In this document: piece by piece, positions 1 to 64,000 of the stretch
How positions within the stretch are numbered: the stretch's first letter is position 1
Layout of the letters: every line of letters begins with the position of its first letter
Assembly: GCA_016218495.1 (NCBI GenBank)
Contig: JACRDU010000144.1
Coordinates: forward strand, 1 to 64,000
Origin: Elusimicrobiota bacterium
GTDB lineage: Bacteria > Elusimicrobiota > Elusimicrobia > UBA1565
Direction: 5' to 3'
Length of the DNA: 64,000 nt
Program-made: the position numbers and the translations under genes
The notes under the pieces: generated by a model
Seen by the model: only the letters and a program-made list of their open reading frames with translations
Databases searched by the model: none
What the model was told of the DNA's origin: nothing

Positions 1-1605
1 CCGTTCCACAGGAGCCCCGCGGGACCCGCGCCGGCCGCCGCCGCGCCGCGGGCCGAGGAGGCGTCCAAGGCCCCCGGCCGGGAGGCCCTGCGCGCGGTCT
101 CCGCCGAGCTTTCCATGAGCGGCTCCGACAGGCTGGGCGCCCTCGATAGGTTCTTCGTCGGCAGCCGGCGAGCGGCGAGCCCCGGTTCCGAGCTCCCGCA
201 CGGGACGGCGGCGGCCCTTTCCCGTCCCCGGCTCGACCTAGCCCAGGCCCGCACGGCCGGGCTGGCGCTCCCCGACGGCCGGCCGCTGGAGGTGGAGCTG
301 GCGGTGACGGAGGCCGAGCTCCAGCGCGGCATGAGCCATCGCGCCGAGGTGCCTCTGGGCGGTCTGCTCTTCGTCCTGGCGGGCGAAGGTGAGTCCGAAT
401 ATCTCCACAAGAACGTGCTCGTGCCGGTGGACTACGTGTTCCTGGACTCCAAGGGGACGGTGTCCTCCCTGGCCGCCGACGTCCCCGCCGCGCCGCCCGG
501 GTCGCCGTGGCGCGGCCTCCGATTCATCGACGGCGGCGCGCACCGCTTCGCCCTGGTCCTGCCGGGAGGCCGCGCCGCGGCGCTGGGGCTCGCGCCCGGG
601 GCCGCGCTGGGCGGGCTAGACGCCCTGTCTCCTCTCGTCGAGAGGCTCCCGCCCTCGCAGATGTGGAGCCTCCTGTCGTCGGAGGACGAAGGGTCGCCGA
701 AGGCCCTCCACGGCGCGCTGCTGGAGCGGCCGGGGGCGGAAGACGACTTCTTCGAGCTCGTCGCCCACGCCAAGAAGGTCCTGAGCGGCCTGCCGCGCTC
801 CTCCGGCTTCGCCGCGCGGGTGCGCGCCAACCTCCGGCGCTTGGCCGAGGCCGCCTCCCGGGGCGAGAGCCTGAGCGAGCACGCCGCCACGGGCCTCATC
901 GCCAACGCCTTCCCGGAGGTCTGGGCCCAGGTCCGGGGCCTGACGCCTTCCTGGAAGGACGTCCCGCTGCGCCTGCTCTCCCTGGCGGCTCTGCCCTTCC
1001 GGGCCTACGCCTGGCTCCAGGTCTTCGCCCACGAGCTCGGGCATTGGCTGGCGGGCTGGGCCCTGGGCGCCCGGCCCGACGCCCTGCGGGTCTGGCGCAG
1101 CGGCGGAGGCCTGACGACCTTCAAGGCGATGCCCCAGGCCGCCTGGAAGCGGGTGGCCATCTCCCTGGCCGGCCCGGCGGCCGAGGTCCTGCTCAGCCTG
1201 GCCTTTCTGGCCGCCGGCGCCGCGTTCTGGACCTGGACCATGCCGGAGCTGGCGGCCGCGGTCAGCTTCGGCGGCCCCGAGGGGCTCCTGAGCTCCCCGC
1301 ACGTCTGGACCTGGGCGGCCGGGGCCCTGTTCACCTTCAACTCCCTGAACTACCTGCTCAACGCCCCGGCGGGCTGGGCCTACGACCTGCTCTACGCCGC
1401 CTACGACATGGGCTTCAAGCGGATGGCGCAGGAGATGGACTGGCGCCGGCGGCGCATGGCCGACGACGACGCGCCGTCCTATTACTATCCGCACATGCTG
1501 CTGCAGATGCTCCTGCCGAACTTCCTGAACCGCCAGCGGCGCTGGGACGCGCCGCGCCAGGCTTGGAGGCCGGCCCCGCCGGCTCAGTCCTTGGAGCGCG
1601 AGTAG
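1..1605 (+). CDS. DUF192 domain plus M50-like membrane metalloprotease (5' truncated by window)
   Basis: The frame is open from base 1, so the gene almost certainly starts upstream; the first ATG at 115 is probably internal. Counting from that ATG, residues about 50-155 resemble DUF192: a GMSHR motif, an LFV strand, a KNVLVPVDYVFLD core and a late FALVLPGG strand. Residues about 285-440 carry HELGHW, the HExxH zinc site of M50/site-2-type proteases, inside hydrophobic helices, followed by further membrane segments. The C-terminus is tyrosine- and methionine-rich. Fusing DUF192 to an M50-like domain is unusual; a role in regulated intramembrane or envelope proteolysis is inferred only. The gene converges on and overlaps the next gene by 22 bp. 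Confidence 0.72.
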   Translation, partial: PFHRSPAGPAPAAAAPRAEEASKAPGREALRAVSAELSMSGSDRLGALDRFFVGSRRAASPGSELPHGTAAALSRPRLDLAQARTAGLALPDGRPLEVELAVTEAELQRGMSHRAEVPLGGLLFVLAGEGESEYLHKNVLVPVDYVFLDSKGTVSSLAADVPAAPPGSPWRGLRFIDGGAHRFALVLPGGRAAALGLAPGAALGGLDALSPLVERLPPSQMWSLLSSEDEGSPKALHGALLERPGAEDDFFELVAHAKKVLSGLPRSSGFAARVRANLRRLAEAASRGESLSEHAATGLIANAFPEVWAQVRGLTPSWKDVPLRLLSLAALPFRAYAWLQVFAHELGHWLAGWALGARPDALRVWRSGGGLTTFKAMPQAAWKRVAISLAGPAAEVLLSLAFLAAGAAFWTWTMPELAAAVSFGGPEGLLSSPHVWTWAAGALFTFNSLNYLLNAPAGWAYDLLYAAYDMGFKRMAQEMDWRRRRMADDDAPSYYYPHMLLQMLLPNFLNRQRRWDAPRQAWRPAPPAQSLERE

Positions 1606-3359
1606 AAGTAGGGGTAGTTGTTGAGGTTCAGGTTGTTGACGTTCTGGTACGGGTCGTTCTCGCGGACCCAGGAGCGCATGGCCCGGAAGCGCGTCGGGTT
1701 GTAGGTGTAGACCTGGGTCAGCTCTTCGACGGCCTTCTTCCCGATGCGCAGGTACAGCTTGGTCAGCGCGGGCGAATCCGGCTCCGCGTCGGCCTCCTCG
1801 ATCATGCGGTCGAGCTCCGGGTTCGAGACGCCCTGCGCGCGCGCGAAATACCCGGCGCTATGCAGCAGCGAGAAGGCCATCGACTGGGGGTCGGGGTAGT
1901 CGGCGTCGAAGCCGGCGATGAAGAGCGGCAGGGCGCGCTTCTCGGCGGCGGCGTAGAGCTCCTCGCTGGGCATGGACTTCATGCGGACCTTGAACTTCGG
2001 GTTGACCTTCTCGAGCCCGGCCTTGAGAAACTCCGCGAGGACGCGCCGGCTGGCCACCGACGGGCTCAGCGCTACGGTCAGCGTGAAGCCCTTGTTCCAG
2101 ACCTCCCCGCCGCGCGCCTTCTTGAGCGCCGTCGCGGCCTTGTCGAGGTCGAAGCGGTAGGGCAGCGGGGCCTGCTCCTTCAGGAAGGCGTCCGGGAAGG
2201 GGCCCCGGGCCCGCATCCCCCGCATCCCCATCCCGCGGCGGAGGAACCCCTCGTAATCGAGCGCGTAAGCGAAGCCCTCGCGCACGGCGCGGTCCGAGAA
2301 GAAGTCGGGTGGGACGCCTTCGCCGTCGAGGCGGCCGCTGCCGAGGAAGGCCGAGGACGGGTCCGCGGCGACGGTGAAGAAGAGCGTCTCGCCGAGCACG
2401 GTGTGGTGGACGCTGGTGGAGACCTTGACGCCCGGGATGTCCTTGACCTCGGCGAAGTCCTGGTCCTCCAGGTAGCTGGCATCGGCGTCGCCGTTCTCAA
2501 GCATCCAGAGGCGCAGCGCCTTGTTCGGCACGACGCGCAGGTAGACCTCGGCCAGCGAGGCGGGCTTCCTCCAGTAGGCGTTGTTGCGTTTGAGGACCAG
2601 CTGGCTGCCGGGGTCGGCCGTCTCGACGGAGAACGGTCCGGTCCCGTTGGCGTGGGACTGGAGGTATGAGGCCGTCATCGGCCGGTTGTTGTAGCGCTTC
2701 CAGGAAGCTTCGGTCCCGTCCCATTCGCCGTGCGACGCGGCCCAGGACTGCGACATGACGATGGGTAGTGAGGCCAGGATCTTCAGGAAATGGCCGTTGG
2801 GACGCTTGAGGCGGATGACGACCGAGGACCCTTCGACCGAGACCGCCTTCTCGGCCTCCTTGAAGTCGAGCGTGACTGCGCCGTCGGCCCCCCGGGTGCT
2901 GTAGACGCCCAGGATGGGCTTGAGCAGGAGGCTCGAGGAGGCTCCCTCGGCGTCGATGAGCATGAAGCGCAGGATGGAGTAGCGCACGTCTTCGGCCGTC
3001 AGCGTCCCGCCCTGATGGAACTTGACCCCGTCGCGGATGGGGAACCGGTAGACGGTCTCGTCCTCGGAGAGCAGACCGTTGGCCTTCGTCGGGACTTCGG
3101 AGGCCAGGAAGGGGACGAAGCGCAGGGGGACCTTGAGCTCCTTGAAGGTGATCAGCGACTCATAGACGTTCCCGGTGACGATGAAGCTCACCGCGTCCGA
3201 GGCGTCCGCCGGGTCCATGGTCAGCCATTTCCTGGTGGTCAGCTGGACGAAGGTGCCGGGGTTCCGGACCGCCTCGGACGACGACGCGGCGTCCGGCGCG
3301 GCGGCGCGGGCCGCCGCGGCGGCCAGGACGAGGACGAGGGCGGGCAGAACGGGTTTCAC
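1584..3359 (-). CDS. Family 5 extracellular solute-binding protein (peptide/nickel type)
   Basis: This 591-aa protein matches SBP_bac_5 (DppA/OppA/NikA-like) proteins. It has a Sec-type signal (VKPVLPALVLVLAAAAARA), then an early TMDPADASDAVS segment, a VYESL strand, the TAEDVRYSI motif and an NGTGPF-type motif, with Asp/Pro-rich ligand lobes through to the end. The GTG start at 3359 is chosen because it overlaps the preceding stop as GTGA and begins a signal peptide. It is the last gene of the leftward ten-gene operon. No ABC permease or ATPase accompanies it, so it may feed a distant transporter or bind the peptide or glycan product of the cluster; that is inference. Family assignment is firm, ligand unknown. 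Confidence 0.85.
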   Translation of the reverse strand: MKPVLPALVLVLAAAAARAAAPDAASSSEAVRNPGTFVQLTTRKWLTMDPADASDAVSFIVTGNVYESLITFKELKVPLRFVPFLASEVPTKANGLLSEDETVYRFPIRDGVKFHQGGTLTAEDVRYSILRFMLIDAEGASSSLLLKPILGVYSTRGADGAVTLDFKEAEKAVSVEGSSVVIRLKRPNGHFLKILASLPIVMSQSWAASHGEWDGTEASWKRYNNRPMTASYLQSHANGTGPFSVETADPGSQLVLKRNNAYWRKPASLAEVYLRVVPNKALRLWMLENGDADASYLEDQDFAEVKDIPGVKVSTSVHHTVLGETLFFTVAADPSSAFLGSGRLDGEGVPPDFFSDRAVREGFAYALDYEGFLRRGMGMRGMRARGPFPDAFLKEQAPLPYRFDLDKAATALKKARGGEVWNKGFTLTVALSPSVASRRVLAEFLKAGLEKVNPKFKVRMKSMPSEELYAAAEKRALPLFIAGFDADYPDPQSMAFSLLHSAGYFARAQGVSNPELDRMIEEADAEPDSPALTKLYLRIGKKAVEELTQVYTYNPTRFRAMRSWVRENDPYQNVNNLNLNNYPYFYSRSKD

Positions 3360-4012
3360 CGGACCTCCAGCTGCTGGCCTGTCGGGGAATACAGGATGGT
3401 GCGCGTGACATAGGAACCGTCCCGGTAGTTCCCGAATACGGTCTCCACCGTCACCGAGATGTTCCCGGTGTAGTCGACCGAGAACCCGCGGATGTAGTTC
3501 CGGCCTCCGCCGTCGTATTCCTGCGCCCACATGAAGGCTCCGTTCGTGTTGAACTTCACCACGCGGGCGGGGAAGTAGTTCGCCGAACGGCACACCCCGG
3601 CCGCGACGACGTCGCCTTCGCGGTCCGTTCCGAGGCTGGTGGCGGTGCAGTTGGAGGCGGTGTCGGTGGTCTCCCAGGCCAGGGCCCCGTTCTCGGAGTA
3701 CTTGAGGACCAGGAAGGTCTTCTCGCGCTCGACGGCGCGCACGCCGGCCAGGTAGATCCCGCCGACCGTATCCATGGCGGCGGCGTAGACCTTCTCGTCG
3801 TAGCCGTCGGCATGCTCGTCGGTCCACACGTTGTAGCCCTGGGCGCTCAGGCGGTTGACCTGGATGGAGTGGGTGCGCCCGTCGAACTGGTTGAAGGCGG
3901 TCGCGATGTTGCCCCGGCCGTCGTGGGCCGTCAGCACGTCGCCGTCGCCGTCGGCCTGGGCCCGGGCGAGGGCGGCGGCGAGGAGGAGCAAGAGGGGCAG
4001 TCGGGTCAGCAT
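3356..4012 (-). CDS. Secreted beta-propeller-like protein of unknown function
   Basis: A 218-aa protein with an N-terminal signal peptide (LPLLLLLAAALARA). The mature part repeats a pattern of a short Gly/Asp turn, a strand such as IYLAGV, then a KYSENGALAW- or KFNTNGAFMW-type segment. This is typical of SBBP/delta-60-like beta-propeller blades, and about three blades are visible, fewer than a closed propeller needs, so it may oligomerise. It overlaps the upstream glycosyltransferase by 7 bp and the downstream solute-binding protein by 4 bp, so it belongs to the same operon. Exported or periplasmic location is likely. No enzymatic motif is visible and function is unknown. Confidence 0.65.
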   Translation of the reverse strand: MLTRLPLLLLLAAALARAQADGDGDVLTAHDGRGNIATAFNQFDGRTHSIQVNRLSAQGYNVWTDEHADGYDEKVYAAAMDTVGGIYLAGVRAVEREKTFLVLKYSENGALAWETTDTASNCTATSLGTDREGDVVAAGVCRSANYFPARVVKFNTNGAFMWAQEYDGGGRNYIRGFSVDYTGNISVTVETVFGNYRDGSYVTRTILYSPTGQQLEVR

Positions 4013-4824
4013 GGGTTGATTCTACAAGACTTCCCGCCGACCAGCCGGAGCGTCCGCCCGGCCCAGTCGCTGGAGACCACCACGGCCCGCGCGGAGCGCG
4101 CCTCCTGCGCCGCCAGCCCGAAGGTCTCCCCGTCCCGCCCCCAATAGGCGGCGGCCCGCCCCAGGAGGCTCCGGTGTTCCCGCCAAGGCGCCGAGACCCT
4201 CAGGCGCGCGGGGACGCCCTCGGCGAGGCGGCGGAATTCCCCCGCCGTCGGTCCCGGGGCCGGCGCCGCCCAGACGAATTCCCAGCCCGGCAGGCGCCCG
4301 GCGCGCCACAGGGCGCTAAAGACACGCAGCATCTCCAGCTCGCCCTTGCCGTCTCCCAGGCGGCCCACCCCAACGATGAGGCGTTCCTTTATAAGGGGGG
4401 GGACGGCGTCCACCGGAGGCTCCAACAGGCCGGCTTCCAGCCCCCAGCGCGCCTTGAGCGCCGCCCGGGTCCGGGCGGAGTTCGCCAACAGGGTCCAGCC
4501 GGCCAGCGGGCGCCGGGCCGGCAGGTAGTGCAGCCAGAGGATGTTCCTGGCGCCCAGGGCCGGGAACTGGTGCGCCGCGCTGGCGTTCACCACCAGCTCG
4601 GCGCGCGGGGCCAGCCGCCGCCAGTCGCCGCCCACCCTCACCCGTCCGGACAAAGACGAGCCGAACAGCCGGTCCAGCCGGCGCGCCCTCGGCAGCGGGC
4701 CCAGGCCCGTCAGCGCCGTCTCCCAGCCTCCGCGCGTCAGCACCTCGGCCAAACGCGCGCAGGCCTTCTCCGTCCCGCCGAGCGCGGAAAGGTGGCCGTC
4801 GAAGACGAGGGCGCGCTTCAGCAC
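4006..4824 (-). CDS. GT4-like glycosyltransferase, short
   Basis: At 272 aa this is shorter than usual GT4 enzymes (350-400 aa). The N-terminus has the GT4 acceptor-side signature FDGHLSALGGTEK, the glycine-rich loop after strand 1. Later segments include an ILWLHYLP strand, LLANSARTR, an IVGVGRLGDGKGE motif starting the donor-binding lobe, and a weak ETFGLAAQEA version of the E-x7-E donor motif near residue 235. The C-terminal helices are trimmed. It overlaps the flanking genes by 7 bp on each side and is the fourth sugar- or methyl-transfer gene of the leftward operon. Likely a cytoplasmic nucleotide-sugar-dependent transferase; sugar and acceptor unknown. Confidence 0.75.
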   Translation of the reverse strand: MLKRALVFDGHLSALGGTEKACARLAEVLTRGGWETALTGLGPLPRARRLDRLFGSSLSGRVRVGGDWRRLAPRAELVVNASAAHQFPALGARNILWLHYLPARRPLAGWTLLANSARTRAALKARWGLEAGLLEPPVDAVPPLIKERLIVGVGRLGDGKGELEMLRVFSALWRAGRLPGWEFVWAAPAPGPTAGEFRRLAEGVPARLRVSAPWREHRSLLGRAAAYWGRDGETFGLAAQEARSARAVVVSSDWAGRTLRLVGGKSCRINPC

Positions 4825-5777
4825 AGGTAGACCGTCGGAGCCGCGCCGCGGGATTCGAGGAAGCGGTTCAGGCGCCCGAAGCCGTCGTAGCGCAGCAGGA
4901 ACACCACGTAGCGGTCGGCGGCGGGCGGAGCCTCGTCGCGGAAGGAGCTCACGCAGCGCTGGCCCAGGGACGCGAAGGCCTGCCGCGCGTTGGCGGCGAA
5001 GGCCCGGGCGGTCTGGTCCCGGGAGTCGCCCCAGACGAGGGCGCCCAGGGTCCCGTCACGCCGCGTGCCGGCCAAGGCGGCGCAGGCCTCCCTCCATGTG
5101 AAGGCCGCGGCGCGCTCCTTCGCGGCGGAGGCCATCCGCTCCCTGAGCGGCGCATCGTTCCATAGGCGCGCGATGGCCCGTGCCAGGGCGGCGGGGTCCT
5201 TCGCCGGGACGAGCAGGGCCTCCTTGCCGTGGCGCACGAGCTCCGGGATGCCCCCCACGCGCGAGGCGACGACGGGCGTGCCCGCCGCCAACGCCTCCAG
5301 GACCACGCCGCCCAGGCTTTCGCGCCGCGACGGCAGGACCAGGAAGTCCGCGCGGCCCATCAGCGGCGGCACGCGGGAGGGGGGCAGCAGGCCGAGGTCC
5401 AGCGGACGCAGGCGCAGGCGCGCCGCGAACCGCGCGAGGCCCCCGCCGGAATCGTCCTGCCCGCACAGGACGAGCGGGACGGCCAGGCCGTCGTCCTCCA
5501 GCCGGCGCAGCGCCATCAGCAGGACGTCGAGGCCCTTGTATTCGGCGTGGCGGGCGGCCGTGAGGATGAAGCGCCGCGGAAGGCCCGCGGGCGCGGCGGC
5601 GCGCGCCAGCGCCGGCTTGCCGTAGTACACGACCCGCGCGCGGCGCGCCGACGGGGCGCGCGCGGCCACGCAGGCGCGCGTCCACCTGGAGTTCGCGAAG
5701 ACGCGCGCGGACCTGAGCAGGCGCTCGGTGCCCCGGGCGTCCCAGCGCGCGGCGGCGCGCTCGCCGGGAGTCCTCAT
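4818..5777 (-). CDS. GT4 glycosyltransferase lacking most of the N-terminal acceptor domain
   Basis: A 319-aa product whose first ~60 residues match only the end of a GT4 N-terminal lobe (RVFANSRWTR, then RARVVYYG). Next comes a complete donor-binding lobe: FILTAARHAEYKGLDVLL, FLVLPSRRESLGGVVLEA with the E-x7-E motif, TPVVASRVGGIPELV and the final helices. About 70 residues follow with no family match, ending VYLC. The ATG at 5777 overlaps the methyltransferase stop as ATGA, so translation does begin here, and no upstream in-frame GT4 sequence is visible inside the methyltransferase. Either the gene was truncated at its 5' end, or it works with a partner GT. Cytoplasmic; substrate unknown. 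Confidence 0.72.
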   Translation of the reverse strand: MRTPGERAAARWDARGTERLLRSARVFANSRWTRACVAARAPSARRARVVYYGKPALARAAAPAGLPRRFILTAARHAEYKGLDVLLMALRRLEDDGLAVPLVLCGQDDSGGGLARFAARLRLRPLDLGLLPPSRVPPLMGRADFLVLPSRRESLGGVVLEALAAGTPVVASRVGGIPELVRHGKEALLVPAKDPAALARAIARLWNDAPLRERMASAAKERAAAFTWREACAALAGTRRDGTLGALVWGDSRDQTARAFAANARQAFASLGQRCVSSFRDEAPPAADRYVVFLLRYDGFGRLNRFLESRGAAPTVYLC

Positions 5778-6373
5778 CGCAGCCGGGCCAGGAAGACCAT
5801 GTGCCCCCAGCGCGAGGAGCGGCCGCGGGTGGAGAACTCGTCGAAGACGAGGACCTCGAAGTCCTCCGCCACCCAGGACAGGAAGCGCTCCGGGTCGAAC
5901 AACGCGAAGGGGCGCGACGGCGTCGAGCAGAGCAACAGCCCGTCTGCGCGGAGCAGGGCCTTGGCGCGGCGCAGGAAGGCGCGCTGGACCGGCGGCTCGA
6001 AGTCGCTGACCACCTGCAGCATGGCGACGAGGCCGTAGCGCGCGCGCGGCTTGAACGTCAGCGCGTTGGCGAGCCTGACGCTGACGCCGGGAAGGCGCGC
6101 CGCGCGCCGCCCGGCGTCGGCCAGCGCGCGTTCGGAGAGGTCCAGGGCGTCCACGCGGCGCGCGGCCTTGGAGAGGGCCGACAGGAAGTGCCCTCCCGCG
6201 CAGCCGACCTCCAGGGCCCGCGGCACGCGCACCCCTTCCAGGGCGCGCGCGTAGCGCGCGAAGCGCAGGCGTCCCGAGCCCACCCGGCGGCTGCGCCAAG
6301 GGTCGCGGTCGCGCGCGTACTTCGCGCCGTAGCCGGCCAGGCGCCAGCGCGACGGGGACACGGTCTCAGGCAT
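5774..6373 (-). CDS. Class I SAM-dependent methyltransferase
   Basis: A 199-aa protein with a canonical Rossmann methyltransferase core: motif I ALEVGCAGGHF at residues 53-63, an acidic strand-2 end (VDALDLSERAL), a motif II-like region (YGLVAMLQVVSDF) and a GGLL-like turn (LLRADGLLLCSTP). It belongs to the Methyltransf_11/23 type often found in glycan and natural-product clusters. It overlaps the GT4 gene upstream by 8 bp and the truncated GT4 downstream by 4 bp. Probable role: O-, N- or C-methylation of a sugar or of the peptide product. The acceptor cannot be read from sequence. Confidence 0.85.
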   Translation of the reverse strand: MPETVSPSRWRLAGYGAKYARDRDPWRSRRVGSGRLRFARYARALEGVRVPRALEVGCAGGHFLSALSKAARRVDALDLSERALADAGRRAARLPGVSVRLANALTFKPRARYGLVAMLQVVSDFEPPVQRAFLRRAKALLRADGLLLCSTPSRPFALFDPERFLSWVAEDFEVLVFDEFSTRGRSSRWGHMVFLARLR

Positions 6374-7325
6374 GGTAGAGGGGCTCGAAGGCGGCGGCCG
6401 CCGCGTCCCAGGAGAAGAGCCGCGCGCGGGCCTCGGCCGCGCGGCCGAGCCGGCGGGCCAGCCCGGGGCGCGTCAACAGTGAGCGCAGGGCCCCGGCCAT
6501 GCGCTCGGCGTCCCCCGGGGGGACCAGCAGTCCCGAGCGGCCGTCTTCGACGAGCTCGGGGATGCCCCCGGTGCGCGTGGAGACGACGGCCTTGCCGCGG
6601 GACATGGCCTCGAGCAGGGCGATGGGGAGGTTGTCGCGCCGCGACGGCAGCGCGAAGGCGGCCGCCGCGGACACCTCGCGCGCCAGCGCGCGCGGGGACA
6701 GCTCGCCGAGGAAATCCACCCGGTCCGCCAGGCCCAGGCGGCGTGCGAAGGCGGCGAGCGCGCCGTTCGACTTGTCCCGGCCCGCTAGGCGCAGGCGTGC
6801 CTCGATCCCGGAGTCGGCGAGGCGGGCGAAGGCCATCAGCAGGACGTCCACGCCCTTGTAAGGGGCCAGGCGGGCGGCGCAGAGCACGGAGGGGACCGTG
6901 CGGGCGGGCGCGGCCGGGACTTCGGGGAGCGAGGGGCCGTAGGGATAGACGACGAGCGCGCCGCGGGCCAGGGAGGGGGCCAGCCGGGCGAACTCGCGCT
7001 TCTGGGCGCGGCAGACCAGGGTCAGCGGGCCCAGGCGCGCGAGGCGCCGCAGGGTCCCGAGCCCGCCCGCGAAGCGCAGGTAGTCCTCGAGGACCAGGTG
7101 CAGCGTCGTCACCACGCGCCAGCGGCGGCGTTCCGCTCGGGCGATGAAAGGCCGGGGGTCCCGGCCGAAGAGGTTGAGGTGCCAGGCGTCGGCGCGCGCC
7201 GGCGCGCGCCCGGGGCCGGCCGCGGTCACGGAGTGGCCGCGCGCGCGAAGCGCGCCGCCCAGGCCCCGTTCCACGGCACGGTCGGTGGGGTCGGCCGGGT
7301 CGAGCCAGGCCAGGCCGACGCGCAT
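6366..7325 (-). CDS. GT4 family glycosyltransferase
   Basis: A 319-aa full GT4 enzyme. The N-terminal lobe begins MRVGLAWLDPADPTDRAVE and continues with a glycine-rich GLGGALRARGH loop. The donor lobe has VLCAARLAPYKGVDVLL, then FALPSRRDNLPIALLEAMSRG with the E-x7-E-type motif, VVSTRTGGIPELVEDG, and the usual final helix. The start at 7325 is shared with the stop of the 35-aa peptide gene (TGATG), so the two are translationally coupled. Its first 30 residues closely resemble those of the GT4 at 12131-13084 in the divergent operon, so the two are probably paralogues. Substrate unknown. Confidence 0.87.
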   Translation of the reverse strand: MRVGLAWLDPADPTDRAVERGLGGALRARGHSVTAAGPGRAPARADAWHLNLFGRDPRPFIARAERRRWRVVTTLHLVLEDYLRFAGGLGTLRRLARLGPLTLVCRAQKREFARLAPSLARGALVVYPYGPSLPEVPAAPARTVPSVLCAARLAPYKGVDVLLMAFARLADSGIEARLRLAGRDKSNGALAAFARRLGLADRVDFLGELSPRALAREVSAAAAFALPSRRDNLPIALLEAMSRGKAVVSTRTGGIPELVEDGRSGLLVPPGDAERMAGALRSLLTRPGLARRLGRAAEARARLFSWDAAAAAFEPLYHA

Positions 7326-7432
7326 CAGTCGCCTTCGACGATGGAGAGGACCCCGTGCTTCTCGAGCTTGGGTTTGCGCCACTTCTTCTTGGCGCCCTTC
7401 TTGGGACCCGGCTTCTTCTCTTTCTTCTTCAT
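7325..7432 (-). CDS. 35-aa RiPP-like precursor peptide with lasso-leader-type motif
   Basis: A 35-aa lysine-rich peptide (13 Lys) with no Cys or Thr and a single Ser at position 30. Residues 18-27 read W-R-K-P-K-L-E-K-H-G, matching the Y/W-x2-P-x-L-x3-G motif by which lasso-family leader peptides bind PqqD/B1-type recognition elements. Only eight residues follow the motif Gly, ending EGD, so there is little or no conventional core. The ATG at 7432 overlaps the aminotransferase stop as ATGA, and the stop overlaps the GT4 start as TGATG, so the gene is embedded in the operon and not a chance ORF. A PqqD-like protein and a radical SAM enzyme are encoded just upstream. Calling it a modified substrate is inference from motif and context; a peptide carrier for sugars is an alternative. 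Confidence 0.7.
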   Translation of the reverse strand: MKKKEKKPGPKKGAKKKWRKPKLEKHGVLSIVEGD

Positions 7433-8562
7433 GGTCGACCTCGGAAGCGGCGCACGGCCTCGGCGACGCGCTCCGTCTCGGAGGCGCTGAGGCCGGGGGA
7501 GAACGGCAGATAGGCGTAGTCCTTGTAAAGGCGCTCGGCGACGGGCAGCCTCCTGCGGAACGGGGCGCAGAGGCGGTAGAGGTGGACCGGATAGAGCCAG
7601 GCCTCGGTGTCTATCCCGCGCGCCCGGAGGAACCGCGCCAGCAGCCCTCCGCGGCCGCCGGCGGCCCGCACGGCGAAGTGCGAGGCCCCCGGGACGCTCC
7701 CGGGGGAAGCCTCGCTCAGGCGCAGCGACGGGTGGCCCGCCAGCGCCTCGCGGTAGAGCCGCGCGGTCCGCTCGAGCCGGCGGCGCGTCTCGGGCCAGCG
7801 CGAGAGCTGGCATAGCCCCAGGGCCGCGGCCAGGTCGTTCATGCGGCAATGCCACCCCGCGGCGCGCACGCCGGAGGGGCTCCCGGCGAAGCCGGTCCCT
7901 TCGGCCTCGTGGCCGAGGCGGCGCATGCGGGCCAGCGGCTTCTCCCACGCCGGGTCTTTGAAGACGACGGCCCCGCCGTCCACGGTGGTGGGGTTCTTGA
8001 AGCGGCCGAAGCTGAAGCATCCGGCGTCCCCGACGCTGCCGAGCGGCCGGCCGTGATAGGCGCCTCCCACGGCCTGGCAGCAGTCCTCGACGAGGGCGGC
8101 TCCGTTCCGGCGCGCCAGGGCCCTGAGCGGGGCGAGGTCGGCGGGATGGCCGTGCAGGTGGACGGCGAGGATGGCGCGGGTGCGCGGGGTGAGCGCGGCC
8201 TCGGCGGCGGCCGGGTCCAACGTGCCGCGCTCGGGTTCCACGTCGGCGAAGACCGGCCGCGCCCCGGCGTGCAGGATGGCCTGGACCGTCCCTACGTCGG
8301 TGAGGGGGGAGGTGACGACCTCTCCGCCGCGCGCCCCGGCGGCTTCGAGGGCGAGGTGGAGCGCGGCCGTCCCCGAGTTCGTCGCCGCGCAGCGCCGCGC
8401 GCCGGCGAAGGCCGCGAAGCGGGCCTCGAAGAGGCGGCCGTACACCCCCGTCCCGACCCAGCCGCTGGCCAGGGCCTCGGCGACGGCCCGGGCCTCGGCG
8501 CGCCCTAGCGGGGAGCGGAAGTGAGGGACGCGGGGAGGGCGCTTTGCTTGGAGCGTTTCCAT
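7429..8562 (-). CDS. DegT/DnrJ/EryC1 family PLP-dependent aminotransferase
   Basis: A 377-aa sugar-aminotransferase-type enzyme. Motifs in order: ATNSGTAALHLAL near residues 60-72 (PLP phosphate site), VFADVEPERGTLDP, ALVEDCCQAVGG near 155-166 (PLP ring and pyridine contacts) and GDAGCFSFGRFKNPT with Lys189 as the expected Schiff-base lysine. The C-terminal domain is typical. The ATG at 8562 has a good AGGAGG ribosome site about 11 bases upstream; it overlaps the radical SAM gene by 58 bp. Family members usually make amino sugars as nucleotide-sugar donors, which would suit the neighbouring glycosyltransferases, but some DegT-like proteins act in natural-product pathways. Substrate not determinable. 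Confidence 0.9.
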   Translation of the reverse strand: METLQAKRPPRVPHFRSPLGRAEARAVAEALASGWVGTGVYGRLFEARFAAFAGARRCAATNSGTAALHLALEAAGARGGEVVTSPLTDVGTVQAILHAGARPVFADVEPERGTLDPAAAEAALTPRTRAILAVHLHGHPADLAPLRALARRNGAALVEDCCQAVGGAYHGRPLGSVGDAGCFSFGRFKNPTTVDGGAVVFKDPAWEKPLARMRRLGHEAEGTGFAGSPSGVRAAGWHCRMNDLAAALGLCQLSRWPETRRRLERTARLYREALAGHPSLRLSEASPGSVPGASHFAVRAAGGRGGLLARFLRARGIDTEAWLYPVHLYRLCAPFRRRLPVAERLYKDYAYLPFSPGLSASETERVAEAVRRFRGRP

Positions 8563-9818
8563 AGGGCTCTTGCCTCCTGGCGCAGGCGCCCGACGGCGGC
8601 GGTGCTGAGCGGGCCGCTGGGCATCGACGGCACGGAGGCGGTGAGGCGCAGCGCGCGGCCGCCCGGGACCAGGCCGCGCCGTCTGGCGAAGGTCTCCAGG
8701 GCCGTTCCCGGAAACGGGCTGGCGCAGGAGAACGAGGCCGCATTGGTGCCCAAGGAGAGGGCGAAGTCCATGGTGGCCCGCGCCTCGGCCTCGGTCTCGC
8801 CGGGCAGCCCCAGCATGTAGAGCGCGTAGGTGAGCATCCCGTGGCGCTTGAGCAGGGCGACCTGCTCCCGGATGCGCTCCGGGGCCAGCGGGGAGCGGCC
8901 GGCCGAGCGCAGGACCCGGGCCGACACCGACTCGACGCCGAACTCCACGCGGATGCAGCCCGCGCGGGCCATCGCGGCGACCAGCTCCGCGTCGAGCGCC
9001 TCGAGCCGGGTCTCGCAGCCCCACAGCACGGGGCTGCCGGCCGCCTCGAGCGCGGCGCACAACGCCAGGGTCCGGTCCCGGTCGATGGTGAAGAAGGGGT
9101 CCCGGCAGAGCACGAAGGGCGCGCGCAGGCGGCGCAGGGAGCGGAATTCCTCGACGACGGACGCGAGGGGGCGCGCCCGGACCGCCCGCCCCTGCGTGAC
9201 GGGGTACGGGCAGTAAGAGCAGCCGACCGGGCAGCCCCAGGCCGTCTGGGCCGTCAGATAGGAGTAGCGCCGCCATGGCGCCATGTCCCAGCGCGGGGGC
9301 GGGAGCAGGTCCACGTCGGCGAAGCGGGGCGCGGGGAGCGGGCGGCCGGGGAGCGCCAGGCCGTCGACGGCCTTCAGGCGGCCGAGGCGGGCGAGGTCGC
9401 CGAAGACGGGCGGCGCCTCGCCGACGACGACGGCGTCGAGGCCGGCCGCGAAGGCGGCCTCGCGCTCGTGCGCGGCCTGCGGGCCGAAGAGGACGACCGG
9501 GACGCGCAGCGCGCCGCGCAGGCGGACGGCCAAGGCGAGGTCGTGGGGCGCCGAGCCCGAGCCCACGCGCAGCGCGACCAGGTCGGCCTGCCGGGAGCGG
9601 GCGGCGGCCACCGCCTCGGTGGGGGTGTGGTCCAGCAGCACGGAGTCCTGGACCCGGACCTCGGCGCCGGAACGCTCGGCCCATGCGGCGGCGTGGAAGA
9701 GGTCGAGGGTCGGGGTCTTGAGCCGGCTCTCGTGGCAGAACTCCCCGAAGCCCCCGTGGGCGTGCTTGAAGCTGACGAAGCCCGGAGGGCTGGGGGGGTC
9801 GAGGAAGAGGATCCTCAT
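8505..9818 (-). CDS. B12-binding radical SAM protein
   Basis: A 437-aa protein. Residues 1-150 form a cobalamin-binding-like Rossmann domain starting MRILFLDPPSPP, with VLFGPQAAH and a GLDAVVVGEAP motif. The radical SAM core has C196, C200 and C203 in GCPVGCSYCPYP for the 4Fe-4S cluster, then LCRDPFFTID, LEALDAELVAAMARAGC, VEFGVES and YMLGLPGETE motifs typical of B12-rSAM enzymes of the BchE/methyltransferase group. It overlaps the PqqD-like gene as ATGA. With that partner and the 35-aa peptide it could be a peptide-modifying enzyme (for example C-methylation), but B12-rSAM proteins also act on lipids and sugars, so peptide substrate is inferred. Confidence 0.88.
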   Translation of the reverse strand: MRILFLDPPSPPGFVSFKHAHGGFGEFCHESRLKTPTLDLFHAAAWAERSGAEVRVQDSVLLDHTPTEAVAAARSRQADLVALRVGSGSAPHDLALAVRLRGALRVPVVLFGPQAAHEREAAFAAGLDAVVVGEAPPVFGDLARLGRLKAVDGLALPGRPLPAPRFADVDLLPPPRWDMAPWRRYSYLTAQTAWGCPVGCSYCPYPVTQGRAVRARPLASVVEEFRSLRRLRAPFVLCRDPFFTIDRDRTLALCAALEAAGSPVLWGCETRLEALDAELVAAMARAGCIRVEFGVESVSARVLRSAGRSPLAPERIREQVALLKRHGMLTYALYMLGLPGETEAEARATMDFALSLGTNAASFSCASPFPGTALETFARRRGLVPGGRALRLTASVPSMPSGPLSTAAVGRLRQEARALWKRSKQSALPASLTSAPR

Positions 9819-10102
9819 GCCGGCTCGAGCAGTCCTTCCTTCCTGAGCGCCGCCGCCAGCTCCCCCACGTCGGCGGCGATGGCGGCCGGCGGCGCGTCGT
9901 ATTCGTCGCAGAGCGCCGCGGCGACCTGCGACGGGGAGCGGCCATGCGCGAACAGCTCCCAGGCGCGCAGGCCGGTGCCGGCCAGGGAGAAATAGTGCGC
10001 CGTGTCGGTGTCGAGGATGACGGCCTCCTCGGCCACCTTGCGCCAGGCCACGCGGCGGGCGTGCCTGAGGGGTCCGCCGCCTTTGAGAGCTGTCTTCGCC
10101 AT
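9815..10102 (-). CDS. PqqD family peptide-recognition (RRE) protein
   Basis: A 95-aa protein matching PqqD-like RiPP recognition elements: an AWRKVAEEAVILDTD start to the strand region, YFSLAGTGLRAWELF (the conserved L-x-G-x3-W-x-L motif), a helix with SPSQVAAALCDEY, and DVGELAAALRKEGLL at the end. Such domains bind leader peptides and present them to partner enzymes. It is the first gene of the leftward operon, directly coupled to the radical SAM gene, and three genes upstream of the candidate leader peptide. HPr-kinase-like genes accompany PqqD proteins in described HPr-rel-A type loci, and one lies across the divergent promoter here. The N-terminal 15 residues are Lys/Arg-rich. Confidence 0.88.
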   Translation of the reverse strand: MAKTALKGGGPLRHARRVAWRKVAEEAVILDTDTAHYFSLAGTGLRAWELFAHGRSPSQVAAALCDEYDAPPAAIAADVGELAAALRKEGLLEPA

Positions 10103-10143
10103 GGGTCCCTCCGTGCCGGGATTATAATAGAATCGTCGACGGC
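10103..10143. promoter_or_regulatory. Divergent promoter with a palindromic -10
   Basis: This 41-bp gap separates the two divergent operons. It contains ATTATAAT at 10121-10128, which is its own reverse complement and therefore offers a TATAAT-type -10 on both strands at once. On the + strand a TAGAATCGTCGA motif follows at 10128-10139, and ATG lies at 10144, leaving only a very short 5' leader. No clear -35 is seen. The sharing implies that the peptide operon and the HPr-kinase operon are expressed together or compete for polymerase. Confidence 0.6.
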
Positions 10144-11130
10144 ATGCCTCCCCCCGCCGCGCGTCCGGCGCTCAGCGTCATCATCCTCGGCACGCGCCGC
10201 GCCGCCCTCGCCCGCTGCCTGCAGAGCCTGGCCGCCGCGCGGGGCCCCCGCCCCGCCGAGGTCGTCGTCGTCCTCAACGGCGCCCCGGGGGTCTCCCTGG
10301 CCGACCTGGCGCCCTGGCGCCGCTCCTTGGCCCTCTGCGTCCTGGCTATGCCGGCGGCGCCGTTGGGGCGGGCGCGCAACGCCGCGCTCCGGGTGACGCG
10401 CGGGGAGGTCGTGCTGTTCCTCGACGACGACGTGGTCGTGCCGCCGGACTTCCTCGAGAACCTCGCGCGCAAGGCCTCAGAGTACCCGGCCGCCGCGGCG
10501 CTGGGGGGCCCCAACCGGACCCCGCCCGGAAGCCCCCGGTTCGCGCGCTGGGCGGGGGCGCTCCTGTCGAGCGCGGCGGGGGCCGGTCCGATGCGCCGGC
10601 GCTACGCGGGCTTCCCGGTCGACACCTGGGCCGACGACGCCTCTTTGATGCTCTGCAACCTGGCCGTCCGGCGCAGCGCCCTCGAGGAGGAGGGCCTCGA
10701 GTTCCCGGAGCACCTCGACCGCAACGAGGAGAACTTCCTCCTCGATGGTCTGCGCCGGCGCGGCCGCCGGGCCCTGCACAGCCCCGACCTGGCCGTCGAC
10801 CACGAGCGGCGCGCCACCCTGCGGGGTTTCCTGCGCCAGTGCGCCCTCTCCGGCCTGGGCCGTGGGCAGATGACGCGCCGGGCTCCCTTCTCCCTGCGCC
10901 CCCACCACGCGGCGCCGCTGGTCCTGGTCTGCGCGGCGGCCGCGGCCGGTCCGTTGCGCCCCGGGGGGGTCGCCCTGACGGCGGCTTACGCGCTGCTGGC
11001 GGCTGTGTCCGCATGGAGCGCGCAGCGGGGCTTCGTCGACCGCGCCGCCGTGGCCTGCCTGATGCCGGCGGCCCACCTGGCCTACGCCGCGGGGTTTGCC
11101 GCCGGCCTGGCCGGAGCGCGGACCCGGTGA
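10144..11130 (+). CDS. GT2 family glycosyltransferase with C-terminal membrane segments
   Basis: A 328-aa GT-A fold enzyme: ALSVIILGTRRAALARCLQSL opens the Rossmann core, VVVVLNGAP and GRARNAALRVTRGEVVLFLDDDVVVPPDF give the nucleotide-sugar site with the DDD metal motif near residues 99-101, and HLDRNEENFLLDGLRRRGRR resembles the ED-type catalytic motif. The last ~75 residues are hydrophobic and would form two or three membrane helices, so it acts at the cytoplasmic membrane, probably on a lipid-linked or membrane-bound acceptor. It is the first gene of the rightward operon; its stop overlaps the next GTG start. Confidence 0.85.
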   Translation: MPPPAARPALSVIILGTRRAALARCLQSLAAARGPRPAEVVVVLNGAPGVSLADLAPWRRSLALCVLAMPAAPLGRARNAALRVTRGEVVLFLDDDVVVPPDFLENLARKASEYPAAAALGGPNRTPPGSPRFARWAGALLSSAAGAGPMRRRYAGFPVDTWADDASLMLCNLAVRRSALEEEGLEFPEHLDRNEENFLLDGLRRRGRRALHSPDLAVDHERRATLRGFLRQCALSGLGRGQMTRRAPFSLRPHHAAPLVLVCAAAAAGPLRPGGVALTAAYALLAAVSAWSAQRGFVDRAAVACLMPAAHLAYAAGFAAGLAGARTR

Positions 11131-12134
11131 GCGTCGCCGCCCCCGCGTACAGCGCCTGCTTCACGGCTTACGGCGCGCGGGTAGGCGTGGACGGGGAGGC
11201 CGGCCCCGTCGAAGACCTGGGAAGGGACTTCGCCGGCTTCCCGGCCGGTGCCGCGGCCGGGGCGGACATACGCCTGACGCTCCGCTTGGCGGCTTTTCCC
11301 TTGACCGTCGGACCGCGCCGCCGCTCCTGGCGGGGCTGCCGATGGTCGGACGCGGGCGCCGTACGGACGCTCGAATATCCGGACCGTTCCGGCGCCGTCT
11401 GGGACTACTCCCAGGAGGAGGGCGCCCTGTGGTCGCCCCGCCGGGAGACCCTCCATGAGCTGGCCTATCTCTTCGTGCATTCGCGCCTGGGGGCGCGGCT
11501 CGACGGCCGCGGATTGCACCGCGCACATGCCCTCGGCCTCGCGTGGCGCGGGGCCGGCGCTCTGGTCTTCCTGCCGGAGGGCGGGGGCAAGACCACTTTG
11601 GCCCTGCACCTGGCCTGCCGGCGCGAGTTCGCCCTGTTGTCCGACGACATCCCGCTGGTCTCCGCGTCGGGCACGGTCCTGCACGCCTTCCCGCAGCGGC
11701 TCTCCCTGCGGGGCGCGGCGCCGTTCCCCGTCCCGGCGGGGGCGGTCCGCCCGTTCCCGCGGCGCCTCCACGGGCTCAAGAGCCTGCTCGACCTCGGGGC
11801 GTTTCCGGGCGGGTTGGCCCGATGCGCGCCCGCGCGCTGGGTCTTCGTGGGACTGAGGAGCCCCGGAGCTCCGAGCATCCGCCCCTGCCCGTCCGGGCGC
11901 GTCCTGCCCGCCGTGCTGGAGGGACTGGTCGCGGGGGTGGGGACGCCCCAGGTCCTCGAGCTGATGGCGCCCTCTTCCCTGGCGCAGGCCGCCGCCCTGG
12001 CGCGGACGGCCGCGTCCCGCCTGGCCGCTTCGGCCCGCCTGCTGAGCCGCGCGCGGACGGCGCTCTTCAAGACGGGCGACGACCCCGCCGCCGCCGCGCG
12101 GGCGCTGGCCGATTTCCTCGACGCGCGGCGATGA
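11127..12134 (+). CDS. HPr-kinase-related P-loop protein (HprK-like)
   Basis: A 335-aa protein starting at GTG 11127 (GTGA overlap with the GT2 stop). After a ~130-residue N-terminal domain, a P-loop PEGGGKTT lies at residues 150-157 with Lys156, followed by FALLSDDIPL (residues 168-177), a hallmark of HPr-kinase-like proteins, and a C-terminal domain with SLRGAAPFP. It lacks the full-length canonical HprK/P architecture and resembles HprK-related proteins found with PqqD proteins in polysaccharide and lasso-peptide clusters. Homologous kinases phosphorylate a Ser near the C-terminus of some lasso precursors; Ser30 of the 35-aa peptide would be the only Ser/Thr target. Substrate is inference. 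Confidence 0.8.
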   Translation: MSVAAPAYSACFTAYGARVGVDGEAGPVEDLGRDFAGFPAGAAAGADIRLTLRLAAFPLTVGPRRRSWRGCRWSDAGAVRTLEYPDRSGAVWDYSQEEGALWSPRRETLHELAYLFVHSRLGARLDGRGLHRAHALGLAWRGAGALVFLPEGGGKTTLALHLACRREFALLSDDIPLVSASGTVLHAFPQRLSLRGAAPFPVPAGAVRPFPRRLHGLKSLLDLGAFPGGLARCAPARWVFVGLRSPGAPSIRPCPSGRVLPAVLEGLVAGVGTPQVLELMAPSSLAQAAALARTAASRLAASARLLSRARTALFKTGDDPAAAARALADFLDARR

Positions 12135-13084
12135 GGATAGCGCTGGTCGTCCCGGACCCCGCCGACCCGGCGCACGCCGCGCTGCTGAGGGGTCTGGGCG
12201 GGGCGCTGCGCCGCCGCGGCCACGGCGTCGGGAGAGGCCTGGCGGGAGCCCCGCCCGATGTCATCCATCTCCACGTGTTCAGCCGAGGCTGTTCCCGGCT
12301 GGCTTCGCTGCGGCTCCCCGAGGGGTGCGCCCTGGTCGTGACCAGCCAGGGCGCCTCACGGGACCTCATCGACGACAGGGCTTCTTTTTCCCGCCTTCTG
12401 CGGCGGGCCGATGCCGTCACGGCGGTCTCCCGCGCGGGCCTGGCGCAATTGCGCTCGGCCGGCTTCTCCGTCCCCAATGGGACCGAGACCGGGCGCGCTG
12501 CGGCGCCCAGAGCCGGCCCGGACTTCCTGACCGTCGGGCGCTTGGCGGCCTACAAGGGGCTCGACGTCATGGCGCTGGCTTTCGCCGGGCTTCCCGGCCG
12601 GCCGGTCTGGACCGTGGTCGGGCCCGACCAGACCGGCGGGCGCTTCGCGGCTTTCTTGGCCCGCCTTGGGGTGGCGGACCGGGTCGTCTTGACCGGGAGC
12701 CTGCCTCCGGGGCGGGTCAGACGCCTCATGGATTCGGCCCGGGTCTTCGTGCAGCCCTCGCGGGCCGAGAACATGCCGATGGCCCTGCTGGAGGCGATGG
12801 CCTCGGGGGCGGCCTGCGCGGCCTCCGACATCCCCGGCTGCCGCGAGACGCTGGGCAGGGCGGGACGCTTCTTCCGGGCGGGGGACGCGCGCGCCCTCGG
12901 CCGGGTCCTGGGGGGGTTGCTGGCCGACCCCGCCCTGCGCCGGGAGCTCGGCGCCCGCGCGCGCCGGCGCGCCGAGGCCTTCACCTGGGACGCGGCGGCC
13001 CGGCGCTACGAGGTGGTCTATGAGTACGCGCGGGCGCGGGCGCGCCCGCGTCGGACCTGCGCTGACCAGAGTCCGCTTGCTTGA
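12131..13084 (+). CDS. GT4 family glycosyltransferase
   Basis: A 317-aa GT4 enzyme starting at ATG 12131 with an ATGA overlap. It begins MRIALVVPDPADPAHAALL with a GLGGALRRRGH loop, very like the GT4 at 6366-7325. Further motifs: VIHLHVF, DAVTAVSRAGLAQL, FLTVGRLAAYKGLDVMALA, VFVQPSRAENMPMALLEAMASG with the E-x7-E-type donor motif, and a final AEAFTWDAAARRYE helix. The acceptor lobe is compact. Third and last gene of the rightward operon; cytoplasmic, substrate unknown. The pair of paralogous GT4s on either side of the divergent promoter suggests duplication inside the cluster. Confidence 0.87.
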   Translation: MRIALVVPDPADPAHAALLRGLGGALRRRGHGVGRGLAGAPPDVIHLHVFSRGCSRLASLRLPEGCALVVTSQGASRDLIDDRASFSRLLRRADAVTAVSRAGLAQLRSAGFSVPNGTETGRAAAPRAGPDFLTVGRLAAYKGLDVMALAFAGLPGRPVWTVVGPDQTGGRFAAFLARLGVADRVVLTGSLPPGRVRRLMDSARVFVQPSRAENMPMALLEAMASGAACAASDIPGCRETLGRAGRFFRAGDARALGRVLGGLLADPALRRELGARARRRAEAFTWDAAARRYEVVYEYARARARPRRTCADQSPLA

Positions 13085-13105
13085 CCCCTTCAATCCGCCT
13101 ATACT
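13077..13105 (+). promoter_or_regulatory. Sigma70-type promoter of the pilin-like operon
   Basis: TTGCTT at 13077-13082 and TATACT at 13100-13105 are separated by exactly 17 bp, close to the consensus. The expected start of transcription is near 13112, giving a leader of about 23 nt before the ATG at 13135. The -35 lies inside the end of the GT4 gene, so the pilin operon is transcribed independently of the glycosyltransferase operon. Confidence 0.72.
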
Positions 13106-13134
13106 CCCGATGCGGGCCCGGACCGGCCCGCGGC

Positions 13135-15780
13135 ATGGATAGGACCCTCCATCCGGGGGCGCGGCGCCCCGAAATCGGCATGAGCCTCGTGGAGCTGATG
13201 GTGGCCGTCTCCATCATCTCCATCGGGCTCCTGGCGTTCACCTCCTCGTTCCGCTTCATCAGCCATTCCATCCGGGACTCCCGGGCCCGCTCCCTGGCCA
13301 TCAGCCTCGCCCAGGAGAAGATCGAGAACCTCAAGGACATCCCCTACCACAAGCTGCAGCTGACCACGGTGACGGTCACCAACTCCCACTTCTCCCCGGC
13401 CATCACCTACGACGCCATCAACTATCCCCCCGAGACCATCCGCATCGGCGGCATCACCTATACCCGGGGCATGTACGTCTCGCTGACCCGGCTGACCGAC
13501 AACGAGATCACGGCCACGTCGAGCCTCTATCCGGATTCCGGGCTCAAGTTCGTCACCACCTACGTGATGTGGGAGCAGCGCGGGGAGTGGAAGAAGTACG
13601 AGCTCGAGAACCTCTACGAGAACCCCAACGTCGACCCCCTCGACGCCACCCTGCAGGGGGTGGTGAAGACGAGCGCCGGGACAGGCCTGCCCGGGGCGAC
13701 GGTGACCATCCTGGAGAAGCAGGACTGGAACGGGACGAGCGGGACGGGCGGGAGCTACCTCTTCCGCGTCCACGCCGGCACCTATTCGATCCGCGCCTCT
13801 TCGGCCGGGTTCTACGACTCCACCCTGATGAACGTCCTGATCGACGAGGGCGCCCTGCTGACGACGAACTTCTCGCTCATCGCCGTCGGCTCCGGCGCGG
13901 TCAGCGGCAACGTCTTCATCTCCAGCCACCTGGTCGTCTCGCAGGTGGTGGTGGCCACCGACACGCGCGTCGGCGACGCCGGGGACCCGGATGCGACGGC
14001 CGAGGTCGAGTTCGTCATGCTGTTCAACCCGACCACCTACCAGATAGACATGACGGCGAACTGGTGGAACAGCCGCAATGTCCCCTATTACTACAACCCC
14101 CAAGCCGCGACTTCGGTGGGCTGGTGGCAGTTCATGGACGTCATCCATTCCACCTACATCTCCCCCAACCACGGCTATGTCGTCGCCAGTTCCTCCTGGT
14201 TCATGGTCGACAACCAGTGGATCAGGGCCGACGCGAACTACAACAACGTGAACGCGTCCGTCAACGCGGACCTGATGTCCGACGACGGCCCCGGCTCGGT
14301 CATGATCTACGACCCCTTCACGGGCTTCCGCTACGACAAGGTGGGCTGGAGCGGGGACACCTACAACATCACCGCCATCGGCAACTCCTGGTACGAAGGC
14401 ACGCCGCTGGCCGACGCGGCCTGCGCCGACGGCATCGGGAAGGGGAACTTCATCATCCGCTTCTCGAGCCCGGGGGTGATGGGCAGCGGGCAGTACTCCT
14501 GGTCCTACGACACGGGGGACAACTCCGTCGACTTCGTCGGGACGCACGTCGCCTGCGCGGCCGGGGTGCACCATCCCCTGATGGAATGGAACGGGCTCGG
14601 TCCGCTGCGCCCCTTCTCGATGTACGGCAGCTCCCAGACCCAGATCGGGGGCATCCCCGCCGTCAGCGCCTTCGTCATCGCCGACGACCTGCTGGCCCAG
14701 ACCACCATCGCCTACCAGGCCACCCTGACGAACATGTTCGGGCAGGTCCAGCCCTTCGCACGCTACTCCCTGACCGGGGTCTCCACGGGGACCTGGACGG
14801 TGTTCATCGCCACCGGGGATTTCTACACGCAGATCTCCTCCGTCGTAGTCCCGCTGGCCTCGGGGGTCTCCATCCCCAACTCGGTCACGACTCCCGTCCA
14901 GCCCGGCAGCGGGGTCCACATCGCCGCCGCCACCCAGACGGCGGTCGGGGGCTACCTCTCCGGCCTGGTCTTGAACACCGCGGGGAGCGCCATCCCCAAC
15001 ATCTCCGTCATCGCGGGCGGGAACTCCAAGACCACGGGCGCAAACGGGCGTTTCTTCGCCCCCGTCTCCGTCGGGCCGCAGACCCTCATCGTCAACCCGA
15101 ACAACGCCAATTCGGTCTATTCGGAGTATGTGGACGAGGTCACGGTGGCGCGGGGCCAGGTGAATGCCTCCACCATCACCCTGTCGCAGGCCGGGACCCT
15201 GACCGGGTTCATCACCCCGGACGGCACCTCCGGGCTGCCCAACATCGAGGTCACGGCCAACCGCGCCGGCGCCCAGTGGGGCGCCGGCGTCACCGACACC
15301 TCGGGAGCCTTCTACATCAAGAACCTCTCCACCGGCACCTACGACGTCCAGCCCGTGCTCGACCCGCTCGACGTCTGGACGCCCTCCTCCTTCACCGTGA
15401 CGACCCAGGCCTCGAGGATGATCCACGTGGGGACCTTCACCGTGACCGGGGCCGAGGGGAAGCTCGGCGGGGCGGTCACCTACAACGGCAGCGCGGTCAC
15501 CATCGGGGCGCTCATCCTGGTCTCCACCGCCACGCTGCCCTCCACCCCGCCGGCCATCGTGGCCTCGTCCTCCCCGGCCCAGGCCGTCATCTACGCCGCC
15601 TCCAGCAAGGCCGACGGCACCTACCTCCTCGACGTGCGCGGCTCGACCACGACGAGCTACCGCGTCCACGCCTACGTCCCCGTCGTGGGGCCGACCAGCG
15701 TGACCATCAGCACCAAGGTCTACACGGGCGTCATCGTCTATTCCACGGGGACGACGACCTTGAACATCGCGGTGCCATGA
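13135..15780 (+). CDS. Giant type IV prepilin-like protein with carboxypeptidase-regulatory-like repeats
   Basis: An 881-aa protein. Residues 1-15 are a basic prepilin leader ending Ile-Gly; cleavage before Met16 gives MSLVELMVAVSIISIG, with the conserved Glu at +5 and a hydrophobic helix, as in type IV pilins and pseudopilins. Residues about 175-260 form a carboxypeptidase-regulatory-like beta domain (LQGVVKTSAGTGLPGATVTI), then a ~230-residue Trp/Tyr/Asn-rich segment that resembles a lamin-tail-like domain, then three or four more such beta domains to the C-terminus (AGGYLSGLVLN-, GTLTGFITPDGT- and GKLGGAVTYNG-type). Normal pseudopilins are 150-300 aa. Probably a tip or minor pilin displaying adhesive domains. 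The long antisense frame here is compositional. Confidence 0.82.
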   Translation: MDRTLHPGARRPEIGMSLVELMVAVSIISIGLLAFTSSFRFISHSIRDSRARSLAISLAQEKIENLKDIPYHKLQLTTVTVTNSHFSPAITYDAINYPPETIRIGGITYTRGMYVSLTRLTDNEITATSSLYPDSGLKFVTTYVMWEQRGEWKKYELENLYENPNVDPLDATLQGVVKTSAGTGLPGATVTILEKQDWNGTSGTGGSYLFRVHAGTYSIRASSAGFYDSTLMNVLIDEGALLTTNFSLIAVGSGAVSGNVFISSHLVVSQVVVATDTRVGDAGDPDATAEVEFVMLFNPTTYQIDMTANWWNSRNVPYYYNPQAATSVGWWQFMDVIHSTYISPNHGYVVASSSWFMVDNQWIRADANYNNVNASVNADLMSDDGPGSVMIYDPFTGFRYDKVGWSGDTYNITAIGNSWYEGTPLADAACADGIGKGNFIIRFSSPGVMGSGQYSWSYDTGDNSVDFVGTHVACAAGVHHPLMEWNGLGPLRPFSMYGSSQTQIGGIPAVSAFVIADDLLAQTTIAYQATLTNMFGQVQPFARYSLTGVSTGTWTVFIATGDFYTQISSVVVPLASGVSIPNSVTTPVQPGSGVHIAAATQTAVGGYLSGLVLNTAGSAIPNISVIAGGNSKTTGANGRFFAPVSVGPQTLIVNPNNANSVYSEYVDEVTVARGQVNASTITLSQAGTLTGFITPDGTSGLPNIEVTANRAGAQWGAGVTDTSGAFYIKNLSTGTYDVQPVLDPLDVWTPSSFTVTTQASRMIHVGTFTVTGAEGKLGGAVTYNGSAVTIGALILVSTATLPSTPPAIVASSSPAQAVIYAASSKADGTYLLDVRGSTTTSYRVHAYVPVVGPTSVTISTKVYTGVIVYSTGTTTLNIAVP

Positions 15781-16265
15781 GAGACCGGCGCGGCTATTCC
15801 CTGGTCGAGCTGCTGATGGTGGTGGCGATCATCGGCACCATCGCCATGGTGGGGCCGCGCCTGATGATCCAGCTGCAGAACTTCTACCTGCTGACCACGG
15901 CGCGCGCGGAGATCCAGCGCGACGCCCGCGCCACCATCGACGTCATCAACCGCTTCCTGCGCCAGGCCAAGTACTCCACCATCATCATCGACACCCCTTC
16001 GGGGGAGGGGCCCTATTCGCGCATCCGCTTCACGATGATCGACGACCGCGCCGTGGAGTTCTACCAGGACGGGACGAAGCTCTATCAAGTCATCGACGGG
16101 ACCACCAGCGTCACCACGCGGAACCTCGTCTACCTGGCCTTCACCTTCCCGCGCTCGGACTATCCCCGGCTGGTCAGCGTCTCCATCACGATGGGGAAGA
16201 GCACCTACAAGGGCCAGCGCAAGGAGCTGGAGCTGACCGTCCAGAAGATCAGGATCATGAACTGA
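15777..16265 (+). CDS. Type IV prepilin-like protein (GspJ/PilW-like)
   Basis: A 162-aa prepilin: leader MRDRRG, then YSLVELLMVVAIIGTIAM with Glu at +5, followed by an amphipathic helix ARAEIQRDARATIDVINRFLRQA, which is typical of minor pseudopilins of the GspJ/PilW/ComGF type, and a C-terminal beta region. The ATG overlaps the previous stop (ATGA), so it is translationally coupled to the giant prepilin. Likely inserted in the inner membrane, processed by a prepilin peptidase, and part of a tip complex with its neighbours. Confidence 0.85.
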   Translation: MRDRRGYSLVELLMVVAIIGTIAMVGPRLMIQLQNFYLLTTARAEIQRDARATIDVINRFLRQAKYSTIIIDTPSGEGPYSRIRFTMIDDRAVEFYQDGTKLYQVIDGTTSVTTRNLVYLAFTFPRSDYPRLVSVSITMGKSTYKGQRKELELTVQKIRIMN

Positions 16266-16266
16266 T

Positions 16267-17583
16267 ATGAGATACCCCAAGGGCGCGGACAAGCGGCGGG
16301 GAGCCATCCTGGTGGTCGTCATCCTCCTCTTGGCCATCATGTCTGTGCTCGTCCCACTGATGGTGGTCTTCACCCAGCGCGAGGCCAAATGGACGGTGAA
16401 GGGCGATCAGAACATGACCGCGTTCCACCTGGCCGAGGCGGGCATCGAGAAGGGCTTCCGGGTCCTGACCGCTTCGACCAACACCTGGTACAACCTGGTG
16501 GAGGACGGGACGGGCATCACGGACTTCAAGTGGGACCATCGCTTCGAGGACGTGGTGGCGGGCTACTACGCCGTGGGCATCTCCAGCGGACCCGAGGCCT
16601 ACCAGGCCACCGTCGTCTCCATCGGGCGGGAGGCCGGGTCCAACGAGGTGCGCGCCATCAAGGCCATCTTCGCCCAGAACCACACCGACACAGCCATCCA
16701 GTCGATGGCGGGAATCACCGTGGGCGGCGGCGTGGACGTGGAATGGGGCGCGGTGGTGGGCAATGCCTACACCAACTCCGGCGGCCGCACCTCGCCGCAG
16801 TTCCATTCCTCGGCGGGCCTGGACGTCGACAACAACGCCGCCCCGGAGAACTGCGACCAGCCCGACTGCTGCCAGTGGCATGCCTTCAGCCAGGACATCC
16901 CGCCCGACCCCAAGATCGACCTGGGCTTCTACCGCTCATCGGCGGCGGCCTCGACCTGCGACACCCCTCCCGCGCCCAACCTTCCGGCGTCTCCGGTGGG
17001 AAGCTGCTACTTCAACACGGTGCAGGCATGGAGCAGCTTCGACTATTCCGAGGGCGGCACGGTGATGGTCGAGAACAACCTGACCATCGGCTCGCCCGGG
17101 GTGGACATCAAGGGCAACCTCATCGTGACGGGCAACATGTCCTCGAACACCGGCGGGTTCGGCAAGGGCTCGGTGACCATGAAGGTCCCCGAGAACGCCT
17201 GGAAGCAGTACTGCAACAACTGGGCCCATTACCTCAGCGAATTCAGCTCCGACGCCGCCTGGGACGCGGCCCACCCGGCCTTCCCGGGCCTCAATTTCGG
17301 GTATACCTCGCCGTCGAACATGACCTATGGCCCGACCCCCAACGGCAAGTTCGCCGTCCAGGGCTTCGTCTACATCGGCGGGACGTTCTCTACCGGCGGC
17401 GGGGCCGGCAACACCTACATCTATGGAAACATGTTCTGCAAAGGCTCCGTCAACATCGACGCGAGCTCGGGTGTCACGGTCTTCTATAACAAGGAATCGG
17501 CCCAGAGCATGCGCAGCCTGCGCGTGGTCCTGACCCGCGTACACTGGCAGGACATGATCCGGGAGTGGCCTTCCGGCCTATAG
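16267..17583 (+). CDS. PilX-like pilus assembly protein with extended C-terminal domain
   Basis: A 438-aa protein with a PilX-type N-terminus: basic MRYPKGADKRRG, then AILVVVILLLAIMSVLVPLM without Glu at +5, followed by FHLAEAGIEKGFRVL, the conserved AEAG motif of PilX/GspK-like proteins. Residues about 140-400 are rich in Gly, Asn and Ser with ITVGGGVDVEWG and GNLIVTGNMSSN segments, suggesting a beta-helix-like surface domain, plus a cluster of cysteines near residues 197-205 (NCDQPDCCQW). It follows the GspJ-like gene by 1 bp. Probable third component of the pilin-like tip; overlaps the converging transporter gene by 6 bp. Confidence 0.78.
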   Translation: MRYPKGADKRRGAILVVVILLLAIMSVLVPLMVVFTQREAKWTVKGDQNMTAFHLAEAGIEKGFRVLTASTNTWYNLVEDGTGITDFKWDHRFEDVVAGYYAVGISSGPEAYQATVVSIGREAGSNEVRAIKAIFAQNHTDTAIQSMAGITVGGGVDVEWGAVVGNAYTNSGGRTSPQFHSSAGLDVDNNAAPENCDQPDCCQWHAFSQDIPPDPKIDLGFYRSSAAASTCDTPPAPNLPASPVGSCYFNTVQAWSSFDYSEGGTVMVENNLTIGSPGVDIKGNLIVTGNMSSNTGGFGKGSVTMKVPENAWKQYCNNWAHYLSEFSSDAAWDAAHPAFPGLNFGYTSPSNMTYGPTPNGKFAVQGFVYIGGTFSTGGGAGNTYIYGNMFCKGSVNIDASSGVTVFYNKESAQSMRSLRVVLTRVHWQDMIREWPSGL

Positions 17584-18615
17584 CGCGACCAGCGACATGA
17601 AGAAGAAGACCATCAGGGCGGCCGAGGCGGGCAGCCCGATGCGCGACCAGGTCCGGGCGTCGATCTTGAGGGCGTGGGCCGCCACCAGGTTCGGCGCGTC
17701 GCCGGCCAGGAACGCCCCGCCCGCGGAGAGCATCCCCAGGAAGCCGTAGCGCAGCTGGTCCTGGCTCATGGCGGGCGACATCTCGATGGCGACCAGCGAG
17801 GCGTTGTCCATCACGGCGGCCGCGGCGTTCGTCCAGTAGAAGCCCGGGGCGGGGATGCCCATGAAGCGCTTCTCGATGAGGGGCAGCAGCCCTTCGCCCA
17901 GCAGGACCAGCCCCGCCGTGAAGACGAAGATGCGCCCCGTCATGACCAGCAGGTTCCACAGGATGAGCGGCTCTTCGTCCACGGGCTTGGCCTCCGGCTC
18001 CGAGGAGCCGCAGAGGGCCGCCGCGCACAGGGCCATGGCGACGATGCCCGGCACCGCCCAGGCTCCGACCAGGGTGAAGAGGAAGAGCGGCCCGAGGGGG
18101 TAGGCGGCGCCGCTGAGCTTCGCCAGCAGCACGGCCGAGGCCGGGCCGCCCACGGCGCTGAGGCCGGAGCCGAAGCCGACGGCGAGACAGCCCAGCACGG
18201 CCGCCTCCGAGCGGCCGAGCGGCTCGAGCTTGAGGGCGCCCAGCAGTTCGACCAGCAGGAGGACCGCCACCCCCGACGAGACCAGCGGCGCGGCCAGCCC
18301 CGAGAGGAACACCGCCGCGGCCACCACGGCGCGCGAGCCGAACCGGGCCTCCGCCCGCGAGGAGTAGTCCCGGAGCCTGCCATGGACGAGGGAGAAGAAC
18401 AGCGCGCCCAGAAGCAGGGCCCCGCACAGTCCTCCGGCGCGGCCCAGGGCCGCCAGGAGGATGCGCTCGCTCCAGCTCCAGGACACGCTCAGCGTGAAGG
18501 CGCCCAGGCCCAGGATGAGCCATTCGACGCGCCGCTCGATGTCTTTGGAGAGCAGGGGCCCGGCGACGGCCCAGAAGGCCGCCAGGAGGAGGGAGACCCC
18601 CGTGAAAGTGGGCAT
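17578..18615 (-). CDS. DUF1646-like putative cation transporter
   Basis: A 345-aa integral membrane protein with about ten hydrophobic helices. GLSAVGGPASAVLLAKLSG and AGGAFLAGDAPNLVAAHALKI are re-entrant-loop-like motifs of the ArsB/NhaD (ion transporter) superfamily, and length and layout fit the DUF1646 family. A MDNASLVAIEMSP segment near residue 265 is also typical. The ATG at 18615 is chosen because it lies 5 nt after a TAGAAT box. Ion and direction of transport unknown. Single gene, convergent with the pilin operon and divergent from the membrane glycosyltransferase. Confidence 0.65.
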   Translation of the reverse strand: MPTFTGVSLLLAAFWAVAGPLLSKDIERRVEWLILGLGAFTLSVSWSWSERILLAALGRAGGLCGALLLGALFFSLVHGRLRDYSSRAEARFGSRAVVAAAVFLSGLAAPLVSSGVAVLLLVELLGALKLEPLGRSEAAVLGCLAVGFGSGLSAVGGPASAVLLAKLSGAAYPLGPLFLFTLVGAWAVPGIVAMALCAAALCGSSEPEAKPVDEEPLILWNLLVMTGRIFVFTAGLVLLGEGLLPLIEKRFMGIPAPGFYWTNAAAAVMDNASLVAIEMSPAMSQDQLRYGFLGMLSAGGAFLAGDAPNLVAAHALKIDARTWSRIGLPASAALMVFFFMSLVAL

Positions 18616-18640
18616 GGCCGATTCTAACAATTTGATAGAT
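18616..18640 (-). promoter_or_regulatory. Start-proximal TAGAAT box of the DUF1646-like gene
   Basis: On the minus strand TTGTTAGAATCGGCC directly precedes the ATG at 18615; TAGAAT occupies 18626-18621. The same TTAGAATCG word precedes several other starts in the window. If it is the -10, transcription would begin almost at the ATG. The + strand of this gap (TTTGATAGATT at 18631) may serve the divergent gene at 18652 less clearly. Confidence 0.45.
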
Positions 18641-18651
18641 TGGGCCCGGAC

Positions 18652-20073
18652 ATGAGGCGCTCCGAGCTCGTCTACGACTGGCTGGCCCGGGCCTGCGCGC
18701 TGCCGCTCATCCTGGCCCCCGTCTCCAATCCGGACCTGTTCTGGCACCTCAACGCGGCGCGCCGCATGCTGGCCGAAGGCCGCATCCCGCGCGACGAGGC
18801 GTTCTCCTACACCCGCCTGGGCACGCCCTGGGTCGACTTCGAATGGCTCTTCCAGCTCGTCGTCCTCGGCGCGGAGACCGCGGCGGGACCGGCGGGGCTG
18901 TGGGCGCTGAAGGCGGCGCTCTGGGCCGCCGCCGCCGCCTTGGTCGAGGCGGCGGGACGGGCCTCGGGGGGGGCGGCCCGAGGGAGGCTTCTGCTGATCT
19001 TCTGGTGCGCGGCCAGCCTCGGCCGGGCCGAGCTCAAGCCCGAGCTCTTCTCCGTCGTGTTCTTCCTGGCGTTCTGGGTGCTCCTGGAGCTCCAGGAGCG
19101 CGAGGGCTCCGCCGTCCCGCCGGCCGGCGCGGCCGCCGCCGGAAGCTCCCTGCTCTTCGCGCTCTGGGCCAACCTCCACGGCGGCTGGGCGCTGGGGCTG
19201 GCCCTGCTCGGGATTTACGCGGCGCTGGGACCGCGCGCGGCGCGCCCTGCGCGCATCGCGGCCCTGGCCGCCGGTGCCGCCGCGACCTTCTTGAACCCCT
19301 ACGGCTGGCGGGTCTGGGCCGTGATGATGGAGCATGCGCGTTTCGCTTCCGTCATGGCCGCTAGAATCCTCGAATGGGGGCCGCTCAGCCCGCTCAACCC
19401 CTTCCATGTCCCGCAGATCCTGCTCCTGGCCGCCGCCGCCGCATCATCCGTCGTCGCCATGCGGGCCGGCCGCCTGCCGCGCCGTCCGCTCGCGGCCCTG
19501 GCCGTCGTGCTGGGTGCGGCGGGCGCCTCCCACTCCCGCCTGATGGCCTTCGCGGCGCCCGCGGCCGGCCTGCTCCTGGTCGAAGGCCTCGAGGGCTCCC
19601 GCTGGACGCTGCGCACCGGAGCCTTGGGGGCCGCCGTCTTCGTCGGCGCCTACGGCTGGGGCTGGGCGGCCCGCTTCAAGACGCAGGACCTGTCCCTCTA
19701 TCCTGTGAGCGCGGGGGACTTCATAGCGCGCGAGCGCGAGGTCTTCCGCCGCCGCCGGGTCTACAACGAATGGGGTTGGGGCGGCTACATCGCCCGGCGC
19801 TTCGGCGACGATATCCGGGTCTTCATGGACGGACGCTACCTCTTTCATCCTCTGCTCGCCGAGTCCGCCGCCGCCGAGAGGACCCCCGAGGATTGGGCCG
19901 TTTTCCTGGACCGCTGGAGCGTGGATTGGGTCCTCATCCGTGACCTTCCGTCGGCGGACCGCTATTTCGCGCCGCGCGACTGGGCCCTCATCCATCGCGA
20001 CGGCACGGCCCGGGTCTACGTGCGGCGCGCGGCCTTCCCGGCGCCCTGGCTGTCGCGCCTCGTCGCCCTGTAG
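18652..20073 (+). CDS. GT-C-like polytopic membrane glycosyltransferase
   Basis: A 473-aa protein with roughly ten membrane helices. The first loop has NPDLFWHLNAARRMLAEGRI followed by DEAFSYTRLGTPWVDFEW, the D-x-W/F-W-H and PWVDFEW signatures of a widespread uncharacterised GT-C family that is thought to use polyprenyl-phosphate sugars. ANLHGGW and FLNPYGW are further conserved motifs of that family. The C-terminal ~110 residues are a soluble domain with VYNEWGWGGYIARRF and VFMDGR. A TTG 12 bp upstream is possible, but ATG 18652 fits better. It overlaps the converging phosphatase-fold gene by 58 bp. Likely role: sugar transfer on the outer face of the inner membrane. Confidence 0.72.
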   Translation: MRRSELVYDWLARACALPLILAPVSNPDLFWHLNAARRMLAEGRIPRDEAFSYTRLGTPWVDFEWLFQLVVLGAETAAGPAGLWALKAALWAAAAALVEAAGRASGGAARGRLLLIFWCAASLGRAELKPELFSVVFFLAFWVLLELQEREGSAVPPAGAAAAGSSLLFALWANLHGGWALGLALLGIYAALGPRAARPARIAALAAGAAATFLNPYGWRVWAVMMEHARFASVMAARILEWGPLSPLNPFHVPQILLLAAAAASSVVAMRAGRLPRRPLAALAVVLGAAGASHSRLMAFAAPAAGLLLVEGLEGSRWTLRTGALGAAVFVGAYGWGWAARFKTQDLSLYPVSAGDFIAREREVFRRRRVYNEWGWGGYIARRFGDDIRVFMDGRYLFHPLLAESAAAERTPEDWAVFLDRWSVDWVLIRDLPSADRYFAPRDWALIHRDGTARVYVRRAAFPAPWLSRLVAL

Positions 20074-22184
20074 GCGTCGAGGCGGCGCAGCGCCTCCACG
20101 AGCCGCTCCCCCAGGTGTGCCGCCTCCCCGTCCGGGAGGGGGATGCGCTGGGCCGGCCCGCGCTCGGGCAGGATGAATTCGTGGAAGCTCCGGTCCACCG
20201 CGTCGGCCAGGAACAGCCTGCGCCCGCCGTTGCGGAGGAGGCCGAACACAGGGGCGTAGCTCGAGCCGACCACGACGTCGGCCGCGCCGTCGGCGAGGTC
20301 GCCCGGGGCGGACAGGAGCGGCCGGCCGGCTCCGGGCTCGGCGGTCCAAGGCCCCCTCCCCAGGAGCCGGCCCACGGTCGGGGCGATGTCGGTCAGCAGG
20401 GCCGGGCGGCCCGGGTCCACCGCCAGGCCCGAGCGCAGGGCTTTGGGGACGCGCAGGAAGAGCGGGATGCGCAGGACCTCGGGGAAGGCGGTGTGAGCAT
20501 GTCCCCAGCGGCCTTCCTCCCCGAGGGAGTCGGCGTGGTCCGCGGTGACGATGACGACGGCGTCCTCCATGCGTCCGCCCTTCTTGAGCGCCGCGAAGAA
20601 GGTCCCCAGGCAGGCGTCGAGGGAGCGCAGTGACCGCTCATACGGCTCCCGCGGAGCGCCGGCCCCGCCCCCTCCGCCGAATTCGTCGCGCTCCACCTGG
20701 GCAATGTGCAAGTCATAGAGATGGGCGTAGGCGAAGAGCGGCACGGGCCCGCGCGGGCCGAGGCGCACGGCCAGGTCGGCCAAAGCGGGGCAGGCCTCGC
20801 GCAGGACGGCGTGACTCTCGTCGAAGGTCTCCCAGGAGGGGGGGCCTTTGGTGACCGCCCGGGCGATGATGTCCGGGGCGATGAGCTTGCGGTAGCCCGC
20901 CTCATCCATCATCCGTTCCAGGATGTTGAGCGGGACGAAGGGCGTGGGGAGGGGGCCGTGGGGCAGCAGCGTCCCGGCCCAGAGCGACGGCACCGCAAGA
21001 TGAGTCCCGCCGAAGGGTGTGAACGCCCGCGTGAAGACCAGCGCCTCTTTGGCGAAAGCGTCCAGGGCGGGGGTGAGGCCGAGAGAGGAGCCGTAGGGGC
21101 CCAGGAGGTCGGGGCGCAGGCTGTCGACCACGAGGATGAAGATATCGGGCTTGCGGGCGGGGGCCTTTTCGAGAGGCGGCAGAGGCCTCTCCCAGGCCTC
21201 GGAGGGACGGTCGGGCCGCCCCATGCGCGACCAGAGCGCGCGGAACAAGGCCTCGTTCGGCGCCGCCCCGGCGAGGAGGCGGCTCAGGGTCCGGACGGCG
21301 GGGTCCTGGGCCTGGGCTCTTGCGAAGGCGGTCGACGCCCCCGGACCTGCGCCGCGCGCCGCGACGAGGAGCCCTAGGGCGACGACGGCCGCCGCAGCCG
21401 CCGCCCGACGTTCGCTCAGGGCGGGGATGGGCGCCGCCATGCGGGCTAAACGCCAGGTCGCCGCCCAGGAGGCGATGAGGACGAAACCCTGGAGGGCATG
21501 GCTCCAGTCCGGGGCGCGTTCCATGGCACGGGCGGCCGCTGCGCCGAGGAGGGCGGCGGCGGCCGCCGCCCCGACGGCGGCGCGCGCCGGAAGGCGCGGA
21601 AGGCTCAAGGCCGCGGCGGCGAACCCCAGGGGGAGCGAGAGGAGGCAGGCGGCGAGGCCGCTCAGGCCCAGAGGAGCCAGCAGGAGGCGGGAGACCGCCC
21701 AGGCGCCCGCGGCGGCGAGGGGGATGAGAAGGGCCGCGAACGCGGCGGCATCGGTTCCGACTGGACGGCTGCTCAGGCCCCAGGCCGCCAAGACGAGGGC
21801 CACGGCCAATCCGGCCGGCGGGAGTTCCCCACCCAGCCCGCGAGGCGGGTCGTCTGGACGCTCCCCCGGGCCTGCCGCGAAGAACGGCGCCCAGGCGAGG
21901 ACGGCCGCGGCGAGGGCGGCCCGGCCGCCGCCTCCGCCCTCGGGGGAGAGGATGATGCAGGCGGCGGCCGCGAGAGCCGCCGCCAGGGCCCGGAGCGTCC
22001 CCGCGCCCAGGGCGGTGAGGGCTGCGGCGGCCAAGGCGACCGGGATGCGCGCTCCGAGGGCCGCCTCGAAGGCGGGCGGGAAGAAGCCGCGCATGAAGAC
22101 GACGAGAGAGAGCGCATAGCTCCACGCGACGAGGCCCCAGAGCGCCCAGAGCAGGCGGGAGGCGGGACGGAGCAGGCGCTTCAT
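20016..22184 (-). CDS. Membrane-anchored sulfatase/phosphoglycerol-transferase-like enzyme (alkaline phosphatase fold)
   Basis: A 722-aa protein. Residues 1-270 carry about eight hydrophobic helices; residues about 320-650 form the periplasmic alkaline-phosphatase-fold domain. DIFILVVDSLRPDLLG holds the first metal ligand, and VIVTADHADSLGEEGRWGHAH carries the D-H and H metal ligands. The usual sulfatase C/S-x-P-S-R motif is absent: the segment reads FGGTHLAVPSLWAG, with Ala at the modified-residue position. It is therefore probably not a formylglycine sulfatase; a Thr-nucleophile phosphotransferase is more likely, by analogy with LTA-synthase-type enzymes. Last gene of the leftward operon from 26288; the ATG overlaps the TPR stop. 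Confidence 0.75.
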   Translation of the reverse strand: MKRLLRPASRLLWALWGLVAWSYALSLVVFMRGFFPPAFEAALGARIPVALAAAALTALGAGTLRALAAALAAAACIILSPEGGGGGRAALAAAVLAWAPFFAAGPGERPDDPPRGLGGELPPAGLAVALVLAAWGLSSRPVGTDAAAFAALLIPLAAAGAWAVSRLLLAPLGLSGLAACLLSLPLGFAAAALSLPRLPARAAVGAAAAAALLGAAAARAMERAPDWSHALQGFVLIASWAATWRLARMAAPIPALSERRAAAAAAVVALGLLVAARGAGPGASTAFARAQAQDPAVRTLSRLLAGAAPNEALFRALWSRMGRPDRPSEAWERPLPPLEKAPARKPDIFILVVDSLRPDLLGPYGSSLGLTPALDAFAKEALVFTRAFTPFGGTHLAVPSLWAGTLLPHGPLPTPFVPLNILERMMDEAGYRKLIAPDIIARAVTKGPPSWETFDESHAVLREACPALADLAVRLGPRGPVPLFAYAHLYDLHIAQVERDEFGGGGGAGAPREPYERSLRSLDACLGTFFAALKKGGRMEDAVVIVTADHADSLGEEGRWGHAHTAFPEVLRIPLFLRVPKALRSGLAVDPGRPALLTDIAPTVGRLLGRGPWTAEPGAGRPLLSAPGDLADGAADVVVGSSYAPVFGLLRNGGRRLFLADAVDRSFHEFILPERGPAQRIPLPDGEAAHLGERLVEALRRLDAYRATRRDSQGAGKAARRT

Positions 22185-22915
22185 GGGCGCGTGCGCTCCA
22201 GCCCGTCCTTCACGGCCGGATGCTCGGGAGCGAGCTTCGCGGCCCGCGCGAAATCCGCTCGGGCCCGGACTGTGTCGCCGCGGGCAAGGGCTGACTGTCC
22301 GGCCAGGATGGCGGCGGCCGCGTTGGCGGGCTCGCGCTCAAGGACGGCGCGCGCCACGGCCTCGGCCTCAGGGGCCCGGCCCTGGCTCAGCCGCACGCGC
22401 CCGAGGGAGATCATCGCGCCGACGAACCCCTCGGAAGCGATGCGGGCATAGAGGTCCGCGGCCTCGGCGAGCCGGCCCGAGTCCTCGAGGCCCTGGGCGA
22501 AGTTGAAGGCGTTCTCCGCGTTGTGCGGGTCGAAGGCCAGGCATCGCCTGAGCGCGTCCAGGAAGCGCGCGGGGTCGCCCATGCGCCTATAGGCGTTGGC
22601 GATGAGGGGGCAGGCCTGGGTCGGCTCGGGCGCGGAGCGGATGAAGCGCTCGGCCGCGGCGGCGGCCCCGGCGAAGTCTCCCGCGGCGAAGAGGACGGCG
22701 GCCTCGTGGCGGCGGTAGAGCGGGTTGTCGGGGTCCGTGGCGAGCAAGCCGCGCACGGCCGAGAGGGCCTCGGCAGTGTCCTGGCTGTTGTATGCGGCCA
22801 GGGAGCGGGCCCACAGCCCGCCCTGGGCGGCGGTCCCGCGCCGGCCGAGGTCCGCGACGGAGCGTGCGGCCGCCAGCGCCGTCAGGATGAGGGCCGCGCG
22901 CAGGAGCCCCCGCAT
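22181..22915 (-). CDS. Secreted or membrane-anchored TPR protein
   Basis: A 244-aa protein with an N-terminal hydrophobic signal (MRGLLRAALILTALAAARS) and then about five tetratricopeptide repeats, for example RHEAAVLFAAGDFAGAAAAAE, ENAFNFAQGLEDSGRLAEAAD, LGRVRLSQGRAPEAEAVA and AGQSALARGDTVRARADFARA. TPR proteins act as scaffolds. It sits 5 bp after glgX and is coupled by ATGA to the downstream phosphatase-fold gene, which suggests a joint envelope role. The ATG at 22915 is chosen because it begins the signal peptide. Confidence 0.78.
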   Translation of the reverse strand: MRGLLRAALILTALAAARSVADLGRRGTAAQGGLWARSLAAYNSQDTAEALSAVRGLLATDPDNPLYRRHEAAVLFAAGDFAGAAAAAERFIRSAPEPTQACPLIANAYRRMGDPARFLDALRRCLAFDPHNAENAFNFAQGLEDSGRLAEAADLYARIASEGFVGAMISLGRVRLSQGRAPEAEAVARAVLEREPANAAAAILAGQSALARGDTVRARADFARAAKLAPEHPAVKDGLERTRP

Positions 22916-22920
22916 GCCCC

Positions 22921-25040
<2,120 letters not shown>

Positions 25041-25044
<4 letters not shown>

Positions 25045-26288
25045 TGGCCGGAAGGCGGCGGGTCCTTGGGGGTGATGCTCTCGGTCAGGCGCTGGGCCTG
25101 GGCGGAGTACTCCTTCGCCTTCTTCTCGGCCTTCTCCCCCTTGTTGAAGTGGTAGGCGGCCTGGGGGAACTGCCCGGCGACGGTGAGCAGCGCGGCCTTC
25201 TTCTTCTCCTGCTCCGCCTTCTTGGTCTCTGAAGAGGCCTTGTCGAGCAAAGCGCTGATCTTGGAGAGCACGGCATTGGGGTCCTGGTAGTCCTCGGTCC
25301 CCGGGCCGCCCGCGCCTCCCCCCGGGGAGGAGCCGCCGCCTCCGCCGGATTCGTCTCCCGCGCCCGCCGCGGTCGCCGCCGGGGTCGGCCCGCCTGCCCC
25401 GCTCATCTCGGAATCGCCGAGCACGTAGTTCAGGCCGCTCGGCGTCGCGCCCGCCGACGACTGCGCTCCGGCGCCGCGCATCGACACGACCCCGCCCGAC
25501 ATGGTCCGGCCGGTCCCCGCCCTGCCGACCGAGCCGGCCCGGCGGTCGTCTGAGACGGCCGACACGCCGCGCGGCCGGCGGCCCTTGCCGGCGTCCTTGG
25601 CGCCCAGCTTGCCGGCGGCGGCGTTGAACTTCGCTCCGGCTCCGAGCTCGGAGGCGGCGTTCGTGTCCCCGCGGACGCCGCCTGCGCCCTGCGAAGACGA
25701 CGCGCCGCCGGAGAAGACCCCGGCGCGGGAGGACGAGGCGGGCGCGCCGGGGGTCGCCCCCTGCGCGCCGTCGCCCTGTTCGGCGGGGGCGCCGCCTTCC
25801 GCCTGGGCAGGCGCCGCATCGCCCGCCGCGTCCAGAGCCTCGTCCGCGGGCGCGTCCTTCTTGGACTGTCCGCCGTTGAAGAGGCTGAATATCAGCCCGC
25901 CCTTGTCCTTGATGTAGCGCATCCGGTCCCGTCCGCCGGGGCGGACCCGGAGCGAGGAGAAGATGCCCTTGAGCCCGTCGGGGGCGTCGGACTTTTTCTC
26001 GCCGACCTCGAACATGGCGACGCCGAACACCCCCAAGCCCACGCCGACGCCCACGCCCAGCAGGACCACGAACCTCGCCGCGTTGCCGAGCGCCGTCGAT
26101 TTGAGCTTGGCCAGCAGGGAGCGCGCGGACGCCCCGCCGGAGACGCCCGCCGCCCCGCGCGTGTTCACGGCGTCCGCGGACCACGAGAACCCGGTCGGAG
26201 CGCTGCGCTGCGCCTTCTTCTTGAGGTCGGGGATGTCCGCCGAGGGCGGACCGGGGTCCGGCTGCTCGGGGTGTGTGTTTTCGGCCAC
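25041..26288 (-). CDS. Low-complexity single-pass membrane protein of unknown function
   Basis: A 415-aa protein with GTG start at 26288. Residues 1-75 are hydrophilic, then FVVLLGVGVGVGLGVFGVAMF gives one membrane helix, so the bulk is probably periplasmic. Residues about 130-330 are Gly/Ala/Ser/Asp-rich and probably disordered, with many GGA and SGGGG runs. Residues about 345-400 form a charged helix (SETKKAEQEKKKAALL; KGEKAEKKAKEYSAQAQRL), a likely coiled coil. No family recognised. It is first in an operon with GlgX, the TPR protein and the phosphatase-fold enzyme, behind a near-consensus promoter. Confidence 0.7.
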
Positions 26289-26303
26289 TGTAGAGCTCGG
26301 CTC

Positions 26304-26332
26304 AGTGTAGCCCCGCCCATTTTCCCTGTCAA
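26304..26332 (-). promoter_or_regulatory. Near-consensus sigma70 promoter for the 26288-20016 operon
   Basis: On the minus strand TTGACA (26332-26327), a 17-bp spacer and TACACT (26309-26304) form a nearly ideal promoter. The GTG start at 26288 lies 15 nt after the -10, so the leader would be only about 8 nt and there is no room for a normal ribosome site. Confidence 0.8.
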
Positions 26333-26357
26333 GGCGAACCTGGAGGGCGAAGAGAGG

Positions 26358-26395
26358 GCAAAAAGAGGAGGCCCCCGCCTAGCGGCGGGGGCCTC
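26358..26395 (-). terminator. Rho-independent terminator of the porin-cytochrome operon
   Basis: A perfect 12-bp GC-rich stem (GAGGCCCCCGCC, 26368-26379, pairing with 26384-26395) with a 4-nt loop. On the minus strand it is followed by CTCTTTTTG, the U-run, at 26366-26359. It lies just downstream of the MtrB/PioB-like stop. A near-identical hairpin closes nrdJ at 38980-39011. Confidence 0.88.
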
Positions 26396-26412
26396 TGTGC
26401 CCGACCGGCGGA

Positions 26413-28548
26413 TCAGAACTTGTAGGCCAGCGCCGTCGTGACGGCGTGGCCGCTGCCGGAAAGGAAGGCGTTCCGGTTGTCCTGGTAGTGGTCGAAACTG
26501 TACTGGCCGGAGAGCGTCAGCGCGCTCGTCATGCCGTACTCGGCCCCGAACGAGAGCGAATGCGTGTCGTTGTCGACGGCGCCGTCGTTTGTGGAGCCCA
26601 GCTCGGTGGCCAGCAGGCCGGTGGCCACGTTGCCCTTCGAGCGGCTCAGGGAATAGCTCCCCGAGACCTTGAGCGAGTCGGCCGCCTGCCAATCCGTGGC
26701 CAAGCCCAGCGTCGTCGTGTCGATGATGGAGCGCGACCCGTCGCGCCGCCTGAACACGATGCCGCCGGCCGGCGTCGCCGCGTAGCGGCGCCGGTTGCTC
26801 GTGATGTAGGCGTACTGGAAGTCGTTCTGCATCCAGTCGGCGCTCAAGGACGAATTGACCTTCGGCGTGCAGGCCACGCTCATGGACGCCCCCGCCGAGT
26901 TGAGGACGTTGCGGGTCGTCTGCGGGGTCTGCGAGCCGTCCGCCCCGGTGGGGGTGTTCGCGTTCGTGAACGAAAGCGAGTCGTTCCTCTTGTCCTTGAG
27001 GGCGTAGTAGGCGGCGAACACCGTCCCGCCGTCGGTCATGTAGCTCGCGTCCGCCTTGAGGTTCACCGACTCCTTGGAATCGAGCGGCGAGCCGAGCTTG
27101 TCCGACCACTGGTAGGAAGGGGTGAGGCGGATGTCCAGGCCTTCCGTCGGGCGCAGGACCCCCTTCACCGACACCTCGTCGGAGACCGACTCCTCGGTGT
27201 AGAGCATGCGCTTGGGCAGGATGCCCGTGCCTCCCGCCGAGTTGTTGTAGGTGAAGCCGCGCTTCTTGTTCTCCCGCTTCCAGCCCGCCCCCAGGCTCGA
27301 CCTGGAACCGGCGGGGCGCAGGGCCGCCGACAGGCCGTACTCCACGGTCTTGAGGTCGTTGAGCCTGAGGTCCAGCTTCTGGTCCGTCGTCGCGGTGAGG
27401 AAGGTCCCGGCAGGGAAGGTCGAGTCGTTTCGGCGGTTGCCGTACTTGATGTAGCCTTCCGTCTCGAGCGCCGGCAGGACGCGCGCCTTCCCGCTCAGGA
27501 AGAGGTTCTTCGAGGCGATCTTCCCTTCCCCATAAGCCCCGGTTATCTGCACGGGGGTGAACGAATCCTGCCCCAGCACCGACATGCCGTAGCCCGCCGC
27601 CCAGGCCGAGTTCTTGAAGGTCCTTGAAAGGCGGAGCGCATGGGTGGTCAGGGTGCTGTCGGGGACGAAATGCACCGGCTTGATGCGGTTCCCCGCCGTC
27701 ATCGTCGCCCCGGCGGCGAGGACCGACGGCCGCGAGGCGGCATAGGCCATGGTGAAGTTCTGGGCGCGGCTGACGAACTTCTCGACGGAGCCGTCATAGG
27801 CGAACTGGAACCAGCCCATGGGGGACGCCGCGAAGCCGATCGACCCCCGGTTCATGGTCTCCTCGATGGGCCTGTTGTAGCCGCGCCAGCGGTGGGACTG
27901 CGGGGCTCCGATGGTGAAGTCGCTGCCGCCCGCGGTCCAGGTCGCGTAGGAGTTGCCCGTCCTGCGGTAGCCGTCGTGCTTCACGGACAAGGACGCCATG
28001 TCGCCCAGCAGGGCCGGCTTCACCTTGACCTCCGCCCCGTAGTTCGTCCGGTCCACCCGGAAGAAGGCGCCGTCGGAATCGTCGTTGAAGGTAGCCACGT
28101 AACCGGAGCCGGTGCCGGTATAGCTGGCGTCGGTCCCGCCGGGGACATTGTTGGGCCTGAGAAGATAATCCACGCCCACGGCCACCGAACGATGATGCCC
28201 GTACATGCCGGAGACGCCGACATAGTCCGAGTCATAGCGGAAGAGGCCGGACTGGTCGCTCAGCCCTTCTCCGCGGCGCTCGAGCAGGAAGGAATGCCCC
28301 GTCAGGCCGGAGTAGGCCAGGGACAGGTCCAGGTCCATGTAGGCGCCCGAGATGTTCTGGCCGAACCAGCTCTTGGCGTAGTCGTAGCGCTGCAGGAAAT
28401 GCGCCCGCTCGGCCTTGCCGCCGCCCGTGTAATCGAACAGCGACAGCTTGGGGGTGAGCGTTCCGCTCAGCCCTTCGACGGCTCCGGCCCCGGTGGGGAC
28501 GAGCATCGAGAATGAAACGAGGAGGCTCAGGAAGGATTTGATTCTCAT
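26413..28548 (-). CDS. MtrB/PioB-like outer-membrane beta-barrel protein
   Basis: A 711-aa exported protein: the signal peptide MRIKSFLSLLVSFSMLVPTGAGA is followed by a long run of alternating amphipathic strands with aromatic girdles and a final barrel strand ending TALAYKF, with terminal Phe as in outer-membrane proteins. Size and strand pattern match MtrB/PioB decaheme-associated porins, whose barrel sheathes a periplasmic decaheme cytochrome so that electrons can cross the outer membrane. The decaheme cytochrome gene lies 31 bp upstream in the same operon, which strongly supports the call. The classical N-terminal CxxC of MtrB is not visible. The start has a good AGAGGA ribosome site, and a terminator follows the gene. 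Confidence 0.8.
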   Translation of the reverse strand: MRIKSFLSLLVSFSMLVPTGAGAVEGLSGTLTPKLSLFDYTGGGKAERAHFLQRYDYAKSWFGQNISGAYMDLDLSLAYSGLTGHSFLLERRGEGLSDQSGLFRYDSDYVGVSGMYGHHRSVAVGVDYLLRPNNVPGGTDASYTGTGSGYVATFNDDSDGAFFRVDRTNYGAEVKVKPALLGDMASLSVKHDGYRRTGNSYATWTAGGSDFTIGAPQSHRWRGYNRPIEETMNRGSIGFAASPMGWFQFAYDGSVEKFVSRAQNFTMAYAASRPSVLAAGATMTAGNRIKPVHFVPDSTLTTHALRLSRTFKNSAWAAGYGMSVLGQDSFTPVQITGAYGEGKIASKNLFLSGKARVLPALETEGYIKYGNRRNDSTFPAGTFLTATTDQKLDLRLNDLKTVEYGLSAALRPAGSRSSLGAGWKRENKKRGFTYNNSAGGTGILPKRMLYTEESVSDEVSVKGVLRPTEGLDIRLTPSYQWSDKLGSPLDSKESVNLKADASYMTDGGTVFAAYYALKDKRNDSLSFTNANTPTGADGSQTPQTTRNVLNSAGASMSVACTPKVNSSLSADWMQNDFQYAYITSNRRRYAATPAGGIVFRRRDGSRSIIDTTTLGLATDWQAADSLKVSGSYSLSRSKGNVATGLLATELGSTNDGAVDNDTHSLSFGAEYGMTSALTLSGQYSFDHYQDNRNAFLSGSGHAVTTALAYKF

Positions 28549-28579
28549 TATGTTTCCTCTAGATTCTATCGGTCGTTGC
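28549..28579 (-). promoter_or_regulatory. Ribosome site and TAGAAT box before the porin gene
   Basis: The 31-bp gap between cytochrome and porin holds TAGAAT (minus strand, 28568-28563), then TCTAGAGGAAACATA leading into the ATG. The AGAGGA Shine-Dalgarno sequence fixes the start at 28548. The TAGAAT word resembles boxes before other genes and might give extra porin mRNA, but the genes otherwise look co-transcribed. Confidence 0.45.
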
Positions 28580-29428
28580 TCAGAAGCGCAGATGCTGGTC
28601 GGAAGCGCTTCCATGGATCGCCCCGTGGCATGCGGTGCAGTTCCTCAGGGCCGCCCCGGTGACCCGGGCGTTCGCCGCGGCGCCGACGGAGTGCCGGATG
28701 TCGGCCAGGGAATGGCACTGCAGGCAGAGCGCGGGCTGGGCCTGGACCAGCAGCTTCCTGTTGGGAGAGCCGTGCGGGTTGTGGCAGCCCATGCAGTCCT
28801 CGGATACCGGGGGATGCTCCAGCGCGTGCGGTCCGCGGATGGCCTGATGGCACTGAGTGCACTTCTCGGTCTTGCCGGCCAGGGAGACCTGCTTGCCGGC
28901 ATGCGGGTCGTGGCAGCCCACGCAGGAGACGGCGCCCTCCTTCACGGGATGGTGCGAGGGCATGGAGAAGCGCGCGAGGACGTCCTTATGGCATGAGGCG
29001 CAGAGCTGTGAGGCTCCGTCCTTGAGCCTGGCGGTTTCGGAGCCCTTCGCGGCCTTCGGCGTATGGTTGCCGTGGCACTGGACGCAGGCGAGGCCGCCCT
29101 TGGCGTGGTCCGAGAACTGCCAGTTCATCCGCCGCGCGTCCTTCACATGGCAGGTTTGGCAGGCGGTCGCGTCCGGCAGGGAGGGTTTGGTGTCGGGTCC
29201 GGGATTGGCCAGGTGCGCGTCGGCCTTCGCGTGACAGCTCAGGCAATCGACCTTCCCGTGCTTGCCCTTAAGGTGGGCGGCGACGGCCGGCTCGTGGCAT
29301 GAGGCGCATGCCGTCCCGACGGCCTCGGCCCGAGCAGGGGGAGCCCCCAGCGCGAACGAGCCCAGAACCGCCAAGGAGGCCCACACGAGCATGCGGCCGC
29401 CTCTTACGGGAGCTTCGCTAGTCTTCAT
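28580..29428 (-). CDS. Periplasmic decaheme c-type cytochrome (DmsE/MtrA type)
   Basis: A 282-aa protein with an N-terminal signal (LVWASLAVLGSFALGAPPARA) and exactly ten CxxCH heme-binding motifs: CASCH, CLSCH, CQTCH, CVQCH, CASCH, CVGCH, CTQCH, CMGCH, CLQCH and CTACH. Extra His residues supply the distal ligands. Length, heme number and spacing match the DmsE/MtrA/PioA family. With the adjacent MtrB/PioB-like barrel it would form a porin-cytochrome conduit across the outer membrane. Direction (export to minerals or uptake) cannot be read; no outer-surface cytochrome gene follows. The ATG at 29428 has an AGAGGGA ribosome site. Confidence 0.92.
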   Translation of the reverse strand: MKTSEAPVRGGRMLVWASLAVLGSFALGAPPARAEAVGTACASCHEPAVAAHLKGKHGKVDCLSCHAKADAHLANPGPDTKPSLPDATACQTCHVKDARRMNWQFSDHAKGGLACVQCHGNHTPKAAKGSETARLKDGASQLCASCHKDVLARFSMPSHHPVKEGAVSCVGCHDPHAGKQVSLAGKTEKCTQCHQAIRGPHALEHPPVSEDCMGCHNPHGSPNRKLLVQAQPALCLQCHSLADIRHSVGAAANARVTGAALRNCTACHGAIHGSASDQHLRF

Positions 29429-29629
29429 CCTGAATCCCTCTTGGTTGCGGAGTCTGATGTCGTGAATTCCTGCTGACGAAATTTCTTGGAAAAATCTCGC
29501 CAACTTAAAGTGGATAAGCAACGCTATTGCCCTCAGACGAGGATTGGGTCTGCGGAATTGAGCGTCCCGTGAGCTTCGCGGGATGGGCCTGGGAATTCCA
29601 CCGTCTATCCTCTCAGCGAGGGGGACCAG
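29429..29629. other. Divergent intergenic region upstream of the cytochrome operon
   Basis: About 200 bp between the decaheme cytochrome and the small secreted protein. The left half is relatively AT-rich (for example AAATTTCTTGGAAAAATCT around 29478-29497), unlike the flanking coding DNA, and presumably holds the cytochrome promoter. I could not assign confident -35/-10 boxes or an operator. Confidence 0.4.
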
Positions 29630-30028
29630 GTGAAAGCGCTGATGCTCAAGATGCTGCTGGCGACGGGGTTCATGGTGGGGGCCCGCGCCGTCGAGCCCGT
29701 CCCCTCCGCCTCCCCCGTCCTCAGGATGCCGCCCGCGGCGGTCGTGAACCCGCAACGGGCCCTTCCTCAGAGGACGGCCGCGCTCCGCCCCCGGCCGGCC
29801 CAGGACTTCCGGGCGCGCGCCCTGGAGCGGACCGTGCGCGATGCCCGGACCGAGCTGCGCCGCCTGCTGGCCGAGTTCGGCGAACCTGAGGATGCAGCGC
29901 TGGAGGATGCCATGGGCCGCCATCCGGAGCTGGCGCGCAAGGTGATGGAGGTCTTCGCCGCGCCCGAAGTCCGGAGCTTCACCCCGCTGCCCGACGGCTC
30001 GCAGGCGATGGACATCAAGCGAATCTGA
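29630..30028 (+). CDS. Small exported protein of unknown function
   Basis: A 132-aa protein starting at GTG 29630. The first ~20 residues (VKALMLKMLLATGFMVGARA) look like a Sec signal, followed by a Pro/Arg-rich linker and a helical part (RARALERTVRDARTELRRLLAEFG) ending with VRSFTPLPDGSQAMDIKRI. An ATG at 29642 would shorten the signal. No family recognised. It lies 12 bp upstream of the OHCU-decarboxylase-like gene and may be co-transcribed. The frame and composition look coding, but function is open. Confidence 0.55.
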   Translation: MKALMLKMLLATGFMVGARAVEPVPSASPVLRMPPAAVVNPQRALPQRTAALRPRPAQDFRARALERTVRDARTELRRLLAEFGEPEDAALEDAMGRHPELARKVMEVFAAPEVRSFTPLPDGSQAMDIKRI

Positions 30029-30040
30029 TACCATGGGCGC

Positions 30041-30496
30041 ATGACGCTGACCGAGCTCAACGCCCTGAGCATCATCGAGTCGCGCGCGCGCTTCGAGCTC
30101 TGCTGCGGCGCCCAGCGTTGGATAGACGGGATGCTCATGCGCCGGCCGTTCACGGACGAGGCCGACCTCCTCGCGGCGGGACAGGACATCTGGCGGGTCC
30201 TCGACCCCAAGGACTGGCGCGAGGCCATCGGACACCACCCGCACGTCGCGCAGGCCGCCCTGCTCGGGGCGCGCTGGCCGGGCGTCGCGGCGGGCGGCCT
30301 GGCGCGCCTGCAGGGGCTCTCGGACGACTATTTCGCGCGCTTCGGCTTCGCCTTCCTGCTCGCCGACCCGCAGGCCGACCCCGTCGGCGCCCTCGAGTCC
30401 AGGCTGGCCAACGACGCGGAGAAGGAACTGCGCGTCGCCGCCGACGAGCTCTCCAAGATGACGGCCGCCAAGCTGGCCGATATCCTCAAGGCGTAG
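30041..30496 (+). CDS. OHCU decarboxylase-like protein (UraD family)
   Basis: A 151-aa all-helical protein resembling 2-oxo-4-hydroxy-4-carboxy-5-ureidoimidazoline decarboxylase, the last step of urate to allantoin conversion. Matching features: FELCCGAQRWIDGM near residues 18-31, RRPFTDEADLLAAGQDIW, DWREAIGHHPHV (UraD normally has HPRIG here), and a late FGFAFLLADPQADP followed by an ALESRLANDAEKELRVAADEL helix. The catalytic-loop His is retained, but the Arg-Ile-Gly is not, so activity on OHCU is uncertain. No other urate genes are nearby. It converges with the giant secreted protein and overlaps it by 11 bp. Confidence 0.62.
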   Translation: MTLTELNALSIIESRARFELCCGAQRWIDGMLMRRPFTDEADLLAAGQDIWRVLDPKDWREAIGHHPHVAQAALLGARWPGVAAGGLARLQGLSDDYFARFGFAFLLADPQADPVGALESRLANDAEKELRVAADELSKMTAAKLADILKA

Positions 30497-33400
30497 GCGC
30501 GCCCGGTCCGAGCGGCAGAGAATCCAGGTAGAGGGGGCTGGTCCTGCTGCCGGAGTACCTCGCCAGCGGATGCTCGCTGAGATTGATGAGGGCTTGGCTC
30601 TGGGCGGGGTCCAGTACAAAGACGCTGCCGTCCCTCGCTTTATAGAAGGCCCAAGCGTGGCCCTCTCCCGAGCCTAGGAAGACCTGCCCCTCCAGCCGTC
30701 CGGACTCGATGAGCTTTTCGAGCGTGGCCCCGATCGAGAGCGCATAGTGGCGGCAGGACGCGCTCCCGCAGCCTTCGATGATGTCCCCGACGCGCTGGGT
30801 TTTGCCGTCGCGGCTCAGCTTCGATTCCACGGGGTCTTTCATGTACGGAATCTCCCGATGCAGGCCCATGACCTTCCCGAGGACATCGGCTTCGGACGCT
30901 CCGTCGGGGAGAGCCTTTACCTTCTCGACCATCTTCTTCAGGAACGGGTCTGAATCGAGCACCAGGCTCGTCTCCGAGCCCGCCCCCGAGCGGTTCCCCG
31001 TCATATGGCCTCCGGAGAAGCGATGGCCTCCGGGCCCGGTGACATGGCCTATGTTGTGTTCGCCCGGCGCCGTCCCCAGGACGGATTCGGCGCCGGAAAG
31101 GAAGACCCCCCCTCTCGACTTGTGAGCCCCCCTTTCGAACGGCCAGACTTCGAAGCCCGCCTCGGTGAGGTGCACCTCCGCTGAGGAGGCGCCGCCGTCG
31201 GTCGCCGATTCGATGAAGAGAGGCTTGCCCTTGGCCAGGACCAGGGGCTCGCCTCCCGAGGAGGGCTTCAGGACGATGTTCCCCGCGCCATCGCGCGACA
31301 CGGCGTAGGTGGCCTGTCCGACATCGAGGCGCACGGTCTGTCCGGCGGGGAGGCTGATCACGGCGGGCGCATTGCCTTCGATGTGTCGCCGCGTCTCGGG
31401 ACCACCCATCCCCGAGACGTTCTGCGACAGGCTGGCAAGCCGTTCCAGACGGTTTTCCAGGATCCCCTGTGCCCTGACATCGCCGTCCGGCACGGACGCC
31501 GCTCGGCCCAACTCCTCGCGCGTGGAGGCGATGGCATGCTCCCGCTCGGATTTCACCGGAGCGTCCGGGATCTCCTCCCTGAGGCGCGCCAGACGCGCGT
31601 CCACCGGGTCGGGGTTACGGCCGGGGGCGGGAGGCTCCGCCTCCTTGCCCCGCGCCGCACGTCCTTTGCGTGAGGCCCACAGGCCCTGCACGAGGCCGGT
31701 CAGACCTAGGCCGCTCCGCAGGGCTTGGTGCAGAGGTGCCTCCACGAGTTCGGGCTTGCCCGACAAGAGGGCTCCGATAGCTCCCTGGGCGCCGTCGACG
31801 AACTGGGCCGTTGGGGCGGCTGAGAATGCGGCCAACTCCACTCCGTTGACGACCCTGAGCCGGCCGGCCACGGCTTCGGTCTGTCCCAGCGGGGCGTAGA
31901 GCTTTCCGCCGACCGCCAAGGTCTTCACGGGTTCGGTCAGGGCGCCGGCCAGCCGGCCCTCGACATAGCTCTGGCTGAAGAGGAGCGCCCCGCCGAGGCC
32001 GTAGCCCGCCACGACTCCGAGAGGGTCTCCGTTCCGATAGGCCTGCGCGCCCTCCGCCATCAGCTCGGAGGAGTGGTTCACATAGCCGAACGCGCCGGCC
32101 GCGTAGGCGGCCCGTTGGCTTTCCGATATCGGCTGCATCCGGGCCATGAAAGCCGCCGGGCCGAGCTCCCGCTCCGCCCTCTTCATTATCTCCCGGTCTA
32201 TATGGTCCCGCAGGAGCTTCCCCTGCTCCGGGGTGAGGTCGCGCACCCGGCTCTGAAAGAAGCCCAGCCGTCCATCCGGGGTTCCCAAATCCGAATTCCC
32301 TGATGCTTGGTTGAGCGGGACTTGGCCGATGCTGTAGTCGGCCCTTATCCGGTTCAAGACGAAATATTCCTCGCTGGTCAGGCCCACGCCGTGGGCGGCT
32401 CCGACGATAACCCGGTCCCCCATTCCGACGACGGAACCGTAGATGCTGGAGGGGATGAAGGATATGGCTCCGGCAGCCGGGGCGACCGCTTCGAGCCCCC
32501 AGTTGAGGTTGCGCTTGAACCAACCGGGGCTCATGTCCTTTACCCCGGTGTCGGAGCCGGGGACGGGCTTCCATGAGCCGTCGCCTTGCTTTGCCCAGCG
32601 TTCCTTCGCCCGGTAGACTCCGATGCCGGCCGCAGCATGTTCCTCGTCCGGGATTTCCACCGCCATGCGTGAAAATCCGCCGCTGTAGTGCAGTATCCGG
32701 GTCTTGCCGTCCGGGGAGACCTGGAAGGCGCGGGCCTCGCCCGGGTCGAGGGCTTCCACGAAGTAGAGCGTCCTCTCAGGCCTCTCTTGCCGGCCATCCG
32801 AGCCTTCCGGCTCGGACAGCGCGAACTGCAGCCGAAAGCGCTTCTCCCTCGCGTCATAGACGATACCGCCGGAGGTGACCGACGCCGCGCCGTCGCCCAA
32901 GGGTAGGTTCCGCACCGTCTGCTGGAAAGCCTTACGGTCGCGCTCGGAGACCGCCCAGTCCGGCACGGCGCCCAGGTCGAAGACCCCCTCTTTGACGGCC
33001 TTCAAGGCCGCCGGGTTTAGGACGATGTCCCGGCCGTTGACCTGGACGCCCAGGCCGGGGACGGCGTCATATCGCGTCGTCACGCCGCCTTTGCGGTCAA
33101 ACCATGCGCTGAGTTCCGGACGGCCTTCCGCGTCCTTTCGGTAGCAACGCAAGGAGCCGTCGTGTTCCAGCCGGGGCTCGGTGCCGGGAGGCAGGGTGAA
33201 CTTCACTTCGTGGTAGGTCCCCGTCAGCCCGCCGGCGACCGGGTCGGGGGCCCAATGCGCCAGGACTTTCTTAGCCGAGTCCGTCTGCGTGAAGGCGCCG
33301 GAGACCGCGTCGTATGAAGTCGCGGAGAAGACGTCCAGGTGGACGAAGGACCCGGTCCGGGCGTCGCTCATGAACCTGTCGCCGTTCGGAGTCATGACGA

Positions 33401-35193
33401 GGACGGAGCCATCCGGAGCGTCGATTCGGAAAGTGCCGTCGGCCATCTGTTTGAGCGGGCCGCCGGGGCGCCCGTCCTCGCCCAAGAAGCGCGCCGGGTC
33501 TAGTGGGAGCGTGCCGGTGAGCCCTCGGCGCGCCATGCCGAGCAGGCGCTCCGGGGCGATGTCGAAGAGGGCGGACATCGCCGCCCCACCGAGGACGGAA
33601 TGGACCGGCTGCTTCTCCTTAATCAGGGACAACGTGCTGAGGGGATTGGAGGCGGCCATCCTGTTACGAAAGGGGTCTTCTATGAGCTCGGTGAGGGCCG
33701 CGACGGCGGCGTCGGCCCCGGCGGCGTCGGCCTTGACGCGGCGGGCGAGCAGGGCCGCGTCGACGCGGAATCGCCCCGCATCGAGGCGGTCCGTCTTCCA
33801 ATTGGGAATCGAACGGGTGAGGCTCCGGATTTCCTTGACGAGTTCTTCGGTGGTCCGCCCGTCGGTGGCCAGCAGGGACTCCGGAACGGGAGCGTTCAGA
33901 GCGGCTTGGTTGAGCGCCTCTATGGCCTTGAATGCCGCCTGGCGGACGCTTGCGGGAATGTCGGGCCCGCGAGAGAGTGCGACCGTGCGCAGGGCGTCGA
34001 GGCTGGCGAACCCGTGCAATCCGAGCATCCCCAGCGTCTGGGCGGCCTTCTCTCTGGTTGCCGGGTCCCTTTTGGGGTCGAGGAACGCATCGCGGAGGGC
34101 CTTCGCGGCTTCGCGGTAGTCGAGTCCGGGGGAGGACTTCGCTAGCTTGGCGATGCCGGCGACGGCCTGTGAGCATGCCTCGGGGGAAGCGTCCTTGTCG
34201 CGCAGGGCCGCGACTCCGCGGGAGAGCGAGGCGTCCCGAGCCGCCTGACGGAGGGAGTCCGTCAGAATTCCCGAGGCGGCGGAGACCCCGGGGGCGGAGC
34301 GCAACAGCCCAGCGAACGCGCCGAAGGCGGGGAAGACCGCCTCCGCCAGCGGCGCGGCGAACGCTCCAGGAGGGCGCACTGTCGACGGAGGGCTGGGGGG
34401 GGGCGTCGGCGAAGGCGGTGAAGTCTTGGAGCGGAGCGACGCGCTCTTGGCGGAATCCGGGCGGGGCGGGGTGCGCTGCCGTGCGCTGCCGCGAAAGGAC
34501 GGCGTTGAGCGCGGGCGCATCCCCGTTGTTCGGATGCGAATTGTCCGCCGCCACGGCCATCCCCATCCCGCTCATCACGCGGGCCGCCGCGTTCGCCGAT
34601 TGCGAGGCGGCTCCGGTCAGGGCGCCCTTGGGTTTGCCGGGTTTCGCGCCGGGTCGCGTCGTGCCGCTGCGCCTGGCTGGGCCGCGGTCGGCTGGGTCGT
34701 CGAGCTGGCGGAGCAGTTCGAGCATCCGCGGGTCGTCCTTCAACAGCCCGAGCGGACCGGCGTCGGGGTCGGCGTTCGGGTTCGCCTGGAGCTGGGCGTC
34801 GTAAGCCCGCTTGAACTCGCCTAGGAACTCCCTATCCTCGGGCCCGAGTGTTCCCTTTTTCGCCAGCGCCTCGAAGCGCCTTTGGAGGGCCAGGGCGCCG
34901 GAAAGTCCGGTCCCAGAAAGTACCTCGGCCAGATGTCGGCGCAGGGCCTCGGGGTCCCGGCCGGCAAGACTCAACGCCTCATCGGCCCCGTCCGGAAGCG
35001 CCGACGCCGAGCCTGGTTGGGGATCGGTCGGCGAGTCTGCGGGTGTTCGCGCAGGCTTGTCGGGGACCTCCGCGGCGGCGGCCGGCTTCGAGAGTAGCGG
35101 CCAGGAGGCGGCCAGGAGCAGAGCAAAAACCCCTCTGAAGCATCTCCTCAAGGAGTGCCGGAAGGGGCCGAGTTCTAGGACCCGGGTATTCAT
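30486..35193 (-). CDS. Giant secreted protein with transglutaminase-like C-terminal domain, interrupted by a frameshift
   Basis: Reading from ATG 35193, the first frame carries a signal peptide (FALLLAASWPLLSKPAAAA) and a helical region, and stays open to 33664. The family-like sequence, however, moves to the -1/+2 frame near 34400 and continues to 30486, giving about 1,570 aa in all. The switch lies at a run of nine C (coding strand). Past it come helical HEAT-like repeats (DYREAAKALRDAFLDP, QTLGMLGLHGFASLDALR), a long beta-rich middle, and a C-terminal cysteine-hydrolase-like domain: EGCGSASCRHYALSIGATLE, GEGHAWAFYKARDGS and FVLDPAQ, giving Cys, His and Asp in the transglutaminase-like order. 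Without frameshift correction a 509-aa product would result. Function unknown; possibly a large envelope-modifying or effector protein. Confidence 0.65.
34395..34403 (-). repeat. Homopolymeric C9 tract at the frameshift point
   Basis: Nine consecutive G on the + strand, that is C9 in the coding strand. Upstream coding sequence is in one frame and downstream coding sequence in another, so the tract is the likely site of the indel. Such tracts are typical of phase variation but also of homopolymer sequencing errors. Confidence 0.8.
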
Positions 35194-35244
35194 GGGAACG
35201 ACTCGTCGGAAGTCTCTAGAATTTAACCGGGAGGCGGGACGGAG

Positions 35245-37014
35245 TCAATAGGGGATTTTAGGCCGCAAGGACTCCAGCCGCGCAAGCCGGAGCGCGGAGT
35301 CTTCCTTGGTCCGGAGGTCCCCTCGGATGTCCGCTACGGCAGACCGCGTTTCGAGCAGCGCGCGATAGCTCCAATCGGCGCCCGGCCCGCGGTCGAGTAC
35401 GGCGGCCGCCTCGGACAACGAGTCCGGCCCTCCCTGGAGCGTGAGGGCGGCCAAAGAGCCCCCCAGCGCGTGCAGGGCCCTGACATCCAGGGGATGCCGG
35501 CGCTCCATGGCCCGTGCTGCCGTCACGGCCTCGGCCCCGAGGGCGAGCCGGCGGGCGGGGTCCTTTTCGGCGCGGGCCGAGTCCCGCAGCAGGCCGACCA
35601 GCCAGAACCCATAGCGGCACTCGGCGGGGTTCAAGCGGGCGGCGGCGGCGTAGGCCTGACGAGCGTCGTCGAGTCGTCCTTCATGCTGCGCCCGCATCCC
35701 CTGCATGCAGGAGCGGTCCGCCAGCATCAGCCATCCAGTCGCGGCGACCGCGGCGGCGGTGAGCAAGGGGGCCGCCTTGGAGAAGGCGCGCGGACGGACG
35801 CCTCGAGGGTCCAACAAACCCAGAAGGAGCGCGGCCAGGGCGAGGCCGTCGATGTTGACCGGATTGAACTTGGCCGCGATGAAGGCGGCGGCCAGCCCGG
35901 CCCCCGCGGCCGCCGAGCCGGTGCGCAGGCCCTCGTCGCTCAGCGCGCGGCGGAGCCGGCGCCAGGCGCAGGCCAGCAGCCATAGGTAGGCCGCCAGGCC
36001 GGCCGCGCCGGCCGATGCCAATACGTGGAGGAGGTCGTTGTGGGCGTTCGCCTGCGTCCCCGCTTCCCCGTAGGCCCGTACGAAGCGTTCGGTCTTGTAG
36101 CGGCCCAGCATGAGGCCGAAGGCGTCCGGGCCGACCCCGAGCAGCGGATGCGCCTGGAACATCAGCATCGCCGACTCCCAGACCGCCGCCCGGCCCGCGT
36201 CCGATTCGCGCGTAGGCCTGAAACGGCCCGCGGCCAAGGTCAGCGCGGCCGCGCCCAGGACGGCCGCCGCTCCCAGCATCAGCCAGGTCCCGCGGGTCTT
36301 CGGCCGGCCCAGCCTCCCCGTCCAGGCCAGATAGCAGGCGGCGGCCGCCGCCGAAGCGCCCCAGGCCCCGCGCGACCAGGTCAGCAGGAGGCCGGCCAGC
36401 CCCGCCCCGAGGAAGGCCCACCCCATCCGCCGCCGTGCCGCGTCCGCTCCGTCGAGGGCCATGCGGAGCTGAAGCGGCAGGAGCATGGCCAGGACGCAGC
36501 CGAGGGCGATGGGGCTGCCCGTGAGGGAGCCGACCCGCCCGTAGGCCAGGCCTCCGACGGCGTTGAGCACCGGGTCGAGCCCGAAGAGCTGGAGCACTCC
36601 GACGGCGGCCAGCGCCGCCCCGGCCGCTGCCCCGGCGTTCAGCGCGGTGCCGGCGAAGGCCGCGCCCGCCCCCTGGACGAGGACGGCGGCCGCGGCGCAT
36701 AGGGCCAGGGTCAGCAGGCCCGACCCGCGCTGCTCGTATTCGCCGAGCAGGCTCAGCCAGGGGTCCGAGGAGAAGGCGCAGGAGAGCGACCAGACGATTA
36801 CGCAGGCGGCTAGCGGGCGCAGGATGTCCGGGGACTGACCCGACGGGGGGCGCGGGCCGGCCGCGGCGGCTCGTCCCAGCCCCAGGGTGGCCGCCGCCGT
36901 ACCCGCGGCCAGGACCAGGAGCTTGGGCAATGTGTAAGGGGTCGCTACTCCCGGCCAGGCGGCGAAGAGCGGACCGAGCACGGCGGCCAGGAGGGCCCAC
37001 TGCGGTAGCGTCAC
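35245..37014 (-). CDS. O-antigen ligase/polymerase-like membrane protein with C-terminal TPR-like domain
   Basis: A 589-aa protein with about twelve membrane helices. The periplasmic loop SAMLMFQAHPLLGVGPDAFG followed by QANAHNDLLHVLASAG is the Wzy_C (O-antigen ligase/polymerase) signature. The LLTWSRGAWGAS motif is also conserved in that family. Residues about 450-585 are a soluble helical TPR-like domain, an arrangement seen in many uncharacterised ligases. The GTG start at 37014 is chosen because it begins the first helix and lies shortly after a TACAAT box. Likely role: ligation or polymerisation of a surface glycan at the inner membrane's outer face. It probably cooperates with the many glycosyltransferases of the window. 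Confidence 0.85.
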   Translation of the reverse strand: MTLPQWALLAAVLGPLFAAWPGVATPYTLPKLLVLAAGTAAATLGLGRAAAAGPRPPSGQSPDILRPLAACVIVWSLSCAFSSDPWLSLLGEYEQRGSGLLTLALCAAAAVLVQGAGAAFAGTALNAGAAAGAALAAVGVLQLFGLDPVLNAVGGLAYGRVGSLTGSPIALGCVLAMLLPLQLRMALDGADAARRRMGWAFLGAGLAGLLLTWSRGAWGASAAAAACYLAWTGRLGRPKTRGTWLMLGAAAVLGAAALTLAAGRFRPTRESDAGRAAVWESAMLMFQAHPLLGVGPDAFGLMLGRYKTERFVRAYGEAGTQANAHNDLLHVLASAGAAGLAAYLWLLACAWRRLRRALSDEGLRTGSAAAGAGLAAAFIAAKFNPVNIDGLALAALLLGLLDPRGVRPRAFSKAAPLLTAAAVAATGWLMLADRSCMQGMRAQHEGRLDDARQAYAAAARLNPAECRYGFWLVGLLRDSARAEKDPARRLALGAEAVTAARAMERRHPLDVRALHALGGSLAALTLQGGPDSLSEAAAVLDRGPGADWSYRALLETRSAVADIRGDLRTKEDSALRLARLESLRPKIPY

Positions 37015-37020
37015 GGCGGG

Positions 37021-37026
37021 ATTGTA
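37021..37026 (-). promoter_or_regulatory. -10 box of the O-antigen ligase gene
   Basis: TACAAT on the minus strand lies 6 nt upstream of the GTG at 37014, leaving essentially no leader. No convincing -35 is seen at 17 bp. Confidence 0.45.
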
Positions 37027-37068
37027 GCAGGGATGGACAGCCCGGGACGCATTTATTAGCCTCAGACG

Positions 37069-38553
37069 ATGAAAGAAGGGCCGGGACCTCACGAATCCGA
37101 ACTGCGCTTGCGGGCCGCGGCCTGTTGCGGCTTCCTCGTCCCGGCCGCGGCCAGCCTCTGGCATGTCCTCTCCGCCGGCGTCCCGCCGAGCTGGGACGAC
37201 GGCGCCTATCTGACGGTGAGCTTCGCCTTATGGGACAGGCTGGCCGCGCTGCGCCTGTGGTCTTTCGCGGACGGGTTCTCGCAGGCCCTCGGCTTCAAAG
37301 CCCCCCTGCTGGCCCTGCTCCCTTTCCCCGTATTCGCCGCGGCGGGCAAAGGATTCTCCCAGGCGGCGGCTTCGAACCTGCTCGCATTGGCGGCCGCCAG
37401 CCTGTTCGCATGGCGCATAGCGAAGCGCCTTTCCTCCCCCCTCGGCGGCGTGCTGGCCGTCTGGCTGCTCAACCTGACCCCGCTCGTCTACGGCCTCTCG
37501 CGGCATTTCTATGTGGAGACCCTGCTGACGGCCCTTTGCGCCGGAGCCTTCTGCCTGCTCGTCGAGGGGGGGCGTCCTCTGCTCCTCGGCGCCGTCCTCG
37601 GGCTGGGCATGCTCTGCAAGCTCACCTTCCCCGTCTACATGGGGGTTCCCTTGGCGCTGCTGGCGCTGCGCCGGCGGCGGCCGCGGGACCTGGCTCTGGC
37701 CGCGCTGGCGGCCGTCCTCATCGCCTCCCTCTGGTACGCCCGGAACCTCGGCAGCGCCCTGGCCTTCGCCCGCAGCGCCGGCTACGGGGCCTCGACCCTT
37801 GCGACGGGTGGGTGGAGCGTGGGCCGTGCGCTCTCCTACCTCGGCCTGGTCGCCGCCGAAGGCTGGGGCTGGCCGCAGGCCCTCTTGGGCCTGGTCCCGC
37901 CCTTCTTCTTCGCCAGCGGCCTGGCTCCGGAGCCGCGCTGGTGCGGCCCCGCCGCCGCGGCGGCCAGCATCGGGCTGGGCGCGCTGTTCGCCCACGCCTT
38001 GGAGGGCGTCCCGGCCCGGGTCCGCTCCGGTGCCGCCGCCGCCGCGCTGCTGCTGCCCGCCGCCGTCTTCTTCGAACAGACCTCCGGCATCGGCCTCTTG
38101 CCGCCCCGGGTCCCCCGGGCCTTCACCTGGAACGGTCCCCCTGAGCAGGGAGGGCTGTGGGCGCAGGACAAGCTGTGGGGCTTCGTGGCACAGGAGGCGG
38201 CGGCCACCCCCGGGCTCAAGCGGGTCGTCCTCGCCGTCTCCCACCGCCACTTCAACTCGTCGACGGCGGACGCCTATGCGGCACTCCATGGCTGGCCGCT
38301 CGTGTTCAGGAACTACAACCGCTATCCGACCAGCGAGGGAGCGCTGCGCTTCATCGCGGAGTTCCGCGCCGACTACATCATCACGCTGGAGAGGATGCCG
38401 GAAGAAGGGCTCAACGCGGAGCTCAACAAGCACAACCCCGCCGTCGTCGCGGCGCTCCGTTCCGGCGCCCTGCCGTTTCGCCAGTGGGCCGAGGCCGACC
38501 TGACCAACGGCGCCCTGGCGCGGATTTTCAAGCGGGTCGAGCCGAAGCCCTAG
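37069..38553 (+). CDS. GT39-like (PMT/ArnT-type) membrane glycosyltransferase
   Basis: A 494-aa polytopic protein. The first periplasmic loop contains SWDDGAYLTVSFALW with D43-D44, the acidic pair typical of GT-C enzymes of the PMT/ArnT group. Then come LTPLVYGLSRHFYVET and LGMLCKLTFPVYMG, both resembling conserved GT39 helix ends. A soluble C-terminal domain of about 130 residues (VVLAVSHRHFNSSTADAYAAL, IITLERM) follows. Probably transfers a sugar from polyprenyl phosphate on the periplasmic side. Divergent from the O-antigen ligase by 54 bp. Acceptor unknown. Confidence 0.75.
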   Translation: MKEGPGPHESELRLRAAACCGFLVPAAASLWHVLSAGVPPSWDDGAYLTVSFALWDRLAALRLWSFADGFSQALGFKAPLLALLPFPVFAAAGKGFSQAAASNLLALAAASLFAWRIAKRLSSPLGGVLAVWLLNLTPLVYGLSRHFYVETLLTALCAGAFCLLVEGGRPLLLGAVLGLGMLCKLTFPVYMGVPLALLALRRRRPRDLALAALAAVLIASLWYARNLGSALAFARSAGYGASTLATGGWSVGRALSYLGLVAAEGWGWPQALLGLVPPFFFASGLAPEPRWCGPAAAAASIGLGALFAHALEGVPARVRSGAAAAALLLPAAVFFEQTSGIGLLPPRVPRAFTWNGPPEQGGLWAQDKLWGFVAQEAAATPGLKRVVLAVSHRHFNSSTADAYAALHGWPLVFRNYNRYPTSEGALRFIAEFRADYIITLERMPEEGLNAELNKHNPAVVAALRSGALPFRQWAEADLTNGALARIFKRVEPKP

Positions 38554-38568
38554 CGCCCGGCTCCGGCC

Positions 38569-38940
38569 CTAAGCGCGGGTCGTGCCCCCGCGCAGGCGGC
38601 CCCAGCCGATATAGAGGAACATCACGACGGGCACGAGCGTGCCGAGCATCAGGGCATAGCCGGTGCTCCGGTTCGAAGCGCCGTCCCCGAAGGCCGCCAG
38701 GCCCGCGCCTCCCAGGAACGGGATGACCGCCCCGAACAGGAGCCAGAGCAGGTTCCCCAGCCTCTCGTGGTGCCCTGATGTGACGACGGCCGCCGCCGCC
38801 CAGTTCACCAGCAGCGCCGAGACGGCCGCCACGGACGCCACCTGGGGGTGGCCGTTGGCGAACAGCCAGTCGATCACGAAGAAGCAGCCGGAGTAGGCGG
38901 CATAGACCGCCATGACCAGGAGCGCCGAGCCGATGCTCAT
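38569..38940 (-). CDS. Small four-helix membrane protein of unknown function
   Basis: A 123-aa protein with four predicted hydrophobic helices (SALLVMAVYAAYSGCFFVIDW, a VSALLVNWAAAAVV segment, LLWLLFGAVIPFLGGAGLAAF and YALMLGTLVPVVMFLYIGW). No family recognised and no catalytic motif. Its ATG lies about 40 bp from the bidirectional nrdJ terminator, so its promoter must overlap that hairpin or it may depend on read-through. Coding status is supported by composition and membrane pattern. Confidence 0.6.
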   Translation of the reverse strand: MSIGSALLVMAVYAAYSGCFFVIDWLFANGHPQVASVAAVSALLVNWAAAAVVTSGHHERLGNLLWLLFGAVIPFLGGAGLAAFGDGASNRSTGYALMLGTLVPVVMFLYIGWGRLRGGTTRA

Positions 38941-38973
38941 AAAGCCGATTGTACCTGGTTGCGGGCCGGGATG

Positions 38974-39013
38974 GCAAAGAAGAGGCCCCCGCCTCGGGGC
39001 GGGGGCCTCTTTT
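38974..39013. terminator. Bidirectional rho-independent terminator downstream of nrdJ
   Basis: A perfect 14-bp stem (38980-38993 with 38998-39011) and a TCGG loop. The + strand reads TTTT into the end of the stem; the minus strand reads a weaker TTCTTTG. It closes nrdJ. The core AGAGGCCCCCGCC stem is almost the same as that of the terminator at 26358-26395. Confidence 0.85.
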
Positions 39014-39035
39014 CGGGCGGACGGCCCGGTTCAGC

Positions 39036-41579
39036 TCAGGAGCACTTCGAGTAGCCGCAGTCCTTGCAGGACGGCTCCGAGCAGCCCGACTCGTAGGCCA
39101 CGTTGGCCGAGTAGCACTTGGGGCAGTGCGAGAGGCGGGTGTACTCGAGCAGGGCGTCGACGGCCTTCTTCTGCCCGGGCTTCTCCTCCTCGATCCAGCC
39201 GGTGCGCTTGAGGTGCTCCCTGAGGGCCACGCTGACCGCGTGCGGGATGGAGTCGATGCGCTTCTCGCCGAAGCCCAGCGTCTTGTCTCCCTTGACCGAG
39301 TTCAGGTGCTTGAGGATCTTGATCGGGTCCCCGCCCTCGGCGAGGTACTTCGAGAGCAGGATCCCCATCACCGTCGTCAGGCCCGCGATCTCGGTCCCGA
39401 GCGGCGGGATGTTCGTGAACACCTGGTACGGTCCGCGCTCGTCGTAGTTGATGTGCACGTGCAGCGGGCCGTAGCCGGTCTTGATCTGGTAGTACTCGGA
39501 CTTCACCCCGTAGGCGTCCGACGGCTCGCGGCGCTTCTTGGCCGCCGGCTGCGCCGCCGGGGCCGTCGTCGTGATGTTGAGCACCTGCTGCGACTTCGAG
39601 CCGTCGCGGTACACGGTCAGGCCCTTGCAGCCGAGCTCGTAGGCCATCAGGTAGGCCTTGCGCACGTCGTCGGGCGTGGCAGAGTTCGGCAGGTTGATGG
39701 TCTTGGAGACCCCGTTGTCGGTGTGCTTCTGGAACGCCGACTGGATCTGGATGTGGAAGTCCACCGACACGTCGTGCGCGGTCGGGAACAGGCGCTGGAC
39801 CTTCGGCGGCACCTCCGAGATGCCGCGCACCGACTTGTGGTTGTCGGAGACCTTCTTCCACAGGTCCGCCTTCGACAGGCCCCAGAAGTCGTTCTCCTCG
39901 GCCATCTGCTTGAAGAGCGGATTGACCTCGACGAACACGTCCTTCTGGTCCGGCGCCTTGTTGTGCTTGAGGGCGTCCAGGGCCTTCGCGTTGTAGCGCG
40001 TGTAGGCGATGGCGAAGAACGGCTCGATGCCGCCGCCCTGCAGGCCGGCGGCGATGGCGATCGTCCCGGTGGGGGCGATCGTCGTGCGCGCGCAGTTGCG
40101 CGGCATCGACGCCTGGCCGCGGAAGTGCGGGCCGGCCGGGTCGTAGACGGAGTCCTTCCAGTTCGGGAACGTCCCGCGCTCGGCGGCCAGCTGCTCGGAG
40201 GCCTCGAGCGACTTCTCGTTGATGAAGCGCATCAGCTTCTCGGCGAACTCCAAAGACGCCGGGGAGTCGAACGGGATGCCCATCTTGACCAGCATCTCGG
40301 CGAAGCCCATCACGCCCAGGCCGATGCGGCGGTTGCCTTTGGCCATCGTCTCGATCTCGGGCAGCGGGTAGTTGTTGATCTCGATGACGTCGTCGAGGAA
40401 GCGGATGGAGGCGTGGATGGCGGCCTCGAGCTTCTCGAAGTTCGTCGTGCCCTCGCCCACCGGGCCCTCGACGAAGTTGCCCAGGTTCAGGGAGCCCAGG
40501 TTGCACGGCTCCCAGGGCAGGAGCGGCTGCTCGCCGCAGGGGTTGGTGCTCTCGATCTGTCCCAGGGCGGGCGTCGGGTTCGAGCCGGAGTTGTTGATCC
40601 GGTCGAGGACCACATAGCCCGGGTCGCCGGTCTTCCAGGCGAAGTCGACCATCATGTCGAAGACCTCGCGGGCCTTGACCTTGCCGGCCGGCGCGCCGGT
40701 GGAGGGGTTCTTCAGCTCGTACTCCTTGTCCTCCTTGACCGCCTGGATGAAGGCCGCGTCGATGCCGACGGAGACGTTGAAGTTCTCCATCACGCCCGCC
40801 TGCTGCTTCATCGTGATGAATTCCTTGATCTCCGGGTGGGTGTAGTGCAGGATGCCCATGTTGGCGCCGCGGCGCGTGCCGCCCTGCTTGACCACGTCGG
40901 TCATCTTGTCGAAGATCTGCATGAAGGAGATGGCTCCCGAGGCCACGCCCTGGGTCTTCTTCACCTTGTCGCCCTTGGGCCGGAGCCGGCTGAAGGCGAA
41001 ACCCGTCCCGCCGCCCGACTTCTGGATGAGCGATTGGGCGGTGACGGCCTTGGTGATGCCTTCCATGGAGTCCGGCACCGGCAGGACGTAGCAGGCGGAG
41101 AGCTGCTGGAGCTCGCGCCCGGCGTTCATAAGGGTAGGGGAGTTGGGCAGGAAGTCCCAGCTGGCCATCAGGGTGTAGAACCGGTTCTCCCAGGTGGAGA
41201 CCAGGCGGGCCGCCTCCGGCACCTTCTGTGCCGTCTTCTCCACGTTGGCGAGCAGGGCGAGGAAGTTCTTGTCCCGGTCGCCGGCCTCGGCGAGCCCCTC
41301 GTGGAAGAGGGTCATGGAGGTGGGCTTGGAGTCGGGGGTCGGGGCGGCCGAGGAGCGCACTGTGCGGCGCACGCCCTCGAAGACGCCCCACTTCTCGGCG
41401 CTCGGGTGCAGCAGGACCTCGGCCAAAGCGATGTTGTGCGCGACGCCCTCCAGCCATTCCTCGGTCGTGGGCGTGTCTCGGAGGTACTTATCCTTAATAA
41501 CCTTCAGTTGGTTCTCGGTGACGACCGGCTTAAGGGTCTTCTTGGCGGCTTCTTTGGACAGGGTCTTCGTAGGCTTCAC
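39036..41579 (-). CDS. nrdJ: Vitamin B12-dependent (class II) ribonucleoside-diphosphate reductase
   Basis: An 847-aa class II reductase that makes deoxyribonucleotides with adenosylcobalamin in place of an oxygen-dependent radical subunit. It carries the NSPTLMNAGRELQQLSACYVL segment (active-site Cys), SGGGTGFAFSRLRP, GGTRRGANMGIL, the NPCGEQPLLPWEPCNLGSLNL active-site loop with catalytic Cys and Glu, and PTGTIAIAAGLQGGGIEP. The C-terminus ends in a zinc-ribbon-like CPKC...CKDCGYSKCS, thought to shuttle electrons. Length is in the NrdJ range. Cytoplasmic. No riboswitch is recognisable in the ~100-nt leader, but the promoter is near-consensus. Confidence 0.96.
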   Translation of the reverse strand: MKPTKTLSKEAAKKTLKPVVTENQLKVIKDKYLRDTPTTEEWLEGVAHNIALAEVLLHPSAEKWGVFEGVRRTVRSSAAPTPDSKPTSMTLFHEGLAEAGDRDKNFLALLANVEKTAQKVPEAARLVSTWENRFYTLMASWDFLPNSPTLMNAGRELQQLSACYVLPVPDSMEGITKAVTAQSLIQKSGGGTGFAFSRLRPKGDKVKKTQGVASGAISFMQIFDKMTDVVKQGGTRRGANMGILHYTHPEIKEFITMKQQAGVMENFNVSVGIDAAFIQAVKEDKEYELKNPSTGAPAGKVKAREVFDMMVDFAWKTGDPGYVVLDRINNSGSNPTPALGQIESTNPCGEQPLLPWEPCNLGSLNLGNFVEGPVGEGTTNFEKLEAAIHASIRFLDDVIEINNYPLPEIETMAKGNRRIGLGVMGFAEMLVKMGIPFDSPASLEFAEKLMRFINEKSLEASEQLAAERGTFPNWKDSVYDPAGPHFRGQASMPRNCARTTIAPTGTIAIAAGLQGGGIEPFFAIAYTRYNAKALDALKHNKAPDQKDVFVEVNPLFKQMAEENDFWGLSKADLWKKVSDNHKSVRGISEVPPKVQRLFPTAHDVSVDFHIQIQSAFQKHTDNGVSKTINLPNSATPDDVRKAYLMAYELGCKGLTVYRDGSKSQQVLNITTTAPAAQPAAKKRREPSDAYGVKSEYYQIKTGYGPLHVHINYDERGPYQVFTNIPPLGTEIAGLTTVMGILLSKYLAEGGDPIKILKHLNSVKGDKTLGFGEKRIDSIPHAVSVALREHLKRTGWIEEEKPGQKKAVDALLEYTRLSHCPKCYSANVAYESGCSEPSCKDCGYSKCS

Positions 41580-41687
41580 AATCCCTCACCTCTGGTGTCC
41601 GGCCTTGGGCCCAAAGTCCTACCTTCGTAACCCCTGACTCGGCGCATGTTTTGCTCGTCGTGGAAATCGTTCCTGACGCGGCAATGA

Positions 41688-41716
41688 AGTTTAACACCGG
41701 TCATTTTTTTTGTCAA
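41688..41716 (-). promoter_or_regulatory. Near-consensus promoter of nrdJ
   Basis: Minus strand TTGACA (41716-41711), exactly 17 bp spacer including an A-tract, and TAAACT (41693-41688). Transcription would begin near 41681, giving a leader of about 100 nt before the ATG at 41579. The A-run after the -35 is typical of strong promoters. Confidence 0.82.
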
Positions 41717-42102
41717 CACGCTCCGTCGAGAAACGCCCTCCCGCGGGAACAATTCGCCGCGGCGCGGATTTAAATCCAAGCCGGATAAGCTCTAATAATA
41801 AATACTGGATGGCAAAATATGGAATATGCTCAGTCGAAGCTCCGACGAAGGAACGGCGAAAATTCCCGGGTTCTCGGCATCCCGGAAACGGGGCCGAAGG
41901 GCCTAAGGGGGCATTTTACCGTCTGAGAAGTTCCGCGGGCGGTGGTCGGGAGGGCCGGGATGACTTTTGTCATACAGCAACAAATGACACTATCCGGTAT
42001 TGAATGCTTGTAAAAATGCACTAAACAGACTCGATTTTATGATTCGTCCTTTACCTTAATAGGGGGGTCCGAAGGGGGGAAGCGGCGCCCTTTCGGCGCG
42101 CG
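41717..42102. other. AT-rich noncoding spacer between nrdJ and rplU
   Basis: About 385 bp with no credible gene and more A/T than the rest of the window, notably TCTAATAATAAATACTGG and ATTTTATGATTCGTCC segments. It holds a perfect 12-bp palindrome GGATTTAAATCC at 41766-41777, about 50 bp upstream of the nrdJ -35, and a short TGTCAT/ATGACA inverted repeat near 41968-41990. These are possible operator sites. I see no tRNA, riboswitch or terminator. Confidence 0.55.
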
Positions 42103-42131
42103 TTGCCAAGGCCGCCGCCATTTGTTATACT
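42103..42131 (+). promoter_or_regulatory. Promoter of the rplU-rpmA operon
   Basis: TTGCCA at 42103-42108 and TATACT at 42126-42131 with 17 bp between. The ATG of rplU is at 42141, only 9 nt after the -10, and there is no Shine-Dalgarno sequence, so the mRNA is predicted to be leaderless or nearly so. Confidence 0.78.
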
Positions 42132-42140
42132 GACCCACCT

Positions 42141-42443
42141 ATGTACGCCATCATCGAGACGGGCGGGAAGCAGTATTGGGTAGTGCCCGGGGAAACCCTC
42201 CGGGTCGAGAAGCTGACCGCCGACGCAGGCGAGACGGTGACGCTCAAGGCTTTGTGGGCCGCAGAAGAGGGACAGGAGGGCAAGTCCTCGCAGAAGGCCA
42301 CGGTGACCGCCGAGATCGTTCGCCAGCTCAAGGACCGCAAGATCATCGTGTTCAAGAAGCGGCCGAAGTCCAAGTACAGCCGCAAGGCGGGGCACCGCCA
42401 GAACCTCACCGAGATCCGCATCAAGCAGATCTCCCTCAACTGA
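42141..42443 (+). CDS. rplU: 50S ribosomal protein L21
   Basis: A 100-aa bL21: MYAIIETGGKQYWV is the diagnostic N-terminus, with KYSRKAGHRQNLTEIRIKQI as the rRNA-binding C-terminal loop. Normal length. First gene of the classical rplU-rpmA-obgE order, which is preserved here. Part of the large ribosomal subunit, contacting 23S rRNA and L20. Confidence 0.97.
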   Translation: MYAIIETGGKQYWVVPGETLRVEKLTADAGETVTLKALWAAEEGQEGKSSQKATVTAEIVRQLKDRKIIVFKKRPKSKYSRKAGHRQNLTEIRIKQISLN

Positions 42444-42454
42444 GACGGTAACCA

Positions 42455-42724
42455 ATGGCACACACAAAAGCTCAAGGCTCAAGCTCCAACGGGCGCGACT
42501 CCAACGGTCAGCGCCTGGGCGTCAAGAACTACGGCGGCCAGGTCGTGAAGGCCGGCATGGTCCTCGTCCGCCAGCGCGGGACGAAGTTCCTCCCGGGCGT
42601 CAACGTCGGGCGCGGCAAGGACGACACGCTCTTCTCCAAGGTCGACGGCGTCGTCACCTTCGAGTGGGCGAAGAAAGACAAGAAGTGCATCAGCGTCTAC
42701 CCGCCTAAGGCCGCGAAGAAGTAA
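42455..42724 (+). CDS. rpmA: 50S ribosomal protein L27
   Basis: An 89-aa bL27 with [20 protein letters not shown] at the N-terminus and [22 protein letters not shown] following, both family hallmarks. The N-terminal tail reaches the peptidyl-transferase centre. It lacks the Firmicutes-type cleaved extension. It begins 12 bp after rplU and is followed by an intrinsic terminator. Confidence 0.97.
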
Positions 42725-42745
42725 TCCTCCGACCGGGGACGAAAG

Positions 42746-42774
42746 ACAGGACGCGGTCTCCGCGTCCTGTTTTT
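42746..42774 (+). terminator. Rho-independent terminator after rpmA
   Basis: An 11-bp perfect stem ACAGGACGCGG (42746-42756) with its complement at 42760-42770, a TCT loop, and TTTT immediately after. It lies between rpmA and obgE, so it probably lowers obgE expression relative to the ribosomal proteins. Confidence 0.85.
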
Positions 42775-42785
42775 CATTGAAAACC

Positions 42786-44117
42786 ATGAGGTTCATCGAC
42801 CGAGTCCGCATCGTCGCGCGCGGGGGCAAGGGAGGCAACGGCTGCCTCTCCTTCCTGCGCGAGAAATACCGCGAGTTCGGCGGTCCCAACGGCGGCGACG
42901 GCGGCCGCGGCGGCGACGTCATCCTCCAGGCGGACCCCAACCTCTCCACCCTGCTCGACGTCTCGTTCCGGCCCCACCTCTACGCGGGCGAGGGAGCCAA
43001 CGGCAAGTCGGGCATGAAGACCGGCTCCTCCGCCGAGGACCTGGTCCTCAAGGTCCCCACCGGCACCGTCGTTTACAGGGCCGGAGTCCTCATGGCGGAC
43101 CTGGCGAAGGCGGGCCAGGTCTTCATCGCCGCCCGGGGCGGGCGGGGCGGGCGCGGCAACCAGTCGTTCAAGACCCACGACAACACCGCCCCCCGCCTCT
43201 ACGAGAAGGGCGAGCCCGGAGAAGAGGCCGAGCTCGACCTCGAGCTCAAGCTCATCGCCGACGTCGGGTTGGCGGGCTTCCCCAACGCCGGCAAGTCCAC
43301 CTTGTTGGCCCGCCTGTCCAACGCGCGGCCCAAAGTCGCCTCTTACCCCTTCACGACCCTGTCCCCGCACCTGGGCATCGTCTCCCACAAGGAGAGGAAC
43401 TTCGTCATGGCCGACATCCCGGGCCTCATCGAGGGAGCCAGCGAAGGGAAGGGGCTGGGCGACGACTTCCTGAGGCACGTGGAGCGCACCCGGATACTCC
43501 TGCACCTGATCGACCCCGCCGGCTTCGGCGGACATTCGGCCCGGGACGGCGTCAAGGTCATCGAGGGCGAGCTCAAATCCTACAGCCGCCTGCTGGGGGG
43601 GAAGTCCCGCATCCTGGTCGTCACCAAGGCCGACCTCCCCGAGGCCCAGGAGGCCTACCGGCAGGTCAAGGCCCGCTACCGGACGCGCCAGGTCTTCCTG
43701 ATATCCGCGGCGACGGGGGAAGGTCTCTCCGAGCTCCAGGACGCCGTGCTCAAGGAGCTCTCCAAGCACCCGCGCGACCCGGTGCTCTTCGTCCCCGAGG
43801 GCGGCCCCTCCCTCAAGGTGGCTAAGGGGTTCGAGGTCGTGCGCGACGAGGCGGGCGTCTTCCGCGTCCTGGGGCGCTTCGTGGAACGGGCCGCCTCGAT
43901 GGCCGACATGGGCCTCGAAGAGTCCATCGAGCGACTGCAGAGCTCATTTAAGAAGATCGGTTTGGACAAGGCCCTGCGCAGCGCCGGGGTCCAGGACGGC
44001 GACGTGGTCCAGATCGGGCCCCTGGAGCTGACCTGGTCCAATTCCAAGGGCGAGCTCCCCAAGCTGGGCCGGCGGCGCAAGCCGCGCAAGACCGTGTTCC
44101 CCCGGGAGACGGCTTGA
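42786..44117 (+). CDS. obgE: Obg/CgtA GTPase
   Basis: A 443-aa Obg GTPase. The N-terminal glycine-rich Obg fold (RIVARGGKGGNGCLSFLREK, GGPNGGDGGRGGDV) is followed by the G domain: P-loop GFPNAGKSTLL near residues 164-174, a DIPGLIEGAS switch II with G3 motif, and a VTKADLP motif in the G4 position. The C-terminal ~80 residues match the OCT domain. It acts in large-subunit maturation and the stringent response. The ATG at 42786 is preferred over an in-frame TTG 9 bp upstream. Its stop overlaps the next TTG start. Confidence 0.96.
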   Translation: MRFIDRVRIVARGGKGGNGCLSFLREKYREFGGPNGGDGGRGGDVILQADPNLSTLLDVSFRPHLYAGEGANGKSGMKTGSSAEDLVLKVPTGTVVYRAGVLMADLAKAGQVFIAARGGRGGRGNQSFKTHDNTAPRLYEKGEPGEEAELDLELKLIADVGLAGFPNAGKSTLLARLSNARPKVASYPFTTLSPHLGIVSHKERNFVMADIPGLIEGASEGKGLGDDFLRHVERTRILLHLIDPAGFGGHSARDGVKVIEGELKSYSRLLGGKSRILVVTKADLPEAQEAYRQVKARYRTRQVFLISAATGEGLSELQDAVLKELSKHPRDPVLFVPEGGPSLKVAKGFEVVRDEAGVFRVLGRFVERAASMADMGLEESIERLQSSFKKIGLDKALRSAGVQDGDVVQIGPLELTWSNSKGELPKLGRRRKPRKTVFPRETA

Positions 44118-44905
44118 GCATCCGCTGGAACGACCGGTTCCCGTCGCGCCTGGGCTTCGCGGAGCCCGTCGTCCGCCGCGGGGTCCGGGAGCTCTACAAG
44201 CTGGCCCTGGCGGCCGAGGCGGCCTCGGCGGCGGGGGAGGGCAAGCGGCTGGAGGCCTGGCGGAAGTGGCTGGGCGGCGACGGGCTGGGCGAGCCTCCCG
44301 AAGCCGGACCGGCGGCCGCCCTGGCCGTCCTGCGCTCCGCGGGCCTTCCCGCCGCCCCGCTGGCGGGGCTGGTCGGCGCCTGGCGCGCGGATTGCGAGCG
44401 GCGGAGCGTGGCGACGCTGGGGGAGTTCGAGGCCCATGCGCGCGCGACCAGCGGGGCCGCCGGCCGCCTGGCGCTGAGGCTGGCGGGCATCGAGGACGAG
44501 CCCACCCTGGCTATGGCCGAGACGCTCTGGGCCGCCCGGGGGATGACGGCCGCCCTGCAGGACACGCGACAGTGGCTGGAGCGCGGCCGGGTCTATCTCC
44601 CCGCCGACGTCATGGCGGCGCACGGCTACAGCGAGGCGGACCTGCGCATGGGCGTCGTCAACGACCGCTTCCGCTCGGTCATGAAGGAGGTCTGGAAGGC
44701 GGTGCGCGGCCTCTATCAGGAAAGCCGCCCGCTCCCCCGCCGCCTGCGCTGGCCTCTGTCCGTGGAGCTGCGCTACGGCTGGTCGGCGGGCGCCGCCCTC
44801 CTCGGACGCATCTCCCGAGACGGCTTCGACGTCCTCCACGGCCGGCCGGTGCTGGCCCGCTGGGAGGCGCCGCGCCTGGCGGCCGGGGCGCTGCTGCCGC
44901 TATGA
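44114..44905 (+). CDS. Squalene/phytoene synthase-like protein (HpnC-like)
   Basis: A 263-aa all-helical prenyl-synthase-like protein starting at TTG 44114 (TTGA overlap with obgE). It has the late conserved helix region QWLERGRVYLPADVMAAHGYSEADLR, matching the second-motif region of squalene/phytoene synthases, and WPLSVELRYGWS near the end, as in HpnC-like enzymes. The aspartate-rich DxxxD motifs are poorly conserved. Coupled by ATGA to a second, well-conserved paralogue, which suggests the HpnC-HpnD arrangement for squalene from farnesyl diphosphate. HpnE is not in the window, so the pathway cannot be confirmed. Confidence 0.62.
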   Translation: MSIRWNDRFPSRLGFAEPVVRRGVRELYKLALAAEAASAAGEGKRLEAWRKWLGGDGLGEPPEAGPAAALAVLRSAGLPAAPLAGLVGAWRADCERRSVATLGEFEAHARATSGAAGRLALRLAGIEDEPTLAMAETLWAARGMTAALQDTRQWLERGRVYLPADVMAAHGYSEADLRMGVVNDRFRSVMKEVWKAVRGLYQESRPLPRRLRWPLSVELRYGWSAGAALLGRISRDGFDVLHGRPVLARWEAPRLAAGALLPL

Positions 44906-45747
44906 ACGCCGTCCCCGCCCGCCCTCAGGCCGGGTCGAGCTTTTCGCTGGGGTTCCTCTTCCTCTCGAGGGAGCGCCGGGCCGCGCTCGAGGACGTCTAC
45001 GCCTTCTGCCGCCTGGTCGACGACATCGTCGACGACGGGGCGCGGCCGAAGGACGAGGCGGCCAAGGAGCTGGACTTCTGGCGCTCCGAGGTCGGCCGTC
45101 TCTACGCGGGGCGGCCGACCCACGAGCTCTCCCGGCGCATGGCGCGCCATGTCGAGCGGTTCCGCCTCCCGAAAGAGGGGTTCGCGGAGCTCGTCGAGGG
45201 CGTGGCGATGGACCTGACGAAGACGCGCTACGCCACCTATGCCGAGCTGGAGAAGTACCTGTTCGGGGTGGCCGGGACGGTCGGGCTGCTGTGCGTGGAG
45301 GTGTTCGGCCACGCTCACACGCCGCCAACGGACCTGCGCGCCTACGCGGTGCACATGGGCAACGCCTTCCAGCTCACCAACATCATCCGGGACGTCGGGG
45401 TGGACCTGGAGAAGGGCCGGCTGTATGTCCCGCTGGAGGACCTGGCCGCCTCGGGCTGCCCTGTCGATTCGGTTCTGAGCCGCCAGCATACCCCGGCCTT
45501 CGCCGCCGCAATGACGCGCCTCTACGGCCGGGCCCGGGCGGCCTATGACGCGGCGCCCGGGCTGCTGCATCCTTCCGACCGCCCGGCCCAGCTGCCGGGC
45601 GCCGTGATGGCCGCCGTCTACGAGGACCTCCTCGAGGAGTTGCGCCGGCGGCAGTTCCGCGTCCTCTTCGAGAAGGTGTCCACGCCCAAGCCGCGCCGGC
45701 TGCTGCTGGCGGCGAAGGCTTGGGCGCGCGCGCACGGAATTTATTAG
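44902..45747 (+). CDS. Squalene/phytoene synthase family enzyme (HpnD-like)
   Basis: A 281-aa trans-isoprenyl head-to-head synthase. SFSLGFLFLSRERR and VYAFCRLVDDIVDDG carry the first aspartate-rich motif (DDIVDD); GNAFQLTNIIRDVGVDLEKGRLYVP carries the second NxxRD motif, nearly invariant in phytoene and presqualene synthases. Membrane-associated condensation of two prenyl diphosphates is expected. Whether the product is presqualene diphosphate (hopanoid/squalene route) or phytoene cannot be settled from sequence, but pairing with the HpnC-like gene favours squalene. Its stop lies 9 bp before dcd. Confidence 0.85.
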   Translation: MNAVPARPQAGSSFSLGFLFLSRERRAALEDVYAFCRLVDDIVDDGARPKDEAAKELDFWRSEVGRLYAGRPTHELSRRMARHVERFRLPKEGFAELVEGVAMDLTKTRYATYAELEKYLFGVAGTVGLLCVEVFGHAHTPPTDLRAYAVHMGNAFQLTNIIRDVGVDLEKGRLYVPLEDLAASGCPVDSVLSRQHTPAFAAAMTRLYGRARAAYDAAPGLLHPSDRPAQLPGAVMAAVYEDLLEELRRRQFRVLFEKVSTPKPRRLLLAAKAWARAHGIY

Positions 45748-45756
45748 AATCGTCGA
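45741..45756 (+). promoter_or_regulatory. Start-proximal TAGAATCGTCGA box before dcd
   Basis: TTATTAGAATCGTCGA ends immediately before the ATG at 45757; TAGAAT occupies 45745-45750. The same word precedes the starts at 10144 and 53336. If it is the -10, dcd mRNA would be leaderless. No ribosome site is visible. Confidence 0.5.
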
Positions 45757-46326
45757 ATGATTAAGCCCGACCTCTGGATCCGCGAGCGCTGCCTGAAGGA
45801 CCGCATGATCGAGCCGTTCGTCGACCGGCTCGAGGCCAAGGGCCTCGTCTCCTACGGGCTGTCCTCCTACGGCTACGACATCCGCGTCTCCGACGAGTAC
45901 AAGATCTTCACCAACGCCCTGGCCGGCCTCGTCGACCCGAAGAACTTCGACCAGCGCTCGTTCGTCGACTACAAGGGCGAATACTGCATCGTCCCCCCGA
46001 ACTCGTTCGCGCTGGCCTGCTCCGTCGAGTACTTCCGCATCCCCAAGAACGTGCTGGCGGTCTGCCTAGGCAAGAGCACCTACGCGCGCTGCGGCATCAT
46101 CGTCAACGTGACCCCGCTCGAGCCCGGCTGGGAGGGGATCCTGACGCTGGAGATCTCCAACACCACGCCCCTGCCGGCCAAGATCTACTCCAACGAGGGC
46201 ATCGCCCAGCTCCTCTTCTTCCAATCGGACCAGGCCTGCGAGGTCAGCTACGCCGACCGCAAGGGGAAGTACCTCAACCAGCACGGCGTGGTCCTGCCCC
46301 GGATCCTCAGCGGAGCCCCCGTCTGA
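45757..46326 (+). CDS. dcd: dCTP deaminase
   Basis: A 189-aa trimeric dUTPase-fold enzyme converting dCTP to dUTP. Motifs: [16 protein letters not shown] near residues 31-46, [24 protein letters not shown] with the KSTYAR substrate loop, [20 protein letters not shown] with the catalytic Glu, and GIAQLLFF. Normal length. It contributes to pyrimidine deoxynucleotide balance together with NrdJ. A complex hairpin lies just downstream. Confidence 0.95.
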
Positions 46327-46327
46327 A

Positions 46328-46401
46328 CGGTGTCAGACATTCGGAAGTTTCGGTTGTTCGAGGCGGCCGAAACTTCCGAATGTTCCGAATGTCTGACACC
46401 G
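46328..46401. repeat. Imperfect long hairpin with GTGTCAGAC ends (possible terminator or mobile relic)
   Basis: A 26-nt arm (46328-46353, starting CGGTGTCAGACATTC) pairs with 46367-46401; the second arm contains an extra 9-nt TTCCGAATG copy, so it carries a small tandem duplication. Loop of 13 nt. There is no strong U-run, but TTTG follows. It sits between dcd and rplM and could end the dcd transcript. The GTCAGAC word recurs in the element at 50187-50357. Confidence 0.7.
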
Positions 46402-46462
46402 TTTGACGGCCTTGCTCGACGGGCCCGGTATTTTGTAGATTAGAGCGCTCACCAGGAGAATC

Positions 46463-46900
46463 ATGTCGCAGAAAACCACCCTCATCAATCCCAAGACCGC
46501 CCAGGCGCGCCGCCGCTGGGTCGTCCTCGACGCCAAGAACGCCGTGCTCGGCCGCCTGGCGTCCAAGGCCGCCGGCCTGCTGCGCGGCAAGCACCGGGCT
46601 TACTTCGACCCGTCCGTGGACTGCGGGGACTTCGTCGTCGTGACGAACGCCAAGCAGGTCCTCATCACCGGGGAGAAGGCCGAGTCCAAGTTCTACTTCC
46701 GCCATTCCGGCTACGCCGGCGGCGCGAAGACCGTGTCCTACAGGCTCCAGATGGAGAGGGACCCCCGCAAGGTGATCGAGCTGGCCGTCAAGCGCATGCT
46801 CCCCGACAACGCCTTGCGCCGCCACCAGATGCGGCGTCTGAAGATCTACCCGGGCGCCGTGCACCCGCACGCGGCCCAGATGGCGGAGGTCGCCCCGTGA
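46463..46900 (+). CDS. rplM: 50S ribosomal protein L13
   Basis: A 145-aa uL13: WVVLDAKNAVLGRLASKAAGLLRGKH, then DFVVVTNAKQVLITGEKAESK and KRMLPDNALRRHQMRRLKIY, the family's core blocks. Slightly variable C-terminus. Shine-Dalgarno AGGAGAATC precedes the ATG. It pairs with rpsI in the usual operon, here with a GTGA overlap. Confidence 0.97.
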   Translation: MSQKTTLINPKTAQARRRWVVLDAKNAVLGRLASKAAGLLRGKHRAYFDPSVDCGDFVVVTNAKQVLITGEKAESKFYFRHSGYAGGAKTVSYRLQMERDPRKVIELAVKRMLPDNALRRHQMRRLKIYPGAVHPHAAQMAEVAP

Positions 46901-47298
46901 CTGAGAACAACATCCTATTCGCGACGGGGCGCCGCAAGACCTCCGTGGCGCAGGTCCGCCTCGTGCCCGGCACCGAGGGCAAGGTCGTCGTCAACGGCAA
47001 GCCCGCCGATGCCTTCTTCGGCGGCCATGGCCGCCACAAGGACGCCGCCCTCTCCCCGCTCGTGAAGGTGGAGCAGGCGAAGGGCTATGACGTCACCGTC
47101 AAGGTCACCGGCGGAGGCATCACCGGCCAAGCCGAGGCCATCCGGCACGGCCTGGCGCGCGCCCTCTCCAAGCTCGAAGTCGACATCAAGAAGGCCATGC
47201 GCAAGGAAGGCTACCTCACCCGGGACGCGCGCATGGTCGAGCGCAAGAAGCCCGGCCGTCCCAAGGCCCGCAAGCGCTTCCAGTACTCGAAGCGCTGA
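46897..47298 (+). CDS. rpsI: 30S ribosomal protein S9
   Basis: A 133-aa uS9 with ATGRRKTSVAQVRLVPG near the N-terminus, VTGGGITGQAEAIRHGLARAL in the middle and the positively charged tail ending KKPGRPKARKRFQYSKR, whose last Arg contacts the P-site tRNA. GTG start overlapping the rplM stop. Normal length. Confidence 0.97.
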   Translation: MTENNILFATGRRKTSVAQVRLVPGTEGKVVVNGKPADAFFGGHGRHKDAALSPLVKVEQAKGYDVTVKVTGGGITGQAEAIRHGLARALSKLEVDIKKAMRKEGYLTRDARMVERKKPGRPKARKRFQYSKR

Positions 47299-47303
47299 GT
47301 TCC

Positions 47304-47588
47304 GTGCGGAAGGTCAAGGTTCGCGGATTGGCCCGCCTTGCGGCGGGCCTTTTCGCCGTCTGGGGGGGGCTGGTGGCCCCCAAGGGCCTCTACGACCTCT
47401 GCCTCGGCCAGCCTGAGGCCAACCTCTACTCTCCCCAGCCCTGGCAGTTCGTCACGCGGGCGCAGTGGCAGCGCTACGCGGCCTTCGAACTGCTCTACGG
47501 GGCCGCCTGCCTGGGGCTGGCCGTCTATCTGTGGCGCTATGCCCGCTTCCTCCCGGAGTGGGTCGAGCGCGACGGCGCGGAAACCTGA
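47304..47588 (+). CDS. Small two-helix membrane protein
   Basis: A 94-aa protein starting at GTG 47304, 5 bp after rpsI. Two hydrophobic segments (LARLAAGLFAVWGGLVAP and AFELLYGAACLGLAVYLW) flank a short polar loop. No family recognised. It probably sits in the inner membrane and is co-transcribed with the ribosomal genes and the DUF72 gene 1 bp downstream. Confidence 0.55.
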   Translation: MRKVKVRGLARLAAGLFAVWGGLVAPKGLYDLCLGQPEANLYSPQPWQFVTRAQWQRYAAFELLYGAACLGLAVYLWRYARFLPEWVERDGAET

Positions 47589-47589
47589 A

Positions 47590-48309
47590 GTGGAGCCCCT
47601 GGTCGGCTGCCGCGGCTTCCCCGTGGCCCGCGAGCGCTACTTCGCCGAGCTGCGGGCGGTGGAGATCTCCGACACGCGCAAGCGCCTGCCCAAGCTCGAA
47701 ACCGCTCGGCGTTGGCGCGCCGAGGCGCCTGAGGACTTCGAGTTCTCCCTCGTCGTCCCCGCGGCCATCACCCATCCCGCCGAGGGCTCTCCCCGCGCCT
47801 ACCAGGCGGCCGGGCATTTCCGGGACGCGCCGCTGGTCAGGCGTGCCTGGGAGGCCTTCGAGGCCGTGGCCGAGGTCCTGCGGCCGGCCTTCATCGTCTT
47901 CGAGACGCCCCCTTCGTTCTACCCGCACCCCGGGCACCTGAAGGACATGTACGCGTTCTTCCGCGCCGCGCGCCGCGGGGGGGCCGCCTTCGTCTGGGCG
48001 CAGCACGGCGGGGGCTGGGACCCGCGCTTCCAGGAGAAGGTCGCCTCGGAGCTCAAGCTCGTGGTGGCCTGCGACCCCGTCAACGGGGAGGCCCCGGGCG
48101 GCCGGGTGCGCTATATCCGCGTGTCCGGGCGGGTCAAGGACCGCCGCGTCGACCGTTCGGTCTCCTTGAGCGATTCCGAGCTCCGGAACATCCTGCACGC
48201 CTGCGGGGCGGGCAAGGCGCGGGTATTCCTCGGCAACGCCGACTCCTGGCGCGACGCGCGCCGTCTGCGCGACCTGGCGTTCCCGGGGAGGCCGCGATGT
48301 GCGGCATAG
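47590..48309 (+). CDS. DUF72 domain protein (YecE-like)
   Basis: A 239-aa TIM-barrel-like DUF72 protein. It starts VEPLVGCRGFPVARERYFAEL (GTG 47590), continues with AVEISDTRKRLPKLETARRW, EFSLVVPAAITHP, AFIVFETPPSFYPHPGHL, and a YIRVSGRV strand, which are the DUF72 conserved blocks. It is shorter than the ~250-aa average only at the N-terminus. Function of the family is unresolved. It overlaps the asnB start by 13 bp. Confidence 0.83.
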   Translation: MEPLVGCRGFPVARERYFAELRAVEISDTRKRLPKLETARRWRAEAPEDFEFSLVVPAAITHPAEGSPRAYQAAGHFRDAPLVRRAWEAFEAVAEVLRPAFIVFETPPSFYPHPGHLKDMYAFFRAARRGGAAFVWAQHGGGWDPRFQEKVASELKLVVACDPVNGEAPGGRVRYIRVSGRVKDRRVDRSVSLSDSELRNILHACGAGKARVFLGNADSWRDARRLRDLAFPGRPRCAA

Positions 48310-50165
48310 TCGGTCAGATCCGGCTCGACGGCCTGCCGGCCGACCCGGCGGCGGTGCAGCGGGCGCGGGAGCGCCTCGCCCACCGAGGGCCGGACGACGC
48401 GGGGTTATGGTCCGAAGGGCCGGCCTCCCTGGGTTTCAGGCGCCTGTCCATCCTGGACCTGGAGCTCGGACACCAGCCGATGCGCACCGAGGACGGCCGG
48501 TTCGCCATCGTCTTCAACGGGGAGATCTACAACCATCCGGCCCTCAAGGAGCAGCTCGAGGCGGCAGGGGCGCGCTTTAAGACGCGCTCCGACACGGAGA
48601 CCATCCTGCGCCTCTTCGCCCGGGACGGGGCGGACGGGCTGCGTCGGCTGGAGGGGATGTTCGGCCTGGCCGTCTGGGATTCCCATAAGCGGGAACTGAC
48701 CCTGGCCCGGGACCCGATGGGGGTCAAGCCGCTCTACTACCACTTCGACGGCGTAAGGCTCTCCTTCGCGTCCGAGCTGCGCGCGCTGACCACCTTCCTG
48801 CCCAGGCTGGAGATGGACCCGGCCGGGGTGATGGACTACCTGTCCTACGGGTTCGTCCACGCCCCGCGCACGGCGCTGAGCGCCGCGCTCAAGCTGCCGC
48901 CCGGACACCGGCTGGTCCTCAACGCCCACGGCCTGCGCGTGGAGCCGTTCTGGGAGATCCCCGGCCGTCCGGTCTGGGAGGCTCACGGGCGCCACGCCGA
49001 CGGCCGCGACCCGACCCTGCCGGAGGCGGAGGCCGAGGTCGAGCGCCTGCTCATCGCCTCGGTGCGCGGCCAACTGCTCAGCGACGTGCCGGTGGGGGCG
49101 TTCCTGTCGGGCGGCGTGGATTCCTCGCTGGTGGCGGCCTTGATGGCGCGGGCTTCCTCGAGCAAGGTCAAGACCTTCTGCATCGGCTTCTCCGGGGCCC
49201 GGGCGGGCCTCGACGAGTCGGCCCACGCGCGCACCGCCGCGCGCTACATCGGCACCGACCACCACGAGCTTGTCCTGCCCGCCGACGTCCTCTCCCGGGT
49301 GGAGGACCTTGCGGAGGCCCTCGACGAGCCCATCGCCGACTCCGCCATCCTGCCGACCCTGCTCTTGGCGCGCTTCGCGCGCAAGGAGGTCAAGGTCGTG
49401 TTGACCGGGGAAGGCGCCGACGAGCTCTTCGCCGGCTACGGCCGCTACAAGGCGGCCTACCTCTCCGAGGCCGTCGGGCGGATGCCGGGCTGGGGCCAGG
49501 GCCTGGCGGCGGCCGCGGCGCGGCGCATGGGGAAGGGCCCGCTCTTCCGCCGGCTGCCGCACGCCGGCCTGGCGGAGTGGGCTCGGGCGAACGCCCACAC
49601 GATGCCGGCCGACGCCGAGCCCCTGCTCTTGAAGGACTTCTTCTTCCGCAGCGAGAAGGCGGACCCCTTCGGGTGGCTCAAGGACTTCGAGGCGCCGCAC
49701 TCCCTCAACGGGGCGCTCTCCTTCGACCTGCGCACCGTGCTGGGGGACTGCCTGCTGATGAAGGCCGACAAGGCCACGATGAGCGCCGGGCTCGAGGCGC
49801 GGGTGCCTTTCCTCGACAGGAAGCTCGTCGAATACTCCCTGCACCTGCCGGCTTCGGCGAAGATCCGCCGCCTCAAGGGCAAGTACATCCTGCGCCGCAT
49901 CGCCGCCAAGTACCTGCCCCGCCCCCTGGTCTGGCGGCGCAAGCACGGCTTCCTCGTCCCTTGGGAGGAGTGGGTCCGCGCCCCGAAGAACGACACCCTC
50001 GATGCGCTCTTGAGCGACGCTTCCTGGAAGGAATGGGGGGTATTCGACGCTTCGCGCCTGCGTTCCCTGCGCGCCGCCGTGGCCTCCAACACCCCGGGCG
50101 CCGACCCCGGCATCCTCTTCCGCGCCGCCGTCCTCTCCCTCTGGGCGCAACATCTCAGGGGCTGA
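48297..50165 (+). CDS. asnB: Asparagine synthase (glutamine-hydrolysing)
   Basis: A 622-aa class B asparagine synthetase. Cys2 of MCGIVGQI is the glutaminase nucleophile, with AHRGPDD and FNGEIYNH in the N-terminal Ntn domain (residues 1-190). The synthetase domain has the PP-loop FLSGGVDSSLVAAL near residue 270 and LTGEGADELFAGYGRYK. In window context it is most likely amino-acid metabolism, but homologous proteins amidate glycans or cyclise lasso peptides; distance (about 38 kb) from the peptide cluster argues against that here. The last codons run into the 50187-50357 element's edge, so the C-terminus may have been altered. Confidence 0.92.
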   Translation: MCGIVGQIRLDGLPADPAAVQRARERLAHRGPDDAGLWSEGPASLGFRRLSILDLELGHQPMRTEDGRFAIVFNGEIYNHPALKEQLEAAGARFKTRSDTETILRLFARDGADGLRRLEGMFGLAVWDSHKRELTLARDPMGVKPLYYHFDGVRLSFASELRALTTFLPRLEMDPAGVMDYLSYGFVHAPRTALSAALKLPPGHRLVLNAHGLRVEPFWEIPGRPVWEAHGRHADGRDPTLPEAEAEVERLLIASVRGQLLSDVPVGAFLSGGVDSSLVAALMARASSSKVKTFCIGFSGARAGLDESAHARTAARYIGTDHHELVLPADVLSRVEDLAEALDEPIADSAILPTLLLARFARKEVKVVLTGEGADELFAGYGRYKAAYLSEAVGRMPGWGQGLAAAAARRMGKGPLFRRLPHAGLAEWARANAHTMPADAEPLLLKDFFFRSEKADPFGWLKDFEAPHSLNGALSFDLRTVLGDCLLMKADKATMSAGLEARVPFLDRKLVEYSLHLPASAKIRRLKGKYILRRIAAKYLPRPLVWRRKHGFLVPWEEWVRAPKNDTLDALLSDASWKEWGVFDASRLRSLRAAVASNTPGADPGILFRAAVLSLWAQHLRG

Positions 50166-50186
50166 CCCCGTATGGGCGCAAAACCT

Positions 50187-50357
50187 GAGGGTCAGACCCT
50201 AACTAACCACACTTTTGGGCGCGGTTTCTGGGTTTTATGGCGGTATTCCGAGAAAAGCTCCGTTTCCGAGTTGGGTGTCTGAGTCGAATTCGAAGAGTTG
50301 AAGCATTTAAGCAGCCAATCCCGTACCATAAGTGCGGTTAGTGAGGGTCTGACCCTC
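50187..50357. mobile_element. Inverted-repeat element with GGGTCAGACCC-type ends (MITE-like)
   Basis: Two 28-nt arms, 50187-50214 and 50330-50357, are reverse complements at 26 of 28 positions by eye; each contains the near-palindrome AGGGTCAGACCCT. The 115-bp core between them has no gene and is less GC-rich. A related TGGGCGCAA...TGACCCC word just upstream (50150-50180) suggests a partial direct repeat. The structure fits a small non-autonomous element of the type moved by REP/IS200-like Y1 transposases, but no transposase is present and this identity is inferred. Confidence 0.65.
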
Positions 50358-50358
50358 G

Positions 50359-50364
50359 TATAAT
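50359..50364 (+). promoter_or_regulatory. TATAAT -10 at the right edge of the inverted-repeat element
   Basis: A perfect TATAAT starts 2 bp beyond the element's right arm. It overlaps the first ATG at 50363, so that ATG cannot be the start of a transcript made from this box; initiation would fall near 50371, at ATG 50372. The element may therefore have supplied the promoter of the downstream operon. Confidence 0.6.
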
Positions 50365-50371
50365 GACCATG

Positions 50372-52066
50372 ATGGAGCATTCGACGGAGAAGCTGCTCAG
50401 GCATTACGAGCAGGGGGAGCGGGCGGCCCTCGAGGCGCTCGGGCGCCGGCTCGATGAGACCGAGGCCAGGCTCGTCGAGCAGGCGGCCCAGGCGCCGGAG
50501 CGCCTGCGCCACCGCTTCGACGAGCTGAGCCAGCGCCTGCGCGCGGCCAAGGAGGAGACCGACCGCCGGGCCGAGTCCTTCCGCGAGGAGCTGCTCTCGG
50601 CTGAGCCCTCCCCCGACGCCTTCCGGGCCCGGCTGGTGATGCTCGAGATGGAGCATGCCAGCCGCATCCGGGTGGCCGAGGAGGGGATGCGCCTCATCGC
50701 CGGCGAGATCGAGGAGGCCCTGGCCGCCGCGCGGACCCGGGTGAAGTCCTTCTGCGACGAAGCGCGCGCAGGGCTGTCGGTGCAGGTCCAGCCCGAGCGC
50801 ATGCGCCTCATCGAAGCCCTGGCCGAATCCTCCCGGCGGCTGGCGGCCGCGGAGAAGGAGCTCGCCGTCCTGCGCGAGAAGACCTCGCGCGGGTCCACCG
50901 AGCTCGAGGACAGGGTCGAGCACCTCGAACGCGAGCTGGCGGCCTCGCGCGCCCAGGACGCCGAGGACGCCAAGGCGCGCCGCGCCGCTGAGGAGACCCT
51001 GGCGGCCGTGCGCGAGGACCTGGAGAAGGCCGAGCGCGCCTCGGCCGCCGCCCACGCCCGGACGGTGGAGGAGTCCCATGCCCGCCGCGCCGCCGAAGCG
51101 AGCCTGGCGCTGGCGCGCAACGCCGCGGAGGCCATCGAGCGCTCCGCGCAGGGCCGCATCGAGGAGGCCGAGGCGGGCGGGCTCAAGGAGCGCGAGGAGC
51201 TGCGCCGGAGGCTCCAGGAGACCCTTCACGAGCTCGAAGCGGCGCGCTCCGCGTCCCGCGCCGCCGCCGAGTCCACCGACCAGCGCCGCGCGGCCCACGC
51301 CGAGCACGAGCGTGTGCTCGCCGCCGCCCGCGGCGAGGCCGACCGGGCGGTGGACACGGCGCTGACCCTGCGCCGCGAGCTCGAGAAGCGCGAGAGCGCC
51401 ATGGAGGAGCTGCGCCGCCGCCTGGCGACGGCCGAAGGAGGCGAGAAGGCCATGCGCCGCGAGGGCGAGGAGGCCCAGGCCGAGCTGCGCAGGCTCCGCG
51501 CCGAGCATTCCTCCCTCGTCGAGCGCCTCAACGGGGCCGTGGAAGAGGCCCGCGCGGCGCGCGCGGCCCTCGAGGACGGCCGCAAGGAGCTGCGCGAGGC
51601 CCTGGAGAAGGCCCGTGCAGCGGTGGCCCGCGTCCGGGACCATGAGTTGGAGCCCCGGCCCCCGCGCGCTCCCGCCGCCGCCGGGCCCGAGCCCGAGGAC
51701 TACCGCGCAAAGCTGGAGGCCCTCAGGGCCGAGCTCGAAGCCCAGCGCGCCGAGACCCGCGCCTGGCAGAGGCGCCTGCTCGAGGCGGACGCGGCCCGCG
51801 ACCGCTCCCTGGCCGAGACGCGGGCGGGCTGGAGCGCTGAGAAGGAGGGCTTCGAAGAGGCCCTGGCCGCCAAGACCCGGGAGACCTCCCTGCTGCGCGC
51901 CCAGCTCGAGACGACCGAGCGGACCTGGGGCGAGACGCTGGCCCGCCAGGACGCGGCCCGCATGCAGGAGATATTCAAACTCCGGGCCGAGGTCCAGCAG
52001 CTGCGCTGGAAGGTCAAGGACCTCGAGGGCAAGGGGCCGGGAGCCGCTCAGGGGCCGGGGCAGTGA
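50372..52066 (+). CDS. Long coiled-coil protein
   Basis: A 564-aa, almost entirely helical protein with heptad-like repeats rich in Glu, Arg, Ala and Leu from residue 1 to about 410, a Pro/Ala hinge (ELEPRPPRAPAAAGPEPED), then another ~110-residue coiled coil ending in LEGKGPGAAQGPGQ. No signal peptide or membrane helix, so cytoplasmic or cytoskeletal. No family recognised; SMC-, Crescentin- or PspA-like roles are possible but there is no ATPase or head domain. Start chosen at 50372 because the TATAAT overlaps the first ATG. Coupled by GTGA to the phosphate transporter. Confidence 0.75.
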   Translation: MEHSTEKLLRHYEQGERAALEALGRRLDETEARLVEQAAQAPERLRHRFDELSQRLRAAKEETDRRAESFREELLSAEPSPDAFRARLVMLEMEHASRIRVAEEGMRLIAGEIEEALAAARTRVKSFCDEARAGLSVQVQPERMRLIEALAESSRRLAAAEKELAVLREKTSRGSTELEDRVEHLERELAASRAQDAEDAKARRAAEETLAAVREDLEKAERASAAAHARTVEESHARRAAEASLALARNAAEAIERSAQGRIEEAEAGGLKEREELRRRLQETLHELEAARSASRAAAESTDQRRAAHAEHERVLAAARGEADRAVDTALTLRRELEKRESAMEELRRRLATAEGGEKAMRREGEEAQAELRRLRAEHSSLVERLNGAVEEARAARAALEDGRKELREALEKARAAVARVRDHELEPRPPRAPAAAGPEPEDYRAKLEALRAELEAQRAETRAWQRRLLEADAARDRSLAETRAGWSAEKEGFEEALAAKTRETSLLRAQLETTERTWGETLARQDAARMQEIFKLRAEVQQLRWKVKDLEGKGPGAAQGPGQ

Positions 52067-53046
52067 TCTGGCTCACCGCCGGGGCGGTGATGGCCTTCTC
52101 TCTGCTCAACGGCGCCATCGACGCGGGGACTCTGGCCGGCTCCGTCGTCAGCTCCCGGGCGCTGAGCCCGCGCCAGGCGCTCGTCATCGCGGCGCTGGGG
52201 ACCTTCGCCGGCTCGATGCTGCTGGGCTCGGCCGTCGTCAATACGCTGGGCCGGGGCCTGGTCGTCTTCGAGGCGCTCCCCCCCGGGGTGCAGCCGCTGA
52301 CGGCCAGCGCCGCGGCCGCGGTCGCCGCCCTCATCTGGGTCGTCCTGGGGGCCCTCTTCGGCCTGCCCGGCTCCTTCACCCATGCCCTGCTAGGCGGCTG
52401 GCTGGGTTCTTTCCTCCCCCTGGGGGGGATGGGAGCGGTGCGCTGGGGGGGCGCGGCCGTGGTCCTTCTGGGCGTCCTGCTGGTCCCGCTGCTGGGGCTG
52501 GGCGCGGCGCTCCTGGCCCTGCGGGTCTTCTACGCCAACGCTCAGTTGGTCTCCCGGCGCTCCCAGGAGGGGTTGGCCGGCCTCGAGACGCTGCTGTTCA
52601 TCGCCTTGTCCGTCGCCCACGGGGCGAACGCCTCCCAGAAGAGCATGGCCCTGCTGGCCGTCGGAGCGCTGGACCTCTCGGCCGGGGTCCCCTCAGGCAT
52701 CACGGTGCCGGCCTGGGTGCGCCTCATCTGCTCTTTCACCTTCGCGCTGGGCATCCTCCTGGGGGCCACGCGCACGCTCAAGACCGTTGGGTTCCGCATC
52801 TTCCGCGTGGGCACCGTCCACAGCTTCATGGCCCTGGGCGTCTCGGGCTCGCTGGTCTTCGCCTCCACCCTGGCCGGCCTGCCGCTCTCGCCCGGGCAGC
52901 TCAACTCGGCCTGCCTGCTCGGGGTGGGAGCCGGGCATAACCCCAAGACCGTGCGCTGGGGGGTGGCCAGGGACCTGCTCGCCAATTGGGCGCTGACCTT
53001 CCCTTCGGCGGCCGTCATCGGGTTCGCGCTGACGAAGCTCCTGTAA
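52063..53046 (+). CDS. PiT family inorganic phosphate transporter
   Basis: A 327-aa membrane protein with about ten helices, matching PHO4/PiT transporters. The signature GANDxxN near the N-terminus reads LLNGAIDAGTLAGSVVSSRAL, and the second copy reads VAHGANASQKSMALL, where the HGxNDxQKxM motif has Asp replaced by Ala. FGLPGSFTHALLGGWLG is the conserved S/THAL re-entrant region. So family membership is clear but both acidic residues central to Pi/H+ or Na+ coupling deviate. The GTG start overlaps the coiled-coil stop. The following DUF47 gene, a usual PiT partner, supports a transport role. Confidence 0.85.
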   Translation: MIWLTAGAVMAFSLLNGAIDAGTLAGSVVSSRALSPRQALVIAALGTFAGSMLLGSAVVNTLGRGLVVFEALPPGVQPLTASAAAAVAALIWVVLGALFGLPGSFTHALLGGWLGSFLPLGGMGAVRWGGAAVVLLGVLLVPLLGLGAALLALRVFYANAQLVSRRSQEGLAGLETLLFIALSVAHGANASQKSMALLAVGALDLSAGVPSGITVPAWVRLICSFTFALGILLGATRTLKTVGFRIFRVGTVHSFMALGVSGSLVFASTLAGLPLSPGQLNSACLLGVGAGHNPKTVRWGVARDLLANWALTFPSAAVIGFALTKLL

Positions 53047-53054
53047 CGGGATAG

Positions 53055-53301
53055 GCCCCCTCGACGGATCGAGAGCCCTCCCCGCGGGGGAGGGCTCTCG
53101 GGGTCGACGCTCCAACGGTCGCGCCGACCGGGTCCGGCACAATGTGATGCAATTTTGTTTTTGGAAAGACCTGATAAACCGGCATTTCATAGGGCATTCC
53201 AATAAATAGATTGCAGCATGATATTCTGTACCCGGTCAGCGCGACCGTCGAGCGCTGACCCCGAGCGGACCCCCACGGGGTCCGCTCGATCCGTTGGGGG
53301 C
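53055..53301. repeat. Large nested inverted-repeat element between PiT and DUF47 genes
   Basis: The left arm 53055-53132 and right arm 53231-53301 are imperfect reverse complements over 70-78 nt, separated by a ~98-nt AT-rich core. Each arm also contains its own internal hairpin (53070-53100, 14-bp stem; 53262-53288, 12-bp stem), so the pair could form a cruciform or a multibranch RNA. The internal stems differ in sequence between arms while staying paired. No U-run follows. It may be a mobile element, an RNA structure or a boundary element. The core contains no credible gene. Confidence 0.72.
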
Positions 53302-53320
53302 ATGTCCGGCCGTAAATTGT

Positions 53321-53328
53321 TATAGAAT
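53321..53328 (+). promoter_or_regulatory. Start-proximal TATAGAAT box before the DUF47 gene
   Basis: TTGTTATAGAATCCGTCGA runs directly into the ATG at 53336. The sequence is the same start-proximal word seen before dcd and the GT2 gene. If it is the -10, the DUF47-nucleotidase-phosphatase group has its own, leaderless transcript separate from PiT. Confidence 0.5.
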
Positions 53329-53335
53329 CCGTCGA

Positions 53336-53941
53336 ATGCTTTTCTTCAAGCGCAGCAAACATGATTTCTACAAGCTCCTGCGCGACCAGGCCGACCTGAC
53401 CCTGGAGGGCCTGGCCGCCCTGCGCGAGTTCATCGACGCCCCTGACCCCGCCAAGGGGATGCGCGTGCAGGAGCTCGAGAAGCAGGCCGACGAGCAGCGC
53501 CGCATCCTCATCGACGCGCTCAACCAGTCCCTGGTCACGCCCTTCGACCGCGAGGACATCTTCGGGCTCTCGCGCGCCATCGACGACATGATCGACTACG
53601 CGCGCTCCACCGTCGAGGAGATGATGCTCTTCGAGGTGGCCACCGACGAGCACTTAAAGAAGATGGCCCGGGCCATCCACGAGGCCGGCGAGGAGATCGC
53701 CGCCGCCGTGCGCCTGCTCCACGAGCACCCCTCCGTCGTCCAGGAGCACATCATCCGGGCCAAGAAGCACGAGAACGAGGTCGAGCACCTCTACCGCGAG
53801 GCCCTGGTCGAGCTGTTCAAGAACCCGAATGTCGTGACCATCCTCAAGACCCGCGAGCTCTACCGCCACCTGTCGAACTCCGCCGACCGCGGCGACGAGG
53901 CCGCCGACATCATCGGCGACATCCTGGTCAAGTCGGCATGA
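53336..53941 (+). CDS. DUF47 (PhoU-like) phosphate transport regulator
   Basis: A 201-aa four-helix-type protein: MLFFKRSKHDFYKLL start, VQELEKQADEQRRILIDALNQSLVTPFDREDIFGLSRAIDD (metal-binding E-x-x-D-x-x-R style helix), and HENEVEHLYREAL and HLSNSADRGDEAADIIGDI helices, all characteristic of the DUF47/PhoU-like family that partners PiT transporters. Cytoplasmic regulator presumed. The ATG at 53336 is supported by the box before it. Coupled by ATGA to the nucleotidase gene. Confidence 0.9.
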   Translation: MLFFKRSKHDFYKLLRDQADLTLEGLAALREFIDAPDPAKGMRVQELEKQADEQRRILIDALNQSLVTPFDREDIFGLSRAIDDMIDYARSTVEEMMLFEVATDEHLKKMARAIHEAGEEIAAAVRLLHEHPSVVQEHIIRAKKHENEVEHLYREALVELFKNPNVVTILKTRELYRHLSNSADRGDEAADIIGDILVKSA

Positions 53942-55443
53942 GGAGGCTCTCCCTCTTCGTCGCGGGGCTGCTCCTCGCGGCGCCGGCGGGCGCCAAGGTC
54001 GTGCGCCTGCGGGTCGTCCACACCAACGACGTCCACGGCTGGATCCTGCCCCGCCCCGACCGCCGTCACGGCGGGCGCATGGTGGGCGGCGCGGCCGCCC
54101 TGGGCGCCTTCGTGAAGAAGGTCCGGGCCCAGGGCCCGACCTTGCTGCTCGACGCGGGCGATTGGTGGCAGGGGACCCCGGAGGGCAGCATCCCCGAGGG
54201 CAGGGCGGTGGCCGAGCTCTTCGACGCCATCGGCTACGACGCGACCACGCCGGGGAACCACGATTACGACGCCGGGGAGGCCTCTCTGGCCGACCTTTCG
54301 GGGCGGATGAAGACGCCGGTCATCGCCTCGAACATCGCCTCCAAGGCCACCGGAGCCCCGGTCCCCTACGTGAAGCCCTTCATGGTCAAGAAGGTGGGCG
54401 GGGTCAAGGTCGGCATCTTCGGCCTGCTCACCACCCAGATGCGCCGGCTCTCCTTCGAGAAGAACATCGCCGGCATCGAGTTCCAGCCCGAGGTGGAGGC
54501 GGCCCGCAAGGCTGTGGCCGCCCTCAAGGCCCAGGGGGCCGAGGTCGTCATCATGCTCTCCCACGTGGGGCAGGAGCGGGCCGACGGCCCCGCCGGGCTC
54601 GGCGACCAGACCGTGGCCCGCGAGGTCCCCGGCATCGACATGGTGGTGGGCGGCCACGCCCACATCCCGCTGGCGCCGGCGCTGAAGGTGGGGGGCGCCC
54701 TCATCGTCAACACGGGCTGCTACCTGGACCGCGCGGGCTTGGCCGTCCTCGACTACGACACCAAGGCCGCCAAGGTCGTCTCCTCCGACGACTCCCTCCA
54801 CATGCTCTGGATAGACGAGGTCGGCCAGGACCCGGCGGTGAAGGCCATCACCGACCGCTGGGAGGCGCAGGTGGGGCGGGCGCTCGACGTCGTCGTCGCC
54901 ACGGCCGCCGTAGCGCTGACCAAGGACCGCTCCTCCGACTCCCCGATGGGCAACTGGATGACCGACTGCCTGCGCAAGTGGGCCAAGACCGACATCGCCT
55001 TCCAGAACTCCGGCGGCATCCGCACCGAGTTCGCCCCCGGCCCCGTGCGCCTGCGCGACGTCTTCTCCCTGATGCCCTTCGACAACCGCGTCACCACCGT
55101 CTATGTGAAGGGGGCCGACCTCAAGGCCCTCTTCGAGCACTCCGTGGGGAAGGCGCCGGGCGTCATGCAGGTCTCCGGGGCCGCGGTGACCTTCGACCCG
55201 TCCCAGCCCGAGGGTTCGCGCGTCGCCGGCATCGAGGTGCGCGGGCGCGCCCTCGAGCCCGAGGCGCTCTACTCGGTGACGGCCGCCGATTTCATCGTCC
55301 AGGGCGGCGACGGCTTCGGAGCCTTCGCCAACGCCCAGGACCGTGCCGACCACGACACCCTCATCCGCGACGTCCTGGGCTGGTGCGCCAAGGGCGCCGG
55401 GGAGATCAAGGCGCCGGTCGGCGGGAGGCTCAAGAAGCTATGA
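53938..55443 (+). CDS. Periplasmic 5'-nucleotidase/2',3'-cyclic phosphodiesterase (UshA-like)
   Basis: A 501-aa protein with a signal peptide (LSLFVAGLLLAAPAGA). The metallophosphoesterase domain has HTNDVHG at residues 28-34, LLLDAGDWWQG, TPGNHDYD, MLSHVGQE and VVGGHAH, supplying the dinuclear metal site. The C-terminal 5'-nucleotidase domain shows NSGGIRTEF and VTAADFIVQGGDGF. It would release phosphate from extracellular nucleotides, delivering nucleosides and Pi for uptake. It lies between the PiT/DUF47 genes and an AphA-like phosphatase, with ATGA overlaps on both sides. Confidence 0.92.
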   Translation: MRRLSLFVAGLLLAAPAGAKVVRLRVVHTNDVHGWILPRPDRRHGGRMVGGAAALGAFVKKVRAQGPTLLLDAGDWWQGTPEGSIPEGRAVAELFDAIGYDATTPGNHDYDAGEASLADLSGRMKTPVIASNIASKATGAPVPYVKPFMVKKVGGVKVGIFGLLTTQMRRLSFEKNIAGIEFQPEVEAARKAVAALKAQGAEVVIMLSHVGQERADGPAGLGDQTVAREVPGIDMVVGGHAHIPLAPALKVGGALIVNTGCYLDRAGLAVLDYDTKAAKVVSSDDSLHMLWIDEVGQDPAVKAITDRWEAQVGRALDVVVATAAVALTKDRSSDSPMGNWMTDCLRKWAKTDIAFQNSGGIRTEFAPGPVRLRDVFSLMPFDNRVTTVYVKGADLKALFEHSVGKAPGVMQVSGAAVTFDPSQPEGSRVAGIEVRGRALEPEALYSVTAADFIVQGGDGFGAFANAQDRADHDTLIRDVLGWCAKGAGEIKAPVGGRLKKL

Positions 55444-56045
55444 GCCTGGTCAAGACCGTCGCGGCGGACGTCAAGGCCAAGGCCGACAAGGCCTGGTCCT
55501 TCACCAAGAAGCTGGTCGTGTTCGGGGGCGTCTGGGGCCTGACCTTCAGCCTGGTCACCATCGGGCGCCTGGGCGTGGCCTTCGACTACGACGACACCTT
55601 GGTCTTCTCCACCCCGGCCTTCAAGAAGGCCTTCGATTCCGGCATCCAGCCATACTCCCCGGCCTTCTGGGAGGTCGTGAACAACTCCTACGAGCTCGAG
55701 GAGCGCAAGCCGCTGGTCTGGACGGCGGCCTGGCTGTTCCGCGTCTTCGGATTCAAGGTGGCCGTCATCTCCACGCGGCCGCCCCACGGGGGCGAGGCGC
55801 TCAAGAAGGAGTGGCGGAACCTGGCCACCAGCTTCTACTTCGCCGGCGGGGCCCTCAACAAGCACCGCCTGCTCAAGGACGGGCGCTACGTCCTCTATTT
55901 CGGGGATTCCGACTCCGACATCTCCGAGGGGCGCATGGCCAAGGTCCTGACCCTGAGGGTCAAGCGCAGCCCGAAGTCGACCTACAAGGAAGACTACAAC
56001 CCCGGCAAGATGGGGGAGCTGGTCATCCCCTTTACCGAGCTATAG
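55440..56045 (+). CDS. Class B acid phosphatase (AphA-like, HAD superfamily)
   Basis: A 201-aa HAD enzyme. VAFDYDDTLVFSTPAF gives the DxDxT nucleophile motif (Asp49, Asp51, Thr53); VAVISTRPP is motif II; YFGDSDSDISEGR is the metal-binding motif IV; SPKSTYKEDYNPGKMGE matches the class B C-terminal loop. A hydrophobic helix (LVVFGGVWGLTFSLVTI, about 26-42) precedes the domain, so it is membrane-anchored or exported. It dephosphorylates nucleotides and other phosphomonoesters in family members. Last gene of the phosphate-scavenging group; its stop lies 13 bp before a TATACT box. Confidence 0.85.
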   Translation: MSLVKTVAADVKAKADKAWSFTKKLVVFGGVWGLTFSLVTIGRLGVAFDYDDTLVFSTPAFKKAFDSGIQPYSPAFWEVVNNSYELEERKPLVWTAAWLFRVFGFKVAVISTRPPHGGEALKKEWRNLATSFYFAGGALNKHRLLKDGRYVLYFGDSDSDISEGRMAKVLTLRVKRSPKSTYKEDYNPGKMGELVIPFTEL

Positions 56046-56058
56046 CCGGGGTCCGTGC

Positions 56059-56064
56059 TATACT
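56059..56064 (+). promoter_or_regulatory. -10 box of the Cys-rich secreted protein gene
   Basis: TATACT lies 26 nt upstream of the ATG at 56091, with a GAGGGAGGGG Shine-Dalgarno region between. No clear -35. This is the leadered, ribosome-site-containing type of promoter in the window. Confidence 0.55.
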
Positions 56065-56090
56065 CCGCGAATATCAGAGGGAGGGGAAAT

Positions 56091-56807
56091 ATGATCCATG
56101 GCAGGCTCATTCTAGCGGTCCAACTTGGATTGTTGCCCATGACGGCTGATGCCGCTCAGAAGGCAGATCAGACTCCCGCATTCGACGAACTCTACTCCCA
56201 TCCAGAGCATGCCTTGGCCGAGCGGCATGGGAAGGCCAGGGCTATCTCGAATGCCGCTTCAATAACTACGACTGAGGTGTCTCGCGTTAAGCTCGTCAAA
56301 ATCTCCGAACTTCTGGCGGACATTCCAACGCCTGACAAGGTGAGGTTTCTCGACGATCTGCGCTTTTTTGACGGAGAAATCGTATCGGCCAACACCGAGC
56401 CGCTTAAGAAGACCCTTAGCCGGGAGCAGATTAAAGGGATTCTAGCCGCTCTTAGCTCGCCAGCGGGGACACCGGAAAAGGCGCGCAAGGGCCGTCCGCG
56501 CCTGACCGTCTTCTCGGACGCTCTTAAGGGCGTGCCGGACAATGTTCGTGCCGAATTCTACGAAAGCCTCGTCTTCCGTGGGGACGAAATCGTCTCTTTC
56601 TACGCGAGCGGGCTTCGGGGCGCCCTCGGTGAAGCCGGGTTCAAGTCGCTCCTCGGCTCCCTGAACCCCGCCCCCTCGGCCGACGAGAAGAGTCTTTGCG
56701 GTGATGGTTGGTGTGACGACTCCTACTGCGACCTTCCTCCGGATCCTGCGGACGATCCGAGTTGCCAGACCAAGAAGGATCATGTCTGCAAGTCGAATTG
56801 CAAGTAG
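56091..56807 (+). CDS. Exported protein with Cys-rich C-terminus, function unknown
   Basis: A 238-aa protein: weak signal (MIHGRLILAVQLGLLPMTADA), a middle of two repeated-looking segments that share a DxxFFDGEIVS / SLVFRGDEIVSFY pattern followed by a LKKTLSREQIKGILAAL / LRGALGEAGFKSLLGSL helix, so probably an internal duplication of about 90 residues. The C-terminus has a CGDGWCDDSYC motif and seven Cys overall. Less GC-rich than its neighbours. No family recognised; probably periplasmic or extracellular. Confidence 0.6.
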   Translation: MIHGRLILAVQLGLLPMTADAAQKADQTPAFDELYSHPEHALAERHGKARAISNAASITTTEVSRVKLVKISELLADIPTPDKVRFLDDLRFFDGEIVSANTEPLKKTLSREQIKGILAALSSPAGTPEKARKGRPRLTVFSDALKGVPDNVRAEFYESLVFRGDEIVSFYASGLRGALGEAGFKSLLGSLNPAPSADEKSLCGDGWCDDSYCDLPPDPADDPSCQTKKDHVCKSNCK

Positions 56808-57718
56808 CCGCCATCCGACCGCCTGAGGCGAAGGCGGGCGGCCTATTGCTGTGCGCCCTCACGGCCCTGCTGGCCGCGGCGGGTTGCGCTGGCCGTGAAG
56901 CCCGGTTGCTTAGGGCAGCTCGCGGGATTGAGGCTCCGGAGGTCGTGCGCATCCCCGATGAAGTGCTTGCTCCCGCCCGTGGCCTCACTCCCACGGATTT
57001 TTCCCCGTGTGCTCTCGGCCGATATTCCGACAAGACTTTGAGGGACATCTATGGTGCCCTGGCGCGCGTGACCTTCCTGGCGGGTGACGAACTGCGCTAC
57101 GTTGACTTCCAGCAGCGGGTGTTCACGGAGATGGTCCGCCGCAGGATTATGGGAGAGTCGGAGGTCCGGGACATGTTCCTGGCGTTCGTGGGCGCTCGGC
57201 GGTTCGAGGAAGCGCGGGGGCTCCGTTCCCGCTACCCTTCCTTCAAGCTCCCTTCCATCCCGGACACCGTAGTGCCCGCCCCCCTGGGGGAACACAGGCC
57301 TTGGGGGGCCTATGCCATCTCGGACGAAGGTCGACGCGCAGAAGCCGTCACACTGCCTTTGGGAAAGGGCCCGCACATCGTGGTCGCCATGTGGACCGGC
57401 TGCTCGGTGACAGAGCACGCGATAGAAGACATCCTGGGAGACCCGGAGGTCTCTGACAGGTTCCGGCAGAATGGGATGCTCCTAACGACGCGCTTTGACG
57501 CCGTCGGGGTGGAGAAGTGGAAGACCCGTTTCGGATTGCGGGACGTCTATGTCGCTGAACGGGCGGGAGGATTCCCCGGCATCGGGTTCCTCTCATCGCC
57601 AGGATTCTATTTCCTACAGGACGGGAAGATCGTATACGAATTCAAGGGTTGGGGCCGACGCCCGGAGTCCTCATCGCGGGCCCGGCTCCAAAAGGGATTT
57701 GAAGCGCTCGGCCTCTGA
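56798..57718 (+). CDS. Probable lipoprotein with thioredoxin-like fold
   Basis: A ~306-aa protein; TTG at 56798 is preferred because it starts a lipoprotein signal with the lipobox LAAAGC, though an in-frame TTG at 56762 also exists. The C-terminal ~120 residues look thioredoxin-like: HIVVAMWTGCSVTEHAIEDI (single Cys where CxxC would be), then GFYFLQDGKIVYEFKGW, a cis-Pro-like strand. With one Cys a thiol-disulfide exchange role is doubtful. It overlaps the preceding gene by 10 bp; less GC-rich than the average. Function unknown. Confidence 0.55.
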   Translation: MQVAAIRPPEAKAGGLLLCALTALLAAAGCAGREARLLRAARGIEAPEVVRIPDEVLAPARGLTPTDFSPCALGRYSDKTLRDIYGALARVTFLAGDELRYVDFQQRVFTEMVRRRIMGESEVRDMFLAFVGARRFEEARGLRSRYPSFKLPSIPDTVVPAPLGEHRPWGAYAISDEGRRAEAVTLPLGKGPHIVVAMWTGCSVTEHAIEDILGDPEVSDRFRQNGMLLTTRFDAVGVEKWKTRFGLRDVYVAERAGGFPGIGFLSSPGFYFLQDGKIVYEFKGWGRRPESSSRARLQKGFEALGL

Positions 57719-57783
57719 GGCGAGCCCGTTCGGGAAACAGGAGGATGGGGAGGAGGCGGTGGACCCGAGGGGCGCTGTCGTGC

Positions 57784-57808
57784 TATAATTGTGGCCAACT
57801 TGGCCACA
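57784..57808 (+). promoter_or_regulatory. TATAAT -10 and abutting palindromic operator of the microcompartment operon
   Basis: TATAAT at 57784-57789 is followed directly by the perfect 9+1+9 palindrome TGTGGCCAACTTGGCCACA at 57790-57808, spanning the expected transcription start. The GTG of tpiA lies at 57823 behind a GGAGGG ribosome site. A palindrome in this position is a classic repressor operator, suggesting substrate-controlled expression of tpiA-pduL-BMC genes. No regulator gene is in the window. Confidence 0.7.
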
Positions 57809-57822
57809 CCTGGAGGGTTATA

Positions 57823-58596
57823 GTGAACTCCCTGCGCCGTCCCCTCATCGCCGGCAACTGGAAGATGTACCTGGACCTGGCCTCTTCCGTCTCCCTGGCC
57901 AAGTCCGTGGCGGCGGGCCTGCCCGCCGACGCCCCCGAAGTCATGGTCGCCACCCCCTTCACGGCCCTGGCCGTGGTGGGCGAAGCCCTCAAGGGGACCA
58001 AGGTGAAGCTGGCCGCCCAGGACTGCTACTGGGAGAAGGAAGGCGCCTTCACCGGCCAGGTCTCGGCCTTCCAGCTCAAGGACGCCGGCTGCCAGGGCGT
58101 GCTCATCGGCCACTCCGAGCGCCGCCAGTTCTTCGGGGAGACCGACGAGACGGTCAAGAAGAAGCTGACCGCCGCCCTCGAGAACGGCCTTCTGCCGATC
58201 GTCTGCGTGGGTGAGACCTTGGCCGAGCGCGAGGACGGGCGCACATTCAAGGTGCTGGAGACCCAGCTCACCGGGGCCCTCTCCGGCTTCGGGCCGTCCC
58301 AGCTGGCCACGCTCGTCATCGCCTACGAGCCGGTCTGGGCCATCGGCACCGGCAAGACGGCCACCCCGGCCCAGGCCCAGGAAGCCCACCTCTTCATCCG
58401 CAAGACCTGCCAGCGCCTGCACGGCGACGGCTTCGCCGCCGGCCTGCGCATCCTCTACGGCGGCTCGGTCAAGCCCGACAACGTGGATTCCCTCATGTCC
58501 GAGCCGGACCTCGACGGGGCGCTCGTGGGCGGGGCCAGCCTCAAGGCCGACTCCTTCCTGCGCATCGTGAAGTTCTCGGCGGCGGTGGCGAAGTAG
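57823..58596 (+). CDS. tpiA: Triosephosphate isomerase
   Basis: A 257-aa TIM: RRPLIAGNWKMY (Asn and Lys of the active site), GVLIGHSERRQ with the electrophilic His, AYEPVWAIGTGKTATP with the catalytic Glu and flexible loop, and ILYGGSVKPDN (phosphate-binding). It interconverts DHAP and glyceraldehyde-3-phosphate. GTG start with a good ribosome site. It is followed after 2 bp by pduL, so it belongs to the microcompartment operon; tpi homologues occur in sugar-phosphate-utilising microcompartment loci. Confidence 0.96.
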   Translation: MNSLRRPLIAGNWKMYLDLASSVSLAKSVAAGLPADAPEVMVATPFTALAVVGEALKGTKVKLAAQDCYWEKEGAFTGQVSAFQLKDAGCQGVLIGHSERRQFFGETDETVKKKLTAALENGLLPIVCVGETLAEREDGRTFKVLETQLTGALSGFGPSQLATLVIAYEPVWAIGTGKTATPAQAQEAHLFIRKTCQRLHGDGFAAGLRILYGGSVKPDNVDSLMSEPDLDGALVGGASLKADSFLRIVKFSAAVAK

Positions 58597-58598
58597 CC

Positions 58599-59234
58599 AT
58601 GGCCTTCGCGCCGGACCTGGCGTCGCAGGTCGCCGGGGAGCTGGCGCTGGCCCTGCACCGGGCGGCCTTCCCCGTGCCGGTGGGGGTGTCCGTCCGGCAC
58701 TTCCACATCACCGAAGCCGACTGGGGCACCATCTTCGGCTCCGCCGAGCCCATGAAGAAGCGCGGCCTGCTCCAGCCCGGGTTCTGGGCGGCCGAGGAGA
58801 CCGTCACGGTATCCGGCCCCAAGGGCAAGCTCGAGCGCGTGCGCCTGGTGGCCCCCTGGCGTCCCAAGACCCAGGTCGAGGTGTCGCGCTCCGACGCCCA
58901 GGTGCTGGGCATCGACGCGCCGGTGCGGGGCTCGGGCAAGCTCTCCGGCGCGGCGCCGGTCACCATCACCGGCCCGGCCGGCTCCATCGAGGTCCCCGAC
59001 GCCCTCATCGTGGCCCAGCGCCATGTGCATTTCTCCCCGGCCGACGCCGAGCGCATGAAGGTGCGTGACGGCGAGATGCTGCGCGTGCGCTGCGGCACGG
59101 GCGGCCCGCGCGAGACGGTGTTCGAAGGCTGCCTGGCCCGGGTGTCGGACAAGTTCGCCCTCGAGTTCCACGTGGACACCGACGAGGCGAACGCGGCCTG
59201 GCTCAAGAACGGCGATTTGTCGCAGCTGGTATAG
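58599..59234 (+). CDS. pduL: Phosphate propanoyltransferase (PduL)
   Basis: A 211-aa protein with the two metal-binding PduL repeats: [16 protein letters not shown] (usual form VGVSNRHVHLS) and [19 protein letters not shown]. It moves an acyl group from CoA to phosphate, recycling CoA inside microcompartments and giving acyl-phosphate for ATP formation. The first repeat's Asn is replaced by Val. The N-terminal helix [15 protein letters not shown] may be a targeting peptide. Coupled to tpiA and the shell gene. Confidence 0.92.
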
Positions 59235-59247
59235 ACCTGGAGGAACC

Positions 59248-59547
59248 ATGGATGCGCTGGGAATGATCGAGACGCGCGGGCTCGTCGCCTGCATCGAGGC
59301 CGCGGACGCGGCGGTGAAGGCGGCCAACGTACGCATCGTCGGCTACGAGAAGGTCGGGACGGGGCTGGTCACGGTGCTGTTCCGCGGGGAAGTGGCGGCC
59401 TGCCGCGCCTCCTGCGACGCCGGCGGCGCGGCCGCTCAGAAGGTCGGGGAGCTGCTGTCGGTGCACGTCATCCCGCAGCCGCACCCGGACCTCGAGGGCA
59501 AGATGCCCATCTCGCTGCCCGAGACCCTCAACCGCGGCAAGAAGTAA
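59248..59547 (+). CDS. Bacterial microcompartment hexameric shell protein (BMC-H)
   Basis: A 99-aa single-BMC-domain protein: [26 protein letters not shown] and [24 protein letters not shown] are the diagnostic PduA/EutM-like blocks. The pore loop after [16 protein letters not shown] is typical. It makes flat hexameric tiles of the shell. Start at ATG 59248 with a GGAGGAACC ribosome site. Only one hexamer gene is present, so further shell genes must lie elsewhere or the shell is very simple. Confidence 0.95.
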
Positions 59548-59551
59548 GGCC

Positions 59552-59860
59552 GTGGTCTTCGCCCGAATCGTCGGGACCGTCGTCTCGACCAACAAAGAGC
59601 CCAAGCTCGTCGGCAAGAAGCTGCTCCTGGTCCAGCCCGTGGAGCCCACGGGCCAGGCCAAGGGCGCGCCGCTGGTGGCCGTCGATTCCGTGGGGGCCGG
59701 CGAGGGGGAGTTCGTCCTCCTCGTGCAGGGCTCCTCGGCGCGCCAGACCGGCATGACCGAGGGCACGCCCGTCGACTGCACCATCGTGGCCATCGTAGAC
59801 ACGGTGGAGCAGGGCGGCAAGGCCGTCTTCGAGAAGGCCAAGGACCACGCGGGGCGCTGA
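59552..59860 (+). CDS. Bacterial microcompartment pentameric vertex protein (EutN/CcmL, BMC-P)
   Basis: A 102-aa EutN/CcmL protein: VFARIVGTVVSTNKEPKLVGKKLLLVQ start, VAVDSVGAGEGEFVLLVQGSSAR and CTIVAIVDTVE strand pattern. It caps the shell vertices. GTG start, 4 bp after the BMC-H gene. Its co-occurrence with the hexamer gene confirms a microcompartment operon. Confidence 0.94.
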   Translation: MVFARIVGTVVSTNKEPKLVGKKLLLVQPVEPTGQAKGAPLVAVDSVGAGEGEFVLLVQGSSARQTGMTEGTPVDCTIVAIVDTVEQGGKAVFEKAKDHAGR

Positions 59861-59861
59861 C

Positions 59862-61280
59862 ATGGACAAGGCCGAGCTGGAAGCCGTCGTCGCCGAAGTC
59901 CTCAAGCGCCTGGAGTCCGTCCCGACGGGGCCCGTCCGGGCCCCGTCGGACGGCTTCGTCTTCACGGACCTCGACGCCTGCGTGAAGGCGGCGGCCGAGG
60001 CGCAGGAAGAATTCCAGGCCCTGGGCCTGGCCAAGCGCCGGGCCATCATCGACGCGATGCGCAAGACGGCAATCCAAAACGCCGAGCCGCTGGCCCGCAT
60101 GGCGCGCGAAGAGACCGGCATGGGGCGCTTCGAAGACAAGGTGAAGAAGAATCTCGTCGTCGCCACCAAGACGCCGGGAGTCGAATGCCTCGAGACCCGG
60201 GCCTACACCGGCGACGACGGCCTGACCTTGGTGGAGTGGGCGCCCTTCGGCGTGGTGGCCGCCATCATCCCGTCGACCAACCCGACGGCCACCGTCATCA
60301 ACAACTCCATCTCCATCCTATCCGCCGGCAATTCCGTGGTCTTCTCGCCGCATCCCGCCGCCGTGAAATGCTCGCGCGAGGCCATGCGGCTCTTAAACGA
60401 GGCCATCGTGGCCAACGGCGGCCCGCGCAACCTCATCACCACGGCCGACCCGGCCTCGCAGGAGATGACCAAGTCCCTCTTGGCCCATCCCGGCGTGTCG
60501 GTCAACCTCGTCACCGGCGGCCCGGCCATCGTGAAGGTGGCCATGACGGTGGGCAAGACCTGCAAGACCATCGCCGCCGGCCCGGGCAACCCGCCCGTCG
60601 TCGTAGACGAGACGGCCGACATCGAGAAGGCCGCCAAGGGCGTGGTCTCCGGCTGCTCCTTCGACAACAACGTGCTCTGCACGGCCGAGAAGGAAGTCAT
60701 CGTGGTCGAGGCCGTCCACGCGCGCTTTTTGGAGGCCCTGCGCCGCGCCCCGCGCGCCTTCGAGCTGACGGGCTCCAACATCGACGCCGTCACCAAGAAG
60801 ATCATCATCGAGGGCGGCCGGGGCTGCAAGGACCCGAAGCTCGACCGGAAGTTCGTCGGCAAGGACGCCTCCGTCATCGCGGCGGGCTGCGGCATCTCGG
60901 TGCCCTCCGACGTGCGGCTGCTCTGGGCCGATGTCCCCAACGACCATCCCTTCGTCTGGACCGAGCAGCTCATGCCGGTGCTGCCGATTACGAAGGTCAA
61001 GTGCGTGGACGCGGCCATCGACCTGGCCTATCACGCCGAGGGCTACAACCACCACACCTCCTCGATGTACTCGATGGACGTGGGCAACCTCACCAAGATG
61101 GCGCGCAAGATGGCCTGTTCCATCTTCGTCAAGAACGCCCCGAACTACTTCGGGCTGGGGATGGGGGAGGGCTACGCCTCCATGTCCATCGGCACGCCCA
61201 CCGGCGACGGCCTGACCCGGGCCACGCACTTCGTACGGCCGCTGCACTGCAGCCTGGTCGGATTTTTCAGGATTGCGTGA
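59862..61280 (+). CDS. Microcompartment acylating aldehyde dehydrogenase (PduP/EutE-like)
   Basis: A 472-aa CoA-acylating aldehyde dehydrogenase. Residues 1-18 (MDKAELEAVVAEVLKRLE) are a typical encapsulation-peptide amphipathic helix, separated by a Pro/Gly linker from the enzyme. NNVLCTAEKEV contains the nucleophile Cys273; IIPSTNPTATVINNS and GPAIVKVAM/GNPPVVVDETAD are conserved NAD/CoA regions; the C-terminus ends IGTPTGDGLTRATHF...LVGFFRIA, matching full-length PduP/EutE. It oxidises an aldehyde (acetaldehyde or propanal) to acyl-CoA inside the shell, feeding PduL. The last gene of the operon. No alcohol dehydrogenase or signature enzyme is nearby. Confidence 0.93.
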   Translation: MDKAELEAVVAEVLKRLESVPTGPVRAPSDGFVFTDLDACVKAAAEAQEEFQALGLAKRRAIIDAMRKTAIQNAEPLARMAREETGMGRFEDKVKKNLVVATKTPGVECLETRAYTGDDGLTLVEWAPFGVVAAIIPSTNPTATVINNSISILSAGNSVVFSPHPAAVKCSREAMRLLNEAIVANGGPRNLITTADPASQEMTKSLLAHPGVSVNLVTGGPAIVKVAMTVGKTCKTIAAGPGNPPVVVDETADIEKAAKGVVSGCSFDNNVLCTAEKEVIVVEAVHARFLEALRRAPRAFELTGSNIDAVTKKIIIEGGRGCKDPKLDRKFVGKDASVIAAGCGISVPSDVRLLWADVPNDHPFVWTEQLMPVLPITKVKCVDAAIDLAYHAEGYNHHTSSMYSMDVGNLTKMARKMACSIFVKNAPNYFGLGMGEGYASMSIGTPTGDGLTRATHFVRPLHCSLVGFFRIA

Positions 61281-61298
61281 GGATGGGAGCGTAACCAT

Positions 61299-61473
61299 GC
61301 GCCGAAGAGACGTTGCCAGCGATGTCGTGGACGGCGACGACGTAGGGCGTCGTGGAATTCGCGGTGAGGCTGGAGAAGGTGTGGGTGGCAGTCAGCCCGC
61401 TGACCGGCTGCGTTGCCGACGCGGGCCCGAACAAAACGAACTTTTGGAGGCCGTAGGTGTCGGTCGCCGACAC
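61299..61473 (-). pseudogene. 175-bp gene fragment, inverted duplicate of 63790-63964
   Basis: This stretch is the reverse complement of 63790-63964 with about six mismatches by eye. On the minus strand it encodes the module TDTYGLQKFVLFGPASATQ and onward to VAVHDIAGNVSSAHG, then ends a few codons later with a stop. It has no start of its own and is a broken piece of the secreted-protein module. It lies between the aldehyde dehydrogenase stop and the next gene and overlaps that gene's promoter region. Confidence 0.85.
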
Positions 61474-61499
61474 TGGGGCTTGGGAGCACGGAAATCCCA

Positions 61500-62756
61500 A
61501 TGAAGTTCCAAGAGGTTGTGCGCGGTGCGCAGGGCGTCCTGCTCGCCTGCATGATGTCGATTGCCGTCTTTGCAGCGGGACCATCGAACGCTCTGAAGGA
61601 ATTCCAATCTCGGAAGTCCTACAGGTCGCAATCGTCGTTCTTGAATGCGAGGGCTCAGGAGCGGGCTGAGGTCTCTGGAAATGCTCTTGAGTTCGTATCG
61701 AAGAGAGGCCGAACAACTCGGGAGGTGCCTCTCGGCAAGGATGCCTCCGGATACGTGTCCAAGCCTTGGCTGACCGAAAATGGGGCTGTGGTCATTAAAT
61801 CGACTGGCGGCAAGGAGTGGGAGAAGCTTTCACTTCAGTTCTTCTCCTTGACCGGGGAATCTGTCGGTGCGGTCCCGTCCGCCTCCGGGATGTTCACAGT
61901 CTCCCCTGTGGGCGATTTGGTTGCGATTCCAGAGCGTCACCCTGAGTCGTCCCTCCACTATAGTGGTCTCGTTCGCCTCTATTCCTCGTCTGGGGCGCTT
62001 CTCGGAGAATTCAGGACCCCGGAGAGCGGCATGACGGCGCCGCTGACCGTGTTCTCCGATCAAGGCGACGTCGGTGCGATTCTCTACCGCGCGCGGAGCC
62101 ATACGCGTGCGAATAGCGGAATTCTTGTGTTTTCAAGACGCGGGCGTGAGATCGGCCGATATGAGAGTCCCGATTGGTCCCCGGCTTCGCAGGACATCCA
62201 GAATCCGCAGGGCGCCGTGCTGGTGCCTCTGGCTCGCGTCGATTCGAGAAACGGAGTGGTAGTGGCCGAAGGATACGCCGTGGAGGGCAGCAGCAGCGTT
62301 CGACGCCAAATCCTTGCCATCGATGATACCGGACGTCTTCTCTGGCGCTGGCACCACAGCGTCGACCCTAGGGCGTGTGGGTCTACCTTGCTGGTCAAGC
62401 CACAGTCCCAGAGGCTCGGAGTTTTCGACTTCTGTGGTCCAGACGCTCGCGTGACGGAACTGGACCTGCGAACAGGAGCGGAAGTTCGGTCGAGAGAGTT
62501 TCGCATTCCTGACGGGCGCACGATCGCAGTCGTAGTCTCAGTGGCCCCAGATGAGGCGGAGACTCTACTGAACCTCAAGCAGGAGGTTCCGGGCGGGCGT
62601 GTCAGCCAGTCGGCCCTCTTGCTGGATTCTAGTCTGAATTTGCGTTGGAGAGAGACCTTCGCCGCAAATCTCGGCGGGAGTGCGCGTTTTGACAAGGACG
62701 GTTCCGTGATTTTGAGACGAGGAGCACGAGTCTATGTGGGCGCCTTCTCGAAATAG
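61500..62756 (+). CDS. Exported beta-propeller-like protein of unknown function
   Basis: A 418-aa protein with an N-terminal signal (VLLACMMSIAVFAAGPSNA). The body contains repeated strand-turn units with Phe/Ser/Gly, e.g. SLQFFSLTGESVGAVP, GLVRLYSSSGALLGEF, GILVFSRRGREIGRYE and QILAIDDTGRLLWRW, suggestive of a WD/PQQ-like propeller of four to six blades. No catalytic motif. Less GC-rich than the microcompartment operon. Start at ATG 61500; the promoter would have to lie in the duplicated fragment upstream. Confidence 0.65.
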   Translation: MKFQEVVRGAQGVLLACMMSIAVFAAGPSNALKEFQSRKSYRSQSSFLNARAQERAEVSGNALEFVSKRGRTTREVPLGKDASGYVSKPWLTENGAVVIKSTGGKEWEKLSLQFFSLTGESVGAVPSASGMFTVSPVGDLVAIPERHPESSLHYSGLVRLYSSSGALLGEFRTPESGMTAPLTVFSDQGDVGAILYRARSHTRANSGILVFSRRGREIGRYESPDWSPASQDIQNPQGAVLVPLARVDSRNGVVVAEGYAVEGSSSVRRQILAIDDTGRLLWRWHHSVDPRACGSTLLVKPQSQRLGVFDFCGPDARVTELDLRTGAEVRSREFRIPDGRTIAVVVSVAPDEAETLLNLKQEVPGGRVSQSALLLDSSLNLRWRETFAANLGGSARFDKDGSVILRRGARVYVGAFSK

Positions 62757-64000
62757 GGTCGCCGCGACCAGCTCGGTCGCGATGCTCCTGATCGCTCTGT
62801 CGCCCGGCGTGGGACTTGCCGCAGCGGTGTGGCCGATTTCCAGCGGGACGGTGAATTACCAGGCGATCAGTGATACCTTCGGCGCCTGTCGGTCCGACGA
62901 TGACACGGTATGCGACCAGTTTCACACCGCCGTGGATATACTTCCGACCCCGCACTGCGGGACGACGGTATATGCGGCAATTTCCGGGCTCGCTGAGTTT
63001 GGAATTGACTCGGCTGGAGGATACTTCGTTAACCTCAACGACTACTATGAGTATGCCCACCTGGCGACGCATACCATTCAAACACAATTCGTCGTTTCCG
63101 GTGCGAGTATCGGACTCACCAGCAACTCCGGGACTCCGCCGGGGACCGAATGCCACTTGCACTTTACGACGCTGGATCTCCTTCCGAACGTGTGGTCTTC
63201 AGGGTTCGTTTTCTTCAATCCTCTTCTGAAGTTCCCGATTCCAGACACGACGAATGGCGTCATCCAAGAGGTCCTATTCAGGAAGGGAGGTTCCACGGTT
63301 GCGGTAACGGAAGGAGTGATAACGAACTTCGCGCCCCCTCTGGAGGTACTTGCAAGAGGCTCGGATGGCTCGAACTTTCTCTTCTCGGGCGCTACGCAGC
63401 CAGTAAACTGGGCGCGTTTCCGAGCCGTGATTGACACCACGAGCTTCTTGAACGACTACTACTTCAATGCTCTGGAGACAAACAAGCTACGCTTGGAGTA
63501 CCCGGACGCATTCTCGGACGTCTACTCCGTCTCAAATCCAACCTCCACTTTCACGCCGAACAGGCCGTACTACCGAATGGGCGAGACCGGTCTGCTTTCT
63601 GAGGGTTCGCACTATCTTTGCCTCTATGGCTATGACTTGAATGACTACTCTCCGCTATCGCCTGGGACTCGGCTGAGCGCGACGAACTGTCTTAACTTTT
63701 TCTTGGACTTTGCGGCGCCGACCAAGGGGCTGAAGAAGACGGATGGGACCCCAATTCTAAACGGCGGGACCAATGAGACCGCTGTAGTAGTGTCGGCGAC
63801 CGACACCTACGGCCTCCAAAAGTTCGTTTTGTCCGGGCCCACGTCGGCAACGCAGCCGGTCAGCGGGCTGACTGCCACCCACACCTTTTCCAGCCTCGCC
63901 GCGAATTCCACGACGCCCTACGTCGTCGCCGTCCACGACCTCGCCGGCAACGTCTCTTCGGCGCAATTCAATATCGACACAGATCCCGCCGATGACCTCC
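62734..64000 (+). CDS. M23-like peptidase-fold secreted protein (3' end beyond window)
   Basis: Open from ATG 62734 to the window end with no stop (422 codons visible). A GAGGAG ribosome site precedes it, and it overlaps the previous gene by 23 bp. Signal MLLIALSPGVGLAAA near residues 17-31. Then an M23/LytM-like domain: FHTAVDILPTPHCG (degenerate HxGxD), VYAAISGLAEFG, NDYYEYAHL and ECHLHF, the HxH metal motif. Residues about 140-350 are unassigned beta-rich, and the last ~70 residues are an Ig-like module shared with the fragment at 61299-61473. Loss of the Gly in the first metal motif makes activity uncertain. Probably a cell-wall-associated exported protein. Confidence 0.7.
   Translation, partial: MWAPSRNRVAATSSVAMLLIALSPGVGLAAAVWPISSGTVNYQAISDTFGACRSDDDTVCDQFHTAVDILPTPHCGTTVYAAISGLAEFGIDSAGGYFVNLNDYYEYAHLATHTIQTQFVVSGASIGLTSNSGTPPGTECHLHFTTLDLLPNVWSSGFVFFNPLLKFPIPDTTNGVIQEVLFRKGGSTVAVTEGVITNFAPPLEVLARGSDGSNFLFSGATQPVNWARFRAVIDTTSFLNDYYFNALETNKLRLEYPDAFSDVYSVSNPTSTFTPNRPYYRMGETGLLSEGSHYLCLYGYDLNDYSPLSPGTRLSATNCLNFFLDFAAPTKGLKKTDGTPILNGGTNETAVVVSATDTYGLQKFVLSGPTSATQPVSGLTATHTFSSLAANSTTPYVVAVHDLAGNVSSAQFNIDTDPADDL
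63790..63964 (+). repeat. 175-bp module, inverted duplicate of 61299-61473
   Basis: In-frame part of the M23-like gene, encoding TDTYGLQKFVLSGPTSATQ through DLAGNVSS. Its reverse complement recurs 2.3 kb upstream at about 97 percent identity by eye. The two copies are inverted and could recombine. Confidence 0.85.

Follow-up and report, generated by a model that had tools for sequence, protein, structure and literature searches.

A conserved lysine-rich peptide encoded with a PqqD-family protein, a putative HprK-like kinase and glycosyltransferases in Elusimicrobiota

Introduction

The linear polyphosphorylated peptides (LPPs) of Paenibacillus and other Bacillota, described in 2026 (PMC13381572), are the closest known counterparts of the system analyzed here. 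In the LPP route, an RRE binds a Y/WxxP leader, an HprK-like kinase phosphorylates a serine at Y+18 and an SpI-type peptidase cuts (PMC13381572). LPP precursors follow the consensus YxxPxVLxHQxIxFETxxS, their loci are rich in glycosyltransferase genes and, in the LppB-leader crystal structure, residues past about Y+9 hang free for enzymes (PMC13381572).

Lasso-type RREs and HprK-like kinases also come together in the phosphorylated lasso peptides (Bsf, paeninodin and pseudomycoidin), which undergo phospho and hexose tailoring (PMC10368454, PMC9266682), and work on the lasso kinase BsfK has shown the importance of its His, GK[ST] and Asp-Asp residues (PMC10368454). Among open papers, we found none on PqqD in Elusimicrobiota.

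Results and discussion

The peptide and its operon

The window, the whole 64,000-nucleotide stretch of DNA analyzed here, comes from an Elusimicrobiota MAG and harbors a minus-strand operon in the order PqqD, radical SAM, DegT, peptide, GT4, methyltransferase and more glycosyltransferases. The peptide gene (7325-7432, minus strand) encodes 35 residues, MKKKEKKPGPKKGAKKKWRKPKLEKHGVLSIVEGD, including 13 lysines, a single serine (Ser30) and no Cys, Thr or Tyr, and has no NCBIfam or Pfam match. Its product, annotated as a lysine-rich precursor or carrier peptide, contains W18-x2-P21-x-L23-x3-G27, and hence the [YW]xxPx[LVIFAY] lasso leader motif, followed by eight residues and the stop codon. The gene shares an ATGA overlap with the preceding DegT gene and a TGATG junction with the downstream GT4 gene (6366-7327, minus strand; PF00534, 122 bits). 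Re-reading the sequence reproduced exactly the composition, motif spacing and eight trailing residues given in a preliminary description of this DNA, as well as both of the gene overlaps that it reported.

Downstream of this GT4 gene, the operon continues with a SAM-dependent methyltransferase gene (5774-6373, minus strand; PF13489 and PF08242 above cut-off) and a second GT4 gene with homologues at related loci (4818-5773, minus strand; 5' end approximate). On the plus strand, a divergent GT2 gene (10144-11130; PF00535, 57 bits) and a further GT4 gene (12131-13084; PF13692, 84 bits) lie before and after a kinase-like gene. Searches of plasmid records yielded no matches to the PqqD or radical-SAM proteins.

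A peptide family across Elusimicrobiota

To survey homologues of the peptide, we performed an alignment search on 341 Elusimicrobiota genomes, several of which are fragmentary MAGs. The tail of the window peptide (K25-HGVLSIVEGD), designated type 1, was found in seven of these genomes from four genera (G000, G001, G002, G004, G011, G015 and G030), so that six relatives share it unchanged. All seven share the same 11 C-terminal residues (KHGVLSIVEGD), in which synonymous differences affect at least seven codons; a TGA or TAG stop stands at the same position throughout, while the lysine-rich front differs in both sequence and length. A spurious ORF was ruled out, as the tail codons vary only synonymously among the seven genomes. 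Because the tail is identical despite this variation, the 35-aa ORF is, on sequence grounds, a real conserved gene rather than a chance reading frame. Ser30, the sole hydroxyl side chain of the window peptide, is also the sole invariant hydroxyl of the type-1 tail. A search for the type-1 tail pattern, to the exclusion of other tail types, across all GTDB genome contigs returned six contigs, five of them from Elusimicrobia and the sixth (L078) probably corresponding to G002.

Roughly 30 further genomes encode [WY]xxPx[LIV]xxHG relatives with other, clade-specific tails. The type-2 tail, HGK[IL]S[ED]VASAFKP, is present in 15 genomes, and the remaining types follow HGxLSxTALAxSY or HGxL...AxF...Y; a lysine-rich start and the [WY]xxPx[LIV]xxHG motif are common to all types. 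Across the 341 genomes, a peptide homologue lies beside PqqD and/or HprK and glycosyltransferase genes in about 35 loci, and one peptide relative weakly matches NF033521/NF033528. On one contig (L124, genome G178), tandem relatives at 466-567 and 668-757 share the same front and bear different tails (HGKITTVAGIIVRE and HGKITKVAGADDDPVR), resembling multi-precursor RiPP clusters, a typical RiPP arrangement. The preliminary description would have been refuted had related genomes shown no short homologous peptides next to their orthologous PqqD genes; the PqqD loci of near relatives do contain such peptides, and its claim survives this check.

Two other members of the survey differ in form. A relative in G013 (L050, 4032-4187), adjoining PqqD and GT4 genes, has a hydrophobic aromatic tail (GGAMAQSWWGWW). 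In G054, a lasso-leader-like lysine-rich N-terminus (YLAPELTAAG; L122, near 9912) is fused to a Peptidase_S74 intramolecular-chaperone domain.

The PqqD protein and the putative kinase

The PqqD-family protein (9815-10102, minus strand; PF05402, 57 bits) has TbiB1 as its best solved match (E = 6e-9) and scores 49 bits against NF033530, below the cut-off of 70. The predicted fold of a PqqD relative superimposes on TbiB1-leader complexes with TM values of 0.85-0.91. A PQQ-type PqqD was rejected, both sequence and fold being closer to lasso RREs, and the comparisons point to a discrete RRE of the lasso B1 type. The peptide family travels with this protein. An aspartate that binds the leader Tyr in LppB is kept in the RREs of both the W- and the Y-peptide groups, and the one change that goes with W, I to A close to the aromatic pocket, is seen in three of three W cases and also in one of four Y cases.

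It is unlikely, in our judgment, that the peptide is an unmodified adaptor, tethering PqqD and any bound enzyme to a glycosyltransferase or, through its lysines, to a membrane or polyanion. The lysine-rich N-terminus of all members, a tail shorter than normal cores and the lack of a leader peptidase at type-1 loci fit such a role. So does an AF2 model of a PqqD-peptide fusion from L124, in which the peptide is undocked (pLDDT 50-66), the model being of an artificial read-through of a type-2-like relative, built as a single chain with two in-frame TGA codons read as Gly. Against an adaptor, however, tail types vary by clade and track different enzyme sets, kinase and glycosyltransferase genes adjoin a peptide with an invariant serine, and RRE proteins otherwise serve modification pathways.

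The kinase gene, which the preliminary description did not include and which changes the interpretation of the locus, is divergent and 1 kb away (11127-12134, plus strand). At the sequence level its product matches HprK families weakly, but the predicted structure (pLDDT 90.9) resembles those of PEPCK and HPrK proteins. The H, GK[ST] and DD residues are invariant or conserved in 16 kinase homologues, and the window protein retains H...GxGKT...DD, with the first P-loop glycine replaced. We consequently annotate the product as a putative HPrK/PEPCK-fold kinase with an intact catalytic motif. Six of the seven type-1 genomes, which include fragmentary MAGs, encode this kinase, adjacent to the peptide locus in four and off-locus in G004 and G015; it was not found in G011.

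The radical-SAM enzyme and the aminotransferase

The gene overlapping PqqD by 4 bp (8505-9818, minus strand) encodes a radical-SAM protein with a CxxxCxxC motif (PF04055, 65 bits) and an N-terminal B12-like domain that scores below threshold (28.6 bits against a cut-off of 32.1). Its closest solved relative, over 370 residues, is AprD4 (6fd2, 1e-46), a dehydratase whose sugar substrate is paromamine (PMC5461906). Unlike AprD4 of the apramycin pathway, it falls short of the diol dehydratase equivalog (NF033070, 180 bits against a cut-off of 500), is tied to an RRE operon and has no AprD3-like reductase or sugar dehydratase in that operon. Since the B12 domain is sub-threshold and AprD4 is nearest, the earlier label of B12-radical SAM stands for the architecture only and does not extend to cobalamin dependence. 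The next operon member toward the peptide is a DegT/DnrJ/EryC1-family aminotransferase (7429-8562, minus strand; PF01041, 290 bits) that resembles PseC and DesI below the equivalog cut-offs. Five type-1 genomes contain it, in G002 it is divided between contigs, and the G030 locus lacks it, so that it is not needed for the type-1 tail.

Radical-SAM relatives at E <= 1e-60 occur in exactly seven of the 341 genomes, the same seven that harbor the type-1 tail, and the near neighbors G003, G005-G007, G009 and G013 have neither. Were the two sets independent at the genus level (4 of 100), the chance of their being identical would be 3e-7, a figure weakened by shared ancestry and operon linkage.

The nearest characterized relatives of both proteins are sugar enzymes, and an alternative with a substantial probability, a little short of even, concerns this step alone: the radical-SAM enzyme and DegT would build or deoxygenate a surface-glycan sugar and never touch the peptide, on which only the kinase and the glycosyltransferases would act. 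This alternative is favored by the likeness to AprD4, by the sugar-aminotransferase character of the DegT families, with PseC and DesI as examples, and by the dispensability of DegT at the G030 locus. Against it stand the strict pairing of the radical-SAM protein with a single peptide tail, the overlap of the radical-SAM gene with PqqD and the missing AprD3-like and dehydratase partners. AprD4 dehydrates a sugar, so the radical-SAM substrate may be a peptide or a sugar.

Relation to described pathways

The type-1 locus resembles the LPP loci in its lasso-type discrete RRE, HprK-like kinase, linear Y/WxxPx[VL]xxH precursor and glycosyltransferase-gene surroundings. No cyclase belongs to the LPP route and none was noticed at the type-1 locus. 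The Y/W, P, V/L, H and I/L positions of the LPP consensus match the type-1 family, whereas Q, FET and the serine at Y+18 do not, the type-1 peptide ending at W+17, short of the LPP phosphoserine. LPPs have an SpI peptidase, an NTP transferase and an MsbA exporter, their cores are long and variable, and phosphoserine lies at Y+18; none of these features is present at the type-1 locus, which is in turn set apart by its invariant nine-residue tail, its AprD4-like radical-SAM enzyme, usually with DegT, and its occurrence in Elusimicrobiota. No match to the SpI-like leader peptidase profile TIGR02228 was found in G000, nor any such peptidase at type-1 loci; loci with other tail types do have weak SpI-like domains. 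Matches to the NTP transferase family (PF14907) lie on other contigs or far away, with none in type-1 clusters. Membership of the LPPs was rejected on the peptidase, the transferase and the phospho-site. By analogy, the LPPs nonetheless appear to be the closest known kind, and the peptide system may work like them as a variant RRE-plus-kinase linear peptide pathway. The earlier statement that the operon matches no named class accordingly needs revising, given that the LPP family has the same RRE and HprK-kinase logic, a similar leader consensus and glycosyltransferase-rich loci.

The phosphorylated lasso peptides share with the type-1 locus the lasso-type RRE and an HprK-like kinase whose catalytic motif is the same, and the type-1 locus can be likened to them in its putative phospho and hexose tailoring. 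Unlike them, type 1 has no ring-forming core and no B2 leader peptidase above cut-off: PF13471 had no match above cut-off in 13 genomes, and none at all in G000. An Asn-synthetase-like macrolactam cyclase, for which no dedicated family profile was used, was not seen among the conserved neighbors or the operon proteins scanned. A lasso peptide was rejected on the B2 result, which also bears out, for the genomes examined, the earlier remark that a leader protease is lacking.

PQQ and mycofactocin resemble the locus in combining a PqqD-like protein, a radical-SAM enzyme and a short peptide, to which mycofactocin adds a glycosyltransferase. We regard it as very improbable that the tail is excised in their manner to yield a small cofactor. 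A short invariant tail beside both PqqD and radical SAM would suit this fate, as would the likeness of the window GT2 to MftF (1e-18), but this GT2 matches EpsD equally well, the PqqD protein is of the lasso type, the radical-SAM enzyme belongs to the AprD4 group and is not a SPASM maturase, and neither a matching peptide tail nor a dedicated peptidase or partner redox enzymes were found here.

A proposed role for the peptide

We propose, as an evenly balanced proposition, that an RRE-directed phospho- or glyco-modification pathway in an Elusimicrobiota surface-glycan locus uses the ribosomally made peptide as its substrate or carrier, like that of LPPs or phosphorylated lasso peptides without ring closure. 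Judging from the motif and the fold, the W/YxxPxL segment would occupy the groove that the PqqD-type RRE offers, so that enzymes could reach the invariant tail GVLSIVEGD, much as the LppB-leader structure shows; by the same analogy, the free part beyond the RRE-bound segment is VLSIVEGD. The HprK-like kinase could then phosphorylate Ser30, and/or the co-translated GT4 could add a sugar there that the GT2 and other glycosyltransferases would extend. If either enzyme acts on a hydroxyl, Ser30 must be the target, because it provides the only such side chain in the window peptide. A tail-specific modification, on the peptide or its sugar, may come from the AprD4-like radical-SAM enzyme, in most cases together with DegT, in keeping with the observed co-occurrence. 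As no leader peptidase is evident, the peptide may either persist uncleaved as a polycationic carrier or be processed by a protease encoded elsewhere. Several observations count against the proposal: the peptide is undocked in the AF2 fusion model, the type-1 peptide stops short of the LPP phosphoserine position, the kinase is away from the locus or not found in three of the seven type-1 genomes, and type-1 loci lack an SpI-type peptidase and an NTP transferase.

For the preliminary view of a carrier or substrate modified by the operon, the RRE and the co-travelling peptide family thus speak in favor, while the radical-SAM enzyme and the aminotransferase may or may not act on the peptide, their nearest characterized relatives being sugar enzymes. 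The suggestion of a leader-only peptide or one with a tiny core fits an invariant tail of just 8-9 residues. More specifically, the peptide might represent a new RiPP-like class in which an uncleaved lysine-rich peptide with an invariant nine-residue micro-core, loaded through RRE, kinase and glycosyltransferase and altered at its tail by the radical-SAM enzyme (with the aminotransferase), serves as an encoded surface-glycan primer; we hold this to be quite unlikely.

The proposed pathway would carry RRE-plus-HprK peptide modification beyond its experimentally established cases, lasso peptides and the LPPs of Bacillota, into Elusimicrobiota, in which the system seems widespread and has several kinds of tail. 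Its small peptides can be tested as substrates for glycan-locus enzymes, and they touch on the question of why peptides of the RRE type are so frequently encoded near polysaccharide genes. The strict pairing of a radical-SAM enzyme with a single tail of ten residues also makes for a compact system in which to look for new peptide or glycopeptide chemistry.

Gene neighborhoods of the peptides

About 20 of 37 loci have a GT4 as the next gene after the peptide (16 assigned by an automatic rule and four with a GT4 ORF overlapping the peptide), and four others have a GT2 there, with GT4 genes making up 10% of those called in peptide-locus regions. The methyltransferase of the window operon has a recovered homologue at only one other type-1 locus (G004). 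Type-2 loci combine PqqD and peptide with a different, SPASM-type-related radical-SAM gene upstream of PqqD. Their peptide gene is followed by a FabD/malonyltransferase-like acyltransferase gene (for example L137, 8881-9867, and L126, 9971-10951), overlapping in several loci, and acylation of the type-2 peptide is conceivable.

Large proteins, beta-helical where scanned, are encoded near peptides of types 2-4 (L134, 12946-16950; L126, 12918-16469; L115, 11125-16707; L056, 12414-16571), and several of them carry an N-terminal SpI-like signal-peptidase domain. In the window, the translation of 13081-16265 shows a large protein that combines carboxypeptidase-regulatory repeats with an N-methylation motif of the prepilin kind, and another prepilin-like reading frame follows it.
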